Program-made: the position numbers and the translations under genes
Notes under the pieces: generated by a model
Database searches by the model: none
Seen by the model: the letters and a program-made list of their open reading frames with translations, nothing else
What the model was told of the DNA's origin: nothing
In this document: one piece after another, positions 1-44,890 of the stretch
How positions within the stretch are numbered: the first letter of the stretch is position 1
How the letters are laid out: each line of letters starts with the position of its first letter
Origin: Halorubrum alkaliphilum
GTDB taxonomy: Archaea > Halobacteriota > Halobacteria > Halobacteriales > Haloferacaceae
Length of the DNA: 44,890 nucleotides
Assembly: GCF_017873815.1 (NCBI RefSeq)
Contig: NZ_JAGGKQ010000023.1
Coordinates: 1-44,890, forward strand
Direction: 5' to 3'

Positions 1-2
1 GT

Positions 3-284
3 ATCGAGTCGAGCTATCGCTTGTCCGAGCAAGCGATAGCGACGACAACGACACGAGATGCGACGGTGAGACTGCTGTACGTCGTGGTGAGTCTGCTGTT
101 ACAGAACGTCTGGCGGTATCTCCACTACAAATATGTGGCGACGCCCCGCCGTGGCGGGCGTCGCCTCTGGTGGTGGCCGTACAAGGAGTTCGTGAATATG
201 GTTCGACGGGCCGCGTGGACGGCCCTCGCGGTGCGTCGGGCCGTCCCCGCAAATCGACCACCAGACGACCGGTTCCACCGGTAA
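3..284 (+). CDS. ISH3-type transposase, C-terminal part (cut by window edge)
   Basis: The frame is open from the first bases of the window and ends at TAA 282-284, so this is the 3' end of a longer gene. The translation begins IESSYRLSEQAIATTTT and continues through a hydrophobic stretch (LLYVVVSLLLQNVWRYL) into an Arg/Trp-rich tail ending PPDDRFHR. From memory this matches the C-terminus of haloarchaeal ISH3-family DDE transposases, where the ESSYR segment carries the catalytic Glu. No frameshift is visible in the part seen. Whether the gene is intact upstream cannot be judged. The family call is from recognition, not from a search. Confidence 0.8.
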   Translation: MESSYRLSEQAIATTTTRDATVRLLYVVVSLLLQNVWRYLHYKYVATPRRGGRRLWWWPYKEFVNMVRRAAWTALAVRRAVPANRPPDDRFHR

Positions 285-637
285 TCACTGACCGAGTACG
301 CCGTCTTGTGAGTGGCAACGCTGTCGCGTCGGCGGCTGAGCGCCGCCGACAGCGACAGCTCCGGCTTCGAACAGCGTTGATCAACCGCTACCGACGACTT
401 ATTGTAACAGAACAGGTGGCTCAGGTCGGGTTAGCTGACGATGCTTTGTGAGGTACTGAGTTTCAGATCAGCAGAACTCTCGTAGAATCGCAGGATGGCT
501 CCCCGTCAACAATGTGCTACATATAAGCGTTTTAGCTAAGTCAGGAACCGCGTGACAGCAGCGGCTTATCGAGGCTACTTTTTGAGAGGAATGAGGAAGC
601 CGAGTCTGTGTACAACTCCGGCTCCTCATCTCAAATT
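285..637. other. Non-coding stretch: ISH3 right end and ISH8-type left end
   Basis: This stretch has no convincing gene. Its first part follows the ISH3 transposase stop and contains the hairpin at 321-358; the 3' end of ISH3 probably lies somewhere around 430-490. The second part precedes the ISH8-type transposase start at 638 and is presumably its 5' untranslated and terminal-repeat region. I could not fix either element boundary. Overlapping ORFs on the plus strand here look like frame shadows. Confidence 0.5.
321..358. repeat. Long GC-rich hairpin downstream of the ISH3 transposase
   Basis: The left arm 321-336 and right arm 342-358 are complementary across 16 positions, with one bulged base and a 5-nt loop (TGAGC). 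It lies 36 bases after the transposase stop and is not followed by a T-run. It may end or protect the transposase transcript, or be part of the element's end structure. Confidence 0.6.
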
Positions 638-895
638 ATGCGTCGGCACACTACACTGTTTCCCTCTGAGTTCCTCGAAGAGCACGCCGAGGAACTCGGC
701 GTGGTCGAACGAGACGGGAAGTTCCAGATCCCCGTCCTCGTGTGGGCGTTCGTGTTCGGCTTCGCCGCAGGCGAGAGCCGAACACTCGCTGGCTTCAGAC
801 GTAGCTACAACTCTACAGCCGACGAAACGATCTCTCCCGGCGGCTTCTATCAGCGACTGACGCCGTCACTCGCCGAATATCTCCGCGACCTCGTC
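638..895 (+). pseudogene. ISH8-type (IS4 family) transposase, N-terminal fragment
   Basis: ATG 638 opens a frame starting MRRHTTLFPSEFLEEHAEEL and running through VWAFVFGFAAGESRTLAGF and SPGGFYQRLTPSLAEYLRDL, the N-terminal region of haloarchaeal ISH8-like IS4 transposases as I recall them. After about residue 86 the family resemblance stops. The rest of the open frame (to 1189) is the antisense of the neighbouring winged-helix gene. The full-length protein would be roughly 400 residues, so the DDE catalytic part is gone. The break near 893-905 is a recombination or deletion junction that also changed the end of the opposite-strand gene. Confidence 0.75.
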
Positions 896-1450
896 GAGTC
901 CCGCTCCAGCTTCCTCGATGTCGTAGTGCTCGTGGGCGACGGGCCGAAGAGCCTGGAGGATCATCTCCGCAGCCAGCGGGGAGATGTCGAAATCCTCGGC
1001 CATCAGCCGATGGGTCACCTCGCCGCGTTCGCGAGCGACCGCATAGGTGAGCGCCGTGGCGAGGCCGGTGACGCCGTGCCGATCAATGTAGGTGTCGATG
1101 TCGGCGTCCGTCTCGCGGCGGCCGACGGCGTCGATGAGCGCCGGCGTGATCATGTACTCGCGGTCGTCCGCAGCGGTCGTCACGGTTAGGTCAATCTCCC
1201 GAGCAGCGTATCGCCGGGGCTGCTCGTCGTCGGTGACGTCGACGACGCCGGCGTCGACGAGCCGATTGACGTAGCTATAGGCGGTCCCCTGTGCGAGCTC
1301 GAGGTCGTCCATCATGTCCTGGACAGTCGCCTCCCCCTCCCGAGCGAGATACGCGTACAGCCGGGCGAGCTGTGGCTCCTCGAGGAGATCGGCGACCAAC
1401 AGAAAGTCCTGGACGATGTCGCCGTCGGTGCGGTGAGAGGTGGGTGACAC
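866..1450 (-). CDS. Winged-helix transcriptional regulator (DUF7437-like) with chimeric C-terminus
   Basis: A 194-residue acidic protein. Residues about 10-90 form a winged HTH (LARLYAYLAREGEATVQDMM, then AQGTAYSYVNRLVDAGVV) like the MarR/TrmB-type regulators common near haloarchaeal mobile elements. A helical C-terminal domain follows (ALIDAVGRRE and on). Annotated relatives resemble DUF7437-containing proteins. The last codons (VAEIFGE) are read from the antisense of the adjacent ISH8-type fragment, so the native C-terminus has been replaced. Start is ATG at 1450, preceded by AT-rich sequence suitable for a promoter. Its target is unknown. It probably still folds, since only the last few residues changed. 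Confidence 0.8.
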   Translation of the reverse strand: MSPTSHRTDGDIVQDFLLVADLLEEPQLARLYAYLAREGEATVQDMMDDLELAQGTAYSYVNRLVDAGVVDVTDDEQPRRYAAREIDLTVTTAADDREYMITPALIDAVGRRETDADIDTYIDRHGVTGLATALTYAVARERGEVTHRLMAEDFDISPLAAEMILQALRPVAHEHYDIEEAGAGLDEVAEIFGE

Positions 1451-1594
1451 GGGAGGTTCTTAATTACAGTTTACAGCGAATCAGTAAATAATGTTTAGAC
1501 ACTCTACAGGCGTCGCGTACCGTGACCAATGGGGGGACCGCCGCTACAGGAAGCTCTGGTGAAGGTACTGGCTGTCCGCGATCAGAGGCGGTTC

Positions 1595-1936
1595 TCAGGG
1601 CGATATGTATTCGATCACTTGCCTCGCTACGTCTTCGGTACGGTCGTCGACGAGGGAGGTTAGATAGTGTTCGACATCTACAGCATTGTTGAGGGTCACG
1701 AGCGACCACGGGAGGACGTGACTGCGCTCTCCGAGCGGGTCACCCGCGTAGTCGTCGTCTCGGAGCGTGATCGACTTCTCGTGGTAGGTCTTCGTTGAGA
1801 TCAGGACTGTGATGAGCTGGGGACCGTGGTTCGGGAGGTGCGGGACTCCAAGCACGAGCATCGGACGTCCCTTCTCTGAGAGCGGATCGCTCGCCCAGAC
1901 GATGTCGCCACGGTCCAGGTCCTCGAACGTCGTCAC
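1595..1936 (-). CDS. PemK/MazF-like type II toxin
   Basis: This 113-residue protein starts at GTG 1936 (TTFEDLDRGDIVWASDPL) and ends VIEYISP. The start RGDIVWA with a following GRPMLVLGV, then the central ITVLISTK and the Ser/Leu-rich SHVLPWSLVTL, fit the SH3-like barrel of PemK/MazF endoribonucleases. The GTG overlaps the stop of the upstream wHTH gene by 4 bases (GTGA), which argues for translational coupling and for this start over the longer upstream frame. The pair is arranged as antitoxin first, toxin second. Activity as an mRNA interferase is inferred from the family. Confidence 0.8.
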   Translation of the reverse strand: MTTFEDLDRGDIVWASDPLSEKGRPMLVLGVPHLPNHGPQLITVLISTKTYHEKSITLRDDDYAGDPLGERSHVLPWSLVTLNNAVDVEHYLTSLVDDRTEDVARQVIEYISP

Positions 1937-2319
1937 TGTACTTTTTCCATCTCGTCGGTCTGGAGGTCCTCGAGACGCTCCGCACCGTATTGGTCGTCTG
2001 CTGTCTCGTGGTGTCGGTGGAGCCGGTAGGCAGATTGGAGCTGTTCCGTGTCGTCCGTGATCGCCCAGTACGGGCGCTTGTGACGGACGAGGCCGCGGTC
2101 CTTCAGTCGCGAGAGAATCGCACTGACAGCGTCCGTCTCCAGCCCGAGTCGCTCGGCGATCGTCGCCGCCTTCCACGCACGGTCGTCGTGCGTGTCGAGA
2201 AACCGCACGATCCGTTCCGTGTCGTTCCGTTCCTCGAATTCGTCGGGATCGGCGTTCTCAAATTCGTCGATATCGATGGTGCCGCTCGACATAGCTGTAT
2301 GTTGGGACTGTTGGGACAT
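1933..2319 (-). CDS. Winged-helix (MarR-like) putative antitoxin of the PemK/MazF pair
   Basis: A 128-residue protein with an acidic N-terminus (IDIDEFENADPDEFEERN) and a winged HTH at about residues 35-95 (ERIVRFLDTHDDRAWKAATI, SAILSRLKDRGLVRHKRPYW). A Gln/His-rich C-terminal helix would be the likely toxin-binding part. Start is ATG 2319; an internal ATG nine codons later is an alternative. It overlaps the toxin gene by 4 bases. MarR-like wHTH proteins paired with PemK-type toxins are common in haloarchaea. Autoregulation of the operon is likely but no operator was identified. Confidence 0.75.
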   Translation of the reverse strand: MSQQSQHTAMSSGTIDIDEFENADPDEFEERNDTERIVRFLDTHDDRAWKAATIAERLGLETDAVSAILSRLKDRGLVRHKRPYWAITDDTEQLQSAYRLHRHHETADDQYGAERLEDLQTDEMEKVQ

Positions 2320-2448
2320 AGATGTTTGGCATGTTTGTTACGTGGTGAAGATATCTTGCCTTGTTTTGCCGCCGAGTGACGACAGTCTCAGGTACTCTCA
2401 CGGCGTTCTTCCGTCAGATTAACCCGGAATTGGACGCCGTCTGGCGAT

Positions 2449-3264
2449 ATGGCATCGCTCAGACGGCTTGCTTGGATGTGTCGAGACCTTGCCAAACAGC
2501 ATGTTGACGACCCCGACGTACCCGCCGCGCCGGACGGCGCGGACGGGTACGCCGAGTGGGTACAGATCGCGTTGATTCTGTACCGCGTTGAGCTCAAAAA
2601 GAGTCTCCGTGAGACTGAAGACTACCTCAACGAGATGCCCGGCATTCTCGCCGTGTTTGATCTCGATGAGGCACCGCACTACAGTTCGTTTTGTCGGTGG
2701 GAAAACGAGTACCGAATGCGTGAACTCCGCCGCCTGCTCCGCGCTTCGGCGGAGCAGGCGGGTTGGAGTGGTGAAGCTGCAATTGACGCGAGTGGCTTCC
2801 AGCGTGACCAAACCAGCTACCACTACCGCGACCGCGCGAACTACTCGTTCCAGTCGATGAAGACCACGACCCAGATCGACGTGAACTCACTAGCGATCAA
2901 AGACGCCCATTTCACCACGCAGAAAGCATGGGACGGCCACATCGGGATGCAGGTCTTCCGCGTTCCGGCGGAAGACCTGCGTGTATTGTCCGCTGATGCG
3001 AACTACTCGTGCGGTAAGCTCCGTGAGGAGTGTCGCTCCGAATCAACGCGACCGTTGATCAAACACAGAGAACAGACACCGTTGTAGAAGGCGCACAACG
3101 CCCGAATGAACGAGGATTACAATCAGCGCTGGATGAGTGAAACGGACTTCTCGCAGTTGAAGGAAGACGACGGCGAGAAGCTTCGCTCCCGGAGCTGGCA
3201 CGGCCAGTTCCGGGAGCTGACACGGAAGTGCATCGTCCATAACCTGACGCAGGCGGCGAGTTAA
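2449..3264 (+). pseudogene. IS5-family ISH transposase with internal nonsense codon
   Basis: The frame starts MASLRRLAWMCRDLAKQHV and reads an IS5-type transposase with DDE-like segments: AAIDASGFQRDQ (first Asp), LSADANYS (second Asp) and the final ETDFSQLKEDDGEKLRSR (Glu region). At 3085-3087 a TAG follows ..HREQTPL. Reading resumes in the same frame as KAHNARMNEDYNQRW and ends at TAA 3262-3264. A single C-to-T change (CAG to TAG) explains this. The stop removes the last 58 residues including the catalytic Glu, so the protein should be inactive. Three strong intragenic hairpins and one at the stop codon mark the gene. Terminal inverted repeats were not resolved. Confidence 0.85.
2518..2980 (+). 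repeat. Three intragenic hairpins in the IS5-type transposase
   Basis: Stem 1 spans 2518-2550: outer arms GTACCC/GGGTAC and inner CCGCGCC/GGCGCGG. Stem 2 pairs 2731-2742 with 2749-2760 (12 bp perfect, 6-nt loop). Stem 3 pairs 2951-2962 with 2969-2980 (12 bp perfect, 6-nt loop). All lie inside codons of the transposase, spaced roughly 200 bases apart. Confidence 0.8.
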
Positions 3265-3279
3265 GGGCTCGCCGCCTGC
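3249..3279 (+). terminator. Hairpin across the IS5 transposase stop codon
   Basis: The 12-bp arms 3249-3260 and 3268-3279 are perfectly complementary (GCAGGCGGCGAG/CTCGCCGCCTGC) with a 7-nt loop that contains the TAA stop. There is no long T-run after it, so it may act on RNA stability or read-in protection rather than as a classical terminator. Confidence 0.5.
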
Positions 3280-3430
3280 TCCCTTTCTCCGGACGTATCC
3301 GGGAGAGGCATCGCCGTCGTCACCGAAGCAAGAACGCTAGATAGCATAGTTCTGACCCTTCAGCTACCGACGGCAGCTGCGGCTACTACATCTTCTGAGT
3401 TCAAGAACCGGGTTCTGACACCGTGAAAGC

Positions 3431-3685
3431 GTGAATGATCGCCCCTACCCCGATGCTGTCTTGCGTTCAACAAGGCAAGCCATCATCCGGTTTTGTCGGG
3501 AAGAGAGTCGGGTACTTCTCACGAACGATGATGATTTCTTCGAGTTCGAGGACCACCCCGGCGTCCTGTTTCTCGCCGAACAGCGGACATCACCTCGGAG
3601 GGCCGTGACGGCGATTCAGCGTATCGATCGACCGGTCACGGAGACGGCAGGCCAGGTCTGGCACGTCCCGAACGGATGGGCCTGA
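3431..3685 (+). pseudogene. DUF5615/PIN-like protein, N-terminally truncated remnant
   Basis: The 84-residue frame contains QAIIRFCREESRVLLTNDDD followed by FFEFEDHPGVLFLAEQ, which matches the second half of DUF5615 (VapC/Mut7-C-like) proteins: the LLTNDDDF motif carries conserved acidic residues. The usual start of that family (a short strand ending in an acidic residue, FLADENI-like) is missing, and the gene would normally be about 110-120 residues. The nearby IS5-type element, ending a little upstream, may have caused the truncation. Any antitoxin partner is absent. Confidence 0.6.
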
Positions 3686-3793
3686 GAGTGTTTGTGGGCG
3701 TTCGGTACGTTTTGCCTCGTCGAAGATCCGACCGTTCGCCTCGTCTCTATCTCGATCACGTACTCGATGTGGAAGAGTGTGATTCTCGACCGC

Positions 3794-4216
3794 TCACCTG
3801 CGACTCTCGAGATATCGGTTCAGACGCTCGAACTCCTCGGATGTGAGGATCACCTCGGTCTCGAAAGCGTCGAACCGTTCGAGGTCGTCGTCGATCGTCA
3901 CGACGGTGGACACTCCCTCGTCGATGGCGACCTGTGCGTAGTAGCCGTCCCACCCGTCGACGTTCGTCTCGGCCGCACGGGCGAATCCGCCTCGGACGAC
4001 ATCCGACGGGGGGCGGTCATACCAGTGGATCCGACTCGCGTCCATGAAGTTCGTCATGAGCCGTGACGCCTCCGCGTTCGAGCGACCGTAATACGTGGTC
4101 AACACGGCGTGTGCGCCGAACAGCGCGGGATAGGGCACGACTGCGTCGATATCGCCGGTGATCGCGTCCCGGACGTATGAGAGCGCGGCTACGAGCAGCC
4201 ACATATAGCGATTCAC
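3794..4216 (-). CDS. PIN-domain protein, probably lacking its N-terminal acidic motif
   Basis: The 140-residue product ends with a recognisable PIN C-terminal half: GWDGYYAQVAIDEGVSTVVT followed by IDDDLERFD, then VILTSEEFERLNRYLESRR. The middle (PYPALFGAHAVLTTYYGRSN) fits PIN helices. A PIN domain should begin with a strand ending in a conserved Asp (such as LVDANV). Here the start (GTG 4216, MNRYMWLLVAAL) carries no such Asp, so one of the metal ligands is missing. The frame stays open upstream without offering a better start. This looks like a damaged VapC-type toxin, and no VapB-like gene adjoins it. Confidence 0.6.
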   Translation of the reverse strand: MNRYMWLLVAALSYVRDAITGDIDAVVPYPALFGAHAVLTTYYGRSNAEASRLMTNFMDASRIHWYDRPPSDVVRGGFARAAETNVDGWDGYYAQVAIDEGVSTVVTIDDDLERFDAFETEVILTSEEFERLNRYLESRR

Positions 4217-4317
4217 TGCTCCGATTGGTGGTTCTACTGTTTGCGACTCAGCAGAATGCGTAATTTCCTAGCGTCTATTTATTTTTCCTGAAGATAGTGA
4301 TTGTACTCACTCAGCAG

Positions 4318-4962
4318 TTAGTCAGCACTAATCGTTATCGTACCACTCAGGTCGCCCTCATCCACCTCTACGCCGTCTTGCGTCGTGTCAAATAGTAGTG
4401 AGACGTATACCGATTCACCTGCACCAACATCTTCGACAGTGAATGGCCAAGATCCCTCAAAGTATTCCTCGCCAACCTCGCCACCGGAATCGGCCCGGTC
4501 TGTGTGCTGATCTCCGTCATAATACATTCCCGCTGCTACATGTTGATCAAATCCACCTGTCCCCCCAATAGCGGGGAAGTCACCCCACAAACCAATCTCG
4601 TGAGGTTGGGTATCATTATTGGTGATAACAAAAGCATAGTCTTCAGTTGGGTCGCCACCAACATCAACCCAATCCGCATCACCATCTTCTGCGAGGGCAC
4701 CTATCTGATAGCGGGCGTTGTTATTGAGCCCTTCAGCACCCTCATCAGTTGGAACATCGATTTCCAAATTACCTTCATTATCTTGATTAACGAAGTCATG
4801 ATTGTCGCTGGCCTGCAATGCTACAAGCCCAACATCGTCAGACACAACATCCACGTTCACGTCGCGGTCCGCGTCCATCGCGCTGAACGCGCCCGTCCCC
4901 ACTGCAGCCGCGCTACCTGATGCCAATGCCCCTGCGCCGATGATGAACTTGCGTCGTTCCAT
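4318..4962 (-). CDS. Secreted DUF1102-type protein with SipW/Tat-like signal
   Basis: A 214-residue protein starting MERRKFIIGAGALASGSAAA and followed by VGTGAFSAMDADRDVNV: twin Arg, hydrophobic core, then a GTGAFS cleavage-like site. This is the leader typical of haloarchaeal DUF1102 / SipW-dependent-type proteins. The mature part is beta-rich with a conserved-looking AFVITNNDTQPHEIGLW segment and ends VYVSLLFDTT...GTITISAD. I chose ATG 4962 over the longer frame from 5049 because the signal starts there. GC content drops inside the gene (about 4500-4830) relative to its neighbours, suggesting a different history. It is a candidate client of the SipW-like peptidase at 11059-12222; structural surface or filament protein is an inference. 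Confidence 0.7.
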   Translation of the reverse strand: MERRKFIIGAGALASGSAAAVGTGAFSAMDADRDVNVDVVSDDVGLVALQASDNHDFVNQDNEGNLEIDVPTDEGAEGLNNNARYQIGALAEDGDADWVDVGGDPTEDYAFVITNNDTQPHEIGLWGDFPAIGGTGGFDQHVAAGMYYDGDQHTDRADSGGEVGEEYFEGSWPFTVEDVGAGESVYVSLLFDTTQDGVEVDEGDLSGTITISAD

Positions 4963-5058
4963 GGTTGGTAGACCTCGTTTACCGCATGCGACCCACGTCC
5001 GGGAGCACGGGACATCCCGCGTCACCCCGGGTCGCTCTACTACACCCATGGAACGCTA

Positions 5059-5087
5059 CCCATATCGTTATGACACGCCAGAAGACC
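5059..5087 (-). promoter_or_regulatory. Shared upstream element (copy 1) before the DUF1102 gene
   Basis: Read on the minus strand it is GGTCTTCTGGCGTGTCATAA followed by CGATATGGG. It is nearly the same as the element at 7236-7263 upstream of the next secreted-protein gene, and shares CATAAC-ATA with the one at 8385-8398. The ATAACGATAT part could be the TATA box. It lies about 97 bases upstream of the chosen start. Confidence 0.5.
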
Positions 5088-5237
5088 TTCTGCCCGCGTC
5101 TGAAGGGTTTCTGGGACAGTCTGTGGGTTGTTCTGGTACGGCCTGTACCGATTCTGGGCGGGCCTGAACCCCAACGAGCAACCCCCTAAAAGCGACGAGG
5201 CATGCTCACGATCGCCGGCGACGACCGTAGGGTGCGC

Positions 5238-6125
5238 CTACACAAACGCCGGCCCCGCCACCGACGCGTCCTCCGCGTCCCGCCACGAGCGGTCGGGCTC
5301 CCAGCCGAGCACGCGGGCCGCCTTCGAGCAGTCGAAGATCGACTCGGTCCCCTTGACCGCACAGGTCGCGGGCAGGTCGCCGTGGACCGCCTCGATCGTC
5401 GCGGCCGTGTCGCGGCCGAGGAAGTTCTCCGCGGCGGCGACGAGCACCGGCTCGTGGCCGTCGATCTCGGCGTCGATCGCCGCCTCGATCGCACGAACGA
5501 GGTCGCGCACGTCGATGTGGCTCCAGCCGTTGCCGCTCAACGCGGCCGTCTCCGGGTCGAACCCCTCGCGCGCTTCCCGGGTCCGCGTCTCACCGGGATA
5601 CGTCACCCACGACGACCGGAGTGACACCGCGCCGACGCCGTGCCGCCGCGCGACGCGCGCGGCCACGTCCTCGCCGACGACCTTCGAGAGTCCGTAGGGG
5701 TCCTCCGGCTCGGTCGGCGTCTCCTCGTCGATCGGGAGCGCGTCCGGCAGCCAGTCGTCTTCGGAGAACACGGTGCCGTAGAGGCTCTCGCTCGACGCCT
5801 GGACGATCCGCGCGTCGACCGCACCCGCGGCGTCAAGGACGTTGTACGTACTGGTGACGTTGGTCTCGAACACGCGCGAGCCCGCGTGGTCCTCGGGGTT
5901 TGGGATCGCCGCGAGGTGGACGACCGCGTCCGGCTCCGCGGCCTCGACGAGCTGGCGCGTCTCGCCGTAGTCGGTCAGGTCCGCGGCTTTGAAATCGACG
6001 TTTTCGCGGGTTCCGCTTGGCGTTTCGAGGTCGACGCCGACGACGTCGTGGCCCTCGCGGGCGAACTGTTCGACCGTCCAACTGCCGACGCCGCCGCAGG
6101 CTCCCGTGACGAGGATGGTTGGCAT
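5238..6125 (-). CDS. NAD-dependent epimerase/dehydratase (extended SDR)
   Basis: A 295-residue Rossmann protein starting MPTILVTGACGGVGSWTVEQ: TGACGGVGS is the GxxGxxG NAD-binding motif (residues 7-15). GVDLE supplies the acidic residue after beta 2 that favours NAD(H), AAIPNPE follows beta 4, and SSES...YGLSK provides the catalytic Ser and YxxxK. The C-terminal half (SHIDVRDLVRAIEAAID, ENFLGRDTAATIEAV) resembles UDP-sugar epimerases and uronate/hexose dehydrogenases. Substrate cannot be set from sequence; a nucleotide-sugar or aldose is likely. It stands alone between two secreted-protein genes on the same strand and might supply surface glycosylation, but that is inference. Confidence 0.85.
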   Translation of the reverse strand: MPTILVTGACGGVGSWTVEQFAREGHDVVGVDLETPSGTRENVDFKAADLTDYGETRQLVEAAEPDAVVHLAAIPNPEDHAGSRVFETNVTSTYNVLDAAGAVDARIVQASSESLYGTVFSEDDWLPDALPIDEETPTEPEDPYGLSKVVGEDVAARVARRHGVGAVSLRSSWVTYPGETRTREAREGFDPETAALSGNGWSHIDVRDLVRAIEAAIDAEIDGHEPVLVAAAENFLGRDTAATIEAVHGDLPATCAVKGTESIFDCSKAARVLGWEPDRSWRDAEDASVAGPAFV

Positions 6126-6267
6126 GTGGGAGTATAAAAACGGGAGCGGGTACTAAGTCCGGCGACCACTATACCGAGTAGAGGTTATTCATTTACGATT
6201 TGATCACCGACCGCATCAAAATGAACGAGTCGTACGTTAGGATGTGTCCGAACCAGGACTGATTAGA

Positions 6268-7188
6268 TCAACCGTTTCCTCTGGTGTCTCCAGGGTCGGG
6301 CTCCGGCCAGTCCTCTGGGAAGCTGATATCATCCTTACCGTGTTTTGGATTATAGTAGACAAGACCGCGGTCCACGAAGTAGACGGCGAGGAGTTTACCT
6401 CTAGGATCGAATTCGTCTTCGTCGTCTGGCTTCGCGTTTTTGAACTGCTCATGCTCGTCCGTGTCCCACGTGATCGGCTTCCCAGAACTCGGTTCGATGC
6501 GTGTGTCGTCGCTGTTTCCGCTTGGCTCCTCGTAGAGCGCGAGTACGTCGACGACCACCCCCTCCGGCTCAAAAAAGACGTTCCCGTTGCCGGCAAACTC
6601 CGGGACGCCGGGCTCAACTGCTGTATCATCTTCCTCTCCCTCGATCGCGAACGACCGCGTGTCGCCGAACAACTGCGCCGTGACGCCGGTCCCCTCAATA
6701 CCTTTGACAGTGATCGTTACGACGATCTCGACCTCTTCATCTGGATCGATCTCTCCGATTTTCGCTCTGATCCGCTCACGACCTCCGGGACCAAACCCGG
6801 ACTCAGGTGTGTCAATTTCTTCTGGGCCGGGAGACCCCTCTACGATCTCCGCTTGTTCGACCTCATTAAATCCGTCATCATCACCCGACTTTCGTTCCAC
6901 TCTGTACTCCTCGAACGCGTTCTGTCCCTCCTCGACACCGACGCCGACGATCGCAATCTCCTGATCCGCTCCGAACCGGTTTCGGACCTCAACAAGAGTT
7001 ATTTTGTCGCCTTCGCTGACGACGTCCTCATCGCTCGGCGTCTCGTACCCCACCACCGCACTTTCGTCGTCCACCACGCTCACGTTCACCCCGCGCTCCA
7101 TCTGCGCGCTGCTGAACGCGCCGGAGCCGATCGTCATCGCGCCGGCGCTCGACCCGCCGAGCATGAGGATGAGCTGTCGTCGTTTCAT
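6268..7188 (-). CDS. Secreted acidic protein with DUF1102-like leader
   Basis: A 306-residue protein starting MKRRQLILMLGGSSAGAMTI then GSGAFSSAQMERGVNVSVVD, the same leader pattern as the gene at 4318-4962 (twin Arg, hydrophobic core, GAFS). The mature part is very acidic, with beta-type segments (KITLVEVRNRFGADQEIAIV, EEVEIVVTITVKGIEGTGV) and a C-terminal LLAVYFVDRGLVYYNPKHG. No catalytic motif is visible and there is no C-terminal membrane segment, so it should be released or surface-held by protein contacts. It shares its upstream element with the other secreted gene. Function unknown. Confidence 0.7.
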   Translation of the reverse strand: MKRRQLILMLGGSSAGAMTIGSGAFSSAQMERGVNVSVVDDESAVVGYETPSDEDVVSEGDKITLVEVRNRFGADQEIAIVGVGVEEGQNAFEEYRVERKSGDDDGFNEVEQAEIVEGSPGPEEIDTPESGFGPGGRERIRAKIGEIDPDEEVEIVVTITVKGIEGTGVTAQLFGDTRSFAIEGEEDDTAVEPGVPEFAGNGNVFFEPEGVVVDVLALYEEPSGNSDDTRIEPSSGKPITWDTDEHEQFKNAKPDDEDEFDPRGKLLAVYFVDRGLVYYNPKHGKDDISFPEDWPEPDPGDTRGNG

Positions 7189-7235
7189 GGGTGTTCGGGG
7201 GACACGGTTTCCGTAGTCGAATTAACGTGTTTCAT

Positions 7236-7263
7236 CCCTATGGTTATGCGGTGCCAGAAGACC
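7236..7263 (-). promoter_or_regulatory. Shared upstream element (copy 2) before the secreted protein gene
   Basis: On the minus strand it reads GGTCTTCTGGCACCGCATAA followed by CCATAGGG. It matches the element at 5059-5087 at most positions (GGTCTTCTGGC and CATAAC-ATA are identical). It lies 48 bases upstream of the start codon. Confidence 0.5.
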
Positions 7264-7400
7264 CGTACGGACAGCCTGAAGTCGTATAGAGGACTCCCTT
7301 CGTCGGGGACCCACAGCCGTGTCGTCGTTGTATTTGCTGTTGGCATGTGTATTGATAGGAACTCACCAGGACGAGGACGGCGCGGGTGAATCGGAATACG

Positions 7401-7976
7401 CTACAGCTCTGGGGGTTCGTCCGGCTTCCCGACTTTCATCTCGGTGGTGTAGTACTTGTGTCCGAGCGCAGAGAACGCGAATGCGACGACGATGGCGAGC
7501 GTCCATGCAAGTTCGGGGAGGAGCACGAACGGCCACGCACCCATCCAAACGGCCGCAACGAGCGCGGCTGCGACCCCTGATAAGCCGAGATAATACTCGC
7601 TCCACGGGATTTCTTTTCCTTCGACAACGTCGAGATACAGATCGACGTCTTCCAGTGCCGTGGTCGGCGCAACAATCCCACGATTCTTATTGAACTCGAC
7701 TACCCCTGCTCGATCCATCTTCGGCAGATGCGACTGCTGGAGTGCGGTGTACACGCGCTTGCGCTCGTTCCCCGTGATCTCCCGCGTATCAGTGCCGTTC
7801 TCCCACGCCGCGATCTGCTCCGCCATCTTCCCGATCTCCATCGACTCCTCCTCGCGTTTCAGGAGGTGTACTGCGAATCGTCGTCGCTGGTTCGCGAGGA
7901 CATCAAACAGCTCGTCCTCGGAGATCTCCGGCCCGGCAGCGGAGGGTTTCCCGTCGATCTGCTGTGCCGATGCCAT
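7401..7976 (-). CDS. Membrane-anchored wHTH regulator (DUF7344-like)
   Basis: A 191-residue protein. Residues about 18-100 form the haloarchaeal winged-helix domain seen in DUF7344 proteins: ISEDELFDVLANQRRRFAVH, then KRVYTALQQSHLPKMDRAGV. Two membrane segments follow near the C-terminus (YYLGLSGVAAALVAAVWMG and LAWTLAIVVAFAFSAL). I chose ATG 7976 (MASAQQIDG) because the longer frame from 8105 adds sequence unlike the family and would run through the AT-rich promoter area. It is divergent from the surface-protein operon and sits between three genes with a common upstream motif, so it is the obvious candidate regulator. That link is inference. Confidence 0.75.
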   Translation of the reverse strand: MASAQQIDGKPSAAGPEISEDELFDVLANQRRRFAVHLLKREEESMEIGKMAEQIAAWENGTDTREITGNERKRVYTALQQSHLPKMDRAGVVEFNKNRGIVAPTTALEDVDLYLDVVEGKEIPWSEYYLGLSGVAAALVAAVWMGAWPFVLLPELAWTLAIVVAFAFSALGHKYYTTEMKVGKPDEPPEL

Positions 7977-8211
7977 TTCGTATACAACATATGATCCGTC
8001 CAACATAAAACCCTCGGAGCGTTTGGACGATCTGATACGTTCTGAGATCAGGAGACTCCACTCTATGGCTAGTGAAAAACGGACGTGTGAGTCATTTGAG
8101 TACAATTTACTATAGGTTTATTCTAATATTCGAGTTTCATATCAATATTTAAACAACGAAACCTATTGCCCAACGGATCGGATTCCTTCAGATGTTGGGC
8201 CCACTATCCGC

Positions 8212-8230
8212 GTTCAGGCACTGCCTGAAC
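8212..8230. promoter_or_regulatory. 19-base palindrome, possible operator
   Basis: GTTCAGGCA-C-TGCCTGAAC is a perfect inverted repeat with 9-base arms around one base. It lies between a regulator gene and the divergent surface-protein operon, the usual place for an operator bound by a dimeric wHTH protein. It could also be a chance RNA hairpin. Confidence 0.45.
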
Positions 8231-8384
8231 CGACTCGGTGGCGTCGGTTTGGGCTGACACACCTCACAATCCACCGGGAGAGACGAATTCGCTCATTCGG
8301 TGATAAACGGCCTCTAACCGTCGCTTGCGTTCGGTCGTGTTTCTCGTTGTCACACAGATCACTCCGTACCAACATTCACGCGGG

Positions 8385-8398
8385 GCATAACTATACCC
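8385..8398 (+). promoter_or_regulatory. TATA-like promoter of the surface-protein operon (CATAAC copy 3)
   Basis: GCATAACTATACCC resembles the CATAAC-ATA core found upstream of the secreted genes at 4318-4962 and 6268-7188. Its position puts transcription start at about 8418, which supports ATG 8434 over 8410 as the translation start. Confidence 0.5.
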
Positions 8399-8433
8399 GT
8401 CTCTCCGGTATGTTCACGCGAGCTTCCGTATCG

Positions 8434-10029
8434 ATGTCACGACTACGAACGATCCTCGCCGTTGTCGCGCTCGTGCTTGCGGGGTCGCTCGCGCTCGCGA
8501 CCGGTGCGAGCGTTATCGGCGGGCCCGCGGATACCCTCGCCGACGACCGTGTGGCGATCCAACCGGCGGACGGGTCGAACGGCGACTACGCCTATCTCGA
8601 CGCGGACGACGAGCTTGTGGTCGATGTCTCAGCGTCGAATCCCAACCTCGATGGCGAGTTCAGCGGCGTAAACGTGAATTCCAGAGCCGTCATCGGGGAC
8701 GTGTTCACAATAACGTACACCGCGGGAGAGACGGCGAGCGTCTGGATAGACCACGACGTTCCCGGCGTCTCGTTCGTTGTCGCGGACGACTCGACGGCTG
8801 CCGGCTCCGACCCCGACTACCGCCTCATTGAGGGCGACGAGGGAGACGTGACTCTCGCCCCGAACGAGTCGGTATCCGTCGGGCTGGTCGTCGATACTAC
8901 CGATCTCGACGCGGTCGCCGGGACGATCACGGAAAATCAGTTCTCGATCCACGCGACCGTCACGGAACCGGACGAGGAGGGCGACACGGTGGACTCGTCC
9001 GGTCCTAGCCTGACTATCGACGCGCCAAGCCGGTCTGAGCGGCGGTTCGGGGCAAGTGGCGCCGAGGATGGTGACACTGTTCGGTTCGATGCGGACGAGA
9101 TGCGTCTCGACGACCGGAACGTGACCCTCGACCGCCTCGACCTCGTCGGTGCGTCGGCCGGGAGCTACGATCTGGCGGTTGCTGGCAGTCCAGAGGCAAT
9201 CGACGAGGCGGGTCCACTCGACGCCGACGGGGACCCCCGACCGCTCGCGTACCTCTCGCTCGAGTACGACTTCGACCCGATGGATGTCGACGGGCTCCGG
9301 TTCCTGTTTAGTGCCGACTCGGCATTCCTCGCAGAGAGCGAGACGGCTCCGGAAGCCGTTACCCTCTATCGACTGAACGACGACGGAGTGTGGGACGAGC
9401 TCGACGCCGGACTCGTCGACGAGCGGCTCGTCGAACTGCGGGACTCCCCGCCCGACCGGACACACTTCTCGGCGACGTCCGATGGTTTCTCCACGTTCGC
9501 GGTGGCGGTACACACGCCACGGATCGGTGCGGTCGAGGCGTCGATCGCGACCGATTCGATCGACGTGGGCGAGTCGACGACCGTCGAGGCTCGCGTCGAG
9601 AACGACGGTGGGGCGGCCGGGGACCACTCCCTGACGCTGACAGCCGACGGCGACTCGCTCGCGACTCGAGAGGTCGCGTTGGATCCGGGCGAGTCGACGA
9701 CCGTCTCGTTCCCCGTCTCGATCGAAGCAGCTGGCGACTACGAGGTCGCCGTTGACGACGCTCCGGCGGGGACGCTCCGCGTCACCGACGTGGCCACCGC
9801 GGACGGCGACCAGGAGGGAGACGGCGCGAGTAGCGACGGGGACGCGGGAGACGGCGGAGATGCGGGAGACGACACGGACGCGAGCCTCGATGACACGGCT
9901 GAGCCGGCGGACGGGCCGACCGAGGAGCCCGGCGGGTTCGGTCTCCGCCAGGCTGGCGGGCTCAGCGCGCTGCTGTTCATCGTCGTCGTGTCGCTGTTGC
10001 TGGCCCGTCGTGCGCCGGGCGGTTCGTGA
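8434..10029 (+). CDS. Surface protein: DUF1102 + PGF-pre-PGF-like + CARDB domains, C-terminal TM
   Basis: About 531 residues. The N-terminal signal (MSRLRTILAVVALVLAGSLA) is followed by a DUF1102-like beta domain (about residues 35-190; DDELVVDVSASNPNL, SVWIDHDVPGVSFVVADD, VSVGLVVDTTDL). Then comes a PGF-pre-PGF-like domain (about 200-365; RFGASGAEDGD, TLYRLNDDGVWDEL, FSTFAVAVH) and a CARDB-type domain (about 370-455; GAVEASIATDSIDVGESTTV). A low-complexity Asp/Gly/Ser linker precedes a single C-terminal membrane helix (LSALLFIVVVSLLLARR). It heads an operon with rhomboid, SipW-like peptidase and DUF5305 genes, so it is the natural substrate candidate. Starts at 8347 and 8410 are possible; 8434 fits the promoter best. 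Confidence 0.75.
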   Translation: MSRLRTILAVVALVLAGSLALATGASVIGGPADTLADDRVAIQPADGSNGDYAYLDADDELVVDVSASNPNLDGEFSGVNVNSRAVIGDVFTITYTAGETASVWIDHDVPGVSFVVADDSTAAGSDPDYRLIEGDEGDVTLAPNESVSVGLVVDTTDLDAVAGTITENQFSIHATVTEPDEEGDTVDSSGPSLTIDAPSRSERRFGASGAEDGDTVRFDADEMRLDDRNVTLDRLDLVGASAGSYDLAVAGSPEAIDEAGPLDADGDPRPLAYLSLEYDFDPMDVDGLRFLFSADSAFLAESETAPEAVTLYRLNDDGVWDELDAGLVDERLVELRDSPPDRTHFSATSDGFSTFAVAVHTPRIGAVEASIATDSIDVGESTTVEARVENDGGAAGDHSLTLTADGDSLATREVALDPGESTTVSFPVSIEAAGDYEVAVDDAPAGTLRVTDVATADGDQEGDGASSDGDAGDGGDAGDDTDASLDDTAEPADGPTEEPGGFGLRQAGGLSALLFIVVVSLLLARRAPGGS

Positions 10030-10085
10030 TCGGCGGTCGAACGTATGGCGACAACGATTTACTACGAGTGTGTGAGTGACGCACC

Positions 10086-11009
10086 GTGACGTTGAACGAA
10101 CATGGTGAGGGCGACCAGACTGAGCGAGTCCCGTTCCGGACGGCTCTCGCTGAGGGTGTAAGGCCCTCCGATGTGCTGCTGCTGGCGCTCGTCCCGATGG
10201 CGCTTCTCTGGGTATTCTCGCTTCCGGAGTCGACGCGTCGCTCGCTCGCGTTCGCCTACGCCGATCCCACGCTCCTCACGGCGTTCACCGCACACTACGT
10301 TCATCTCCAGTTCGAACACCTACTCGCAAACCTCGTCGGCTACGGACTGCTTGCCGGCGTCGGGTATCTGGTGGCGACCGCGAGTCGCCAGCGGCGTCTC
10401 TTCGTTACCTCGTTCGTAACGTTCTGTCTCGCGTTCCCGTTCGCGCTGTCCGCGTTGAACCTCGCAGTCCCCCGCGACGCCATCGGGTTCGGCTTCTCCG
10501 GCATCAACATGGCGTTCGCAGGGGTGCTTCCGTTGTTGCTCGCGGTGTTCGCGTGTCGTCGACTCGGCTCGGAGGCGTCGACACACCCGGCCGATCTTCC
10601 AGTGCGACTCCTGCCCGCGACGTTCCTGCTGCTGGTCGGCTGGATGGCCGCGCTCGCGCTGCCGACCGCGCTCGGCGCACGCGGGCTCGCCGGCCCCCTC
10701 GTGATGCTTCTCGGAGCCGTCGTGGCTGCCAGACAGCTTCGTTCGCTTCGGCCGCCGAACGGGCCGTCGCTCCTCGGCTCCCTTCGATCTGCCGTCCGCC
10801 GGATCCGTGACCGGCCGGGGGACGGGGACGTGTTCGTGGTCGGCAGCGTCCTCGCCGTCGCGTATCCGGTCGTCGGGTTTCCCACGGACGCGACGGTCGA
10901 CGGACGGGTGATCAACCTGTACGTCCATCTGCTCGGCTTCTGTCTCGCGTTTATCGGGCCCTACGTCCTGATCGTCGCCGGCGGATTCGCCGACCCGCGA
11001 ACTTATTAA
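10086..11009 (+). CDS. Rhomboid-family intramembrane serine protease
   Basis: A 307-residue polytopic membrane protein starting at GTG 10086. Rhomboid marks are all present: HLQFEHLLANLVGYG (His73, His78, Asn82; the oxyanion/TM2 region), GFGFSGINMAFAG with the GxSG nucleophile Ser138, and a late helix INLYVHLLGFCLAFIG with His281 as catalytic partner. Several further hydrophobic helices bring the total to about seven or more. There is a longer than usual loop (about residues 235-265) before the His helix. It lies 56 bases after the surface-protein gene and 49 before the signal peptidase, so co-transcription is likely. A substrate with a C-terminal TM is encoded next door, but cleavage is inferred. 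Confidence 0.8.
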   Translation: MTLNEHGEGDQTERVPFRTALAEGVRPSDVLLLALVPMALLWVFSLPESTRRSLAFAYADPTLLTAFTAHYVHLQFEHLLANLVGYGLLAGVGYLVATASRQRRLFVTSFVTFCLAFPFALSALNLAVPRDAIGFGFSGINMAFAGVLPLLLAVFACRRLGSEASTHPADLPVRLLPATFLLLVGWMAALALPTALGARGLAGPLVMLLGAVVAARQLRSLRPPNGPSLLGSLRSAVRRIRDRPGDGDVFVVGSVLAVAYPVVGFPTDATVDGRVINLYVHLLGFCLAFIGPYVLIVAGGFADPRTY

Positions 11010-11058
11010 TCACCGTCTACTCCATCCGCTCAGGAACGGATTGATTACTGCTTGACAC

Positions 11059-12222
11059 ATGTCCCCCCGACGAACCCTCTCGATACTGGCCCAGGCGACT
11101 GCGGTAGTGATCGTGCTCTCGCTCGTCGTCGGACAGTATCTGGGTCAGCCGGTCCTCTTGAGTTTCGTCGAGACCGGGAGCATGCAGCCGACGCTCGACC
11201 CCGGAGACGGGTTTATCGCCGTCCCCGCCCCGCTCGCGGGCGGCATCGGAACCGGTGACGTCGTGACGTTCGACGCCCAGGAGATCGAGGGCGGCGGGCT
11301 GACGACACATCGAGTCGTCGAGGAGACCGAGCGGGGCTACGTTACGCAGGGTGATGCCAATCCGTTCACGGATCAGGACGGGGGTGAACCGATCGTTCAG
11401 GACGCGGACATCGTCGCCACGGCGTTCACCGCCGGCGGATCCGTGGTGGTGATACCACACCTCGGAACGGTTGCAATGTCGTTCCAGTCGGGCCTCGAGT
11501 CCGTACAGACGTGGCTGTCCGTGACGCTCGGGACGCGGGCGCTACAGGGGACACAGGGGCTGGCGTACCTCCTGTTCGGGCTCTCCATCGTCGCGTACGC
11601 GGCCGACTGGTATCTCACGAGCGGGAGTCGCGACCGGCCCGACCGTGACCGATCGCGTGACGACGGCACCTCCGTACTCCTCGTTCTCGGTCTGCTGGCG
11701 CTCGTGTTGATGGCGACGGCGACGGCGGCGATGGTCGCTCCCGGCGGCACACAGGAGTACGGCGTCGTCAGCGCCGACTTCGAGTCAGACAACCCCACCG
11801 TGATCGAACGTGGGACGAGCGAGGAGTTGGAGTACATCGTTCCCAACGCCGGGCTCGTCCCGGTACAGACGTACGTAACCCCGGCCAGTCAGGGTGTCGA
11901 GGTCGACCCCGAGCGGGTCGCGGTCGGGGGACGCGAGGAGGCGTCGACGACGGTGACGCTCACCGCCCCCGACGAGACCGGCTACTACCGACTGTTCGTT
12001 GAGGAACACCGGTATCTCGCGGTGTTGCCGCCGGCGCTCATCGACGACCTCTACGGTGTCCACCCGTGGGCTCCGATCGTGGCGATAAACGGGCTGCTCG
12101 GCGGCGGGATACTGCTAACCGGCCTGCTGTTGTTGCGCGGGGAGCCGGCGCGGATCCGGTCCCGGAGATCCCGTCGGAAGACCTCGCTCCATCGGCGGCT
12201 GCTACGCGAACTCTACAAGTAA
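11059..12222 (+). CDS. SipW-like archaeal signal peptidase I (S26B) with C-terminal beta/TM extension
   Basis: A 387-residue membrane protein. The N-terminal anchor (ATAVVIVLSLVVGQYL) leads into TGSMQPTLDPGDG, with the nucleophile Ser41, and GDVVTFD...THRVVE with His84 in place of the bacterial Lys: this is the S26B type of archaea and Bacillus SipW. TQGDAN (Asp99) is the third expected site. Further TM helices lie at about 165-185 and 210-230, then a beta-rich extracellular domain, then a last TM (about 345-365) and an Arg/Lys-rich cytoplasmic tail. It is longer than housekeeping archaeal signal peptidases (about 150-300). It is followed after 3 bases by the DUF5305 gene, indicating one operon and a dedicated processing role. 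Confidence 0.85.
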   Translation: MSPRRTLSILAQATAVVIVLSLVVGQYLGQPVLLSFVETGSMQPTLDPGDGFIAVPAPLAGGIGTGDVVTFDAQEIEGGGLTTHRVVEETERGYVTQGDANPFTDQDGGEPIVQDADIVATAFTAGGSVVVIPHLGTVAMSFQSGLESVQTWLSVTLGTRALQGTQGLAYLLFGLSIVAYAADWYLTSGSRDRPDRDRSRDDGTSVLLVLGLLALVLMATATAAMVAPGGTQEYGVVSADFESDNPTVIERGTSEELEYIVPNAGLVPVQTYVTPASQGVEVDPERVAVGGREEASTTVTLTAPDETGYYRLFVEEHRYLAVLPPALIDDLYGVHPWAPIVAINGLLGGGILLTGLLLLRGEPARIRSRRSRRKTSLHRRLLRELYK

Positions 12223-12225
12223 CAC

Positions 12226-13570
12226 ATGAGTACACAACCAGATCCGGACGAGACCCGTATCCGCCTCCGAGCCCTGTTGGACGCACAGTTCACCCTGCTT
12301 GTCATCGTCTGTGTCGTCCTCGCCGCGGCCGGCGGGGTTCTGGTCTACGGCACCTACGTCGACCCGGGGACCGAAACGGAGAGTCAGGAAGTCTCTTCGT
12401 GGAGCTACGACGCCGGGTACGACCACTCCGCCGAAGTCACCGAGCCGAACGAAGTGTTCCCGGTCGGCACCGTTCTCGAAGACCGTGAGACGTACTTCAC
12501 CCGGATCGCTCCCGAACTCGACGTCGCGGCAGAACTCGTGTACGCCGCCGAGCAGTCCGAGGACGTCCGCGTCGACATCGAGTCGGAACGCCGGCGATGG
12601 CGTGGTGTACTGGGAGGAGACCGAGCCGCTCGAACCAGTCAGCGTGGAGGACCCCGAGCCCGGCGAGGTCGTCGCGGCCGAGTTCACGCTCAACAGCTCC
12701 GCGATCGACGAGCGGGCGACGTCGATCGAGGAGGATCTGGGCGCGTCTCCGGGGCAGACCGACGCCATCGTCTCCACCGAGTTCGAACTGGAGGGCCAGC
12801 TTAACGGCGAGACCATCACGCGCTCGCCGTCATTGGAACTCGAGATCGACCACGCCGGCGACACCTACACCGTCGACGATCCGGATCCCGCGTCGGAGAC
12901 GGTGCCACAGGAAGTCACTCGGGAAGTCGAGCGCACGTACGGACCGCTCCGGACGATCGGCGCGCCGATCCTGCTCGTGATCGGCGTCGTCGCCGGTGTG
13001 GGCCTCTCGTACGGTCGGTACGAGGGACTCCTCGAAGTGAGCGATACAGAGCGGGCGTACCTCTCGTATCGGGACGACCGCTCGGAGTTCGACGAGTGGA
13101 TCACCCGGATCCGGCTCCCGCCGGAGGCTCACGATCGACCGGTGGCGTACGCCGATAGCCTGCGCGACCTCGTCGATTTCGCCATCGACAACGAGACCGG
13201 CGTCATCGAGGACCCCGACACCGGCGCGTTCCACGCGGTCACCGGTGAGTTCGTCTACACCTACCGACGGCCCGATCCGCCGGCCCGCCGCTCCGACCCG
13301 GACGGGACCGAAGCGGCGTCGGCAGCAACCGGTGGGACGGTCAACGGCGACGAGACGGCCGACGACGGCACGGCGGCCAACGACGGCACGGCGGCTGACG
13401 ACGGCGGGTCCCTCCTCGACATGGCTCCGTCCGACGGGGACTCCTCGCGGGATCCGTTCGATCCCGATCCGGCCGAGACGTCCCGATCCGAGGGACGCCC
13501 GGTCGACAACGACGACGGTATCGAGGGCGATGACGGTACGACGGAACCGTCGTCGAAGGGCGGTCGATAA
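12226..13570 (+). pseudogene. DUF5305 membrane protein, split by a frameshift near 12585
   Basis: The first frame starts MSTQPDPDETRIRLRALLDA with a TM at about residues 22-44 and reads well to DIESE (about 12585). After that the sensible protein continues one base later in the next frame (NAGDGVVYWEETEPLEPVSV...) to the stop at 13570. The combined protein of about 448 residues has an N-terminal TM, an extracellular beta domain, a second TM (APILLVIGVVAGVGLSYG), a cytoplasmic part with YGRYEGLLEVSD and HAVTGEFVYTY, and a low-complexity acidic tail. This layout is that of DUF5305 proteins found beside SipW peptidases in haloarchaea. The +1 shift is either a sequence error, a real loss of function, or less likely recoding. 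Confidence 0.75.
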
Positions 13571-13616
13571 CCTCGTCGCCGAAGGTGGTCGATGACCTCG
13601 TCGCCGAAGGTGGTCG
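13570..13616. repeat. Two-copy 22-base direct repeat at the DUF5305 gene end
   Basis: The 22-base unit at 13570-13591 (starting ACCTCGTCGCCGAAGG) is repeated exactly at 13595-13616, period 25. It begins in the stop codon of the DUF5305 gene and ends just before the convergent HMA gene. It may be a recent duplication; no function is evident. Confidence 0.8.
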
Positions 13617-13622
13617 GGTCGC

Positions 13623-13817
13623 TCAGACGACCGGTTCGTAGCCGGCCTCCTCAACGGCGGCCGCAAGGGCGTCTGGGTCGGCGTCGCCCTCGACGGTCGC
13701 GGTGCCGGCCTCGTGGTCCGCGGTTGCTGCCTCCACGCCCGGGACTTCCGAGAGCGCGTCGATCACGTTATCCTCGCAGCCACCACACGCCATGCCATCG
13801 ACGTCTATCGTCGTCAT
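13623..13817 (-). CDS. Heavy-metal-associated (HMA) copper chaperone, CopZ-like
   Basis: A 64-residue protein starting MTTIDVDGMACGGCEDNVID, with the metal-binding GMxCxxC motif (Cys11, Cys14) and the usual HMA beta-alpha-beta pattern ending LAAAVEEAGYEPVV. The size fits CopZ-type chaperones that carry Cu(I) to P1B ATPases. I took ATG 13817 rather than 13838 because the family starts just before the first strand. It is divergent from an AsnC-TRASH regulator, a pairing known for copper response in haloarchaea. No copper ATPase gene is in the window. Confidence 0.85.
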   Translation of the reverse strand: MTTIDVDGMACGGCEDNVIDALSEVPGVEAATADHEAGTATVEGDADPDALAAAVEEAGYEPVV

Positions 13818-13851
13818 GGACGTGGATCCGGTCGCCACGAATAATTGGGTT

Positions 13852-13921
13852 TCCCCTCCGGCAGGACGCCTCCCCTGTGCGGGACGCTTCCCCTCGGGCA
13901 GGACGCTTTTTTTCCTGCCCG
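13852..13921. promoter_or_regulatory. Three tandem repeats and a stem in the copper regulator promoter
   Basis: Three imperfect units of TCCCCT-NN-GGCAGGACGC type lie head to tail at 13852-13870, 13871-13888 and 13889-13907 (18-19 base period). The last unit overlaps an inverted repeat, CGGGCAGGA (13895-13903) with TCCTGCCCG (13913-13921), around a T-rich loop. This is the intergenic space between the divergent HMA gene and the AsnC-TRASH gene starting at 13935. Tandem operators for the regulator are a reasonable guess, not shown. Confidence 0.5.
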
Positions 13922-13934
13922 GCGAGCGTTACGT

Positions 13935-14525
13935 ATGCGCACCCTCGACGAGACGGACCGTGAGATCCTGCGACTCCTGTTGGCGGACGCCAGACGCCCC
14001 TTCAGCGACATCGCCGACCGAGTCGACCTGTCCGCACCAGCGGTCTCCGACCGGATCGATCGACTCCGCGAGACGGGCGTCATCGAGGGGTTCACGCTCC
14101 GTGTCGACGCCGACGAGCTCTCCTCGGGACTGGAGGTGCTGGTGACGCTCGACGTCGCTCCCGTCGACGCCGAAGCGGCGTACGAGTCCCTCGCCGGCCA
14201 CGACCACGTGGAACACGCGACCTTGACCGCCGACGGCGACGTGACCGCTCTTGCCCGGGTCCCCGACGACGACGTCCGCGGGTTCGTCGACGGGACCGTG
14301 GGACTCGGTTCGGTTCGGGATCTGACCGTGCGGGTCGTGGACCGGCAGGAGTGGTCGCCGGGGCTCGGCGACGCCGACCTCGCCGTCGACTGCGTCGAGT
14401 GTGACAACACCGTCACCGCCGAGGGGGAGTCAGAGCGGATCGACGGGACGTTATATCACTTCTGTTGTGGGTCGTGTCGTCGGAACTTCCTCGACCGCTA
14501 CGAACGGTTGGACGAAGGGACCTGA
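13935..14525 (+). CDS. Lrp/AsnC regulator with C-terminal TRASH metal-sensing domain
   Basis: A 196-residue protein. Residues 1-60 are an AsnC-type HTH (MRTLDETDREILRLLLADAR, SAPAVSDRIDRLRETGVIEG), 65-140 the RAM-like ligand domain, and 150-196 a TRASH domain with Cys pairs (VDCVECDN and YHFCCGSCRRNFLDRYERL) for metal binding. This architecture matches the copper-responsive AsnC/TRASH regulators described in Halobacterium. The start at 13935 is chosen because upstream codons in the same frame encode the tandem-repeat spacer. It lies divergent from the HMA chaperone, so it probably controls copper export and handling genes. Confidence 0.85.
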   Translation: MRTLDETDREILRLLLADARRPFSDIADRVDLSAPAVSDRIDRLRETGVIEGFTLRVDADELSSGLEVLVTLDVAPVDAEAAYESLAGHDHVEHATLTADGDVTALARVPDDDVRGFVDGTVGLGSVRDLTVRVVDRQEWSPGLGDADLAVDCVECDNTVTAEGESERIDGTLYHFCCGSCRRNFLDRYERLDEGT

Positions 14526-14588
14526 ACGTGGCTCCGGGGAGCCGCAGAAAGTAACCTACTTGAGTGGGGCGCGGTTACCCGTGTTCGT

Positions 14589-14661
14589 AGTCCCGTGGTG
14601 TAGTGGCCAATCATAATGGCCTTTGGAGCCATTGACGGCGGTTCGAATCCGCCCGGGACTA
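14589..14661 (+). tRNA. tRNA-Gln (TTG)
   Basis: Acceptor arms AGTCCCG (14589-14595) and CGGGACT (14654-14660) pair fully. The anticodon stem ATGGC/GCCAT encloses loop CTTTGGA with anticodon TTG, which reads CAA. The T arm GGCGG-TTCGAAT-CCGCC is canonical. The discriminator is A 14661 and no CCA is encoded. No intron is present. Confidence 0.93.
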
Positions 14662-14870
14662 CTTTTCCCGCGAGCGATACCGCGAGCGGCAAATACGTCC
14701 AGCGGATTCGAGCCCAGAAGGCGAGAGGATTCGAGCCTTCGCGGTTCGAATCCGCCCGGGACTATTTTCCGAACGAAGTGAAGATGAACAGTCGCACTGC
14801 GGATCCGAATCAGGGAGCGAGGTGAGCGAGCAGAGCGAACGAAAGCGACCGCGGTTCGAATCCGCCCGGG
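14638..14870 (+). repeat. Three direct copies of the tRNA-Gln 3' end
   Basis: The T-arm/acceptor segment at 14638-14661 (24 bases starting GCGGTTCGAATCCGCCCGGG) recurs exactly at 14741-14764 and for 20 bases at 14851-14870, with spacings of 103 and 110. The copies lack 5' tRNA halves. Between them an 11-base GGATTCGAGCC occurs twice (14704-14714, 14727-14737). Such 3'-end repeats are what successive site-specific integrations at a tRNA leave behind (att remnants), though replication slippage is possible. Confidence 0.8.
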
Positions 14871-14921
14871 TGTATTCTGCTGCGAGCAGCGCCGTGAGCA
14901 GTGGGTAACGCTGTCGTCGGC

Positions 14922-15770
14922 CTACGGTTCCACGAGTCGTGCCCCCGCCGCGTGCGTGTGACAAACTGCGGGGTCGTAGCCGGCGTCGGAGAGTCCGGTA
15001 CCGAGCGCGAAGACGGTTCGACCGAGCATCGCCATCGCGGCACCGGGGCCGTCGTCGGTTGCGCCGTCGACCGCCTCGATCGCGTCGGCCACCTCGGGGA
15101 CGAGCAAGTCGGCATCCTCGGCGAACGTCCGAGAGGCGTCCATCAGCGTCGAGAGCCGCGGATCGGCGCGGAGCCGATCGAGAGCCCGCTCGCCGGCCGC
15201 GGAGAGCGCGGTCGTGTCCTCGGCGAGGACCGCTTCGGTCGAGCGCTCGCCGAACGCTACGTACTCAACGCGGGCGCGTGCGGGGATCCCGTCGAGTTCG
15301 CCGTGACCGGGTGCGCCGGGCTCGACGCGGATCGGGGCTCCGCCGCGTGCCTGCGCGACCACGTCGCCGAGCCCGGTACCGCGTTCGACCTCCGCCTCGT
15401 GGGCGATCCGGACGAGTTCGTTCTCGGAGCGTCCGGCGTCGGCGACGGCGTTCGCGGCGAGCGCCGTTCCGAGCGCCGCCGCGCCGGAGACGCCGAAGCC
15501 GGCTCCCACCGGGAGGTCGGTCTCGACGGCGACCGTGCCGTCGACGCCGAGCGTATCGAGCACGTCGTCGACGGGAGCGATCGTCGCCGGCTCGCCGTTC
15601 AGATGCTGCTCGGGTGGACGCTGGCCGGCCGTCACCCTCACGTCGACGCCGTCTGTGAGCGTGAGTCCCGCACCGCGGGACCCCGCGAGTGCCGGGCTGT
15701 CCGCCGGATGGGCGCTGAAGAAGCCGGTGACGTGGCCCGGGACGAACGCGGTCGCCCGCTCGCGTGTCAT
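14922..15770 (-). CDS. Pantoate kinase (archaeal CoA biosynthesis, GHMP family)
   Basis: A 282-residue GHMP kinase starting MTRERATAFVPGHVTGFFSA, with the phosphate-binding PVGAGFGVSGAAALGTALAA (the PxxxGxGxSG loop) and C-terminal CHTHAAGARLVEP. The pattern VPGHVTGFF is typical of archaeal pantoate kinase, which phosphorylates pantoate before condensation with beta-alanine by phosphopantothenate synthetase. The longer frame starting at 15953 is rejected because family proteins begin at this ATG. The partner synthetase is not in the window. Confidence 0.85.
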   Translation of the reverse strand: MTRERATAFVPGHVTGFFSAHPADSPALAGSRGAGLTLTDGVDVRVTAGQRPPEQHLNGEPATIAPVDDVLDTLGVDGTVAVETDLPVGAGFGVSGAAALGTALAANAVADAGRSENELVRIAHEAEVERGTGLGDVVAQARGGAPIRVEPGAPGHGELDGIPARARVEYVAFGERSTEAVLAEDTTALSAAGERALDRLRADPRLSTLMDASRTFAEDADLLVPEVADAIEAVDGATDDGPGAAMAMLGRTVFALGTGLSDAGYDPAVCHTHAAGARLVEP

Positions 15771-15887
15771 GGTTCCGGGGACGGGAGGGCCCCGATTAAC
15801 GGTTGTTATCCGGAGCGACGACCGGCCCGATACCACACCCACGACGACACCGTAGGCGGTAAATAGTGGCCACCGAAACCGAACGGT

Positions 15888-16388
15888 ATGCGACGCCGCC
15901 TGCTCCCGCCGCTCGCCGCGTTTCTGGCGATGTGTTTCCCCGGTCTCGGCCATCTGTTCCTACGCCGCTTCGGTCGTGCTATCGTGTGGCACGCGACCAT
16001 CGTCGGCGGGGCGATCGGCCTGTACACGCTCTACGACGTCGAGCCGCTCGACTTCACCGCCTCGATCGCCGAGGTGGCGGCGGCGGTCCCGACAGATGTC
16101 CTCCTCCCGATCGCGCTGTTGGTGACGCTTTCCGCCATCGACGCGCTCCTCGTCGGGAGAGCGGAGGTCGCGGAGGCCGCACGGGCGGACGCGACCGCGG
16201 AGGCGATCCGCCGTCGTGCGGCCGGCGAGGAGGACGGCGGGGCTCCCGTCGAGGCGCTCGTGTCCGGCGATGACGACGCCGACGGCGCCACGCAGGTCGA
16301 GTGCCCGGCCTGCGGTCGCGAGACGGACGTCGAAATCGACTTCTGTCACTGGTGTACCGAACCACTTCCGTGGGCCGACGAGGAGTGA
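15888..16388 (+). CDS. Small membrane protein with C-terminal zinc ribbon
   Basis: 166 residues. The N-terminal part (LAAFLAMCFPGLGHLFLRRF, then AIVWHATIVGGAIGLYTLY) resembles the TM2-like GxGHxFxxR hairpin. A third TM (VLLPIALLVTLSAIDALLV) is followed by an Ala/Arg/Glu helix and a zinc ribbon CPACGRETDVEIDFCHWC. Similar haloarchaeal proteins are annotated as zinc-ribbon membrane proteins of unknown role. It is divergent from pantoate kinase with about 117 bases between starts. Confidence 0.75.
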   Translation: MRRRLLPPLAAFLAMCFPGLGHLFLRRFGRAIVWHATIVGGAIGLYTLYDVEPLDFTASIAEVAAAVPTDVLLPIALLVTLSAIDALLVGRAEVAEAARADATAEAIRRRAAGEEDGGAPVEALVSGDDDADGATQVECPACGRETDVEIDFCHWCTEPLPWADEE

Positions 16389-16502
16389 GCGGCGACCTGC
16401 CACCGACCTCCCCGCTCGTTTCTCACGGGTGATAACTGGGTACGAACGTTGATATACTCCGACATGAACCGTTCCGATACGGACGCGAACGACGGACGGA
16501 CT

Positions 16503-16979
16503 ATGAGTCTGAACCCACGACGATACGACGTACGGGAGCTGCGCCGACTTGCCGGAACGCGAGGCGGCGTGGACGAGGCGGCTCGGGAGCGGCGGCCTCG
16601 TCGACCGAACGGAAGCCGAGCGGAGCAGGCGGCGCGCTCGGCCGCGTTCACCGAACTCCTGCGGCGTCAGCGTGGCCTACGGCACGACCGTGACGGGGAG
16701 CGACCCTACCTGCGGACGATTCCCGGCGGCACCGCGGCGGAGCGTGAGATCGGCGACTGGATCGGCTATCTCGTCGACGTCGGCGGGCATCTCCGGAGTC
16801 GGGACGCGCTCTCCTATTACGCCGAGCTCGGCTGGATCGACCCCGACGTCGCGGCAGCCCTGAAACGCCGGATTCCCGGCTTCGACGCCCCGCGTTACGA
16901 CCGGCCGTTCACCCCGGCCGACCACCGGATCAGCCTCGTCTCCATCGTCCGGATCGTTTCGTGTGCGAGTGAACAATGA
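16503..16979 (+). CDS. FlaD/E-domain protein (archaellum-type), overlapping an actin-fold gene
   Basis: 158 residues from ATG 16503 (MSLNPRRYDVRELRRLAG); starts at 16464 or 16449 are possible. The middle is basic and probably disordered. Residues about 75-135 read PYLRTIPGGTAAEREIGDWI, GYLVDVGGHLRSRDALSYYA, ELGWIDPDVAAALKRRIPG, which is the FlaD/E C-terminal domain that links archaellum and chemotaxis components. The gene stands outside any archaellum cluster here. Its stop overlaps the next start by 4 bases (ATGA), so the two are translationally coupled. This suggests the FlaD/E fold serves as an adaptor for the actin-like protein, which is inference. Confidence 0.75.
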   Translation: MSLNPRRYDVRELRRLAGTRGGVDEAARERRPRRPNGSRAEQAARSAAFTELLRRQRGLRHDRDGERPYLRTIPGGTAAEREIGDWIGYLVDVGGHLRSRDALSYYAELGWIDPDVAAALKRRIPGFDAPRYDRPFTPADHRISLVSIVRIVSCASEQ

Positions 16980-18034
16980 GCGACGACGACGACGAATCCA
17001 CGGACATCAACAGTACAGACGGCCCCGAAGCGGTCGGCGTCAAACTCGGCAGCACTCGGACGGTGCTCGACCTCCCCGACGGACGGGGTGGTCGCGAGCG
17101 ACACTCGATCCTGACGTGTCTGGCGACCTACGAGGACGCCATCACGGGCGAGGAGAAGGTCCTGTTCGGCAGCGAGGCCGCGATCGAGTACCCCGACACG
17201 GTGCGGTTCATGCTCCGGTCGGGGCTCCCGGAGGACGACGAGAGTGTCGCCGACGCGGAGCGCTTCTTCGAGGCACTCGTCGACGCCCACGACGTGCCGA
17301 CGGACAGCGCGGTCGTCTACGCGGTGCCCACCATCGACAACGAGGCTGGCGTGAACAACCTCAAGTCGGTGATCGAGGGCTCTTCCATCGGGGAGGTCGA
17401 GACGCGGAGCTACCCCGAGTCGCTGTGCGGGGCGATCCCCGCCTACGGCGACGATCTGGCCGCCATCGACGAGGTGTTCGTCTCGGTCAACATGGGGTCG
17501 ACGACGCTGGAAGCGTGCGCGTACCGGCGCGGCGAGCAGCTCTCCCCGTTCTCGACCGGCTCGGTGACGGGCAACGAGGTCGACCGCCGGATCGTCGCCG
17601 CCGTCGAGGAGGAGACGCAGGGCCGCGTCCACATCGACCGGACGACCGCCCGCGAGTACAAGGAGGAGCACGCCGACGTGTACGACTTCGAGCCGTTCAC
17701 CGACGTGATCCAACAGCCCGGCGGCGGGAGCCACGAGTTCACCGTCGACCGCGGGGTACGGGAGCCGGTCGACCGGTACATCGACGAGGCGGTCGACGTC
17801 GTCGCCAACGAGTTCCTGCCGGAGCTCGCGAACGACCACATGAAACCCTACCAGCTCGCCCTTGGCCGTCCGATCGCCGCCACCGGCGGAATGGCCTGTA
17901 TCCCCGGACTGGTCGAGGAGTTCGAGACGCGGCTGGCCGCCGAACTCGACCGCGACGTCGAGGTCGTCTCTCCCGACGATCCTGCGACGGCCGCGGCCGA
18001 AGGTGCCGGCCGAATCGCCGAGCGGCTGATCTGA
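16976..18034 (+). CDS. Actin/MreB-fold ATPase-like protein (possible salactin/volactin relative)
   Basis: 352 residues with an acidic disordered start, then the actin-superfamily landmarks: VGVKLGSTRTVLDL (phosphate-1 loop, but Lys where Asp is usual), VFVSVNMGSTTLEACAYRRGE (phosphate-2 loop) and ATGGMACIPGLVEEF (adenosine motif). Between them lie VVYAVPTID and GNEVDRRIVAAVEEE, typical of MreB/ParM-like proteins. Haloarchaea encode actin homologues named salactin and volactin, and this looks like that group, though I cannot confirm orthology. The missing phosphate-1 Asp is worth noting for nucleotide hydrolysis. It is coupled to the upstream FlaD/E-domain gene; a role in cell shape, division or polar organisation is inferred. 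Confidence 0.65.
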   Translation: MSDDDDESTDINSTDGPEAVGVKLGSTRTVLDLPDGRGGRERHSILTCLATYEDAITGEEKVLFGSEAAIEYPDTVRFMLRSGLPEDDESVADAERFFEALVDAHDVPTDSAVVYAVPTIDNEAGVNNLKSVIEGSSIGEVETRSYPESLCGAIPAYGDDLAAIDEVFVSVNMGSTTLEACAYRRGEQLSPFSTGSVTGNEVDRRIVAAVEEETQGRVHIDRTTAREYKEEHADVYDFEPFTDVIQQPGGGSHEFTVDRGVREPVDRYIDEAVDVVANEFLPELANDHMKPYQLALGRPIAATGGMACIPGLVEEFETRLAAELDRDVEVVSPDDPATAAAEGAGRIAERLI

Positions 18035-18170
18035 GCGTCCGTCGGCATCCGCTCGTCCGTCATCAACCGCCGTGTGTTATCTTCCGCGAAAGTGCTATCA
18101 TATATTTAATGTAAACGGCCAGTGCGTGTGTGGTACATATAGCTATTGCCGTGATCTGTGGATGAATTTT

Positions 18171-18186
18171 CACAAAAGTATATAAG
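18171..18186 (+). promoter_or_regulatory. Promoter of the peptide ABC operon
   Basis: CACAAAAGTATATAAG is a textbook haloarchaeal BRE/TATA sequence ending 23 bases before ATG 18210, which predicts a leaderless or nearly leaderless transcript. The surrounding 18060-18180 is AT-rich compared with the genes on both sides. Confidence 0.7.
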
Positions 18187-18209
18187 ATCGTGTGCCCTCG
18201 GGGCGGTGT

Positions 18210-19880
18210 ATGTCATCGGGAAACCACAGTCGACGTAAGTTCATTAGGGCCGCTGGCGCGGCGGGTGCGGCCGGTTTCGCGGTCTCGGTCGCGGGTTGTG
18301 CTGACGAGACTGACGAGGGTACGACCCCTGACGGAGCGGACGAGTTGGGCGAGCCGGTCGAATCGATCCAGTTCCTCGGACCCACTGCGGGCGTGAACGC
18401 GTTCCGGAACGAACTCGCCTCGGTCACTGCCGAGAACTGGGAAGAGATCGGCTTCGATGTCGACCTCAACGAGATGGAGTTCGGCGCACAGGTCGACCAA
18501 GCGGTCGTGCAACAGGACTTCGACGCCTCGCTTCTCGGGTGGGGTGGAACGCCGGAGCGGATCGACCCGCACACGTTCATCTACGATATGCATCACTCGG
18601 ACAACACCGGGCAGGGCGGGCGGAACACGCCCGGCTACTCGAACCCCGAGTACGACGATCTCGCCGACCTACAGGTCACACAGCCCGACGAGAACGAGCG
18701 ACAGGAGACTGTCTACGAGGCACAGGAGATCATCGCCCGCGAGCAACCCCGGACGTACATCGCCAACGAGGGCGGTGTCCACCCGTACGCGGGTTCCCGC
18801 GTGGAGAACATCGATCCGACGCTCGGCGAGGGGCTCAACTCCTTCTGGAACATGATCAGCGTCACCCCGACGGACGGCGACGGCACCGTGACGATGGGGT
18901 ACCCCTCCGAGATCATCTCGCTGAATCCGATGCAGGACCTGGCGACGCCGGACCGGCAGTTCGTTCGGCTGCTGTACGACCAGCTGTTCCGCATCGGCCC
19001 GGACGGGCTCCCGCAGCCGTGGCTCGCCACGGGCGAACCCGTCATCGAGGACGACGGCATGACGTACACGGTCGAGATCCGCGACGACGTCACGTTCCAC
19101 GACGGCGAGGACCTCACCATCGACGACGTGGAGTTCACCTACGAGCTGTACGCCGACTCGCCGACGTACAGCGGTCTCGTCGAGGTCATCGACGAGATCG
19201 AGACGTCCGGCAACGAGATCACGTTCAGACTCGGGGAGCCGTTCGCACCGTTCACCGCGAACGTGCTCGGTCAGGTGTACGTCTTCCCCGAACACATCTG
19301 GGGCGACGTCGACCCCGAGGACCTCGCGGACTTCGAGGACCCGAACTGGATCGGGAGCGGTCCCTTCCAGTTCGACGACTGGGAACGCCAATCGGAACTC
19401 CAACTCAGCGCGTTCGACGATCACTTCAATCCGCCGAACACGGACCGGTTCATCCGGATCCCCGGTGCCGACGTCTCACAGCTCATCGGCGACCTAGAGG
19501 CGGGTCAGATCGACTTCGTCGGGGCGGTGCCGCAGCCGGCGACGCTCAGCCGAATCGAGGAGGACGATGACCTCGACAGCGCGCCGTTTGAGGACATCGG
19601 CTACGTGAAGATCGCGTACAACCTCCGGCGTGAACCGTTTGACGACGTCGCGATCCGTCGGGCGCTCTCGTACTGCGTCCCGAAGGAGGAGTACGTCGAG
19701 TTCATCCGCGATGGGATGGGGACGGTCACGGACTCGACCATCTCCGAGCACAACGAGTTCTGGCACAACCCCGACGTCGAGCAGTTCCGCCTCGACCTCG
19801 ACGCGGCTCGCCAAGAGCTCGCCGACGCCGGCTACGGCTGGGACGACGACGGCCGCCTCCACTACGGGGCGGACCAGTAA
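18210..19880 (+). CDS. Peptide ABC transporter substrate-binding lipoprotein, circularly permuted SBP_bac_5
   Basis: 556 residues with a Tat lipoprotein signal: SRRKF at residues 7-11 and lipobox VAGC with Cys30, so it is exported folded and lipid-anchored. Residues about 45-220 (VTAENWEEIGFDVDLNEMEF, DASLLGWGGTPERIDPHTFI, RQETVYEAQEIIAREQPRTY) look like what is normally the C-terminal third of family-5 binding proteins. Residues about 226-556 (IISLNPMQDLATPDRQFVRL, YDQLF, FHDGEDLTIDDVEFTYEL, FAPFTANVLGQVYVFPEHIW, AARQELADAGYGWDDDGRL) look like the normal N-terminal two-thirds. The order is therefore rotated. It heads the operon with two permeases and two ATPases; peptide import is the likely role. 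Confidence 0.85.
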   Translation: MSSGNHSRRKFIRAAGAAGAAGFAVSVAGCADETDEGTTPDGADELGEPVESIQFLGPTAGVNAFRNELASVTAENWEEIGFDVDLNEMEFGAQVDQAVVQQDFDASLLGWGGTPERIDPHTFIYDMHHSDNTGQGGRNTPGYSNPEYDDLADLQVTQPDENERQETVYEAQEIIAREQPRTYIANEGGVHPYAGSRVENIDPTLGEGLNSFWNMISVTPTDGDGTVTMGYPSEIISLNPMQDLATPDRQFVRLLYDQLFRIGPDGLPQPWLATGEPVIEDDGMTYTVEIRDDVTFHDGEDLTIDDVEFTYELYADSPTYSGLVEVIDEIETSGNEITFRLGEPFAPFTANVLGQVYVFPEHIWGDVDPEDLADFEDPNWIGSGPFQFDDWERQSELQLSAFDDHFNPPNTDRFIRIPGADVSQLIGDLEAGQIDFVGAVPQPATLSRIEEDDDLDSAPFEDIGYVKIAYNLRREPFDDVAIRRALSYCVPKEEYVEFIRDGMGTVTDSTISEHNEFWHNPDVEQFRLDLDAARQELADAGYGWDDDGRLHYGADQ

Positions 19881-19990
19881 AACAGGACGGCGATCCGGTC
19901 GTCCTCCCACCACCCGAAACACACCGACATCACCCGAATCATGTTCCGACACAGTAACACACGACCCGTCCGGACCGGAGTGAGCGACGC

Positions 19991-20971
19991 GTGGGACTGA
20001 GGGAGTTCGTCGTTCGACGCCTCGTCCAGCTCGTCTTCACGTTCTGGGCGTTTTTTACGCTCCTGTTCGTCCTGTTCCGTCTCGTCCCGGGGGACCCGAC
20101 GTCGATGTTCCTCCTCGACGGGATGACCCCGGAACAGCGTGAGCAGCGCATCGCCGAGCTGGGCTTGGACCAGCCACTACACGTACAGTACGTGAACTAC
20201 ATCGAACAGCTGTTGACCGGCGACTTCGGTCAGTCGTTCATTTACCGCGAGCCGGTGATCGACATCATCGTCGTCCGGTTCATGAACACCATCGTGCTGA
20301 TGGGGACCGCGCTGTTTTTCGCGTACCTCATCGGCGTCACCTTCGGTGCCCTGATGGGCTGGTGGCGCGGGTCGCGCTTCGAACGCGGCGGCATCATCGT
20401 CACGCTCGTCGCACGGTCCTCCCCGGAGTTCTGGGTCGGGATCGTGTTGCTGTCGGTGTTCGTGTTCTGGCTCGGTTGGTTCCCGTCCAGCGGGATGCGG
20501 ACCACCGGGGGTGAGCTCGGCGGCGGGTTCATCCAGCGATACGGCTCGATCGACTTCCTCCGGCACCTCTTCCTGCCGGCGCTCACGGGTGCGATCGTCT
20601 ACCTAGCGACGCCGACGCTCCTGATGCGGAGCACGATGCTCGACGTGTTGAAAGCCGACTTCGTCGAGATCAAGAAGGCCGAGGGGTTACCGGAGATGAC
20701 CGTGTTGTACAAACACGCCGCGCGGAACTCCGTGCTCCCGCTCGTCACCGTGATGGCGATCGCGACCGGTGCCGCGATGGGCGGCTCCGTCGTCATCGAG
20801 ACCGTCTTCAACTGGCCCGGGATGGGTCGTGAGATGGTGCGCGCCGTAAACACTAACGATTACCCGATCGCGATGGCAGCGTTCTTCCTCATGGGATCGG
20901 TCGTGATCCTGATGAACTTCGTTGCCGACCTCGCGTACGTGTATCTCGATCCTCGGGTGGAATACGAATGA
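19991..20971 (+). CDS. Peptide ABC transporter permease, DppB type
   Basis: 326 residues starting at GTG 19991 (GLREFVVRRLVQLVFTFWAF). It has the DppB/OppB pattern: first TM, FRLVPGDP loop, ELGLDQPLHVQYVNYI, LTGDFGQSF, then five TMs with the EAA-type cytoplasmic loop DFVEIKKAEGLPEMTVLYKH followed by NSVLPLVTVM and FNWPGMGREMVRAVNTNDYP. It couples to the ATPases through the EAA loop. It starts 110 bases after the binding-protein gene and its stop overlaps the next start (ATGA). Confidence 0.92.
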   Translation: MGLREFVVRRLVQLVFTFWAFFTLLFVLFRLVPGDPTSMFLLDGMTPEQREQRIAELGLDQPLHVQYVNYIEQLLTGDFGQSFIYREPVIDIIVVRFMNTIVLMGTALFFAYLIGVTFGALMGWWRGSRFERGGIIVTLVARSSPEFWVGIVLLSVFVFWLGWFPSSGMRTTGGELGGGFIQRYGSIDFLRHLFLPALTGAIVYLATPTLLMRSTMLDVLKADFVEIKKAEGLPEMTVLYKHAARNSVLPLVTVMAIATGAAMGGSVVIETVFNWPGMGREMVRAVNTNDYPIAMAAFFLMGSVVILMNFVADLAYVYLDPRVEYE

Positions 20972-21909
20972 GCACTGATACAGACACGACCCCGCAAGGC
21001 GCGGTCACCGGCCTCGAAAAGCGGATCGAACAGCTCCGGGACGGCCTCGGAGTATTCAAAGGGGACCGCTTGGGGCAGATCGGTATCGCCCTGGTTCTCG
21101 TGTTCGTCTTCGTCGGCGTCTTCGCCCGTCCGATCACGATCGAGTTCCTGAACGTCACCATCCCGGGGCTCGCGCCCCACGACCCGAACGCCCGCGCCGT
21201 CGGCGGCCGTCTGGAGCCACCATCGCTCGCGCATCCGCTGGGGACGACCCAGCTCGGCCGCGACGTGCTCTCCCAGCTGATCGCCGGCACCCGCGTGACG
21301 CTTCTGGTCGGGAGTTTGGCCGCCTTCATGGCGGTGTTCATCGGCACGAACGTCGGACTGATAAGCGCCTACTACGGCGGCTGGGTCGACGACGTGCTGA
21401 TGCGGATCACGGACATCGTCTACGCGGTGCCGTTCCTCCCGTTCGCGATCGTCCTCGTCGCCATCGTCGGCAGCAGCATCGTCAACATCATCGGCGCGAT
21501 CGTGTTGATCCTCTGGCGGTCGACCGCCCGGGTGATCCGATCACAGGTGTTGAGCCACAAACAGCGTCCGTACGTCGAGAGCGCCGAGGCGATCGGCGCG
21601 AGCGACGTCCGGATCATGTACAAACACATCCTCCCCAACGTGTTGCCGCTGGCGTTCTTATACGCCGCGTTCGCCGTCGGGTACGCCGTCATCGCGGAAG
21701 CCAGCCTCTCGTTCCTCGGCTTCGGCGACCCGAACATGTTGTCGTGGGGCGAGATGATATTCACCGTCTACACCGCGGACGCGATCCGGCAGGCGTGGTG
21801 GTGGGTGTTCCCGCCGGGGATCGCCATCACGCTGTTCGTGATGTCGGTGTTCTTCATCGGCCGCACGCTGGAGAAAGTGATCAACCCCGAGCTGAGACAT
21901 CAAGAATGA
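20968..21909 (+). CDS. Peptide ABC transporter permease, DppC type
   Basis: 313 residues with a cytoplasmic acidic start, TM1 (IGIALVLVFVFVGVFARPI), then the DppC hallmark HPLGTTQLGRDVLSQLIAGT, further TMs and the EAA loop RPYVESAEAIGASDVRIMYK followed by HILPNVLPL. It ends FIGRTLEKVINPELRHQE. It pairs with the upstream DppB-type protein to form the channel. It overlaps both neighbours by 4 bases, so translation is coupled along the operon. Confidence 0.92.
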   Translation: MSTDTDTTPQGAVTGLEKRIEQLRDGLGVFKGDRLGQIGIALVLVFVFVGVFARPITIEFLNVTIPGLAPHDPNARAVGGRLEPPSLAHPLGTTQLGRDVLSQLIAGTRVTLLVGSLAAFMAVFIGTNVGLISAYYGGWVDDVLMRITDIVYAVPFLPFAIVLVAIVGSSIVNIIGAIVLILWRSTARVIRSQVLSHKQRPYVESAEAIGASDVRIMYKHILPNVLPLAFLYAAFAVGYAVIAEASLSFLGFGDPNMLSWGEMIFTVYTADAIRQAWWWVFPPGIAITLFVMSVFFIGRTLEKVINPELRHQE

Positions 21910-23012
21910 GTTTACTCGAAATACGCGACCTCAAGACGTACTACCGGGCCGACGGCGGCTGGGTTCGCGCGACCGATGGCGTCTCGCTTTCCATCGATCG
22001 CGGCGAGACCGTCGGGCTCGTCGGCGAGTCGGGCAGCGGGAAGACGACGCTCGCGAAGTCGATCATCCGTCTGTTCCCCGATAACGCGGAGATACACGGC
22101 GGATCGATCGACTACGACGGGACCGAGATCACCGACCTCAGCGACAAGGAACTCCGCCGGCGGATCCGGTGGCAGGAGATCTCGATGATCCCGCAGAACG
22201 CGATGAACGGGTTCGACCCCGTCTACACCGTCGGTCAACAGATCGTACAGGTGATACGCCACCACGAGGAGGGCGTCTCGAAGGCCGATGCGCGCGACCG
22301 TGCTCGGGACCTGTTCGACGAGCTCGGGATCGAACCCGATCGGATCGACGACTATCCGCACCAGTTCTCCGGCGGCATGGCACAACGAGCAATGATCGCC
22401 CTCGCGCTCGCGCTCGGCCCCAGCCTCGTGTTGGCTGACGAGCCGACGACCGCGCTCGATGTCGTCATACAGGACCGGATCCTAGAGACGATCAAAGAGA
22501 AACAGGCGGAGATCGACAGCGCGATGATTATGATCACGCACGATATGTCCGTCGTCTCCGAGACGTGTGACCGGATCGCCGTCGTGTACGGCGGGCGCAT
22601 CGTCGAGATCGCCGACGCCAGAACGATCATCACGAACCCACGACATCCGTACACGCTCGGCCTTCGTAACGCGTTCCCGGACATCAGCGACGACGACCAG
22701 GAGCTGATCTCCATTCCCGGGACGCCACCGGACCTCGTCGACCCGGGCGAGGGGTGTCGGTTCGCGCCCCGGTGTCCGTTCGCCGAGGAGGACTGTTGGG
22801 AGATAACGCCCGAACCACAGGAGTACGAGCCGGGCCACTTCGTCGAGTGTCACCGCGCCGATGAGATCGACTACCTCCAGTCGGCAGCCGGAGAGAAGTC
22901 CACGTGGCAGGACGCGACGACCGGCGACCGTGACGCCGTCGTGGACGGCGGCATCGTCGATACGAGTGGTGCCGATGCGACCGAGACCGAGGGGGGCTCC
23001 GCCGATGAGTGA
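21906..23012 (+). CDS. Peptide ABC transporter ATPase, DppD type
   Basis: 368 residues starting MSLLEIRDLKTYYRADGG. Walker A is GESGSGKTT, Q-loop IPQNAMNGF, signature FSGGMAQRAMIALAL (the first residue is Phe instead of Leu), Walker B LVLADEPTTALD and H-loop ITHD. The C-terminal oligopeptide-transporter region has four Cys (GCRFAPRCPFAEEDCW and VECH), a set that can bind an iron-sulfur cluster in relatives. An Asp/Gly/Thr-rich tail follows. The start is set by a 4-base overlap with the permease. Confidence 0.92.
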   Translation: MSLLEIRDLKTYYRADGGWVRATDGVSLSIDRGETVGLVGESGSGKTTLAKSIIRLFPDNAEIHGGSIDYDGTEITDLSDKELRRRIRWQEISMIPQNAMNGFDPVYTVGQQIVQVIRHHEEGVSKADARDRARDLFDELGIEPDRIDDYPHQFSGGMAQRAMIALALALGPSLVLADEPTTALDVVIQDRILETIKEKQAEIDSAMIMITHDMSVVSETCDRIAVVYGGRIVEIADARTIITNPRHPYTLGLRNAFPDISDDDQELISIPGTPPDLVDPGEGCRFAPRCPFAEEDCWEITPEPQEYEPGHFVECHRADEIDYLQSAAGEKSTWQDATTGDRDAVVDGGIVDTSGADATETEGGSADE

Positions 23013-24318
23013 GGCGACGGGGCGCGTCGTCGACGGATCCGAGACGTACAAACTGGAGGTGGAGGACCTCGAAAAGCACTTCCCGGTGAACTCCGGGATC
23101 GTCTCGCGGATCCTCCGCGGGGAGAGCGATCAGGCGGTTCGCGCGGTCGACGGGGTGTCACTCGGGATCCGCGAAGGGGAGGCGTTCGGACTCGCCGGGG
23201 AGTCCGGCTGCGGGAAGACCACGCTCGGGAAGTCGGCGATCCGCCTGCTCGAACCGACCGGTGGCAAGATCTACTTCGACGGGACGGAGATCACGAACGC
23301 CAGCGGTGCCGAGATCAATCGGTTCCGGCGGGAGGCACAGATCATTCATCAAGACCCCTATCAGTCGCTGAACCCGCGGTTCACCGTCTACGAGTGGATA
23401 AAAGAGCCGCTCGATGTCCACGGGATCGGAACTGCCGAGGAGCGTGACGCTCGCGTGTACGAAACCATCGAACAGGCGGGACTGAAGCCCGCCGAGGCCT
23501 ATGCCCCGGAGTACCCGAGCGAGCTGTCGGGCGGGGAGCGCCAGCGGGTCGGGATCGCCCGCGCGCTCGCGCTCGAACCGTCGTTCCTGCTGGCCGACGA
23601 ACCGGCGAGCATGCTCGACGTTTCGATCCGCGCGAGCATCCTCGACCTGTTCAAGCGGCTTCAGACCGATCTCGGACTGACCGCGGTGTACATCAGCCAC
23701 GACCTTTCGCTTCTGAAACACATGTGTGACCGGATCGGCATCATGTACCTCGGCGAGCTGGTAGAGGTTGCCCCTGCGGACGAGATCATCAACGACCCGA
23801 AACACCCGTACACGCAGGCGCTCGTCTCCTCGGTCCCCCGTATCGATCCCGACGAGGACCGCGAGCGCATCGAACTCGTCGGCGAGGTTCCCGACCCGGT
23901 CGACATGCCGAGCGGCTGTCGTTTCCATCCGCGATGTCCCCGGATCGTCCAGCCCGAGGGGTACGACTTCGACCAGGACGACTGGCGTGCCGTCGTAAAC
24001 CTCCGCCGGGACGTGTTGGCCGGTGACGTCGACCCCGAAGCGATCCGTCGAAACCGCGACGACGACGAGGCTAGCGCCCTCGCGATCCGTGACGCGTACG
24101 ACGTTCCCGACCGCCTCGCGGATGCGGCCGCGGATGACGTGCTCGACGCGGCGCTCTCGGACGTGCTGGCCGGCGACTCGAACGACGCCGCCGATGTCCT
24201 CCGTCGAGAGTTCGCGACCCCGTGTGAGTCGGGCCCGATCGAGACCCATCAGGTGACCCCCACACAGGAGGCCGCCTGCGTGCTCTACGACGAGGACGAA
24301 CCGTACACGCTCGAGTAG
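23005..24318 (+). CDS. Peptide ABC transporter ATPase, DppF type, with long C-terminal insertion
   Basis: 437 residues from ATG 23005, overlapping the previous gene by 8 bases. Walker A is [10 protein letters not shown]-loop [10 protein letters not shown], signature [15 protein letters not shown], Walker [12 protein letters not shown] and H-loop ISHD. In DppF proteins the Cys-containing end is short. Here CRFHPRCP is separated from the last two Cys (FATPCESG and EAACVLYD) by about 110 acidic residues that include [20 protein letters not shown]. The domain therefore carries an insertion of unknown purpose, possibly a haloarchaeal regulatory or assembly element. Confidence 0.92.
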
Positions 24319-24399
24319 CCGCTGATACGGGGGTCGCGGGGACCACCGCGTCACACGACGAACAAAGCCTTTACCGCGTGGCCGACCTAGATTCGGCAA

Positions 24400-25797
24400 A
24401 TGGTACTCGACGACCTCGGAACGTCCCTGCGGAGCAGTCTCGACAGGCTTCAGGGAAAAACAACCCTCGACGAGGAAGACGTCGAGGAGATCGTCAAGGA
24501 GATCCAGCGGTCGCTGCTCTCCGCCGACGTCGACGTCTCCCTCGTCATGGAGCTCTCGGATTCGATCGAGAGTCGAGCACTAGACGAGGAGCCGCCGGGC
24601 GGCACCACGGCGAAGGACCACGTCCTCAAGATCGTCTACGAGGAGATGGTCGAGCTGGTCGGCGACTCCACCGAGCTCCCCTTGGAGAACCAGACGATCC
24701 TGCTTGCCGGCCTCCAGGGGTCGGGGAAGACGACCTCCGCCGCCAAGATGGCGTGGTGGTTCTCGAAGAAGGGACTCCGGCCCGCGGTGATCCAGACGGA
24801 CACCTTCCGCCCCGGCGCGTACGACCAGGCGAAACAGATGTGCGAGCGCGCGGAGGTCGACTTCTACGGCGACCCCGACGGTGACGACCCGGTCGAGATC
24901 GCCCGCGATGGGATGGAGGCGACCGAGGACGCCGACGTCCACATCGTCGACACGGCGGGTCGTCACGCGCTGGAGGACGACCTCATCGCCGAAATCGAGG
25001 AGATCGAGCGCGCGGTCGACCCGGACCGCTCGCTGCTCGTCCTCGACGCCGCGATCGGGCAGGGCGCGAAAGAGCAGGCCTCGCAGTTCGAGGCGTCGAT
25101 CGGCATCGAGGGCGTCGTCATCACCAAGCTCGACGGGACCGCGAAGGGTGGGGGCGCGCTCACCGCGGTCAACGAGACCGACTCCTCGATCGCCTTCCTC
25201 GGGACGGGGGAGACAGTTCAGGACATCGAGCGGTTCGAGCCCTCCGGATTCATCTCCCGGCTGCTCGGAATGGGCGATCTCAAGCAGCTCTCCGAGCGCG
25301 TCGAGCGCGCGATGCAGGAGACCCAAGCGGAGGACGAGGACTGGGACCCCGAGCAGCTGCTGGAGGGGAACTTCACCCTGAAGGACATGCAAAAACAGAT
25401 GAACGCGATGAACCGCATGGGTCCGCTCGACCAGGTGATGGACATGATTCCGGGGATGGGCGGCGGAATGATGGACCAACTGCCCGACGACGCGATGGAC
25501 GTCACGCAGGACCGGATGCGACGATTCGAGCGGATCATGGACTCGATGACCGACGAGGAGCTGGAGAACCCGCGCGTCGTCGGTCAGGAGCGCACGGAGC
25601 GGATCGCCCGCGGCTCCGGTACCGACGAGGAGACGGTTCAGCAGCTCCTCGAACAACACGGGATGATGGAGCAGACCATCGAGCAGTTCCAGGGGATGGG
25701 CGACGGCGACATGCAACGGATGATGAAGAAGATGGGTGGCGGGGGCGGCGGCGGTCTCGGCGACATGATGGGTGGCGGCAAGGGACCGTTCGGATAG
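24400..25797 (+). CDS. srp54: Signal recognition particle subunit SRP54
   Basis: 465 residues with the complete N-G-M layout. The N domain starts [20 protein letters not shown]. The GTPase has GLQGSGKTT (about residue 105), [16 protein letters not shown] and [11 protein letters not shown]. The Met-rich M domain (about 300-465) holds the hydrophobic groove and the RNA-binding helix pair ([20 protein letters not shown]). It binds 7S RNA and signal sequences and targets ribosomes through FtsY. The Gly/Met-rich end ([15 protein letters not shown]) is common in haloarchaea. It follows the ABC operon but has its own upstream AT-richer spacer. Confidence 0.96.
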
Positions 25798-25849
25798 CCG
25801 ACTGCCGGCTCCCGCCGTTTTAACCGTTTCACCGGAGTACGGCCGGTCG

Positions 25850-27076
25850 ATGGATCTCCGGCGGCTCGTCGACTACGACGTGCTCGTGTTGACGTCGCTG
25901 ATCTGGTTTCTCGGGAAGTTCGTACGGTACGCGTTCCCCCCGTTGTTCGAGCCGTTACAGGCGAGTTACGGCGTGAGTAACGCGGTCGTCGGCGCGGCGT
26001 TTTCGGGGTTCATGGCCGTCTACGCGCTCATGCAGTTCCCGAGCGGCGCGATCGCCGACCGGATCGGAGCGGTTCGGGTGATCGCCGCGGGGGCCGCCGT
26101 CGCGGGCGTCGGGTCGCTCGCGTTTCTGTTTGACACCCCGTTCGCGGTGCTCGCGGGCGCGATGCTGGTTCTCGGTGCCGGAACCGGCGCACACAAGACC
26201 GTCGCGGTGCGGCTGCTCTCCCGAGTGTATCCGGTCCGAACCGGCCGCGCGCTCGGTGCTCACGACACGTTCGGCGCGCTCGGCGGCGTCGCAGCGCCCG
26301 CGGCGGTCGTTCTGTTCGTCTCCGCGCCGCCGGCACTCGACGCGTTCCTCTCGCGGCTGCCGGGTGCCGACTGGCGGGGGCTCTTCGTCGTCACCGGCGT
26401 CGTCGCGCTTGCGTCGGCGGTCGCCTTCCTCGTCCGCGTCCCGAGTCGGCTTCCGGGCGACGCCGACCGCGGCCCCCAGCGAGACGAACCGGGGCCAAGC
26501 GCTCGTGACTACCTCGCGCTGTTCGAGGACCGTCGGCTTGCCGCGTTCGTCCTCGTGACCGTCGCCTTCTCGTTCGCGTACAACGGAACCGTCGCCTTCC
26601 TCCCGCTGTATCTCTCACTGGAGGCCGGGCTCACAACGGCGACCGCGAGCCTGTTGTACTCCGCGCTGTTCGCGGTCACGTTCGTCCAACTCGTCTCCGG
26701 GGACCTGTCCGACCGCTTGGGTCGGTTCCCGGTGATGGTCGCCGCGCTCGGAGTCGCGGCCGCGGCCCTGATAGGTATCGTCGCCGTCGCGGGAGGAGGC
26801 CCCATCGTCCTCGGCGTCCTCGTCGTCGCGCTCGGGCTCGGGTCACACGGGTTCCGTCCCGTTCGCGGCGCGTACCTGATCGAAGCGCTCCCGGAGCGGC
26901 TCGCCGGCGGCGGGCTCGGTGTCGTCCGAACGCTCCTGATGGGTGCCGGAGCGCTCGCGCCCGTGGTCGTCGGCGGGGTCGCGGACGTCGCCGGATTTCG
27001 CCCGGCGTTCGGACTGCTCGCGGGGTCATTGGCATTGGCGGCGCTCGTGGCGGCCGGGCTGTGGCTGACGGAGTGA
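25850..27076 (+). CDS. MFS transporter (major facilitator superfamily)
   Basis: 408 residues with about 12 hydrophobic helices in two halves. The start ATG 25850 gives MDLRRLVDYDVLVLTSLIWF. The loop between TM2 and TM3 has ALMQFPSGAIADRIGAVRVI, the MFS motif-A type GxxADRxG, and its counterpart in the second half is LVSGDLSDRLGRFPVM. The central cytoplasmic loop is Arg/Pro/Asp-rich. Substrate is not predictable; relatives include nitrate/nitrite and drug permeases, but no nitrate signature motif is seen. It sits alone between SRP54 and a convergent DUF2237 gene. Confidence 0.85.
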   Translation: MDLRRLVDYDVLVLTSLIWFLGKFVRYAFPPLFEPLQASYGVSNAVVGAAFSGFMAVYALMQFPSGAIADRIGAVRVIAAGAAVAGVGSLAFLFDTPFAVLAGAMLVLGAGTGAHKTVAVRLLSRVYPVRTGRALGAHDTFGALGGVAAPAAVVLFVSAPPALDAFLSRLPGADWRGLFVVTGVVALASAVAFLVRVPSRLPGDADRGPQRDEPGPSARDYLALFEDRRLAAFVLVTVAFSFAYNGTVAFLPLYLSLEAGLTTATASLLYSALFAVTFVQLVSGDLSDRLGRFPVMVAALGVAAAALIGIVAVAGGGPIVLGVLVVALGLGSHGFRPVRGAYLIEALPERLAGGGLGVVRTLLMGAGALAPVVVGGVADVAGFRPAFGLLAGSLALAALVAAGLWLTE

Positions 27077-27124
27077 GGTCGGTCTGAGGAAAATCCGCGC
27101 GTCTCGTCGGTACAGCTACGGGTT

Positions 27125-27580
27125 TCACGCCGCTCGATCCGGGTCCTCCGAGCCGACCGCTCCGGGCTCGAACGTCTCCGGGTCGAACTCGTGTTCACGG
27201 AGGATGTCGGGGTCGACCGCCCGGAGTACCGACTCGTCGGTCGCCTCAAGGACGACCGGCGGCGCGACACCAGCCTCCAGCGCCTCCACCCAGCGCCCCA
27301 CACAGAGACACCAGCGGTCGCCGGGATCCAGCCCGGGAAAGTCGAACTCGGGTCGCGGCGTGATCAGGTCGTTGCCGCGGTCGCGGCTGTACGTCAGGAA
27401 CTCCGCCGTGAGGACCGCACACAGGGTGTGCTCGCCGACGTCGCCGTCGATGTCCCGGCAGTGACCGTCGCGGAGGTAGCCGGTAACCGGGTCGGTGCCG
27501 CAGGGCCGGAGTTCGCCGCCGAGGACGTTGCGGTCGGCGGGCTCGGAGTCGTTGTTGGACACACACGTTGATCGGGACAC
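27125..27580 (-). CDS. DUF2237 family protein
   Basis: 151 residues. The family core is clear: NVLGGELRPCGTDPVTGYLR, then HTLCAVLTAEFLTYSRDRGN, DLITPRPEFDFPGLDPGDRW and CLCVGRWVEALEAGVAPPVV. DUF2237 proteins are small Cys-containing proteins in bacteria and archaea with no assigned activity. The GTG at 27580 is taken as start, though a GTG six codons later is equally possible. The last 25 residues are a haloarchaeal extension (REHEFDPETFEPGAVGSEDP). Confidence 0.9.
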   Translation of the reverse strand: MSRSTCVSNNDSEPADRNVLGGELRPCGTDPVTGYLRDGHCRDIDGDVGEHTLCAVLTAEFLTYSRDRGNDLITPRPEFDFPGLDPGDRWCLCVGRWVEALEAGVAPPVVLEATDESVLRAVDPDILREHEFDPETFEPGAVGSEDPDRAA

Positions 27581-27643
27581 ACGGACTTGGGAATGTCGCC
27601 GCGCGGGCCGACAGTATAAGGATCGCCCGGGCGAACGACGCGT

Positions 27644-29404
27644 ATGAGTCGGAACGACGAGGTCGCTGCCCTCTTAGAGGAGTTCGCGGACCGACTGGAG
27701 GCGACGGGCGTCGAGTACAAACCGAGCGCGTACCGCCGCGCGGCCGAGAACGTCCGCGAGCACACCGCGCCGATCGAGAACTTGGCGGGCGAAGGGGACG
27801 AGTCGGTCGCGACGATCGACCGCGTCGGTGACGCCATCGCCGCGAAGATCGTCGAGTACTTCGAGACCGGCGAGATCGAGGAGCTGGAGGAGCTGCGAAC
27901 CGAGCTGCCCGCCGACATCGAGGCACTGACCGCTATCGAGGGAGTCGGCCCGAAGACGGTCGGCACGCTGTACGAGGAGTTGGGGATCACGACGCTCGAC
28001 GAGATGGAGGCCGCGGCGGAGGCCGGCGAGATCCGCAAGGTGAAGGGGTTCGGCGCGAAGACCGAGGAGTCCATTCTGGAGAACATCCCTTTCGCCCGCG
28101 AATCGCGCAAACGAACCCGCCTCGGCGACGCCCGCCCGGTCGCGGACGAGGCGCTGGAGTACCTCGCTGACCTCGATCCCGTCTCTCGCGTCGAGGTGTG
28201 CGGCTCGATCCGGCGGTGGAAGGACACGATCGGGGACATCGACCTCCTCGTCGCCAGCGACAAGCGCGACCCGATCGTCGCGGCGTTCGTCGACTGGCCG
28301 GCGGCGGACGCGACGATCGAGGCGGGCACCGGAAAGGCGAGCGTCCGCGCGGACGGCACCCGGGTCGATCTCCGGATCGTCGACGACGCCGAGTTCGGGG
28401 CGGCGCTCCAGTACTTCACCGGGTCGCAGGCGCACAACGTCGCGGTCAGGAACCGCGCGATCGACCAGGGGCTCACGCTCAACGAGTACGGGCTGTTCGA
28501 CGTGAGCGACGTCGACGATCCCGACGCCGGTCAGCGGGTCGGCGACCGTGTAGCGGGCGAAACGGAGAGGGGCGTTTACGAGGCGTTAGGCATGGATCCC
28601 GTCCCCCCCGAGCTCCGCGAGGACACGGGGGAGGTCGCGGCCGCGGCCGACGGTGAGCTCCCCGAGCTGATCGAGACGAGCGATCTCCGCGGCGACCTCC
28701 ATACCCACACTGAGTGGTCGGACGGCGCGTTCACGATCCGGGAGATGATCGACGCCGCGGCCGAGCGCGGGTACGCGTTCCACGCGGTCACCGACCACGC
28801 AGCCGGACCCGGGATCTTCGGGAACACCGGGCTCGATGAGGCCGCGATCTGCGAGCAGGCGGGCGCGGTCGAGACTGTCCGCGAGGAAATATCCGGGGAG
28901 TACGATATCGAGGTGCTCCACGGAATTGAGGCGAACATCGACGCAGCGGGGGCGATCACGACCGACGACGAGGTCCTCGCCGACCTCGATGTCGTCGTTG
29001 CCTCCCCGCACTCGGCGCTCGATGCCGATTCCGACGCCGCGACGGAGCGGCTCGTTCGTGCGGTTGAGCATCCCGAAGTCGATGTGCTGGGGCACCCGAC
29101 CGGCCGGATTATCAACAGCCGGCAGGGGCTCGCGCCGGATATGGACGCGGTGGCGGCGGCGGCGGCCCGTGAGGGCGTTGCGATCGAAGTGAACGCCAAC
29201 CCCGCGCGCCTCGATGCGGACGGGGCCGCAGTCCGCGCCGCGGTCGAGGCCGGCGCGACGATCGCCGTGAACACGGACGCTCACTCGCCGCGAGAGCTCG
29301 ACAACGCCCGCTACGGCGCTCACACCGCTCGCCGAGGGTGGGCCGAGCACGCTGACGTGCTCAATACGTGGTCCGTCACGGAGGTTCGGGAGTTCCTCGG
29401 ATAG
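27644..29404 (+). CDS. polX: DNA polymerase X with PHP domain
   Basis: 586 residues. An N-terminal HhH region (residues about 1-130) has AIEGVGPKTVGTLYEELGI. The nucleotidyltransferase palm has CGSIRRWKDTIGDIDLLVAS, with GS..R and the catalytic Asp pair near residues 195-200. A third acid is in TRVDLRIV, and FTGSQAHNVAVRNRA follows. From about residue 350 a PHP domain carries metal ligands (DLHTHTEWSDG, TDHAAGPG, HGIEANID, ASPHSALD, LGHPTGR, NTDAHS). Polymerase X plus PHP nuclease serves gap filling and end cleaning in base-excision and strand-break repair. The next gene starts at the base after its stop. Confidence 0.94.
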   Translation: MSRNDEVAALLEEFADRLEATGVEYKPSAYRRAAENVREHTAPIENLAGEGDESVATIDRVGDAIAAKIVEYFETGEIEELEELRTELPADIEALTAIEGVGPKTVGTLYEELGITTLDEMEAAAEAGEIRKVKGFGAKTEESILENIPFARESRKRTRLGDARPVADEALEYLADLDPVSRVEVCGSIRRWKDTIGDIDLLVASDKRDPIVAAFVDWPAADATIEAGTGKASVRADGTRVDLRIVDDAEFGAALQYFTGSQAHNVAVRNRAIDQGLTLNEYGLFDVSDVDDPDAGQRVGDRVAGETERGVYEALGMDPVPPELREDTGEVAAAADGELPELIETSDLRGDLHTHTEWSDGAFTIREMIDAAAERGYAFHAVTDHAAGPGIFGNTGLDEAAICEQAGAVETVREEISGEYDIEVLHGIEANIDAAGAITTDDEVLADLDVVVASPHSALDADSDAATERLVRAVEHPEVDVLGHPTGRIINSRQGLAPDMDAVAAAAAREGVAIEVNANPARLDADGAAVRAAVEAGATIAVNTDAHSPRELDNARYGAHTARRGWAEHADVLNTWSVTEVREFLG

Positions 29405-29908
29405 ATGAGCGACGAGTCGGACAACGGCGACGCTGCCGACCCGCCGCGCGTCCTCCTTGACGCTATGTGCGGGTCGCTCGCGACGTACCTCCGAATGTGC
29501 GGGTACGACGCCGCCTACGCACTCGACCGTGGCGTCGAGGCTGACGACCGGCTCCGTGAGCTCGCGGCTGCGGAGAGGCGAGTGCTGATCACGCGCGACC
29601 GCGAGCTTGCGGCCCGTACCGCTGATGCGGTGCTGCTCACCGAGCGTGAGGTCGTAGACCAGCTTCGCGAGGTTGTGGCTGCCGGCTATCCGGTGTCGCT
29701 CGCGGCTGAACCGACCCGGTGTGGCTCCTGTAACGGGCCGGTTGAGCGGAGCGACGGGGACGCGATATCGAACGACGACCGCCCCGACTACGTCCCGGAC
29801 CCCGGCCCAGAGAGCCCCGACCGGCTTTGGCGGTGTCGCGAGTGCGGGCAGTGGTTCTGGAAAGGGGGCCACTGGGAGTCGGTCGCGGCGACGCTTAGGG
29901 ATCTCTAA
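29405..29908 (+). CDS. Mut7-C domain RNase-like protein with zinc ribbon
   Basis: 167 residues. After an acidic start comes RVLLDAMCGSLATYLRMCGY, DAAYALD and VLITRDRELAARTADAVLL, the Mut7-C (PIN-like) fold with acidic positions in LLDAM and TRDREL. The C-terminal part has two Cys pairs, RCGSCNG and RCRECGQWFWKGGHW, forming the usual zinc ribbon. Proteins of this type are predicted RNases; activity is not proven here. The start codon immediately follows the polX stop with no spacing, so the genes are co-transcribed. Confidence 0.88.
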   Translation: MSDESDNGDAADPPRVLLDAMCGSLATYLRMCGYDAAYALDRGVEADDRLRELAAAERRVLITRDRELAARTADAVLLTEREVVDQLREVVAAGYPVSLAAEPTRCGSCNGPVERSDGDAISNDDRPDYVPDPGPESPDRLWRCRECGQWFWKGGHWESVAATLRDL

Positions 29909-29964
29909 GCAACGGTCCGTCCGGAGCGCAACCGGTATGCGCCCGCCGCACGTACGTTCCGGCA

Positions 29965-30624
29965 ATGGAACTGGCGACGGCTGTCGACCGGCTTGAGGAG
30001 ATTGTCGACCGTGTCGAGCGCGAGCCGATGCCCGTCCCGGTGCGGGAGGTATGGGCGTTCGGGGATATCACGCTCGGGCTCGACCCGATCCAGCGGCTCG
30101 ACGTGTACGTGACGAAGGACGTGATCATGGATGGGGACACTGACGCGGCGGCCGAGTTTGAGGCCGAGTACGGAATCAAGGGCGTGGGCACCACGGTCGA
30201 TGCCGCGTGGGCGAGAGCGAATCCGGACCGCGTGCGCACGAGCGACAACGGATACGCCGCCCCTGAAAAGTGTCTCGCGGCCGAATTGGTCGACGGCGTC
30301 GACGCGTCTGGTGACGAGCCGATCCACTTGGAGGTGTGTAACGCGAGCTTCGACGACAACGTCACACAGCGGTTTAAGGGCGCACTGGCGCGCGAGGCGT
30401 ACGAAGACGCGCTTGACCCCCGAGGCGTTTGCCTGTGGGTCGACGGGCAGCGCGACGACGAGGCACTCACAAAACTGCGTGACGCCGCGTTCCCGATGCC
30501 GACGCTGTCAGACGCGTTCGGCATGCTCGGCGCGGACGAGTCGGCGGCGGAGGCGGCCGCGGCGGCACTCGAAACGCGCCGTGCGGACCAGGAGGGCCCC
30601 TCCGTCCGTGGCGACATGGTGTGA
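29965..30624 (+). CDS. Conserved haloarchaeal protein (DUF7095-like)
   Basis: 219 residues, ATG 29965. It starts MELATAVDRLEEIVDRVERE and reads VREVWAFGDITLGLDPIQRL then DVYVTKDVIM. The WAFGDITLGLDPIQRLDVYV stretch recalls a minimal nucleotidyltransferase-like strand pair (G-D...D-Y), but the usual GS motif is not present. The middle has HLEVCNASFDDNVTQRFKGA. I know it only as a conserved uncharacterised haloarchaeal protein. It follows the Mut7-C gene after 56 bases and may be part of the polX operon. Confidence 0.75.
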   Translation: MELATAVDRLEEIVDRVEREPMPVPVREVWAFGDITLGLDPIQRLDVYVTKDVIMDGDTDAAAEFEAEYGIKGVGTTVDAAWARANPDRVRTSDNGYAAPEKCLAAELVDGVDASGDEPIHLEVCNASFDDNVTQRFKGALAREAYEDALDPRGVCLWVDGQRDDEALTKLRDAAFPMPTLSDAFGMLGADESAAEAAAAALETRRADQEGPSVRGDMV

Positions 30625-30680
30625 GGCCGGCGTCGGCGGGACGCGTCGTGACCGGTTTATACGTAGCCGAGTGCTTCTCG

Positions 30681-30720
30681 GAGCCGTGTCGCGGGTTCCG
30701 GAGTCGTGTCGCGGGTTCCG
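30681..30720. repeat. 20-base tandem repeat, two full copies plus a partial
   Basis: GAGCCGTGTCGCGGGTTCCG (30681-30700) is followed by a copy with one change (30701-30720) and then by GAGCCGTGG. It lies in the convergent intergenic region just after the first TATA-like box. Confidence 0.85.
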
Positions 30721-30917
30721 GAGCCGTGGTTCGATGTCGGAAGCGTGCGTACCGATACGGTCTGGTCGGTGTTTATACGTAACCGAGCGGCGTCGCCGGC
30801 GGCGGTTTATACGGCGTCGATCGTTGATCGACGGTGAATCGTTTTGAAGCCCCGATCGCGAGGCTGCCCTTTTGAGTCCCGCCACACGGCACCGCACCTC
30901 ACACCTCCCCAGCCTCG

Positions 30918-30949
30918 CCGCGACGGGCATTTATAAATGCCCGTCGCGG
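30918..30949. repeat. Perfect 32-bp palindrome centred on a TATA box, nested in a second inverted repeat
   Basis: The arms 30918-30933 and 30934-30949 are exact reverse complements with no loop, and the centre reads ATTTATAAAT. In addition CCTCGCCGCG (30913-30922) pairs with CGCGGCGAGG (30961-30970), giving an alternative stem. As DNA it can form a cruciform or bind a dimeric protein; as RNA it would be a very stable hairpin. Confidence 0.9.
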
Positions 30950-31084
30950 GCTCCCTCGCGCGCGGCGAGGGCTCCCGCCGGTCGCCCTCGCTTCGCACGC
31001 GCCACCGCTCCGGCCATCGCATGTCGATTTATATGGCGTGTCGCGTATTGGTTTATAAGAGATCGTCGCTCGTGCCGCCCTCAA

Positions 31085-31903
31085 TCACGACGCGTCGGGG
31101 ACCCGGCCGACCGTCACCTCGAACGGGACTAACTCGACCCGTTCGTAGCTCTCCTCGCGCATCCCACTTATAACGTCGCGGCCGAGTTCGCGCCAGCGCT
31201 GCCGGAGATCGTCGTACTCGGCGGCCGACAGCGCGGCTCGCAGCTCCGTTTCGTGGTCGGCGAGCCCCGACCCGGAGGCCTTCCGCGCGGCCGCTTCGAG
31301 CGCGGCGTCGTCGTACGGCGGGGCCGTCCGTTTCTCGTGGAGATAGCGCCGCGTCCGAACGTCGACGAGCCCCTCGTCGGCGAACAGCGTTCGGACGCGG
31401 TCGCCGAGCGCGACGTCCGTGTCGACGCCGGCGAGGTACGCGCGCCGTGCCTCCCGTTCGAGGTCGGCCTCACGGTCGACCGTCGAGGCAACCGAGACTT
31501 CCGCGTTGTTGGGCTCGACCGCCGCAACGAGGTCGCCGGAGACCCGCGCCAGTTCCCGCACGCCGGCCGCCGGGTCCGGGAGGTTGATGAGGAGCGCCTG
31601 ACAGGTCGCGAGGTCGACTGCGTCATCAGCGAGCGGGAGCCGCGTGGCGTCGCCCGCGAGGTAGGCGGGCGACCCCGATCGGTCGCGAGCGACTGCCAGC
31701 AGGTTCGTGTCGGCGTCGACCCCGAGCACGGTCGCGTCCGGACCGGTCTCCTCGCGGAGGACGCGCGTGAACTCTCCCGTGCCACACCCCACGTCGAGCA
31801 CGCGCCGCCGGCTCGCCAGCGCGAGGTCGGCGAGCGTCTCCCGGTCGCCGTCCCACATCCCCTCGCGGGTGCGTTCGAGATACGCCGCGGAGAACCGTCT
31901 CAC
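31085..31903 (-). CDS. SAM-dependent methyltransferase (class I)
   Basis: 272 residues. The Rossmann core has RVLDVGCGTGEFTRVL (motif I), TVLGVDADTNLLAVARDR (motif II, acidic), GDATRLPLADDAVDLATCQA (motifs III/IV) and LINLPDPAAGVRELARV. GTG 31903 is used as start (RRFSAAYLERTREGMWDGD), because relatives begin with this motif and the longer frame to 32002 adds Arg/Thr-rich, non-family sequence. Substrate unknown; UbiE/Tam-like. Its start follows the membrane-protein gene at 31953-32438 by 49 bases on the same strand. Confidence 0.88.
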   Translation of the reverse strand: MRRFSAAYLERTREGMWDGDRETLADLALASRRRVLDVGCGTGEFTRVLREETGPDATVLGVDADTNLLAVARDRSGSPAYLAGDATRLPLADDAVDLATCQALLINLPDPAAGVRELARVSGDLVAAVEPNNAEVSVASTVDREADLEREARRAYLAGVDTDVALGDRVRTLFADEGLVDVRTRRYLHEKRTAPPYDDAALEAAARKASGSGLADHETELRAALSAAEYDDLRQRWRELGRDVISGMREESYERVELVPFEVTVGRVPDAS

Positions 31904-31952
31904 GCCGCGTCGTTGGCGGCGGTCCGGATTAAACGCGGGGATCCCGGACGGA

Positions 31953-32438
31953 TCACACCGAGCCGTCGTCGTCCTTCCGTCCCCCCTCATCTCCGCCACC
32001 ACCGATCCCGAACAGGTCCGTAACCATCGCGGCCGCGACGCCGACGCAGTAGCCGATGAACGCGCCTGTCAGGCCGACGGCCGCGAACCCGCCCGTCAGC
32101 GATCCGAAGGGGCCGTCGGCGGCACCGACGCCCGGGATCCCGAACAGCGTGCCGACGACGACGAGGCCGGCGAACACGACGGCGGGAACGACCCCGACCG
32201 CGAGGCAGGCGGGGCCGCCACACCGGGTGTACGCACCGAGCGCTGCCACCGGGGCGGGCGCATAAAAGAGGAGGAGCGGTACCGCTCGTTCCGTGAGTGT
32301 CGCCGCGATCCGGGCATCGGCCCAGTCGGCGGCGACCGCCGCGACCATCGCGACCGCGACGACGGCCGCGAACCCGACGACGAGCGTGACGGCGCGGTCG
32401 CGTCGGCGGCCGACCAGCAGGGCTTCCGAGGTCGCCAT
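31953..32438 (-). CDS. Integral membrane protein, about four helices, function unknown
   Basis: 161 residues. Hydrophobic segments are AVTLVVGFAAVVAVAMVAAV, AVPLLLFYAPAPVAALGAYT, LAVGVVPAVVFAGLVVVGTL and GFAAVGLTGAFIGYCVGVAA. A short charged tail (GGGGDEGGRKDDDGSV) is probably cytoplasmic. No family was recognised. It is likely co-transcribed with the methyltransferase gene downstream. Confidence 0.7.
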   Translation of the reverse strand: MATSEALLVGRRRDRAVTLVVGFAAVVAVAMVAAVAADWADARIAATLTERAVPLLLFYAPAPVAALGAYTRCGGPACLAVGVVPAVVFAGLVVVGTLFGIPGVGAADGPFGSLTGGFAAVGLTGAFIGYCVGVAAAMVTDLFGIGGGGDEGGRKDDDGSV

Positions 32439-32559
32439 ACGTGGGGGATCGGGACCGGGAGGCTAAAAAGCCGCGTCGGACGTGCGGCGTCGGTCCCCAC
32501 GCCTCTCGCCGATGACCGTGCCGTTCGGATTCTCTTCTCGAACTAGTTCGGGGCCGGCA

Positions 32560-33396
32560 TCACTCCTCCCGAAGCTCCCGGACTCGCTCGATGTTCCACG
32601 CGAAGCTCTTCCCGTCCTCCGTCGGCGTCTCCAACGCGAGCGGCACGTCACGGAGGTCGGGGTGATTCAGGAACCGTCGCATCCCGTCCTCGCCGATGTG
32701 TCCCTCGCCGATGTGGGCGTGTTCGTCCTTGTTGGTACCGCACGCGTGTTTCGAGTCGTTCAGATGGACGTACTGTAGGTGTTCCAGCCCGACCACGTCG
32801 TCGAACGCCGCGATGGTCTCGTCGACCGCGTCCGGGGTTGAGAGGTCGTAGCCCGCCGCAAACGCGTGGGCAGTGTCGATACAGACGTCGATGTCGGTTT
32901 CCGTCCGGTCGATGATCCCCGCGAGGTGTTCGAACTCTCCGCCGAGTTTCGTCCCCGACCCGGCATCTGACTCGATGAGGATCGTCACGCCGTCGGGCAC
33001 ATCGATGTCGTCGATGACGCTCGCTGCGTTGTCGAGGCCGCCCTCGACGCCCGCCCCGGTGTGAGCCCCGAGGTGGACGTTCACGTAGGGGATGTTCAGC
33101 TTGGCGGCCGCGTCAACCTCTTTTTGCATCGAGTCGAGCGACTTCTCGCGGAGCCCCTCCTTGGGCGTACAGAGGTTCACGAGGTAGGAGGTGTGGATCA
33201 CCCACGGCCCCTCCAACTCGCGTTCGGTCCCGTCGCGGAACGCCGCCGCCTCCTCGTCTCCGACGTTCGGGTCCTGCCACACCTGCGGGGAGTGGGTGAA
33301 GATCTGTCCGCAGTTGCCGCCCACTTCCGTCTGGTTCGCGACGGCGTTGTCGATGCCGCCGGCGATCGACACGTGCGCGCCGACTCTGAGGCTCAT
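32560..33396 (-). CDS. nfo: Endonuclease IV (AP endonuclease)
   Basis: 278 residues from ATG 33396 ([20 protein letters not shown]). The AP endonuclease 2 TIM barrel carries its zinc ligands in [68 protein letters not shown] and ALETP. It cuts 5' to abasic sites in base-excision repair. Length fits the family (about 280). The upstream 225 codons of the same frame are the antisense of the lipoate ligase gene and are excluded. Confidence 0.95.
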
Positions 33397-33535
33397 AGCC
33401 GTCGTATGATGTCGGAGGAAAAAGCGGCTTCGGAAGGGGCCGAGCTCTCGACCCCCCGGGTCGTAGTGCTCCGGAAGCCGACGTTTTCCATTCCGGAGCG
33501 ACACGAGATCGGCCGCGATCGACCGCTCCGATCCA

Positions 33536-34381
33536 TCACTCGCGGTCCCCGCCGCCTCGCCGGCTCCGCACCCAGTCGTCGTCGCGGTACTTCTCCGCGG
33601 CCAACTCGCGGGCGCGGTCAAGCTCCGCGTCCGTCCACGACCCGTCCGTGTCGACCGAGCCGCCGCCGTCCGCGACGCCCGACCTGACCCACGCCGACAG
33701 CGACGTTTCGAGCGCGCTCACGGCAGTCGACCTGTCGGCGTCGGCCACCTCGTCGATGCCGATGACGCGCTCGCTGAACCCCTCCGCGTCGACGGGTGGA
33801 TCCGCGAACACGTCGAGATGGGCTGCCGCGTTCACGGAGTAGGCCAGTGAACCGTGCTGGACGACCGCGTCGCGGGTCCGATACTGGGCATTGCCGGCGA
33901 TCTTCCGCCCCGCGGCGACCACGTCGTGTGCGGGATGGAGTTCCCGGAGATAACAGGCCGGGTGATACAGCTCCGGCACCGCCTCCTCGACGTAGTCGGC
34001 GTCGATCCCGAGTCGGTCGAACGCATCGAGGATCGGCTCACACAACAGGTGATACGCGTCGAGAAGCGCCCCGGGCACTGCGTCTGCGGGGACCGCGATC
34101 GAGTACGCGATGTCCCCGACCGCGTCGTGATAAATGCCGCCGCCGCCTGTCTGCCTGCGCGTGACCTCCACGCCTGCCCGATCGCATGCGTCCCAGTCGA
34201 CGGTGTCCGGGTTCTGCCCGTATCCGAGACTCAGACAGCTCGGATCCCAGCGGTACGTCCGGACCGTGGCGGGACCCCCGCTCCCCGCGGTCGCGGCCGC
34301 GGTCTCGTCGAGCGCCATCTGTAGCGGTCCCGGCCGCTGTTCCTCGCGTATCACCCGCCAGTCGATGTCGGGCGCGGTCAT
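33536..34381 (-). CDS. Lipoate-protein ligase A / octanoyltransferase-type protein
   Basis: 281 residues. The BPL/LPL fold has [25 protein letters not shown] (the RRxTGGG lipoate-AMP loop) and [20 protein letters not shown] with the catalytic Lys, then GSLAY. These are the LplA/LipM hallmarks. It attaches lipoyl or octanoyl groups to the E2/GcvH domains of 2-oxoacid dehydrogenases or the glycine cleavage system. The C-terminal 40 residues are acidic and variable. The gene is divergent from rio2; about 140 bases separate it from nfo on the same strand. Confidence 0.88.
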
Positions 34382-34441
34382 AGACTTCCCTCAGTCGGGC
34401 GTGCCGAAAGCGGTTGTGCTCGGTTCGGGTCGAACTCGCGT

Positions 34442-34469
34442 ATTCTATATCGTGAATTACGATTTATGA
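34442..34469 (+). repeat. Inverted repeat flanking rio2, left arm (with TATA-like box)
   Basis: These 28 bases (starting ATTCTATATCG and ending GATTTATGA) are the imperfect reverse complement of 35432-35459, matching at 23 of 28 positions. The arm contains TTCTATATC, which can serve as the rio2 promoter, and ends in an ATG that opens an upstream in-frame extension of rio2. Confidence 0.75.
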
Positions 34470-34522
34470 GCGGTCTCGGCCGACGCGTGTCGCTTTTAGG
34501 AACCGGTGGAGTAAGGGTCGGT

Positions 34523-35437
34523 ATGGTTCGAAACGTCGCCGGCGACATGGCGGAGCTCGCGCCCGAGGACTTCTACCTGCTCTCGGGCGTCGAGCAGGGG
34601 ATGCGCTTCTCCGAGTGGGTGCGTCGCGACAAGCTCCCCGACTACGCCGACCTGACCCGTGAGGAGGTGGAGTTCCGGATCGACCGGTGTCTTGACCGCG
34701 AGTTGATCCAGCGGAAGACGATCCAGTACGAGGGGTACCAACTCACTTTCGAGGGGTACGACGCGCTTGCGCTCCGAACGTTCTCGGAGCGAGAGACCAT
34801 CGACGGCGTCGGCTCCCCGCTCGGGTTTGGCAAGGAGGGCGACGTGTACGAGGTCCAGTCGTTCAAGCCGCTCGCGTTGAAGTACCACCGGGAGGGATAC
34901 ACGAACTTCCGGGAGGTGAACCGCGAGCGCGAGTACACCGCCGACCGGGATCACGTCTCCTGGCTCTACACCGCGCGCAAGGCGGCAGAGCGCGAGTACG
35001 AGGCGATGGAGTCGCTGTATCCCGACGTGAGCGTCCCGCGACCGGTCGATCACAACCGTCACGCCATCGTGATGGACAAGTTCGACGGCGTCGAGCTCGC
35101 TCGCGCGACCCTCGAACCCGAACAGGCGGTCGGCGTCCTCGATCTCGTGTTCCGCGAGCTCGCGACCACCTACGACCTCGGATGGGTCCACGCGGACATG
35201 TCCGAGCACAACGTCGCGGTCGCCGAAAGCGGGATCACGATCTTCGACTGGCCGCAGGCGGTCCCGGTCGACCACGAGAACGCTCGTGAGTTCCTCGAAC
35301 GCGACGTGGCGAACCTCCTGCGGTACTTCGCCCGCAAGTATCCCCACGAGGTCTCACGAGACGCCGATACCGACGCCATCGCCGCCGCCATCGCCGACGG
35401 CCCCTTCGAGACGATCCGCGCGTTCGATCCTTCATAA
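34523..35437 (+). CDS. rio2: Rio2 family atypical serine/threonine kinase
   Basis: 304 residues from ATG 34523 (MVRNVAGDMAELAPEDFYLL). An N-terminal winged helix (about 1-85; EVEFRIDRCLDRELIQRKTI) is followed by the RIO kinase domain. It has the nucleotide loop GFGKEGDVYEV, the Lys-containing PLALKYHREG, the hinge HAIVMDKFDGVEL, the catalytic loop WVHADMSEHNVAV and the metal-binding IFDWPQAV. The wHTH identifies Rio2 rather than Rio1. It acts in small-subunit ribosome maturation. The longer in-frame start at 34466 is less likely by family alignment. The stop codon lies inside the right arm of the flanking inverted repeat. Confidence 0.93.
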   Translation: MVRNVAGDMAELAPEDFYLLSGVEQGMRFSEWVRRDKLPDYADLTREEVEFRIDRCLDRELIQRKTIQYEGYQLTFEGYDALALRTFSERETIDGVGSPLGFGKEGDVYEVQSFKPLALKYHREGYTNFREVNREREYTADRDHVSWLYTARKAAEREYEAMESLYPDVSVPRPVDHNRHAIVMDKFDGVELARATLEPEQAVGVLDLVFRELATTYDLGWVHADMSEHNVAVAESGITIFDWPQAVPVDHENAREFLERDVANLLRYFARKYPHEVSRDADTDAIAAAIADGPFETIRAFDPS

Positions 35438-35459
35438 ATCTCATTCCGCGATATAGAAT
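35432..35459 (-). repeat. Inverted repeat flanking rio2, right arm
   Basis: Reverse-complement partner of 34442-34469 (23 of 28 positions). It starts TCATAAATC, overlapping the rio2 stop TAA, and ends CGATATAGAAT. Read on the minus strand it presents the same TATA-like box pointing back into rio2, so it could drive an antisense RNA. Confidence 0.7.
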
Positions 35460-35664
35460 CTGTGTGTCTGTAGTTCACAGTTTCGGAGGGTGGGCTAGTT
35501 TTGGATCGAATCGCCATCAAGTCGTGGTGATTCTCAGCGGTCGGAAATCGATTTTGAATCCTTACTGTCGAACTACCGGACGAGCGTACGAAATTGCGTG
35601 GATTTTGGCGCTGCTGAATACGGTTGTCACTCTTGAACGGCGGACCCAGCGGGAGCTCAGCCGA

Positions 35665-37248
35665 TTAGTCGTGCGGGATCAACGCCGAGGCAACGAGCTC
35701 AACACACTCACCCGCAGTAATCACAGGTGCGTAGTCCATCTCGCCGTCGATATCCGCTTTCAGCAGGAAGTCGGTCAGCCGCCAAATATTGTACAAGAGG
35801 ACCGCGAACACGAAGTAGAATAGGCGAACACGGTAATCTTTCGAGGAGGTCTTCGCGAGAAAATCACCTTTGATCGATTTGTACTCACTCTCGATCTGCC
35901 ACCGGCGGCTGTAGCGCTGACAGAATGTCTCGGCTTCCTCGGGACCGACTCGAAGATTCGTCGCGAAGACGGCCGTCCCCTCTCCACTCGTCGACGGCAC
36001 GTACAGGAGCCGCATTGGATGCGATCCAGATTCCACATGGACAGAAGCTGACTCAACAGCCACCTCCTGGTCGTCTTCCTCCATTTGTTCGAGTACATCC
36101 CGTTCGGAGCTGGAGACCCGCTTCGGAATGAGGTAGTTCACATCGAGGTTTGAGAGTGTCTGGAACACTTGTATCGAATCAAACTCTCGATCACACAGCA
36201 CCGTCTCGATCGGAACATGCTTTTTCGCTCGTCGAACGAGCCGTCGCACAGTACGATGGATCTGATTCGACGGGTTCTCATCCCACTCAGAGCTCTCTCG
36301 AACTGGTTCCACGGCGAGAACGACCGGGATATTCTGTCCGATGATCGAGAGCGTTGCGAATTTGAAGGCTCGGCTGTCTCTATCTTTGGTCCCGCTGACC
36401 ATTGGCATCTCCTCGGTATCCCCGTAGTAGGGAATAGTCGTGATATCGATCGCGGCAGTGACTGGCCTTCGAAAGGATGCTTCTGAGGCGATCACGGAAA
36501 GCAAGTGGTCCGTTATTTCATCGAAGCCGTTCACGAGCTCTTCGGGATCGAACTGCTTGACAGTGCGGAGGTGGGTGTCACCGTGGGGACCGTACTCTTC
36601 ACCACGACGATATTGGAAGCGAGTCGCTCCCTGCGCGGTGCCACAGCGGACCATCCCCATGAACGTCTGTAACTCGAAAAATTGGGTGTCCTCGTACGAG
36701 GCGTTCGACGCCCGACCAGAGTCGAAGTGTCCATAGGCGTGATCACGCGCGAGGCGCGTTATCTGGACAATCTCGTCCTGTGAGAAGGATTTGTCTTCGA
36801 CTGGGTCTGCGTCTTCTTGCGTATTGTCGACGATCTCTGCCTTAGGCCGCACCTCCGGCTCTGAGATGCTGCGATCATGGACTTCTTTGACAACGAAGTG
36901 GGCGGCAGCGTGGATGTATCCGTGGGTCGCGTCGTCGAATCGATTTCGCCATGCCCGCGAGAACGCTGATTCGTCGGGCACTCGACTGAAGCCGAGGATA
37001 GTCGCCACTTCCGGTTGTCGGGTGAGTCGTCGAGTGAAGTTAGCGTACGAGTCACCCGTTATCTCCATGAACACGAACGAGAGGACCATCGCGCGAAACG
37101 AGAGTGGCCCAGGATGCCACGCTGGATACCCGTCTTCGATAGCATCTATCGAATGATCGAGCTTCTCGAACGCGGTGACGAGATCGGTTTCTTTGAGCTT
37201 GTTCCGAATAGTACTCCCCAGTTGGTACGCTTCACACAGAGAGCGCAT
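35665..37248 (-). CDS. IS4-type ISH transposase, intact
   Basis: 527 residues, no interruption. The N-terminal helical part (FRAMVLSFVFMEITGDSYAN) is followed by a DDE core: TAAIDITTIPYYG (first Asp), ETVLCDREFDSIQVFQTL (second Asp) and RRWQIESEYKSIKGDFLAKT, the YREK-like segment with catalytic Glu. A hydrophobic C-terminal helix (LFYFVFAVLLYNIWRLTDFL) is typical of haloarchaeal IS4/ISH transposases. Start is ATG 37248. The flanks 35438-35664 and 37249-37340 presumably hold the element ends, but I could not identify matching terminal repeats or a target duplication. It separates rio2 from an AT-richer accessory region. Confidence 0.85.
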   Translation of the reverse strand: MRSLCEAYQLGSTIRNKLKETDLVTAFEKLDHSIDAIEDGYPAWHPGPLSFRAMVLSFVFMEITGDSYANFTRRLTRQPEVATILGFSRVPDESAFSRAWRNRFDDATHGYIHAAAHFVVKEVHDRSISEPEVRPKAEIVDNTQEDADPVEDKSFSQDEIVQITRLARDHAYGHFDSGRASNASYEDTQFFELQTFMGMVRCGTAQGATRFQYRRGEEYGPHGDTHLRTVKQFDPEELVNGFDEITDHLLSVIASEASFRRPVTAAIDITTIPYYGDTEEMPMVSGTKDRDSRAFKFATLSIIGQNIPVVLAVEPVRESSEWDENPSNQIHRTVRRLVRRAKKHVPIETVLCDREFDSIQVFQTLSNLDVNYLIPKRVSSSERDVLEQMEEDDQEVAVESASVHVESGSHPMRLLYVPSTSGEGTAVFATNLRVGPEEAETFCQRYSRRWQIESEYKSIKGDFLAKTSSKDYRVRLFYFVFAVLLYNIWRLTDFLLKADIDGEMDYAPVITAGECVELVASALIPHD

Positions 37249-37340
37249 TCACAGACACTCGTCGCGAGTTGAGTCGTCAGAACAGTACATGTGATTTCTG
37301 AGGCGGTTAACAGCAAAGTGGTCTACTTACTCTATCTCTG

Positions 37341-37739
37341 TCATTTGGATTTTATCGACGAGTGGTCGATCGCTACTCTTGGACCCGATAGTCGATCCGA
37401 CGTGATTATTAGCGAATGCTTTGGCTTCATCTGTTTCAGAAACCCCATTAGATCCAGCCCTATATCCCCAATCACGTCTATTTTGTTGGCGTAAGTGAGC
37501 TCAGTCGCATCGGATAAAGTATCCAGTTCGGTTGGTATTGGCCTCTTTTTGCCAGTTCCTCCCGGAATCTCCCAGTCGACACGAGAGTGGTCTGAAATTA
37601 CGGTCTCCCCCTGTCCTGTTGTTCGATATATCGAAGTGATATGGAAAGAGTCCGTACGTGAGGTACAGGTCCAGACGAGGTGTGTAATGTCTTTAAAATC
37701 CTCAACAGACCCCCGTCTGGGTTCCGGGTGTATATCAAC
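37341..37739 (-). pseudogene. Start-less 132-codon open frame, decayed gene
   Basis: The minus-strand frame runs without a stop from 37739 to TGA 37341-37343 and has protein-like content: VEDFKDITHLVWTCTSRTDS, VISDHSRVDWEIPGG, ANKIDVIGDIGLDLMGFLKQ, KHSLIITSDRLSGPRVAID. Immediately upstream in the same frame is TAA (37740-37742), and before that VTGDRGRPNRQVS can be read from a GTG. It could thus be a gene interrupted by one nonsense codon, or a truncated fragment. No family is recognised. Base composition is lower in GC than the core genes, as for the rest of this region. The remaining bases 37740-37860 show nothing else. Confidence 0.45.
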
Positions 37740-37860
37740 TTAGGAGACCTGTCTGTTGGGTCTGCCGCGGTCTCCGGTCACGGTTCCGCCTCGATATTCC
37801 GTGTTCTGCCTAGAGAAATCTACTGAATTAGGTACTAATTCGACACATCCATCGAATGCG

Positions 37861-38658
37861 TCAGTGTACCATCCCACCGAGAGGCTGATAATGTGGGAAC
37901 ATTGGGTGTGGGAGGTGTATACCGAGTGCCATCAGTCCGTGCGTGAACAACACGTACCCCAGCACAACGAACACAACGCCAAGCAACCGATGGACGCGAC
38001 GCCGGTGGGCAACGTCGATCGACTGGATAATCGTTCCATAGAGGAAGACGGCCGGGATCGTCCCGATACCGAGGGCACCGAGAGCGATTGCCCCAGCGGT
38101 CGGGGATCCGCTCGCGAAAGCGAACAGATACGCGGGATACAGCATCGGACAGGGAAGAAACGCATGGACGGCGCCAAGACCGACAATACTTGGGCTGTTG
38201 ACGTGTCGGTGAACTCGCGTCGCAAGCCACGATGTGACGCGCTGTACGCCGGGTATTCGAATATCGCCTCCACTCCCTCCGATGACGTACCGAACCCCTG
38301 TCAGCACAATGAACCCTCCTACCGCAAGACCGACAATGCCTCGCAGGAGGCCAGCCATCGGTGTCAGTTGATCAGCGGTGACAAAGACGACGCTTCCGAG
38401 CGCGCCGAAGACAGTTCCAAGAATTGCGTACGTCGTCGCTCGCCCGACGTTGAACAGGAAGTGCTGGCGAACCTCGTAGGTCGTGAGATGACCGGCACGT
38501 CCGTCGTTGGCTGTCGCCGTTCCGCTGTCAGGCTGCGGCGTCATCTGCTTCGAGTACATCGTCACAAGTGGACCGCACATCCCGATACAGTGTGCGCCGC
38601 CCAGCACGCCGATGAGGACGAAGAGCACGACGTCAATCCGGAGGAGCGACTCGATCAC
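37861..38658 (-). CDS. SafE/TauE-type (DsbD-like) membrane protein
   Basis: 265 residues. The N-terminal helix ends with LIGVLGGAHCIGMCGPLVTM, the GxxHCxxMCG signature of the sulfite exporter SafE / UreH-like family related to DsbD. A second conserved loop is GLGAVHAFLPCPMLYPAYLF with a matching Cys-Pro. About six TM helices in two halves are visible. Members are linked with copper supply to cytochrome oxidase, with thiol-disulfide transfer, or with sulfite export. The paired Cys here favour redox or metal handling. The His-rich end (HLPHPMFPHYQPLGG) could bind metal. No oxidase genes are nearby to decide. Confidence 0.82.
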   Translation of the reverse strand: MIESLLRIDVVLFVLIGVLGGAHCIGMCGPLVTMYSKQMTPQPDSGTATANDGRAGHLTTYEVRQHFLFNVGRATTYAILGTVFGALGSVVFVTADQLTPMAGLLRGIVGLAVGGFIVLTGVRYVIGGSGGDIRIPGVQRVTSWLATRVHRHVNSPSIVGLGAVHAFLPCPMLYPAYLFAFASGSPTAGAIALGALGIGTIPAVFLYGTIIQSIDVAHRRRVHRLLGVVFVVLGYVLFTHGLMALGIHLPHPMFPHYQPLGGMVH

Positions 38659-38839
38659 AGTCGTTCTCGGCTACGTATTGGTTTGTGTCGTCTGGTGTGT
38701 CTATCGAACGAGACCGGACAGATACCGAGGACGCGTTACCACTGGCTAACAAGGGGTCGTGCTAGGCTGGGGACGCCTCAATCATCTGGAGTGTAGCTTG
38801 GGACAACAATTCTTCACAGTGGGTGCCAATACGTCAACG

Positions 38840-39136
38840 ATGACGGACGAAATAGATATCCCAACCGAGCCGCGGGCTGCGGTCGACGCACTGGCGACTC
38901 ATCTAACTGCGACCGCAGATCGCCCAGTAGCGCCAGCAACGAACCGATGGCTCGGAGAGGCTGAAGCAGTCGCCCGTGATGCTACCAGTGACGATCTTGA
39001 CCCGCAAACCAGACAGAAACGGGTTCGTCAGGTTGTCACACTGCTTGAGTCGGCTGACGAAACAGACGATGTGGTCGCCGACCGCCACATCGAAGCGGCG
39101 ATTGAATGCTGTCGAGTCGTTCTCGCTAACGAGTGA
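38840..39136 (+). CDS. Small conserved acidic haloarchaeal protein
   Basis: 98 residues from ATG 38840 (MTDEIDIPTEPRAAVDALAT). All-helical prediction, with PATNRWLGEAEAVARDAT and RQVVTLLESADETDDVVADR. No catalytic or metal motif. I recognise the style as a conserved haloarchaeal hypothetical protein but no function. It is followed by an AT-rich spacer before sufB. Confidence 0.6.
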   Translation: MTDEIDIPTEPRAAVDALATHLTATADRPVAPATNRWLGEAEAVARDATSDDLDPQTRQKRVRQVVTLLESADETDDVVADRHIEAAIECCRVVLANE

Positions 39137-39250
39137 CTGTGTTCCTTTTTGCACGGAATCGCCCTCTCGGCGCTTATTAAATTCATTAATTAGAATAACC
39201 AAATTAAACCTCATAAAGTTGTTCTCTTTCGTTAAAGAAACCTATATACG

Positions 39251-39266
39251 TTACAAAAGTATATTC
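39251..39266 (+). promoter_or_regulatory. Probable promoter of sufB
   Basis: TTACAAAAGTATATTC is a TATA-like site in a very AT-rich 170-base spacer. It lies about 44 bases upstream of ATG 39310. A second candidate (CCTATATACG) lies about 12 bases further upstream. Confidence 0.4.
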
Positions 39267-39309
39267 TAGCGCGCCACACTTATATTCGTAGTCTCTGAAG
39301 AATACTTTG

Positions 39310-40740
39310 ATGAGTTCAAAACAAGACGATCTTAAAGAGACAAACACCGAGGCTCGCTTCGAGTTCAAAAAAGAGGAGAAGTCCGCCTTCAAAAGCGAGA
39401 AGGGGCTCACCGAGGAGACGGTCCGCGTCATCTCTGAGGACAAAGACGAACCCGAGTGGATGCTGGAGCGCCGGTTGCGCGCGCTCAGACAGTTCCAAGA
39501 GATGCCGATGCCGACCGACTGGCCCGGCCAGCCGGACCTGAGCGAGGTCGACGTAGACGAGATCGTCCCGTACATCCGCCCCGACGTCGATGTTCGCGCC
39601 GGCGTCGATGACTGGACGGAGCTCCCTGAGGACATCAAGGACACGTTCGACAAGCTGGGCATTCCCGAGGCGGAAAAGAACGCGCTCTCGGGCGTCGGCG
39701 CGCAGTACGAATCGGAGGTCGTCTACCAGAACATGCAGGAGCGGTGGGAGGAGAAGGGCGTCATCTTCTGTAACATGGACGAGGCCGTCCAAGAGCACGA
39801 GGAGCTCGTCAAGGAGTACTTCATGACGGAGTGCGTCCCACCGAGCGACAACAAGTTCGCGGCGCTTCACGGTGCGATCTGGTCCGGCGGCTCATTCGTC
39901 TACGTCCCCGAAAACACCACCGTCGACATGCCGGTTCAGGCGTATTTCCGGATGAATTCCGAGGGAATGGGCCAGTTCGAGCACACGCTCATCATTGCTG
40001 AGGAGGGCTCCGAAGTCCACTACATCGAGGGATGCTCGGCACCGAAGTATTCGAAATTTAATCTTCACTGTGGGGGCGTCGAAGTGTTCGTCGACGAGGA
40101 CGCCCACGTCCAGTACTCGACGGTGCAGAACTGGTCGAAGAACACGTACAACCTGAACACCAAGCGCGCCATCGCCGAGAAGGGCGGGCGCATGGAGTGG
40201 ATCTCGGGATCGATGGGGTCGAAGGCGACGATGCTGTACCCCTCGACGATCCTGAAGGGTCGCGGCGCCTCCGACAACCACATCACCATCGCCTTCGCGG
40301 GCGAGGGCCAAGACATCGACACCGGCGCGAAGGTGTACCACAACGCGCCGGAGACGAAGTCGACCGTCGAGTCGAAATCGATCGCGAAGGACGGCGGCCG
40401 CACGAACTACCGCGGACTCGTCCACATAGCTGACGGCGCTTCTGACTCCTCGACCGCCGTCGAGTGCGACGCGCTGATGTTCGACAACGAGTCGACGTCG
40501 GACACCATGCCGTACATGGAGATCAACGAGTCGAAAGTCGACGTCGCCCATGAGGCGACCGTCGGGAAGATCGGCGACGAGGATATCTTCTACCTCCAGT
40601 CGCGTGGTCTCGACGACGACGACGCGAAACAGATGATTGTTTCGGGCTTCATCGAGCCCATCACGGAAGAGCTACCCATCGAGTACGCAGTCGAACTGAA
40701 CCGACTCGTCGAACTCGAGATGGAGGGCTCGCTCGGGTGA
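39310..40740 (+). CDS. sufB: Fe-S cluster assembly protein SufB, without sufC/sufD neighbours
   Basis: 476 residues, full length for archaeal SufB. Conserved segments are present: FCNMDEAVQEHEELVKEYF, NKFAALHGAIWSGGSFVYVP, HYIEGCSAPKYSKFNLHCGG (with the Cys region used for cluster or sulfur handling), KGGRMEWISGSMGSKATMLY, then PYMEINESKVDVAHEATVGK with the conserved Glu/His end. SufB normally works as SufBC2D to build [Fe-S] clusters. Neither the SufC ATPase nor SufD is adjacent, unlike the usual sufCBD operon. It has a core-like, GC-rich composition within an AT-richer region, so it may be a translocated or second copy. Confidence 0.93.
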   Translation: MSSKQDDLKETNTEARFEFKKEEKSAFKSEKGLTEETVRVISEDKDEPEWMLERRLRALRQFQEMPMPTDWPGQPDLSEVDVDEIVPYIRPDVDVRAGVDDWTELPEDIKDTFDKLGIPEAEKNALSGVGAQYESEVVYQNMQERWEEKGVIFCNMDEAVQEHEELVKEYFMTECVPPSDNKFAALHGAIWSGGSFVYVPENTTVDMPVQAYFRMNSEGMGQFEHTLIIAEEGSEVHYIEGCSAPKYSKFNLHCGGVEVFVDEDAHVQYSTVQNWSKNTYNLNTKRAIAEKGGRMEWISGSMGSKATMLYPSTILKGRGASDNHITIAFAGEGQDIDTGAKVYHNAPETKSTVESKSIAKDGGRTNYRGLVHIADGASDSSTAVECDALMFDNESTSDTMPYMEINESKVDVAHEATVGKIGDEDIFYLQSRGLDDDDAKQMIVSGFIEPITEELPIEYAVELNRLVELEMEGSLG

Positions 40741-40744
40741 TCTG

Positions 40745-40885
40745 ATGCCGGAGTGTACACATTGCGGAGGACACGTCTCACAGCGATTCGTGACGGTGTT
40801 CGGCTTAGACGGCGGTGACGTAGTTGCCTGCCCAGCATGTTCCAGTCAAGCGAACATCGCAGAGACGATCAGGAACCGTCACTAG
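40745..40885 (+). CDS. 46-residue zinc-ribbon microprotein (DUF7563-like)
   Basis: ATG 40745 to TAG 40883-40885, starting 4 bases after the sufB stop. The translation begins MPECTHCGGHVSQRFVTVFG and has two CxxC knuckles (CTHC, CPAC) separated by about 25 residues, the pattern of a single zinc ribbon. Tiny haloarchaeal zinc-ribbon proteins of this kind (DUF7563-like, MPEC.NCG start) are widespread and some affect motility or biofilm. It may be co-transcribed with sufB. Confidence 0.75.
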   Translation: MPECTHCGGHVSQRFVTVFGLDGGDVVACPACSSQANIAETIRNRH

Positions 40886-40894
40886 CTCCGAACC

Positions 40895-41263
40895 ATGGAA
40901 CACTGCTTCGCATGTGATACCGACTACGGATACATCGGAACGGATCCACACCAAGGGTCATGCCCAGCGTGTGGATCGACATCAGTCACGCCAGCGGGCA
41001 ATACTGAAGTAGTAGATACGGATGTCTGGGAGAGTGCAAACGGGCTTTCGGCAATTCACGTGACGGCAGTCGACGCACACTCACGGCGGTTCGAGTTCGA
41101 GATCGCAGCACGCCGTGGACGAGGGAGCCTCGTCTGTCTCACCATCGACGGCATGCGGGTTCCGGCTGATCCGATATGGTCGGTTCCGCCTAGTGTCGCT
41201 ACTACGGTCACCGCATACGGGATCAGGATCAAAAATAAAAAAACAAACCGGGCTTCGTTATGA
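40895..41263 (+). CDS. Small zinc-finger protein, function unknown
   Basis: 122 residues. The N-terminal zinc ribbon has MEHCFACDTDYGYIG and GSCPACGSTSVTP (CxxC pairs at about 4-7 and 23-26). The rest is a beta-rich domain (GLSAIHVTAVDAHSRRFEFE, GSLVCLTIDGMRVPADPI) of no recognised family. It starts 9 bases after the microprotein gene, suggesting an operon with it and possibly with sufB. Base use is more AT-rich than in sufB. Confidence 0.6.
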   Translation: MEHCFACDTDYGYIGTDPHQGSCPACGSTSVTPAGNTEVVDTDVWESANGLSAIHVTAVDAHSRRFEFEIAARRGRGSLVCLTIDGMRVPADPIWSVPPSVATTVTAYGIRIKNKKTNRASL

Positions 41264-41327
41264 ACGAAATACGGTTCGGTGGCGTCTGCTGTGGTGGATC
41301 TATGAGACCCAGTAGTGGTGATGACCA

Positions 41328-42368
41328 GTGGTAAGACAACACCTCAGCACGGATGAAACGGAGGCGGCCCTGCAACGAGGTCGATCATCAGCTGCGACAC
41401 CGAACGTAGGTGGTGACCAGCGGACCCGCTCCAAGCCGACAACCAATAATGAAAGCACGAAGTCTGGAGATCCTACTCTCTGTCCTGAGTGTGACGGACA
41501 GCTCTGTCAAAATGATAATGACACGGAGATCGTCTGTGCCGACTGCGGGATAGTCATTCCAGACGCAACACTTGACACGAGTATCACGCTATACACACCG
41601 AGTGGTGAAGCTGATGGGGACTCACGTGTTGGGCCGCCGACCACAAATCTCCTACATGATAAGGGGTTGTCGACGGAGATCGGGTGGAAAGATGTCGACG
41701 CAAACGGGAACAATCTCTCAGGAGAGCGGAAAGAACAGTTTAGCCGCCTGCGAAAATGGGACAAACGCTCTCGGCAACAGTCAGCAACCGACCGCAACCT
41801 CATGCATGCGCTCGGTGAGATCGATCGGATGGCCGCCGCACTCGGTGTCCCTGACTGTACGCGGGAGACGGCAAGCGTGATCTATCGGCAGGCGCTTGAC
41901 GATGGGCTTCTTCCCGGCCGGGCCGTTGAAGCTGTTGCGTCGGCCTCACTGTACGCAGCGAGTCGAATGGATGGTATTCCCCGTTCGATTAATGAAATCG
42001 CTACAGTGAGCCGGGTCAAGCAGCTGCGCGTTGAGCGAGCATACCGACACATCTCACGTGAACTCGGGCTGAAGATTTTTCCCACGGACCCCAGCGCATT
42101 CATTGGCCGGCTTGCGTCGGATGTTGACTGTAAGCCGGCGACGGAACAGCGGGCGCGACAGTTGGTCAAGGCAGCAAGGAAAGAGGGCGTTCATAGCGGA
42201 AAACACCCGGTGGGGATCGCTGCAGGGGCGCTGTACGCGGCGGCACGACTGTGTGACGAGCAGATACGACAGGTCGACATCAGCCGTGCTGCGGACGTGA
42301 GTGAGGTAACGATACGAAATCGTTACCCAGAAATCCTTGCTGCGGCGGATTGCGACGACTGGACCTGA
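41328..42368 (+). CDS. Transcription initiation factor TFB (divergent copy)
   Basis: 346 residues from GTG 41328. An extended polar N-terminus (about 50 residues) precedes the zinc ribbon LCPECDGQLCQNDNDTEIVC-ADCG, then the B-finger/linker region (TEIGWKDVDANGNNLSGERK) and two cyclin repeats (about 150-250 and 255-340; SVIYRQALDDGLLPGRAVEA, HPVGIAAGALYAAARLCDEQ, ISRAADVSEVTIRNRYPEIL). It recruits RNA polymerase to TBP-bound promoters. Haloarchaea have several TFBs. The long, polar N-terminus, the accessory location and the AT-richer codon use indicate a specialised paralogue. Confidence 0.9.
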   Translation: MVRQHLSTDETEAALQRGRSSAATPNVGGDQRTRSKPTTNNESTKSGDPTLCPECDGQLCQNDNDTEIVCADCGIVIPDATLDTSITLYTPSGEADGDSRVGPPTTNLLHDKGLSTEIGWKDVDANGNNLSGERKEQFSRLRKWDKRSRQQSATDRNLMHALGEIDRMAAALGVPDCTRETASVIYRQALDDGLLPGRAVEAVASASLYAASRMDGIPRSINEIATVSRVKQLRVERAYRHISRELGLKIFPTDPSAFIGRLASDVDCKPATEQRARQLVKAARKEGVHSGKHPVGIAAGALYAAARLCDEQIRQVDISRAADVSEVTIRNRYPEILAAADCDDWT

Positions 42369-42516
42369 ACTATGGGTCGTGCTCGCCGTGGATCGCTGTA
42401 TTGAACAACAATAGTGGCCGTCCTATTCGGTCTGATCGGCCGTCTGAACGAGTTACTGACTCCCTGACAAAGTCTCAAGTTCGTTGCTCAGATAAGTAGA
42501 TGTAGGTGTGGGAAGG

Positions 42517-43299
42517 ATGTCTAAGTCGGAGACACAACACGAGACGTGGCTGATCGATATGGACGGTGTGCTAATACGTGATGAAACCGCCCTCAACGGG
42601 GCTAAAGAGTTTATTGCTCAGTTACGGGAGCAAGAGCGTCAATTCCTCGTCCTTACCAACAACTCGATATATACGCGGCGCGACCTCGCCGCCCACCTCT
42701 CGAAAGCCGGACTCACTGTCCCAGAAAAACGAATTTGGACATCAGCCGTCGCGACGGCACAGTTTGTATCGAATCAGATGCCGGAGGCTTCTGCGTACGT
42801 AATCGGCGAGGCCGGGCTGAAAACGGCGCTACATGACGTTGGGTATACGCTCACTGATACGGATCCGGATTTCGTCGTTCTCGGGGAGAGTCGCACGTAC
42901 TCATTCCAGAACATCACCGAGGCCGTTCGATTAGTCGACAGAGGTGCGCGATTTATTGTAACAAACCCAGATGCAACGGCCCCGTCTAGTGACGGTCCGC
43001 TTCCAGCGACAGGATCCGTCGCTGCCCTCATCACAGAGGCGACGGGGAACAAGCCGTACTTCGTCGGTAAACCCAATCCAATCATGATTCGCGGCGCGTT
43101 GAACCGACTCGGTGCTCACTCTGAATCCACGGCGATGATCGGCGATCGTATGGATACAGACGTGGTGGCCGGTATTGAAGCCGGCCTGAACACATACCTC
43201 GTGTTAACGGGGTCAACTAATCGTGATGAAATACCGGAGTACGCATACCGACCGACCGAGGTCATCGAGTCAATTGCCGATCTGACGGATAGTGCCTAG
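42517..43299 (+). CDS. HAD-IIA phosphatase, NagD-like
   Basis: 260 residues from ATG 42517. HAD motif I is WLIDMDGVLIRD (DxDGV), motif II LVLTNNS, motif III the Lys in GKPNPIMIRGAL, and motif IV AMIGDRMDTDVVAGIEAGL. The large type IIA cap lies between motifs II and III (VIGEAGLKTALHDVGYTL). Members dephosphorylate nucleoside monophosphates, phosphoglycolate or 4-nitrophenyl phosphate; the substrate here is not predictable. The GTG at 42508 is an alternative start three codons upstream. Confidence 0.9.
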   Translation: MSKSETQHETWLIDMDGVLIRDETALNGAKEFIAQLREQERQFLVLTNNSIYTRRDLAAHLSKAGLTVPEKRIWTSAVATAQFVSNQMPEASAYVIGEAGLKTALHDVGYTLTDTDPDFVVLGESRTYSFQNITEAVRLVDRGARFIVTNPDATAPSSDGPLPATGSVAALITEATGNKPYFVGKPNPIMIRGALNRLGAHSESTAMIGDRMDTDVVAGIEAGLNTYLVLTGSTNRDEIPEYAYRPTEVIESIADLTDSA

Positions 43300-43435
43300 T
43301 CTCCACGAGAGATAAGGTATAGTTGCTTACCTAAGTGTGATGCTCGATAATCCGGTGTCAAAATCAAGATTGCCACGTCAAATGACGTCGTGGAGGGTGT
43401 CAACGCTCCACCGGGAAGCCGAAAGTGGGAACGAA

Positions 43436-43843
43436 CTACCGCCCAAGCGGGGTATTAGGAAGCGCAAGGACTGCGACGATTGCGGGTGGGACGTGAAGTG
43501 CCATCAGTCCGATTGCCTCGCTCGTCGTCACATCGTCGACAGCGAAGAGAAGACCGATATTGGGAAGAAATGACAGTAGTAGCACCGCAACAGCAATGCG
43601 GACGAACGTCTGGTCTGGCGTTGCGGAACGTCGTGTGAGCGCGCCGTACACGAGCGTTGCGCCAACCGTTCCGAGTAGCGTCCAGACGATGATCGGTGGG
43701 TACTGGAAAAACTCAGTTGAAGCTACAAGGTTCTGTGATAGTGTGATCCAGCCGAGAATCAGATTGACGATGACCGCAATTACGAACGTTCCGATTCCCC
43801 GAGTGGCAAGCGCCCGAGCGGCTGTTGGATTCTGAGATGGCAT
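43436..43843 (-). CDS. DUF6069-like four-helix membrane protein
   Basis: 135 residues. Four hydrophobic helices are GTFVIAVIVNLILGWITL, PIIVWTLLGTVGATLVYGAL, FVRIAVAVLLLSFLPNIGLL and AIGLMALHVPPAIVAVLALP. The layout and the FLPNIGLLF..DVTTSEAIGLMALH stretch fit DUF6069 proteins. Function unknown. It lies on the same strand as, and just downstream of, the DUF2892-like gene (about 9 bases between), so they are probably co-transcribed. Confidence 0.7.
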   Translation of the reverse strand: MPSQNPTAARALATRGIGTFVIAVIVNLILGWITLSQNLVASTEFFQYPPIIVWTLLGTVGATLVYGALTRRSATPDQTFVRIAVAVLLLSFLPNIGLLFAVDDVTTSEAIGLMALHVPPAIVAVLALPNTPLGR

Positions 43844-43852
43844 GCTGGCTTG

Positions 43853-44086
43853 CTATTCGGAGACATTACTCGCACGCGAGCAGGAGTCAACCCCGAGCAG
43901 CGAGTATGCAGGACAGTTCCGGACGGATGCTGTACCGAGTAATAACAGAGCAACGACACCGAGCACTGGAGACACTGCGGGTGGAAGCGGGACTGCTCCC
44001 AGAAGAGTTGCGATAGCGGTCACGCCCGAAACCGCACCGATGGCTGTTCTCACTCGCTGATCTGTCGGCCCGACGTTTTTGTTCAC
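43853..44086 (-). CDS. DUF2892/YgaP-like membrane protein
   Basis: 77 residues from GTG 44086 (NKNVGPTDQRVRTAIGAVSG). The KNVGxxDRxVR start, a pair of hydrophobic helices (VTAIATLLGAVPL, VSPVLGVVALLLLGTASV) and the end RNCPAYSLLGVDSC match the DUF2892 (YgaP transmembrane) domain. The longer frame to 44161 has non-family sequence. In other organisms this domain accompanies rhodanese proteins. Here only a DUF6069-like gene follows. Confidence 0.75.
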   Translation of the reverse strand: MNKNVGPTDQRVRTAIGAVSGVTAIATLLGAVPLPPAVSPVLGVVALLLLGTASVRNCPAYSLLGVDSCSRASNVSE

Positions 44087-44246
44087 ATCATACACAAGAA
44101 TGCTAGACTCATAAATGTAGTGTTGGGTAATGCTGGCAAGACAAAAATCGCATATCCACACTGTAACGCCCTTATTAAGTATCCAATCAACTCAGTATTG
44201 GATGTGTAAGACAATACTTATGGGACAGAAACGTGTATAGTAATAT

Positions 44247-44528
44247 GTGAAAGACAGCGAAAACAGCCGTTCATTTGGATCAGTGTTGATACTCTTACAG
44301 GGAGTCGTGACTGTACTCTTTCCACAGGCAAGTGTCAGACTCACAAAGAAAATGATAGGGAAGAACTTCGACAACGCCTCTGAACTTGAGGCAAACCCAG
44401 CGTACCTCCAACAGTTGCGTGCGATTGGTGTCGGCATGATTGCTGCAGCTGGTACAGATCTACTCCTACAGAACGTCGAAAAGTCAGATGCTGAACGCTC
44501 CGAATTTGCGGACTCAGAAGGGGAGTAG
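44247..44528 (+). CDS. Small membrane-associated protein, function unknown
   Basis: 93 residues from GTG 44247. It begins KDSENSRSFGSVLILLQGVV, has one hydrophobic segment near the start (VLILLQGVVTVLFPQASVRL) and a second near residue 60-75 (LRAIGVGMIAAAGTDLLLQN), and ends acidic (DAERSEFADSEGE). Similar short two-helix haloarchaeal proteins are known to me only as hypothetical. Moderate AT content, as in its neighbours. Confidence 0.6.
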   Translation: MKDSENSRSFGSVLILLQGVVTVLFPQASVRLTKKMIGKNFDNASELEANPAYLQQLRAIGVGMIAAAGTDLLLQNVEKSDAERSEFADSEGE

Positions 44529-44890
44529 CCCACGCGACGTTTGCCACTCCCGGAGCGCGCCGAGGATGATCTCCTTCTGGGTTGAGCTGTTGAACGCGTC
44601 ACCACCGCTCTATTTCCACCACGACCACAAAACATATCAATTTTTGATTATTTCAACAGAGCAGCAGGAACATCATCTGGAGACCGACTGGCCGTTCAGC
44701 TGTGTGGTTCCCGACCGATAACGGCATAGAATGGATCGGTCCCGAGGTGGTCGACGACGCGTTCCGTTTCTCTGAATCCCCCGGCGGCAAAATACTGGTC
44801 GTGTTGCAAAGCGGTCTAGAGTTTGCCTCTGGTGCTCTCAATTGAGAGTTCACAGCTCATTGCTGTTTTGGTCGATCGTTGGAGCAGTTC
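44529..44890. other. Gene debris at the window end
   Basis: No intact gene in the last 360 bases. Two minus-strand fragments read like protein pieces. One near 44512-44607 contains STQKEIILGALREWQTSRG between stops. The other is at 44696-44815. Both are bounded by stop codons and lack starts, so this looks like the remains of two genes. Confidence 0.45.
44696..44815 (-). pseudogene. C-terminal protein fragment, 39 codons
   Basis: Between TAG at 44816-44818 and TGA at 44696-44698 the minus strand reads ALQHDQYFAAGGFRETERVV then DHLGTDPFYAVIGREPHS. This has the look of a conserved C-terminus and not of random sequence, but no start or upstream domain is in the same frame. The parent family is not identified. 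Confidence 0.4.

Follow-up and report, generated by a model that had tools for sequence, protein, structure and literature searches.

A divergent rhomboid protease and a C-terminal tail form a candidate sorting pair in haloarchaeal tafi-type pilus clusters

Introduction

The closest described counterparts of the locus analyzed here are the bacterial rhombosortase/GlyGly-CTERM systems (Haft 2011, PMC3237569; V. cholerae RssP/VesB, PMC6219818). In these, a rhomboid-fold protease with a Ser-His dyad is used by many surface proteins that share a tail made of a Gly-containing motif, a transmembrane (TM) helix and basic residues, and protease and tail are co-distributed across genomes. Haloarchaea have an established pair of another kind, archaeosortase A (ArtA) and PGF-CTERM (PMC7157517), which likewise joins a tripartite C-terminal tail to an intramembrane enzyme. 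In the myxosortase/MYXO-CTERM system (PMC11980579), a lineage-specific intramembrane protease is paired with a CTERM tail whose motif contains an invariant Cys. Rhomboids that affect the cell surface have also been described in haloarchaea, and the natural substrates of Rho1 and Rho2 of Haloferax volcanii have yet to be identified (PMC11985538).

The fibers that concern us are the tafi (Tat-fimbriae) pili of haloarchaea, with the components TafA, TafC, TafE and TafF and a solved structure from Natrinema sp. J7-2, 9p0a (Galeva et al., iScience 2025 28:111793, as represented in PMC12687288). In the Bacillus tapA-sipW-tasA operon, which has no rhomboid (PMC9674648), and in archaeal bundling pili, a dedicated archaeal-type signal peptidase adjoins subunits of the TasA fold. 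Here we describe a haloarchaeal operon that resembles these fiber systems and in which a rhomboid gene follows the gene of a tail-bearing surface protein.

Results

The window is a 44,890-nt stretch of Halorubrum alkaliphilum (GCF_017873815.1, contig NZ_JAGGKQ010000023.1, positions 1-44,890, forward strand), and its relevant features are collected in Table 1. A sequence-only reading had described four same-strand genes separated by 56, 49 and 3 bases. We recovered these coordinates, with the fourth gene holding only as a start at 12226. That reading had also taken the DUF5305 gene to run unbroken to 13570, which was not borne out, as it overlooked that the reading frame changes near 12,584: the domain (12611-13264) is read in a different frame from the N-terminal part (12226 to ~12584). 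Relatives have a single uninterrupted frame, and among the relatives listed nearly all tblastn alignments break at or near ~12,584 in the window. The DUF5305 gene is frame-broken in the assembled sequence, which a mutation or an assembly error would fit alike.

Table 1. Features of the operon and its surroundings in the window
Feature	Coordinates	Strand	Evidence
Tat-signal pilin, TafA/TafE-like; signal ends GTGAFS	4318..4962	-	TafE 41 bits; phmmer E 2.9e-8 to 9p0a_C
Taf-type fimbrial protein with Tat signal, TafC/TafE-like	6268..7188	-	TafE 39, TafC 36 bits; E 0.002 to 9p0a_C
DUF7344 protein, probable regulator, divergent from operon	7401..8105	-	PF24035 102.5 bits; synteny
TafF-like surface protein: signal peptide, DUF1102 pilin-like domain, CARDB, Asp/Gly-rich linker, C-terminal sorting-type tail	8434..10029	+	
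C-terminal tail EEPGGFG + TM helix + RR, candidate rhomboid recognition/cleavage signal	9922..10026	+	33-row alignment; genome survey
Divergent rhomboid intramembrane serine protease (S138, H281), candidate sorting protease	10086..11009	+	AlphaFold pLDDT 88.7; GlpG Z 15.6
S26 signal peptidase, SipW-like, long C-terminal extension, three predicted TM helices	11059..12222	+	sigpep_I_arch 49.6, SipW 24.9 bits; Ser41, His84, Asp99
DUF5305 gene, N-terminal fragment, one TM, frame broken at 3' end	12226..12584	+	tblastn with intact relatives
DUF5305 domain part, other frame than N-terminal fragment	12584..13570	+	PF17231 177.6 bits; tblastn

The four genes belong to a haloarchaeal tafi cluster, as the Tat-signal pilins beside the operon match the solved tafi pilin and NCBIfam Taf models match the same genes. 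The order of pilins, TafF-like protein, rhomboid, S26 peptidase and DUF5305 is conserved in Halorubrum, Halobellus, Halobacterium, Halolamina, Natronosalvus and others, and a DUF7344 gene adjoins the majority of related clusters by synteny. Of the 32 genomes with the rhomboid, 27 have it no farther than 7 kb from DUF5305, far above chance, and it neighbors the peptidase and DUF5305 genes across several haloarchaeal families, the conserved adjacency for which the sequence-only reading had proposed a survey. Since 64 of 96 genomes with DUF5305 lack the rhomboid, it is an optional addition to the tafi-type cluster. The earlier proposal of a dedicated surface-fiber processing system thus stands as to the fiber-type fold (see below) and the conserved module, but the system is not an unknown one: it is a tafi-type pilus cluster with an optional rhomboid. 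A literature search on DUF5305 and DUF1102 gave no hits.

For the surface protein, the DUF1102 domain (28.8 bits; cut-off 22.2), CARDB (36.3 bits) and the single C-terminal TM (predicted, residues 506-524, with a signal peptide at the other end) agree with the first assignment, whereas its PGF-pre-PGF call falls below threshold (17 bits; cut-off 28). The protein matches the TafF model NF052523 with 46.1 bits over residues 20-194, against a cut-off of 420 that excludes membership, and is best classed by this comparison as a distant TafF homologue only. A model of the DUF1102 domain (pLDDT 73.9) resembles the Natrinema tafi pilin 9p0a most closely (Z 9.5 over 124 residues, 3.7 Å), followed by the TasA-like bundling pilin 7ueg (Z 7.4 over 117 residues, 3.5 Å), although the latter match by itself would not decide the fold because other Ig-like folds reach Z 7.0. 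The domain is accordingly modeled with a TasA-like/bundling pilin fold, and the unrelated structure that would have spoken against the original proposal was not what we obtained. These structural matches, like those of the rhomboid, come from VIA-align; with Foldseek alone, neither model had a match below E 0.001. Relative to the tafi pili as represented in PMC12687288, the window differs by CARDB and the sorting-type tail of its TafF-like protein and by the rhomboid in its cluster.

In the peptidase, the residues Ser41 and His84 named previously, together with Asp99, are present, as are the long C-terminal extension and three predicted TM helices. The SipW label fared less well: the protein scores 24.9 bits with the SipW model NF046067 (cut-off 190) and is not a member, while it comes closer to archaeal signal peptidase I (49.6 bits; cut-off 51.85), so "SipW-type" is a loose label.

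The rhomboid retains HxxxN (H78), GFSG (S138) and H281, in agreement with the earlier identification of GFSG and its His; these residues do not vary in alignments with 25 and 39 relatives. Its AlphaFold model (pLDDT 88.7) matches GlpG with Z 15.6 over 167 residues at 3.0 Å, whereas unrelated rows reach 6.5. Dyad and predicted fold together place the gene product in the rhomboid intramembrane protease superfamily S54. Searching a rhomboid profile against the sequences of solved structures returned spurious RuBisCO matches only. By score the protein falls far short of the rhombosortase family (TIGR03902, 21.3 bits; cut-off 84, exceeded in none of 155 genomes). We rejected this weak match as a sign of membership, since it is uninformative: ordinary rhomboids score as high, and all 14 control genomes, E. 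coli included, match equally. In a quick tree, a long branch separates the window rhomboid from three ordinary rhomboids of the same genome, which bears on any comparison with Rho1 and Rho2, and Halolamina rhomboids are nested among Halobacterium ones. Some rhomboids, for example those in L066, L128, L139, L140, L154 and L159, were taken from six-frame ORFs.

The surface protein beside the rhomboid ends in a tail with the consensus E-[PA]-x-[GA]-[FIL] followed by a TM helix and RR. An alignment of 33 tails is nearly gapless, with Glu invariant and Gly and Arg near-invariant, and NCBIfam CTERM models give weak matches only (28 models, best E 0.001, at most 9 tails per model). We surveyed 155 genomes, 28 with the core rhomboid and 127 without. 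The tail matches strongly in 24 of the 28 and in none of the 127, and the Fisher p-values carry no correction for shared ancestry; by genus, the tail is found in 9 of 12 with the core rhomboid and 0 of 45 without. A non-circular test with a 13-seed model built without Halorubrum recovered 62 of 1,268 C-termini at E < 1e-3, all from rhomboid genomes, with a gap in E-values between 4e-4 and 0.2. Some of the tail matches come from TafF paralogues within one genus. Where TafF lies directly upstream of the peptidase with no intervening rhomboid, in L110 and in L111, L117, L119, L120 and L121 (the last five with no core rhomboid in the genome), the tail scores -5.5 to 5.3 bits, and two further TafF upstream of the peptidase, with the rhomboid elsewhere in the genome, score 44-48.

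The resemblance of EPGGFG to PGFG raises another reading, in which ArtA, which these genomes contain, processes the tail as a relaxed form of the PGF-CTERM signal and the rhomboid has another role, for example in membrane quality control during pilus assembly. We consider this quite improbable. ArtA is present in 150 of the 155 genomes while the tail is confined to those with the core rhomboid, so the tail does not track ArtA. Many tails have PSGI or PAGL and no PGF, and the true PGF-type tail of the TafF homologue in L110, whose genome has the rhomboid elsewhere, scores at noise level with the tail model. ArtA distribution and this noise score led us to reject PGF-CTERM as the main explanation of the tail.

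Tail and rhomboid could also travel together merely because a type of tafi cluster is inherited or transferred whole, with the rhomboid acting on another protein, for example a pilin leader or DUF5305. The cluster does move as a block, as the nested Halolamina rhomboids illustrate, and in G059 and G103, of the same genus, the operon includes the rhomboid but its TafF-like protein lacks a TM tail. Against this, the tail is carried by non-cluster proteins of other families, namely unrelated PKD, beta-helix (adhesin-like) and CARDB proteins, and only where the rhomboid occurs; tails are also found next to rhomboids that are not part of tafi clusters (L088, L093, L163, L174), and L112 and L113 have the tail despite a distant position of the rhomboid gene in the genome. 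We therefore hold simple hitchhiking to be unlikely. A second TafF in the Halorubrum alkaliphilum genome also has the tail. More diverged rhomboid relatives beside tafi genes (27-35% identity, e.g. on a Haloferax mediterranei plasmid) have partners without the motif, so the pairing is restricted to the core clade.

Discussion

Our results favor a model in which the rhomboid and the tail are probably a rhombosortase-like rhomboid/CTERM sorting pair, mainly for tafi pili. Both the co-distribution of protease and tripartite tail and the many-to-one use by unrelated proteins recall rhombosortase/GlyGly-CTERM. The new candidate pair, known from sequence, differs in being archaeal, in its E-P-x-G-F motif, in the position of the gene inside a pilus operon and in having no outer membrane or type II secretion. 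Compared with ArtA/PGF-CTERM, which occurs in the same genomes, the enzyme family is unrelated, the motif is another, and the pair is patchy whereas ArtA is near-universal in the order; unlike the MYXO-CTERM motif, the tail has no invariant Cys.

In the mechanism we propose, the pilins and the TafF-like protein would be exported and their N-terminal signals removed by the SipW-like S26 peptidase, as its family and synteny suggest. The TafF-like protein, predicted to be a pilin-fold subunit on a long linker, would initially be retained in the membrane through its C-terminal helix. The rhomboid, to judge from co-distribution, adjacency and its preserved catalytic dyad, would recognize E-P-x-G-F, the TM helix and RR and cut at or near this signal. 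The pilus base or anchor protein would then either be transferred to a lipid anchor, in the manner of bacterial rhombosortase, or be freed, and other tail-bearing surface proteins encoded elsewhere in the genome may be served by the same rhomboid, as the survey suggests. A tail signal that accompanies the rhomboid across genomes adds weight to the earlier proposal that this protease acts on the C-terminal TM, but release, as then envisaged, is just one possible outcome.

Release as the sole outcome would make the rhomboid a sheddase, which cuts the tail to free the surface protein or adhesin with no re-attachment and so regulates pilus detachment rather than anchoring. This is a sub-reading of the main claim, with the same enzyme and tail and another product. 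Most known rhomboids are hydrolases, our data show the pairing of tail and rhomboid and not the fate of the product, and even in V. cholerae, where the product has glycerophosphoethanolamine, attachment by the rhomboid itself is unsettled (PMC6219818). Conversely, a tripartite tail on unrelated proteins in a many-to-one relation is the pattern of a sorting system rather than of regulated shedding (PMC3237569). We regard shedding as plausible, if short of probable. By tail structure and many-to-one use the pair recalls sorting systems, in which the cleaved protein may be joined to lipid again.

Taken further, and more tentatively than the pairing itself, the sorting-type reading would give haloarchaea a second C-terminal sorting pathway besides ArtA, in which a rhomboid transpeptidase cuts E-P-x-G-F and lipid-anchors the tafi pilus base and adhesin-like proteins. 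Our findings suggest an undescribed archaeal counterpart of the bacterial cut-and-sort systems for surface proteins; to our knowledge, it would be the first rhomboid/CTERM pair from archaea. Natural substrates have yet to be established for archaeal rhomboids, and our work names an enzyme, a tail and a short list of candidate substrates in cultured organisms. If correct, the model would account for the tripartite non-PGF-CTERM tails on some haloarchaeal surface proteins and would reveal how an archaeal pilus of the TasA-like type may be attached to the cell.

Results

The four genes of the plus-strand operon are present with the gaps that the sequence-only reading had described (see table), but the intact DUF5305 gene that it assumed is not: the N-terminal part and the DUF5305 domain lie in different frames, with a switch near 12,584, whereas homologues in relatives are uninterrupted. 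This break may reflect a mutation or an assembly fault. The window is one 44,890-base contig from a 3.1-Mb draft haloarchaeal genome, and the named relatives nearest to that genome are mostly Halorubrum. The surface protein, 531 aa long, carries DUF1102 and CARDB domains behind a signal peptide, then an acidic linker and a single C-terminal TM helix followed by RR. The rhomboid retains H78, S138 and H281, and the S26 peptidase Ser41, His84 and Asp99.

Positions of features in and around the cluster (window coordinates unless a locus is named)
Feature	Position	Strand	Remark
NAD-dependent epimerase-like gene	5238-6125		between two Taf-type pilin genes
TafF-like surface protein	8434-10029	+	
Rhomboid	10086-11009	+	
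S26 peptidase	11059-12222	+	
DUF5305 gene	12226-13570	+	frame-broken
Small heavy-metal-type protein adjoining Lrp/AsnC regulator with TRASH domain	13623-14525		possible metal-response pair, unrelated to pilus cluster
Second Taf-type cluster, same genome	L206:2535-6226		on contig C2
Distant rhomboid relative, same genome	L096:7233-8204		on contig C17; lacks GxSG motif, probably a pseudoprotease; adjoins AAA ATPase gene

The locus is a cluster for Tat-fimbriae (tafi) pili, with the surface protein as a TafF-like subunit. Upstream, the minus strand encodes a DUF7344 protein and a pair of Tat-signal proteins. NCBIfam models call the pair TafE/TafC/TafA-like, and the E values of the two against the solved Natrinema sp. 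J7-2 tafi pilin (9p0a) are 2.9e-8 and 0.002. The expected resemblance of DUF1102 to pilin folds was borne out: the domain model (pLDDT 73.9) is closest to 9p0a (Z 9.5 over 124 residues), followed by the Pyrobaculum bundling pilin (Z 7.4). Because generic Ig-like folds reach Z 7.0, the 9p0a match is the informative one. These pilin matches and this fold underlie the assignment to tafi; against the TafF model itself the surface protein scores 46 bits, far below the cut-off of 420.

Of 155 genomes of the order, 96 have DUF5305. The rhomboid clade, defined by a score of 168 bits or more, is present in 32 genomes, each of which also has DUF5305. As the sequence-only reading had anticipated, the rhomboid is conserved beside these genes: in 27 of the 32 genomes no more than 7 kb separates it from DUF5305, with the rhomboid gene upstream in the same orientation in 21 and divergent in 6. 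Genomes of Halorubrum, Halobellus, Haloparvum, Halolamina, Halobacterium, Halospeciosus and Natronosalvus share the order TafF-like/rhomboid/S26/DUF5305 and have Taf-type pilins close by. The same cluster is found without the rhomboid in other genomes, and the rhomboid is thus an optional part. At L086, L169, L162 and L170, clade rhomboids adjoin response-regulator or sensor-kinase-like genes, replacing or alongside tafi genes.

The AlphaFold model of the rhomboid (pLDDT 88.7) matches GlpG with Z 15.6 over 167 residues, against up to 6.5 for unrelated proteins. Since its catalytic Ser and His are invariant, it is expected from sequence to be an active protease. In a quick tree a long branch sets the clade apart from ordinary rhomboids of the same genome, and because of long branches the exact root is unsure. 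A weak match to the rhombosortase model was dropped, because ordinary rhomboids reach equal scores in almost every genome.

Rhomboid-linked TafF proteins share a C-terminal tail, the candidate rhomboid signal, that aligns almost without gaps over about 37 residues: an invariant Glu, usually Pro-x-Gly-(Phe/Ile/Leu)-(Gly/Asp), a TM helix and Arg-Arg. Nearly all rhomboid-adjacent TafF proteins score 33-66 bits with the tail profile, compared with -5.5 to 5.3 bits for six that directly precede the peptidase without an intervening rhomboid (L110, L111, L117, L119, L120 and L121). The L110 protein ends in a PGF-type tail, and its genome carries the rhomboid elsewhere; the TafF proteins of L112 and L113, also with the rhomboid elsewhere, score 44-48 bits. 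At E 1e-5 or better, the tail is found in 24 of the 28 genomes whose rhomboid belongs to the core clade (300 bits or more) and in 0 of 127 others, or by genus in 9 of 12 and 0 of 45, counts that are raw, include shared ancestry and come from a profile built from cluster proteins. As a control for this circularity, we built a profile from 13 tails that excluded Halorubrum and searched 1,268 distinct C-termini taken from loci that had not contributed to it. This gave 62 matches at E < 1e-3, every one in a genome that has the rhomboid, and no sequence fell between 4e-4 and 0.2; the E value for a genuine PGF-CTERM tail, carried by a TafF homologue, was 2. Archaeosortase A (ArtA), which acts on such tails, is present in 150/155 genomes and so cannot account for a patchy tail.

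The pairing has exceptions. At L082 and L083 the rhomboid sits inside the tafi operon and the TafF-like protein lacks a C-terminal TM tail. Rhomboids that have diverged further, for example the one on a Haloferax mediterranei plasmid, adjoin tafi genes, but the motif is missing from the encoded proteins, and the claim is therefore limited to the core clade. The cluster on that species' pHME505 (L222) is of tafi type with DUF5305, and its rhomboid is annotated merely as "hypothetical protein". On plasmids of Halorientalis marina and Halomicrobium urmianum (L225, L226), a diverged rhomboid has as neighbours a conserved membrane protein of 746 aa and a protein of 200 aa, and the genes annotated around it include no tafi genes.

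Discussion

Our results make it likely that, in the core clade, the rhomboid and tail are an archaeal rhombosortase-like pair associated with tafi pili. The proposed two-step maturation of a surface fibre is supported in part, in that the tail tracks the rhomboid, and is redirected to the tafi cluster and to this pair. As with rhombosortase/GlyGly-CTERM, which was first proposed from such a many-to-one pattern (PMC3237569), one rhomboid accompanies a tail on several protein types. Away from the cluster, the tail occurs in rhomboid genomes only. The genome that contains the window encodes, in its second Taf-type cluster, a TafF-like protein with the same tail, and the 12 kb examined there contains neither a rhomboid nor an S26 gene; in G115, a genome of the same family, three proteins carry the tail, namely a PKD/beta-helix protein of 2,405 aa, a beta-helix protein of 911 aa and a protein of 373 aa; and in Halorubrum salinum and H. 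laminariae it is on two neighbouring large CARDB/PKD proteins adjoining a rhomboid outside any tafi operon.

The S26 peptidase most likely cuts off N-terminal signals, and the rhomboid most likely cuts off the C-terminal tails, both from the TafF-like protein and from the other proteins that carry one. Proteins cleaved by the V. cholerae rhombosortase then receive a glycerophosphoethanolamine group (PMC6219818), and in haloarchaea the synthesis of ethanolamine lipids is linked to anchoring by ArtA (PMC7157517); by analogy, it is plausible that the pilus base becomes anchored to lipid. That the tail proteins are simply released after cleavage, instead of anchored, is a serious contender that we rate somewhat short of even. 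If a rhomboid has already been described in tafi clusters, the module would be less new, but its pairing with the tail would stand.
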